Shown piece after piece: positions 1 to 9,844 of a stretch of 9,844 nucleotides of DNA. The DNA comes from Candidatus Desantisbacteria bacterium CG1_02_49_89. Lineage in GTDB: Bacteria > Desantisbacteria > UBA1551. The notes under the pieces were generated by a model. The model ran no database searches. It saw nothing but the letters and a program-made list of their open reading frames with translations, and was not told the origin of the DNA. Made by a program: the position numbers and the translations under genes. The DNA lies in assembly GCA_001871075.1 (NCBI GenBank), contig MNUP01000052.1:1-9844 (forward strand). Direction: 5' to 3'. Position 1 is the first letter of the stretch; each line of letters begins with the position of its first letter.

Positions 1-595
1 CCTTTTCTCCCTCTATGCTGATGGATCTGATGTCGCTGACCCTCAGAGCCGTAACACCGCTGCCTGTCTTTAGCGTGACCCATTCTATCCTGGGCTCTAA
101 CAGGACCGGCTGCGGAACAAAATTAGGATAATAGCCATACTGCCCGTAGAAAGCGTTGCGGTCAGTGTTTTCCAGCCTTTCAGCCGGTTGCTGATAATAC
201 TGGAATCCTACCAATGTCCCTTTCAACTCCTGCTTGTCAGATGTTTGTATTACCGCTTTTTCTCCGGTGTTGCTTTTTATAAGGTCCTCGATCTTTACCA
301 TGGTCTCCTGATGGAAAATTTCCGTCTTCTGCGCCTTTATGGACTTAAGCGGCACGCCTTCCGTAAGGCTTGCCCCCCAGAAAGCGCCCAGGCTGGCGTC
401 AGGTATCTCATCCAGGATTATCTGCCCGTTAACAAGCATTGATTTCCCCTCGCATCTCAGGTACGCGAACCCGTTCTTGAATATCACCGCCTCTTTTACT
501 TCAGGGAACTGCGCCGTGTCAGCCGCGTTCACCGCCTGGCAGGCAGCACCCGTTAAAAATAGCGTTAAAATTGCCGCAATAATCGCTTTTTTCAT
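1..595 (-). CDS. Secreted DUF4139-like protein, N-terminal part (runs off the window)
   Basis: This reading frame is open from an ATG at 595 to the window edge, giving 198 codons without a stop, so the gene is cut by the window and its C-terminus is not visible. The start is supported by a GGGGGA ribosome binding site a few bases upstream (about 601-608). Residues 1-25 form a Sec signal peptide: MKK, a hydrophobic core, then AVNA before AD as a likely signal peptidase I site. A Cys lies at about residue 19, but the bases before it do not make a good lipobox. The mature start has a VIFKNGFAYLRCEG stretch, then a strand-rich region and a Tyr/Gly-rich patch (FYGQYGYYPNF, about residues 152-162). 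This resembles the N-terminal region of DUF4139-type envelope proteins, whose function is unknown. The gene at 9299-9844 carries a matching C-terminal region, so the two may be paralogues. The family call is by pattern recognition and is moderate; export is more certain. Confidence 0.62.
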   Translation of the reverse strand, partial: MKKAIIAAILTLFLTGAACQAVNAADTAQFPEVKEAVIFKNGFAYLRCEGKSMLVNGQIILDEIPDASLGAFWGASLTEGVPLKSIKAQKTEIFHQETMVKIEDLIKSNTGEKAVIQTSDKQELKGTLVGFQYYQQPAERLENTDRNAFYGQYGYYPNFVPQPVLLEPRIEWVTLKTGSGVTALRVSDIRSISIEGEK

Positions 596-686
596 AGCCA
601 TCCCCCCTATTATTAGCCTGCTCACGTATCTTTCGGAACTGTTTTTCACCAATTCCACCTACAAGGCGAAATAGGTTTCTATAATA

Positions 687-714
687 ATTCAATATTCAAG
701 AAGGTCTGACCCCT
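687..714. repeat. REP-like motif with GGTCTGACCCCT, overlapping a stop codon
   Basis: An A/T-rich stretch (ATTCAATATTCAAGAAGG) leads into TCTGACCCCT. The motif touches the TAG stop (713-715) of the GH29-like gene. It resembles the TCAAGACCTGACCCC copy at 5671-5692. Motifs of this form recur between genes in many uncultured bacterial genomes and are thought to be spread by REP-associated Y1 transposases. Assignment to the same mobilised family as the GTCCCC repeats is inference. Confidence 0.5.
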
Positions 715-1684
715 AAGCTCTTAAGCTGGCATGCAGGCGCGCAACCTGTTCTATGCTTTTATCAGACATCCTGCCGTCTTTGGAGATCGGGATATTCAGC
801 GTTACCGCGCCGCCCGCCGCCTTGCATTCCTTCACCCAGTTGAACAGTGTCCTATCATCGTAGGAATAAGGCGCTCCCCAGGTAAACGTGGAATCCAGCG
901 GAAGCAACGCGTGCCACTGCACGCCTCTGACAAAACGCGAATCAGGGGTATAAGTAGTATCTTTATCATTTCCGAACTTGATCTTTCCGTTATGAAGGTA
1001 ATGGACCTCTCCCGCAAGGTAGTCTTCAAGTTTTGTGATGACCAGTTCTTTGTTGCCAAGGGGAAAGGCGGCATTGCTGAAAGTCACGATGGCACGGGGG
1101 TTTCCCGCCTTTGCGGCGGCGATCCATGAAGACCAGTCATATTTGATCAGGGGATTGTAGTCACATTCATAACATCCGTCAAAGAACCAGCCGTCCAGCA
1201 GATCCCCGAACTTCAGCGCGTAGGCGCGCAGGAATTCCAGGTAGCGTTCCTGGAAAAGGACCTGGTCCGCGTCCCCGTATTTCCACTTGAAAACTTCCCT
1301 GATCTCTTCCATGTTTTCCCATTTATAGCCGACCTCTGACGGCAGGTACGCGATGAAACGCTTGCCCGCGCGCTTTAACCTTTCGGCCAGGATCAGGGCG
1401 ATGTCCCTTTCAGAAGTCCTTCCCGGGAGTTCTCTGTCAAGGAATTCATTGGGGCTTATGTAATAACCGGTATTCTGACCGAGCGCGAAGATCAGCCAGT
1501 CAGCCCCGGTTTTGCTGAACTGCCTTAAAAATAACTCCGCGTCAAAACCCCGCGCTATTTTATTGAAATTTTCCGTTTTTTCTTCAGGGGTATTCCCGTC
1601 CGGGATAAGCGGATCAGGCAAAATAAGGTAATGAACCATCAAACCGAAACTGCCTTTACTCATCCATTCCGCGGGATGCGCCAC
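713..1684 (-). CDS. GH29-like (alpha-L-fucosidase superfamily) glycoside hydrolase, cytoplasmic
   Basis: The 323-residue protein starts at GTG (1684), chosen because AAAGGAGA lies 4-5 bases upstream; an in-frame stop further upstream limits extension and there is no better start. It matches the (beta/alpha)8 core of GH29-like enzymes: SFGLMVHYL (residues 12-20) corresponds to the FGxxxHW entry motif, residues 48-75 to the 'F-x-KTGADWLIF' block, and GWFFDG (165-170) to the WFDG motif, whose Asp (D169) is the nucleophile in GH29. The C-terminal GGAVTLNIPISKDG (291-304) matches the end of the catalytic barrel. There is no signal peptide and no C-terminal beta-sandwich, so it is shorter than classical fucosidases (about 450 residues or more). 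That fits the divergent GH29-like proteins of Planctomycetes- and Verrucomicrobia-type genomes. Substrate specificity cannot be read. Its TAG stop overlaps a REP-like motif, and the next gene downstream is the DUF4139-like gene at 595. Confidence 0.72.
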   Translation of the reverse strand: MAHPAEWMSKGSFGLMVHYLILPDPLIPDGNTPEEKTENFNKIARGFDAELFLRQFSKTGADWLIFALGQNTGYYISPNEFLDRELPGRTSERDIALILAERLKRAGKRFIAYLPSEVGYKWENMEEIREVFKWKYGDADQVLFQERYLEFLRAYALKFGDLLDGWFFDGCYECDYNPLIKYDWSSWIAAAKAGNPRAIVTFSNAAFPLGNKELVITKLEDYLAGEVHYLHNGKIKFGNDKDTTYTPDSRFVRGVQWHALLPLDSTFTWGAPYSYDDRTLFNWVKECKAAGGAVTLNIPISKDGRMSDKSIEQVARLHASLRA

Positions 1685-1771
1685 CAGATCTCCTTTAGAA
1701 CAAAAAAGTGTCAGACTGATTTCTGTCTTTTAGTAAAACTGAAATTCGTTATTTATCGACGTCGTCTTTAT

Positions 1772-1817
1772 TGTAATCGGTGTAATCATTAGTTGGTAAT
1801 CACTGTAATCATCAGTT
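1772..1817. repeat. Short tandem repeat, two 23-bp units with GTAATC
   Basis: GTAATC occurs four times at 1773, 1782, 1796 and 1805. The 15-mers at 1780-1794 (GTGTAATCATTAGTT) and 1803-1817 (CTGTAATCATCAGTT) match at 13 positions with a 23-bp period. The block lies 88 bp upstream of the GH29-like start and is flanked by two TCGTCTTTA copies (1762-1770 and 1832-1840). No coding role is visible. It could be a transposon-end remnant or an operator-like array. Confidence 0.55.
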
Positions 1818-1843
1818 ATGCGAAGCAAAGATCGTCTTTAATA

Positions 1844-1866
1844 AATAAATGAACCCGTCCCCTTTT
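1844..1866. repeat. REP motif, GAACCCGTCCCC variant, copy 1
   Basis: AATAAATGAACCCGTCCCC followed by TTTT is exactly repeated over 23 bp at 3867-3889. It ends one base before the final TAG stop (1868-1870) of the beta-propeller gene. It is a variant of the GAACCGTCCCCC motif at 5413, 6554, 7389 and 8096. Confidence 0.8.
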
Positions 1867-1867
1867 T

Positions 1868-2875
1868 CTAAGGTGAAAGTAATGCTCTTAACTCATCCGG
1901 CCCGCCAGCTGAAAGATTCGCACCGTAATAAAGCCGGTATTTATTTGCCGTTCCTTTTATCAAAATGACATCGGGGTCCATCAACGCTTCGACAGAACCT
2001 GAAGGAACGAGGATATTGCCTGACTCTAAGGTAAAATTCCTGCCGTCAGACGAAACCGCGGAACGGATCCTCAGGTCGCCTATGGGCTGGCCTTCGGGCG
2101 GAGTGGTGAAGAAAAACCAGTATGAGCCGCCGGGCTTCCTGACAATATCCGGGTCGTTAACCTACCCGCCGATGGTCCCGCCGGTTATGGATATCTGCCC
2201 TTCCCTTGACCACGTCTGGCCCGAATCCGTGGAAGTAGCGGTATGAACGCGGGAAATTAAGGGAGAAGCAACGAAATACATGCGCAGGGTGGAAGTGTTG
2301 TAATGGATCAGGTCGGGCACTGATACGAAACTGTCCTCGCCGGCATTCGCGACCATAACCGCCCCGCCTGTAAAGGGACCCGGTGTTTTTATGAAAGTTA
2401 TGCCGTTATTTGAGACCGCGCGGTTCAGCCTCTCTGTGGTCGGCGAGTTTGTCTGGATCCCGTAGATCATCACGTAGTTACCGTCATCCATCCTGATGAC
2501 GGATGGGTTTGTCGCTCCGAGATCTGAAATACCGGTGAACGTCTGCGATTCCCAGAAAAGTCCGTCCGTGGAAACGGCGCTCCACAGACCGCCCGGAGCG
2601 GTAAAATACATCCTGTGCGTAATGCTGTCAGGCATAAGAATAGTGCAGGTGGAGGTCAGCGCTTTGGTATCGCCGTTCCACGTAAGGCTTTCCTTTGTCC
2701 AGGATGTAGAATATTGCGTCTCTCCGGGAGTTTTAGGGATCACGCCGGCTTCCTGGCCCTTTGTTATCACCTGCTCCGCCCCGCCCGAACTGCCGAAACC
2801 AACGAAAAAAGCGCAGGAAAAGCTCGTCAACGCCAACCCTGATATCAGGATACCGCAAAATATTACTTTTTTCAT
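1868..2875 (-). pseudogene. Secreted five-bladed beta-propeller protein interrupted by an in-frame TAG
   Basis: The frame runs from ATG at 2875 for 237 codons, hits TAG at 2162-2164, then continues in the same frame for 97 codons to a second TAG at 1868-1870. The part after the stop is clearly the same protein. The blade signature 'NPSVIR', 'VPDLIHY' before the stop recurs after it as 'NDPDIVRKPGG..WFFF' and 'MDPDVILIKG..YRLYY'. Residues 1-20 are a signal peptide (MKKVIFCG, hydrophobic core, SFSCA); the Cys could be lipidated but the lipobox is poor. Blades of the 'YRMYF..AVSTDG..W' type resemble BNR/sialidase or GH43/GH62-like propellers, so a carbohydrate-related surface role is plausible but no catalytic set is assigned. 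Without readthrough, the 237-residue product would lack about two blades. The ribosome binding site is GGAGG, about 11 bases from the ATG. Calling this a pseudogene rather than recoding or a sequencing error is inference. Confidence 0.78.
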
Positions 2876-2877
2876 CG

Positions 2878-2963
2878 AAGAGTCATCCTCCCTGTTCTGG
2901 CTCGAAGATCCCTATGTTAAGCCCCGAAGGGGCTATAGGGACAAAAGAGTCATCCTCCCTGTT
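2878..2963. repeat. 19-bp direct repeat flanking a two-part hairpin upstream of the beta-propeller gene
   Basis: AAGAGTCATCCTCCCTGTT is present exactly at 2878-2896 and 2945-2963, a 67-bp period. Read on the minus strand, each copy carries AGGGAGG, and the copy at 2878 supplies the ribosome binding site of the gene starting at 2875. Between the copies is a hairpin: outer arms TCCCTAT (2909-2915) and ATAGGGA (2935-2941), a GTTA bulge, inner arms AGCCCC (2920-2925) and GGGGCT (2929-2934), and a GAA loop. In the mRNA this sits in the 5' leader. It may be a duplication, a small mobile hairpin with flanking duplication, or a translational control element. Confidence 0.75.
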
Positions 2964-3039
2964 TGGAATCACGGAACCATTGATCCATTAACCAAATAAG
3001 GAACTATCTATTACCCGCTGCGTTTGATTGTCTGGCTTT

Positions 3040-3642
3040 TTATTTACATATTTTTCTGTTGTGCAAGGCATACGCCTCATCGATAAACTGCTCCATGGTC
3101 TTTTCCCCGGGAAGCGATGGTTTTTCATAATTGATATTGTATTGCTTTAACATCTCTATTTCCAGCTGCTCATTAGTTACCAACCCACCGCCCTCCAGGA
3201 TGTGCTTTACCTTGATACCTCTCTTGGACAGATAGTGGGACACCAGGGCGAACCTGTGGCACTCAAAGGGATCGTCCTCGGAACACATTATGGCCGTCTT
3301 GCGTTGTTTTTTAAGAAGCTCCGCCACCCGGCCCAGCGCACTCTGAAAAGTGAGGGTTCTGCTCACCTTCTCGTAATCGACAACCCTGGTATTATTTATA
3401 AAAAGGGTTGGGTTGGTATAACGAGCCCCCAGGCGATCTCCCATGTAGATATATTCTATCCCCGAATACGTCAAATCCTTTGCCAGCGATTCCCTGTTGA
3501 ACTGCTGAAGAACCCAGTTGCTGTAGGGGTTGCTCCTCACGTCGACGACATACCCCACCTGGTGCTTGTCGAGGAGCCTGACGAAATAATCTATGTCGTG
3601 TCTGGAATGCCCGATTGTAAAACAGATCAGATTATCGTTCAT
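3040..3642 (-). CDS. DUF488 family protein
   Basis: The 200-residue product has the hallmarks of DUF488 (PF04343): TIGHS at residues 9-13, DVRSNPYS at 34-41, and a cysteine-containing CSEDDPFECHR block at 120-130 with two Cys and a His. The fold of the family is reported to be compact alpha/beta; its biochemical activity is not established and no substrate can be inferred. The ATG at 3642 follows GAGG at a rather long distance (about 11 bases), so translation initiation may be modest. There is no signal peptide. A sigma70-type promoter carried by the IS-end-like element (3765-3793) points at this gene and would give a leader of about 115 bases. The next gene downstream, the beta-propeller, starts 164 bases further on and is probably separate. 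Confidence 0.88.
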   Translation of the reverse strand: MNDNLICFTIGHSRHDIDYFVRLLDKHQVGYVVDVRSNPYSNWVLQQFNRESLAKDLTYSGIEYIYMGDRLGARYTNPTLFINNTRVVDYEKVSRTLTFQSALGRVAELLKKQRKTAIMCSEDDPFECHRFALVSHYLSKRGIKVKHILEGGGLVTNEQLEIEMLKQYNINYEKPSLPGEKTMEQFIDEAYALHNRKICK

Positions 3643-3710
3643 TTATTTTATACCTCGGGATTTTTATTTATGATTTCCCTTATCAGCTGTCTGCCCTACC
3701 TTTATCAATA

Positions 3711-3835
3711 GTAATGTATCTTTGACCCATGCTGTAATCTATTTTGACCCATCCAAACTCCGAAATTATATCATAGAGTGGGTCAAATTTCAACTACAAC
3801 TTCCGCCTAAATGGGTCAAATTTCGATTACATTAC
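3711..3835. mobile_element. 125-bp non-coding IS-end-like (MITE-type) element with double inverted subrepeats
   Basis: The ends are inverted: GTAATGTA-TC at 3711-3720 against GATTACATTAC at 3825-3835. Inside each end are two copies of a second motif, also inverted between ends: TTTGACCCAT at 3721-3730 and 3743-3752, and GGGTCAAATTTC at 3780-3791 and 3813-3824. Ends beginning TGTA with multiple internal TTTGACCC repeats are typical of IS21-family elements. Here no istA or istB remains, so this is best read as an internally deleted derivative. I see no clear target site duplication. The family assignment is from memory of IS21-type ends and is tentative. Confidence 0.6.
3765..3793 (-). promoter_or_regulatory. 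Sigma70-type promoter inside the IS-end-like element, facing the DUF488 gene
   Basis: On the minus strand, TTGAAA (3788-3793) and TATAAT (3765-3770) are separated by 17 bp. In an intact IS this would probably drive the transposase; here it points out of the element towards the DUF488 start at 3642. Confidence 0.6.
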
Positions 3836-3866
3836 ACAACCTTTTTTTATTACTGTCTCGTTAGTA

Positions 3867-3889
3867 AATAAATGAACCCGTCCCCTTTT
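3867..3889. repeat. REP motif, GAACCCGTCCCC variant, copy 2
   Basis: This is identical over 23 bp to the copy at 1844-1866 and in the same orientation. It ends one base before the TGA stop (3891-3893) of the AAA ATPase gene, reproducing the spacing seen at the beta-propeller gene. Confidence 0.8.
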
Positions 3890-3890
3890 A

Positions 3891-5195
3891 TCAGAAACAG
3901 CATGCCGGGACAAAAGCAATTTCGGTTGATCCGCGCTTTTCTAAACCCCGGTAATTCTTCGTGAGAATAATTCCCTTAGCGGGATCGTATGAACTGATAA
4001 AACTTGCGTAACTCCTGGATATCTTTGCGCCTTCAAACCTGGAAAATTTAACCTCCACGGGGATCTCTTTTCCTTTTAAATGGAAGATAAAATCCACCTC
4101 AGCCCCTGCTTTCGTCCTCCAGAAGTTTATCCTGTCGCCGTCCCTGCGCAGTCCGTTCAGCCTTATAAATACCGCGTTCTCCACGACCGCGCCGCTGTCA
4201 GGGCGTTTTTCCAGCCCGTTCATATTCTCCATAAGGTTATTCCTGAAACCCGGGTCAAGAAAAAATATTTTCGGGTTCTTCGTAAGCTCTTTCTGCCTGT
4301 TTCTGAAAAAGGGCCTTATTTCCCCGGTGATAAAAGTTTCCTGGAGGATATTCAGGTGCTTCTTCAGCTGGCGGTAATCCAGCCCCGTTGCCTGGCTGAG
4401 CCCCTGATAGCTCACAAGGCTGCCTGCCTGCGCTGCCAGGATCCGGGAAAGCGAGAGGAGCTCTTTCTCGGTGGCCAGTTCCAGCAGTCCCTTGATGTCC
4501 CTGAGAATATAATTGCTGTAAAGGTCGTTAAGGACCTTGTGCCGCTCGTTTCTGTCAGCGCACAGGACCACGGCGGGATAACCTCCCCATACGCAGAATT
4601 CTTCGTAATGGCTGTTCAGCTCGCCGGCAAACGCGTCTTCGCCTTTTTCACGCGCTGCCTGCCTGTCCTCAAACAGCCAGACAAGAACCTCCGCACTCTT
4701 CTGCCGGTATATCCGTTCCGCGCGCGCGTCTTTCGCGCGCAGGAATTCGCCGAAACTGAAAGGATAGATGTTGAATGCCAGGATGCGCCCGACCATGTAC
4801 TTGCCGACCTGCGCTTTTATGTCAAGCGAGGATGAACCGGTTATAATGATCTTTATGTCCTTCATCGTGTCATATATCAGCTTCAGTTTCTGCCCGCCCT
4901 CTTCAGCATACTGAAATTCATCTATCATCAGGTACTGGATCTTACCCGGGACCAGAGGACAGTATGAACGGACAAATGAAACCGGTTCGGCCTCAAACTG
5001 AATAAGGAGCTTCCTGTCTTCAAAAGTCACGTTATGCACCGCGCCTTTGTCGGCCTTAAGGTTATTCACAAGGCAGTCTTTGAGCAGTCCCAGAAATGTT
5101 GTCTTGCCTGTCTGCCTGGGCCCGGTTATTGATATATATTCCTGCCTGTTAAGAAATGGCTTTATCTTTTCTAGCAGGTCCCTTTGAATTATCAT
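3891..5195 (-). CDS. AAA+ ATPase with DUF4143 C-terminal nuclease-like domain
   Basis: The 434-residue protein has an N-terminal AAA_14 ATPase domain: Walker A GPRQTGKT at residues 25-32, Walker B YLMIDE at 88-93, and the ITGSSSLD block near 118-125 with the polar sensor residue. The typical GR..AFNIYPFSFGEFL segment follows (136-152). A winged-helix-like region (about 250-290) leads to the DUF4143 part (about 300-390), where GAEVDF (D368) and PVEVKFS (E381, K383) form a PD-(D/E)XK-like pattern. Such proteins are abundant in bacteria and archaea with many copies per genome; they are suspected of roles in defence, toxin-antitoxin-like behaviour or transposition, but none is proven. The ATG at 5195 follows GTGAGG by 5-6 bases. 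It has its own promoter, stands alone and is bounded by REP motifs on both sides. Confidence 0.9.
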   Translation of the reverse strand: MIIQRDLLEKIKPFLNRQEYISITGPRQTGKTTFLGLLKDCLVNNLKADKGAVHNVTFEDRKLLIQFEAEPVSFVRSYCPLVPGKIQYLMIDEFQYAEEGGQKLKLIYDTMKDIKIIITGSSSLDIKAQVGKYMVGRILAFNIYPFSFGEFLRAKDARAERIYRQKSAEVLVWLFEDRQAAREKGEDAFAGELNSHYEEFCVWGGYPAVVLCADRNERHKVLNDLYSNYILRDIKGLLELATEKELLSLSRILAAQAGSLVSYQGLSQATGLDYRQLKKHLNILQETFITGEIRPFFRNRQKELTKNPKIFFLDPGFRNNLMENMNGLEKRPDSGAVVENAVFIRLNGLRRDGDRINFWRTKAGAEVDFIFHLKGKEIPVEVKFSRFEGAKISRSYASFISSYDPAKGIILTKNYRGLEKRGSTEIAFVPACCF

Positions 5196-5230
5196 TTATA
5201 CCTCACTTTTAATGCAATTATTACAATTAT

Positions 5231-5258
5231 AGTATACCTAATTTTGCAATAAAGTCAA
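5231..5258 (-). promoter_or_regulatory. Sigma70-type promoter for the AAA ATPase gene
   Basis: On the minus strand, TTGACT (5253-5258) is followed after 16 bp by TATACT (5231-5236). The start codon lies about 35 bases after the -10. The TTGACTTT start and GG before the -10 echo the two toxin-antitoxin promoters in this window. Confidence 0.68.
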
Positions 5259-5283
5259 GGAAAAAACCCAATTTTCAAACTTA

Positions 5284-5405
5284 GAGACGAAGATCCCAGC
5301 AGCTTAATCCCGATTTATCGGGATTAGCAGGGGCCAAGGAAAAAGTGAAAAACCTCTCCCACCTACGAGGTGGAACAGGTCTCGTCTTTAGCCGCGGGCC
5401 CCTGC
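5284..5405. other. Possible structured intergenic region with three nested or adjacent stems
   Basis: The stems are TAATCCCGAT (5305-5314) with ATCGGGATTA (5317-5326), a perfect palindrome around TT; GCAGGGGCC (5327-5335) with GGCCCCTGC (5397-5405), a perfect 9-bp stem starting directly after the first hairpin; and CCACCT (5359-5364) with AGGTGG (5368-5373) inside that stem. AGACGA near 5285 can also pair with TCGTCT near 5382, but this competes with the 9-bp stem. It lies between the membrane-protein gene and the AAA ATPase promoter. It could be a structured RNA, a larger hairpin mobile repeat, or part of the adjoining REP unit (5413-5436). It has no convincing protein-coding content. Confidence 0.5.
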
Positions 5406-5412
5406 CGGCTGG

Positions 5413-5436
5413 AAAAATAGAACCGTCCCCCTTTTT
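5413..5436. repeat. REP motif, GAACCGTCCCCC type
   Basis: AAAAATAG precedes GAACCGTCCCCCTTTTT. It matches 8096-8119 at 23 of 24 positions. It begins about 10 bases beyond the TAG stop of the small membrane protein in the transcription direction. Confidence 0.8.
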
Positions 5437-5446
5437 CCTAATCATT

Positions 5447-5632
5447 CTATGATCTTTTACGGCTAAATAGTCTGATAACGGCAGAAACAACAAACCAGAT
5501 GCCGAAAACAAACGTCATCGTGAAAAATACCGATTCTTCAACCTTCCAGATACCGTATATGACGTTATGCAGAACAGCGCAAGCCGCAGCCACGGCCAGA
5601 AACCAAAAGGGATTTTTGATTCTTTTCAGCAT
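5447..5632 (-). CDS. Small two-helix membrane protein, function unknown
   Basis: The 61-residue product has two hydrophobic segments: residues about 9-28 (FWFLAVAAACAVLHNVIYGI) and about 35-56. A short charged link (KVEES) joins them, and basic ends (MLKRIK at the N-terminus, RLFSRKR at the C-terminus) would place both termini in the cytoplasm. I do not recognise a named family, although short proteins of this design (PFxxLAxAAxxAVLHN) recur in uncultured bacteria. The start is ATG at 5632 with AAAGGA about 11 bases upstream, a longish spacing. An ATG 10 bases earlier is out of frame. The gene stands between REP motifs on both sides, so it may be a carried single-gene unit. Its reality rests on the coherent membrane topology and the ribosome binding site. 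Confidence 0.6.
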   Translation of the reverse strand: MLKRIKNPFWFLAVAAACAVLHNVIYGIWKVEESVFFTMTFVFGIWFVVSAVIRLFSRKRS

Positions 5633-5670
5633 TGCGGTTCATATCCTTTATTTACTATTGTAGATAGTGA

Positions 5671-5692
5671 AATGTCAAGACCTGACCCCAGC
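5671..5692. repeat. REP-like motif with TCAAGACCTGACCCC
   Basis: The sequence AATGTCAAGACCTGACCCCA lies 39 bases upstream of the membrane-protein start. It is related to the copy at 687-714. On the other strand it reads GGGGTCAGGTCTTGACATT, a form I recall as a recurrent intergenic repeat in metagenome-derived genomes. Confidence 0.5.
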
Positions 5693-5713
5693 TACTTACG
5701 ACGGTATTTAAAG

Positions 5714-5739
5714 AATTAAGTAATGTGTCCCCGGAATTA
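5714..5739. repeat. REP motif, GTGTCCCCGGAATTA type, copy 1
   Basis: AATTAAGTAATGTGTCCCCG followed by GAATTA matches 9245-9270 at 25 of 26 positions, in the same orientation. It lies just beyond the mntA-hepT terminator and forms the left edge of that cassette. Confidence 0.72.
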
Positions 5740-5765
5740 CACGTTACCCCTTTTTATTCTATAGT

Positions 5766-5791
5766 TTAAAAAAACCCGCTTTTAGCGGGTT
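5766..5791 (-). terminator. Rho-independent terminator of mntA-hepT
   Basis: On the minus strand, AACCCGCT and AGCGGGTT (5784-5791 and 5773-5780) form a perfect 8-bp stem with a 3-base loop. A run of T (the A tract from about 5768) follows. It lies about 58 bases after the hepT stop. Confidence 0.88.
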
Positions 5792-5848
5792 GAAATTTTC
5801 TTATAACTCTTTTATCCTTGGGCCTGGTATATTATCTCCGCTTTAAGG

Positions 5849-6181
5849 CTATTTTTTAACCTCATTTAGATTTCTCTTTAAGCCGCTGATTTCCGTTTCA
5901 ACTACCTTCCAGGCAAGCTCCAGGTCTATGCCGAAATATTCATGGATGAGGATGTCCCTCATTCCGGCGATCCGCTTCCAGGGAATGCCCGCGTATTTAT
6001 CCTTTATATCGCCGGGAAGGTTTTTCGCGGCTTCCCCGATAATCTCGATCCTGCGTATAACGGCATCCTGCAGCTGTTTTGACGCCAGGAAATCAGCTTT
6101 TGATTTTCCTTTTGTGTATTCTTCGATAAGCTCTATGCACTCAAGTATGTGTTTAATAAAAACCTGCGCGTCCTTTTTCAT
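5849..6181 (-). CDS. hepT: HepT-like toxin, HEPN (DUF86) RNase of an MntA/HepT system
   Basis: The 110-residue all-helical protein is a DUF86/HEPN family member. The catalytic Rx4HxY motif is intact: R75-DILI-H80-E-Y82. The preceding IIGEAAKNLP (48-57) and IPWKRIAGMRD (66-76) are typical of HepT. Characterised HepT proteins are RNases that are neutralised when the partner MntA adenylylates the tyrosine of this motif. The ATG at 6181 overlaps the mntA TGA by four bases (ATGA), so translation is probably coupled; no strong separate ribosome binding site is seen. The operon ends at the terminator at 5766-5791. Length and motifs look complete, so it is probably functional. Role as toxin is from the family, not shown here. 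Confidence 0.9.
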   Translation of the reverse strand: MKKDAQVFIKHILECIELIEEYTKGKSKADFLASKQLQDAVIRRIEIIGEAAKNLPGDIKDKYAGIPWKRIAGMRDILIHEYFGIDLELAWKVVETEISGLKRNLNEVKK

Positions 6182-6459
6182 AAAATAACTCTCTGTTCCC
6201 TTAAGATCCTGTCCCTGAGAAGCGGGTAAAGGGAGTTGTAGGTAAGAACGTCGACTTTTCTTTTTAATGTCTCTTCAAGCTCGATTTTAAGCCCTGAAAG
6301 GTCGAGCAGGCTTTTACTGCCTTTAAATTCCACAAGAAGGTCTATATCGCTTTTTTTAGTTGCCCTGCCGTTTACAACGGACCCGAAAAGAGAAGCTCTT
6401 TTTACATCGTTCTTTATAAGAATAGGTACAATTTTATTTTTAATCTCCTCGAAGCTCAT
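6178..6459 (-). CDS. mntA: MntA-like nucleotidyltransferase antitoxin
   Basis: The 93-residue protein is a minimal nucleotidyltransferase. It has the GSx10DxD signature: G26-S27, then D38 and D40 in KKSDIDLLVEF, with a third acidic residue D70 in KVDVLTY. In characterised systems this enzyme transfers AMP to the tyrosine of the HepT Rx4HxY motif and silences the toxin. The ATG at 6459 follows AGGAG by 6 bases, a strong site. It is the first gene of a two-gene operon with hepT, expressed from the promoter at 6507-6535. Confidence 0.9.
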   Translation of the reverse strand: MSFEEIKNKIVPILIKNDVKRASLFGSVVNGRATKKSDIDLLVEFKGSKSLLDLSGLKIELEETLKRKVDVLTYNSLYPLLRDRILREQRVIL

Positions 6460-6506
6460 TTTATCTCCTGATTATTCCGTCTAATTCAACTTTTTTGAAC
6501 ATAAAC

Positions 6507-6535
6507 ATTATACCATATTTAGCCTGAAAAGTCAA
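6507..6535 (-). promoter_or_regulatory. Strong sigma70-type promoter of mntA-hepT
   Basis: On the minus strand, TTGACT (6530-6535), 17 bp, then consensus TATAAT (6507-6512). The start codon is about 48 bases from the -10. It matches the hicBA promoter at 25 of 29 positions from the -35 through the -10. Confidence 0.85.
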
Positions 6536-6553
6536 ATCGCCCGTTAACCGTTT

Positions 6554-6577
6554 ATTAAGGGGGACGGTTCTATTATT
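6554..6577. repeat. REP motif, GAACCGTCCCCC type, inverted copy at the RAYT 3' end
   Basis: On the plus strand it reads AAGGGGGACGGTTCTATTATT (6557-6577 core). It overlaps the RAYT TAA stop (6573-6575). It is the only copy of this motif in the opposite orientation to the others. Confidence 0.82.
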
Positions 6578-7268
6578 CCGGCACCAAAGACTTCCTGGGC
6601 CGTCCTCTTCCCTTAAACTTATCGGTTACCCCGAACAATTCCTCCATCTGCGCGGTGAATTCTGTGTTGCCGTAGAAATACCTTCTTGTAACAGAAGGAT
6701 CGCTTTCCCTTTTCCAGCTTTCTTTTGAAAGCACGAAATCCCGGTACAGCTCCTTCCTTATCTTAAGATCATTCGAGAGCCCTTCATAAGCCGGCTGGGG
6801 ATCCAGCAGCTTATTGACGCTGTCCTGGGTATAGAACCTGTAACTGCTCCAAAGATAGTCTTCCGGCTTCTGCGCCATCCCTGCCCTTACAGGATTTAAT
6901 TCAATGTACGCGGCGCACTCAAGCAGATACTCGTCTTTGCTTATAAGTATGCTCTTAAACCTGTCCTGCCAGAAATGGCCGAAGTGCTTGTACTTCTTCT
7001 TGTAATACTGGGCGTATGACAGGTTCAAAAGCTTCATTGCTTCAGAAAGGCTTGCCTGGCTGTCCGTTATTTCAATGATCAGGTGGACGTGGTTGTCCAT
7101 CAGGACGTAGTGGTACAGCAGGAACTTGAAGCGGTCTTTGCACATTTCCAGGACTTCCAGGTATTCAAGAAAATCCCTTTCATCGTGGAATACGTTAACC
7201 TTATTGTTGCCTCTTGTGATTATATGGTAAACGCCCTCATGGTTGAATATCCGAGCTGCTCTTGGCAT
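6573..7268 (-). CDS. REP-associated tyrosine transposase (RAYT, Y1_Tnp/IS200-like)
   Basis: The 231-residue protein is a Y1 HUH transposase of the RAYT group. It begins MPRAARIFNHEGVYHIITRGNN (typical PR..R....YHI..RGN start, residues 2-22). The metal-binding HUH motif is MDNHVHLI (H60, H62), FWQDRFKS lies at 99-106, and the catalytic tyrosine is Y121 in YIELNPVRAGM. The C-terminus ends in a basic RGRPRKS tail (221-227). All key residues are present, so it is likely active. RAYTs cut and rejoin single-stranded DNA at REP hairpins and are credited with REP dispersal. The ATG at 7268 follows GAGGA by about 6 bases. Its stop lies inside a REP motif, and a matching inverted motif lies upstream of the start. 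Confidence 0.93.
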   Translation of the reverse strand: MPRAARIFNHEGVYHIITRGNNKVNVFHDERDFLEYLEVLEMCKDRFKFLLYHYVLMDNHVHLIIEITDSQASLSEAMKLLNLSYAQYYKKKYKHFGHFWQDRFKSILISKDEYLLECAAYIELNPVRAGMAQKPEDYLWSSYRFYTQDSVNKLLDPQPAYEGLSNDLKIRKELYRDFVLSKESWKRESDPSVTRRYFYGNTEFTAQMEELFGVTDKFKGRGRPRKSLVPE

Positions 7269-7334
7269 CCAGATTCCTCTTAATTATTGCTGATTTTCGC
7301 TGATTTTATCTTTAATAATCACTGTCCATAAAGG

Positions 7335-7372
7335 ATCCCTGCGTCTTGCTTTCAAGAAAAAGCAGCAGGGAT
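7335..7372. other. Nested hairpin upstream of the RAYT gene, candidate transposase recognition site
   Basis: ATCCCTGC (7335-7342) pairs with GCAGGGAT (7365-7372). Inside, TCTTG (7344-7348) pairs with CAAGA (7353-7357) around CTTT. Y1 transposases recognise imperfect subterminal hairpins, and this one lies 16 bases inside the 7389-7412 REP copy. It could instead affect RAYT mRNA. Confidence 0.55.
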
Positions 7373-7388
7373 AATCATCTTTAAAAGA

Positions 7389-7412
7389 AATAATGGAACC
7401 GTCCCCCTTTTT
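7389..7412. repeat. REP motif, GAACCGTCCCCC type, at the RAYT 5' end
   Basis: AATAATGG precedes AACCGTCCCCCTTTTT. It is inverted relative to 6554-6577 and direct relative to 5413 and 8096. It also lies 6 bases beyond the hicBA terminator. Confidence 0.82.
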
Positions 7413-7418
7413 AAATAA

Positions 7419-7444
7419 AAAGCCGTCATTTATTTGACGGCTTT
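7419..7444 (-). terminator. Rho-independent terminator of hicBA
   Basis: AAAGCCGTCA (7419-7428) and TGACGGCTTT (7435-7444) form a perfect 10-bp stem around a 6-base loop. On the minus strand it is followed by TTTTTATTT. It lies about 22 bases after the hicA stop and so ends the hicBA transcript before the RAYT unit. Confidence 0.88.
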
Positions 7445-7466
7445 AGAATTAAAAACGTTCATTAAT

Positions 7467-7706
7467 CTATAACTTACCTTTTCTCTTTATTCTGAGAAAT
7501 TCCCGGATAGAAAGATGCGCCCTTTTGATCTGCGCGCGCAGCAAGCCGGGCGCCACCTCACCGTGATCGGGTATAACAAGAATAGGATAACCTTCTCTGT
7601 CGTTCACAAGAATAATATGGCTTCCTTCCTGCCTGGCAGCGTAATACCCTATCTTCTGGAAAATTTTTACAGCTTCTCTGCCGGAAATATTGCCAAGAGT
7701 GCCCAT
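7467..7706 (-). CDS. hicA: HicA-like mRNA interferase toxin
   Basis: The 79-residue protein matches the HicA (YcfA-like) dsRBD-fold toxin. It has the N-terminal SGREAVKIFQKIGY helix (8-21), the catalytic histidine in RQEGSHIIL (H30), and PILVIPDHGEVAPGLLRAQIKRAHLS (about 41-66). HicA cleaves mRNA in the cytoplasm and is held inactive by HicB. The ATG at 7706 follows the hicB TAA directly (TAAATG), with GGAG 5 bases before it, so expression is coupled to hicB. The order hicB then hicA is the reverse of the best known E. coli operon but is common. Family length is normal and the key His is intact. Confidence 0.9.
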   Translation of the reverse strand: MGTLGNISGREAVKIFQKIGYYAARQEGSHIILVNDREGYPILVIPDHGEVAPGLLRAQIKRAHLSIREFLRIKRKGKL

Positions 7707-7937
7707 TTAAACTCCGGCGGTAACAGGAACATTAATGTAGGTTGTTTTGATCTCCTCAACCGGTATGCGGCGGTGTTTTTTTCTTGCGACCTTTAAATAT
7801 CCTGAAACGGCTTCCCTGATATTATCCAGCGCTTCCTCTTTCGTCTTGCCCTGAGACATGCATCCGGGAAGCATTGGAACCCCGGCGACGTATCCGCCGT
7901 ATTCAATATCATACTCCAGTTCAACCTTGAATTTCAT
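7707..7937 (-). CDS. hicB: HicB-like antitoxin, short form without a DNA-binding domain
   Basis: The 76-residue protein has the partial RNase H-like HicB fold: YDIEYGGYVAGVPMLPGCMSQG (residues about 9-30) followed by KTKEEALDNIREAVSGYL (31-48). HicB binds and masks HicA. There is no C-terminal ribbon-helix-helix or helix-turn-helix, so autoregulation through its own DNA-binding domain is not expected. The ATG at 7937 follows AAAGGAG by 8 bases. It is first in the operon, behind a consensus promoter and a roughly 110-base leader. Confidence 0.88.
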   Translation of the reverse strand: MKFKVELEYDIEYGGYVAGVPMLPGCMSQGKTKEEALDNIREAVSGYLKVARKKHRRIPVEEIKTTYINVPVTAGV

Positions 7938-7990
7938 TCCAGCGCTCCTTTTAGATCAAATGTACTATCTCGGAATTCCCCCTGCCTTAA

Positions 7991-8030
7991 CCCTCTGCAT
8001 TAATGGGAGAGGGATGGGTGAGGGTGAGTT
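7991..8030. repeat. Hairpin plus G-rich GGGATGGGTGAGGGTGAG repeat in the hicB leader
   Basis: CCCTCT (7991-7996) pairs with AGAGGG (8008-8013) around an 11-base loop. GATGGGTGAGGGTGAG follows at 8013-8028. On the minus strand this gives CTCACCCTCACCCATCCCTC, a type of sequence known as an abundant intergenic repeat in many bacteria. It lies inside the hicBA 5' leader and could act as a repeat only or fold and affect hicB translation. Confidence 0.5.
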
Positions 8031-8056
8031 TTGTGACATCCTGTTTTATTTGCTTA

Positions 8057-8085
8057 ATTATACCATATTTCAGCTTAAAAGTCAA
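8057..8085 (-). promoter_or_regulatory. Strong sigma70-type promoter of hicBA
   Basis: On the minus strand, TTGACT (8080-8085), 17 bp, then consensus TATAAT (8057-8062). Predicted transcription starts about 110 bases before hicB. It is nearly the same promoter as that of mntA-hepT, with the AAATATGG block before the -10 identical. Confidence 0.87.
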
Positions 8086-8095
8086 CTATACTGGA

Positions 8096-8119
8096 AATAA
8101 TAGAACCGTCCCCCTTTTT
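8096..8119. repeat. REP motif, GAACCGTCCCCC type
   Basis: AATAATAG precedes AACCGTCCCCCTTTTT, identical over 21 bases to the reverse complement of the 6554-6577 copy. It lies 10 bases beyond the hicBA -35 and about 44 bases after the stop of the DUF7309/DUF6930-like gene. A short GGTGACACC palindrome (about 8131-8139) follows. Confidence 0.82.
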
Positions 8120-8162
8120 GGGTATTAATAGGTGACACCCTAGCTTTTGCTTACGCAGAGAT

Positions 8163-9188
8163 CTATTGTTTCTCCAGACCCTTGCTCATATATTCTTTCA
8201 TCTTCAGACGCGCCTGGCCTATCCTTTTGAACTTTTTAACAAGCACGACGTCTATGCCGAAAGCAAGGCGGACGGGTTCCAGCAATGCCAGGAACTCTCC
8301 ATTAGTGACAAACACCTTTTCAGGCATGGATTTTACTTCCCGGATTATCTCAAGGAATTGCCTGGTGAACTCGTTTTCGTATTCCTTTGACGGGTGCAAA
8401 AGGTGGGTCTTCAGGATAAAGTCCGCGCCGGAGTCCATCCACAAGAAGATGCGGCCGTAAAAGGGCCTGTTAGTCCCATCCTTTACAGGAACAGGGGAAT
8501 AGAAGCTGTGGACTTCCCATGTCCCCTTCTTCGCGCCTATATCCTGTTTGATCCTGCCAGCCTCTTCCCTGTCAAGGGGCTTGGCAGACAGTGCTGCGCG
8601 ATCCTCAGCCGGGGGTGTAAACCACCGGTCTGTCCATGTTACGCCGCTGTCTTCCCTTTGAGACATTCTTGCAAAGAATTCGCCTGGTTCCGGGGGACTG
8701 AACATGCGGGGGTTAGCTTTAAAACGAGGGTATACCTCCATTACCTGACTGAGCGCAAGGCTCATATACCTTGCCTGCTCACCGGTTAAGTGCCAGGGGA
8801 AGTAGCCGGGCAGGTAGCTCCTGATGAGCGGGCAGAGCTGAGATTCGTTAAGATGAAAGCCAAGGGAGTCAAGCAGCTTAAGATCCTCGCCTGGCAAGCA
8901 GCTTCTGCGCTCAAAGGTCAGGTTCAAGGTCTTCTGGACATGCATGAGGTCAGGATCCTCAGGGTCAAACCTTTCCCTGAATATCCTTAAGTACGCCTTC
9001 AAGCCCTCTGTCCCGAGGTATACGACAAGGCCGTATTCATTCCTGGCGTTGCCCAATACGCAGCAGTAGCCCATCTGGCCGGTCTGCGGGTCCTGGATTC
9101 CGAACAGGTCAGAATCTGTCATACATTTCCAGGGCGCAAGGTCCCTGAATTTAAGGCTTAACTTGTATAATTCCTTCTGGTCTTCCAC
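8163..9188 (-). CDS. DUF7309/DUF6930-like conserved protein, function unknown
   Basis: The 341-residue soluble protein starts at GTG (9188), with AAGGAG five bases upstream, a strong site. Residues about 5-70 carry the recognisable block LYKLSLKFRDLAPWKCMTDS, then DLFGIQDPQTGQMGYCCVLG and LVVYLGTEGLKAYL, as in the N-terminal domain named DUF7309. The C-terminal part (about 215-335), with SMPEKVFVTNGEFLALLEP and a basic tail, resembles DUF6930. The two are usually found in one protein and no activity is established. No signal peptide or membrane segment is seen. Its TAG stop precedes a REP motif by about 44 bases. The gene upstream ends 110 bases away, with a REP copy between, so they are probably separate units. 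The domain names are from memory. Confidence 0.65.
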   Translation of the reverse strand: MEDQKELYKLSLKFRDLAPWKCMTDSDLFGIQDPQTGQMGYCCVLGNARNEYGLVVYLGTEGLKAYLRIFRERFDPEDPDLMHVQKTLNLTFERRSCLPGEDLKLLDSLGFHLNESQLCPLIRSYLPGYFPWHLTGEQARYMSLALSQVMEVYPRFKANPRMFSPPEPGEFFARMSQREDSGVTWTDRWFTPPAEDRAALSAKPLDREEAGRIKQDIGAKKGTWEVHSFYSPVPVKDGTNRPFYGRIFLWMDSGADFILKTHLLHPSKEYENEFTRQFLEIIREVKSMPEKVFVTNGEFLALLEPVRLAFGIDVVLVKKFKRIGQARLKMKEYMSKGLEKQ

Positions 9189-9244
9189 AAATTCTCCTTA
9201 TTTCATAAAAAACAGTCTTTGTCAAATTTAGCCGTTTCCCAGGT

Positions 9245-9270
9245 AATTAAGTATTGTGTCCCCGGAATTA
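9245..9270. repeat. REP motif, GTGTCCCCGGAATTA type, copy 2
   Basis: AATTAAGTATTGTGTCCCCG followed by GAATTA differs from the 5714-5739 copy at one base. It lies about 28 bases after the stop of the DUF4139-like gene. CCGGAATTAGTTCCTGG at 9262-9278 forms a small imperfect palindrome. Confidence 0.72.
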
Positions 9271-9298
9271 GTTCCTGGTCACTGGATACTGTTTCTAA

Positions 9299-9844
9299 TC
9301 ACCTGTATTCATAAAAAGTGCATGTGTATTCCAGGCTGGCCTTCTCGTCCGGCTTCAGGGTCTTCGTCCATTCCACGCAGGAGATGGGATTTATTGACTG
9401 GTAATACCCGTAATAACTCCACCAGCCCCCGTAATAGTCCCTGCGCACCCCTTCCCACAGCTTCTTTATAAGGTTCTCCCATCCCTGTGCAGACGCTTCG
9501 CTCCTGCCCCCGGAAGACACCTCCGCGACCTTGCCCAGCACGTGCCTTTTGACGGTTACGCTTACATCCGTCTTTTTCTTGTTCGTCACCAGGATCGTCC
9601 CCTTCACGGTCACCATATCCCAGGACCTGCCCATCGAGGTGATGGCGTTGTTCTGGCGGCTTGCCTCTATCTCGTTTATGGTGCTGAGGATGTCGCTTGC
9701 GATGGTCACCGGCATTATTGTGCGGCCCCTGGGCGGGGAGTAGTCTATCTTTTCCTGCACAAGCATCTGCCCCTGCTTGAATATGGTTGCCGGGGCAGTG
9801 GTAATGGGCTCTGCCGTCTGGTTCATTACCACTAACTTGTGCCA
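9299..9844 (-). CDS. DUF4139-like protein, C-terminal part (5' end outside the window)
   Basis: The frame enters from the window edge and is open for 181 residues to TGA at 9299-9301. The visible part matches the end of DUF4139 proteins: LVVMNQTAEPITTAPATIF, then GQMLVQEKIDYSPPRG, a VPxxIAxDI-like strand (MPVTIASDILS), VTVKGTILVTNKKKTDVSV (an ig-like 'KNxKxxxVxV' strand) and a final KTLKPDEKASLEYTCTFYEYR. A Tyr/Gly/Trp-rich loop (DYYGGWWSYYGYYQ) breaks the domain and echoes the FYGQYGYYPNF patch of the gene at 1-595. The internal GTG and ATG codons near 9826-9832 are not likely starts, because the domain extends upstream. Function is unknown; the family is usually exported. Confidence 0.68.
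   Translation of the reverse strand, partial: WHKLVVMNQTAEPITTAPATIFKQGQMLVQEKIDYSPPRGRTIMPVTIASDILSTINEIEASRQNNAITSMGRSWDMVTVKGTILVTNKKKTDVSVTVKRHVLGKVAEVSSGGRSEASAQGWENLIKKLWEGVRRDYYGGWWSYYGYYQSINPISCVEWTKTLKPDEKASLEYTCTFYEYR

Follow-up and report, generated by a model that had tools for sequence, protein, structure and literature searches.

The window, the whole stretch of DNA that was analysed, is the complete contig C13 (9,844 bases) of a genome of 2.48 Mb that is distributed over 150 contigs and is 93.5% complete. On its minus strand lies a gene for a secreted, putatively beta-propeller-like protein whose reading frame is broken by a single TAG codon. The first-pass annotation had described an in-frame TAG followed by 97 in-frame codons up to another TAG, and the coordinates of this arrangement were confirmed, on the minus strand. 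The features that matter for the argument are listed here.

1871-2875, minus strand: interrupted gene for the secreted beta-propeller-like protein, 335 codons including the internal TAG, with homologues L198 and L204
2875, minus strand: ATG start of the gene, with 237 codons before the first TAG
2717-2875, minus strand: N-terminal module of 53 residues, consisting of a signal peptide and a AFFVGFGSSGGAEQVI stretch, shared with genes on contigs C11, C47, C74 and C105
2162-2164, minus strand: premature in-frame TAG, codon 238, where both intact homologues have Lys
1871-2161, minus strand: part after the stop, codons 239-335 (97 in frame), in which the repeat pattern continues (NDPDIV, MDPDVI)
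1868-1870, minus strand: second TAG; the C-termini of the homologues point to this as the natural end of the gene
1830-1867, 3858-3889, 5399-5436, 7375-7412 and 8082-8119, with ~6556-6575 on the opposite strand: copies of a short dispersed intergenic element that has a GAACC(C)GTCCCC core and a T-run

The premature stop stands in the context GGC GGG TAG GTT AAC GAC CCG. Just upstream of the start codon of the propeller gene there is an exact 19-nt direct repeat (2878-2896 and 2945-2963), with a Shine-Dalgarno-like minus-strand AGGGAGG in each copy. The core of the dispersed element matches six times in the window and 24 times in 1.67 Mb of the genome, where 0.2 matches would be expected, and one copy begins directly after the second TAG of the propeller gene. 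With a gene for an IS200-like (Y1_Tnp) transposase at 6573-7268, this could be a REP-like element that is served by a transposase of its own. Another dispersed repeat, AATTAAGTA.TGTGTCCCCGGAATTA, occurs at 5714-5739 and 9245-9270, and its core AATTCCGGGGACAC is found 10 times in the 1.67 Mb. Inspection of the sequence also points to two putative toxin-antitoxin-like pairs, one HEPN/DUF86-like with an MNT-like nucleotidyltransferase (5849-6459) and one HicB/HicA-like (~7485-7940). No Rfam family was found to match the window.

The protein has two weak Pfam matches, to BNR_2 (PF13088; 16.7 bits, under the curated cut-off of 31.4) and to Glyco_hydro_32N (PF00251; 16.9 bits, under the curated cut-off of 22.1), which agree, as do the repeated DPD motifs, with a beta-propeller. 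Since both scores lie under the curated cut-offs, we infer the fold from this combination. An AlphaFold model of the single read-through sequence was unusable (mean pLDDT 34), and a search for solved structures matching the protein found none. The likeness to BNR and GH32-type propellers consists of the DPD motif repeated at the blade starts and of the weak profile matches; however, with scores of 16-17 bits, below the cut-offs, a catalytic role is not claimable. The protein also shares its N-terminal module with the SBBP-repeat propellers (PF06739) encoded on the four other contigs, and most of these likewise hold one in-frame stop, but the repeat domain that follows the module in the window gene is of another propeller repeat type.

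Only one genome of the same phylum besides the source genome was available for comparison, and the informative homologues come from families other than that of the source genome. Among 386 genomes searched, one homologue (L198 in genome G063) is 43% identical to the window protein (E 1.4e-51), while a profile search built around it recovered another (L204 in genome G389, E 3.9e-82). Both are single unbroken open reading frames, of 305 and 303 amino acids respectively. In the alignment, both have Lys (within DKIVDP) in the column of the TAG, and both end in the column of the last residue of the window gene before its second TAG. The stretch after the stop aligns to both without a frameshift and without a further stop, its identity to them being 40% and 33% over 95 residues (upstream of the stop, 46% and 38%), and a hexamer model scores it as coding. 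No other relatives of the gene were found in scans of the genome contig collection or by tblastn against plasmids. Because the homologues are unbroken at the site, where they have Lys, and share the C-terminus, this is one protein gene and the stop interrupts it, inside a region that both homologues cover unbroken. The claims of the first-pass annotation that the codons after the stop continue the repeat pattern and that a single substitution suffices to explain the stop are thereby borne out, and the alignment of homologues that it had proposed rejects a natural end at residue 237, since both continue to the position of the second TAG.

We also considered whether the propeller gene has undergone fission into two separate genes, each half being an open reading frame. 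This has almost nothing to recommend it, as the two homologues are each a single frame and the 58 codons that follow the stop contain no ATG, GTG or TTG, which also makes re-initiation near the stop unlikely.

A more general question is whether this organism decodes TAG as an amino acid, be it as pyrrolysine or through reassignment of the codon, given that in-frame TAG codons occur in several of its genes. The genes for the release factors RF1 and RF2 are complete; that for RF1 scores 470.8 bits, and the TGA reported inside its match, which might have suggested a broken gene, is the gene's own stop. No tRNA with a CUA anticodon was present among 43 Rfam tRNA matches in this 93.5% complete genome, and PylS was not found in it either. 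Far from being avoided as a terminator, TAG ends 147 of the 654 long open reading frames that were scored as coding and whose end lies inside the surveyed sequence. The first-pass annotation had already argued against reassignment from the window itself, where the GH29-like gene and the 8163 gene do terminate in TAG, as does, on reading the sequence, the small membrane-protein frame near 5450. On these grounds recoding is rejected as highly improbable: the in-frame TAG does not support amino-acid decoding of this codon.

The same conclusion emerges from the in-frame stops across the genome; a count of in-frame TAGs in conserved genes had been suggested at the outset along with the search for a suppressor tRNA. 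We surveyed ~1.67 Mb, about two thirds of the genome, for stops with a coding signal on both sides, which were accepted by inspection together with domain matches and paralogous repeats, so that the resulting list is hand-curated and incomplete. It holds 14 intragenic nonsense stops (8 TAG, 4 TAA and 2 TGA), at these positions.

TAG: window 2162; C105 5026 and 6483; C10 1080; C44 16767; C72 9363; C78 2241; C53 8474
TAA: C47 169, the same stop being present near 24140 as well, at the end of C74; C74 13595; C74 near 14.8 kb, within the coding region of a signal peptide; C102 4249, in a gene for an IclR regulator
TGA: C53 8810; C94 7944

Several of these stops are spanned by a Pfam domain, namely Laminin_G_3 on C72, DUF2961 on C53 (both stops), DUF6785 on C94 and 3keto-disac_hyd at C105 5026. 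The DUF2961 gene (L108, 8096-9148) thus has two in-frame stops, a TAG and a TGA, within one domain. An apparent excess of TAG in an early list of internal stops disappeared in the wider survey. The observed proportions of 8:4:2 match the 6.4:4.7:2.9 expected from codon usage and single-base changes with transitions weighted by 2 (exact p 0.78), and TAG is therefore not special; TAA and TGA also interrupt genes in the proportion expected, which is a further point against recoding.

The N-terminal module places the window gene in a family that deserves separate attention. Its first 53 residues are 58 to 75% identical to those of the genes on the four other contigs, which are mostly SBBP-repeat propellers. 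Four of the five genes with the module are interrupted by nonsense codons (TAG in the window and on C105, TAA on C47/C74 and on C74), while in the fifth, on C11, the repeats run into unrelated sequence. This is striking against a rough estimate of about one interruption per hundred genes, even if the comparison is post hoc and the family is repetitive. Moreover, the ends of C47 and C74 are identical over ~200 bases and then diverge, so assembly ambiguity may contribute to the clustering of stops in the family. The simplest reading that these data suggest is a set of dispensable paralogues that are decaying. One could instead speculate that the genes with the AFFVGFGSxGGAEQVI module encode surface propellers whose nonsense codons are selectively retained, giving a reversible off or low-expression state through ordinary readthrough or reversion, but we regard this as a long shot. 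Three of the SBBP propellers have the ending TIKYRQY-stop in common (L063 on C74 near 14501, L080 on C105 near 5424, and L155 at the end of C74), and one of them ends after a single blade, as if repeat recombination had lost blades.

The explanation that we consider most likely, and probably the correct one, is that a single recent nonsense mutation interrupts the gene of a dispensable secreted beta-propeller-like protein. Under this explanation, translation should terminate at codon 238 and yield a product without the last two repeat units, which would most likely be unable to close the propeller and hence be non-functional. It accounts for homologues that pass the site with Lys and share the end of the gene, for a frame with neither a frameshift nor a second interruption, for a normal termination apparatus and for similar stops in other genes of the genome. 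The interruption of four of the five module genes, as expected of a dispensable family, lends it further support. We further infer that the organism really has the assembled base, that the mutation happened recently and that the shortened product is inactive.

A point against the nonsense mutation is that the lack of decay after the stop would also agree with a consensus error or with tolerated readthrough. The former, in which the TAG would come from faulty assembly or from a minority strain variant in the MAG consensus and most cells would have an intact gene, is the less improbable of the two, though clearly less likely than a true mutation. The assembly is in 150 contigs, the paralogue family of the gene is repetitive, and local assembly ambiguity or strain mixture shows at the ends of C47 and C74; however, stops are also found in unrelated, single-copy-like genes (IclR, DUF2961, DUF6785 and Laminin_G_3), and the TAG site lies outside any repeat found elsewhere in the genome, its paralogues matching only the N-terminal 53 residues. 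As to readthrough, bacterial genes with a single in-frame stop that are otherwise healthy are well documented, some of them argued to be functional (PMC7918605), and single in-frame stops under purifying selection have been reported as widespread in bacteria (Belinky et al. 2021, PMC7918605). The window gene resembles these in having a homologous frame that is intact apart from one nonsense codon, and its homologue-like downstream part could be kept under selection if ordinary near-cognate readthrough yielded a little full-length protein. In contrast to those genes, the same stop was found in no second genome here; a suppressor tRNA was not found either, and recency alone explains the intact tail. 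We therefore hold tolerated readthrough to be rather unlikely, and less probable than a consensus error.

An annotation should describe the gene as interrupted, neither as two genes nor as a sign of an altered genetic code, and the case has little import beyond this; nothing here exceeds the single in-frame stops already documented in bacterial genes. If the clustering of nonsense codons in the propeller family is true, it would make a small case study of environmental bacteria discarding or switching off surface proteins.
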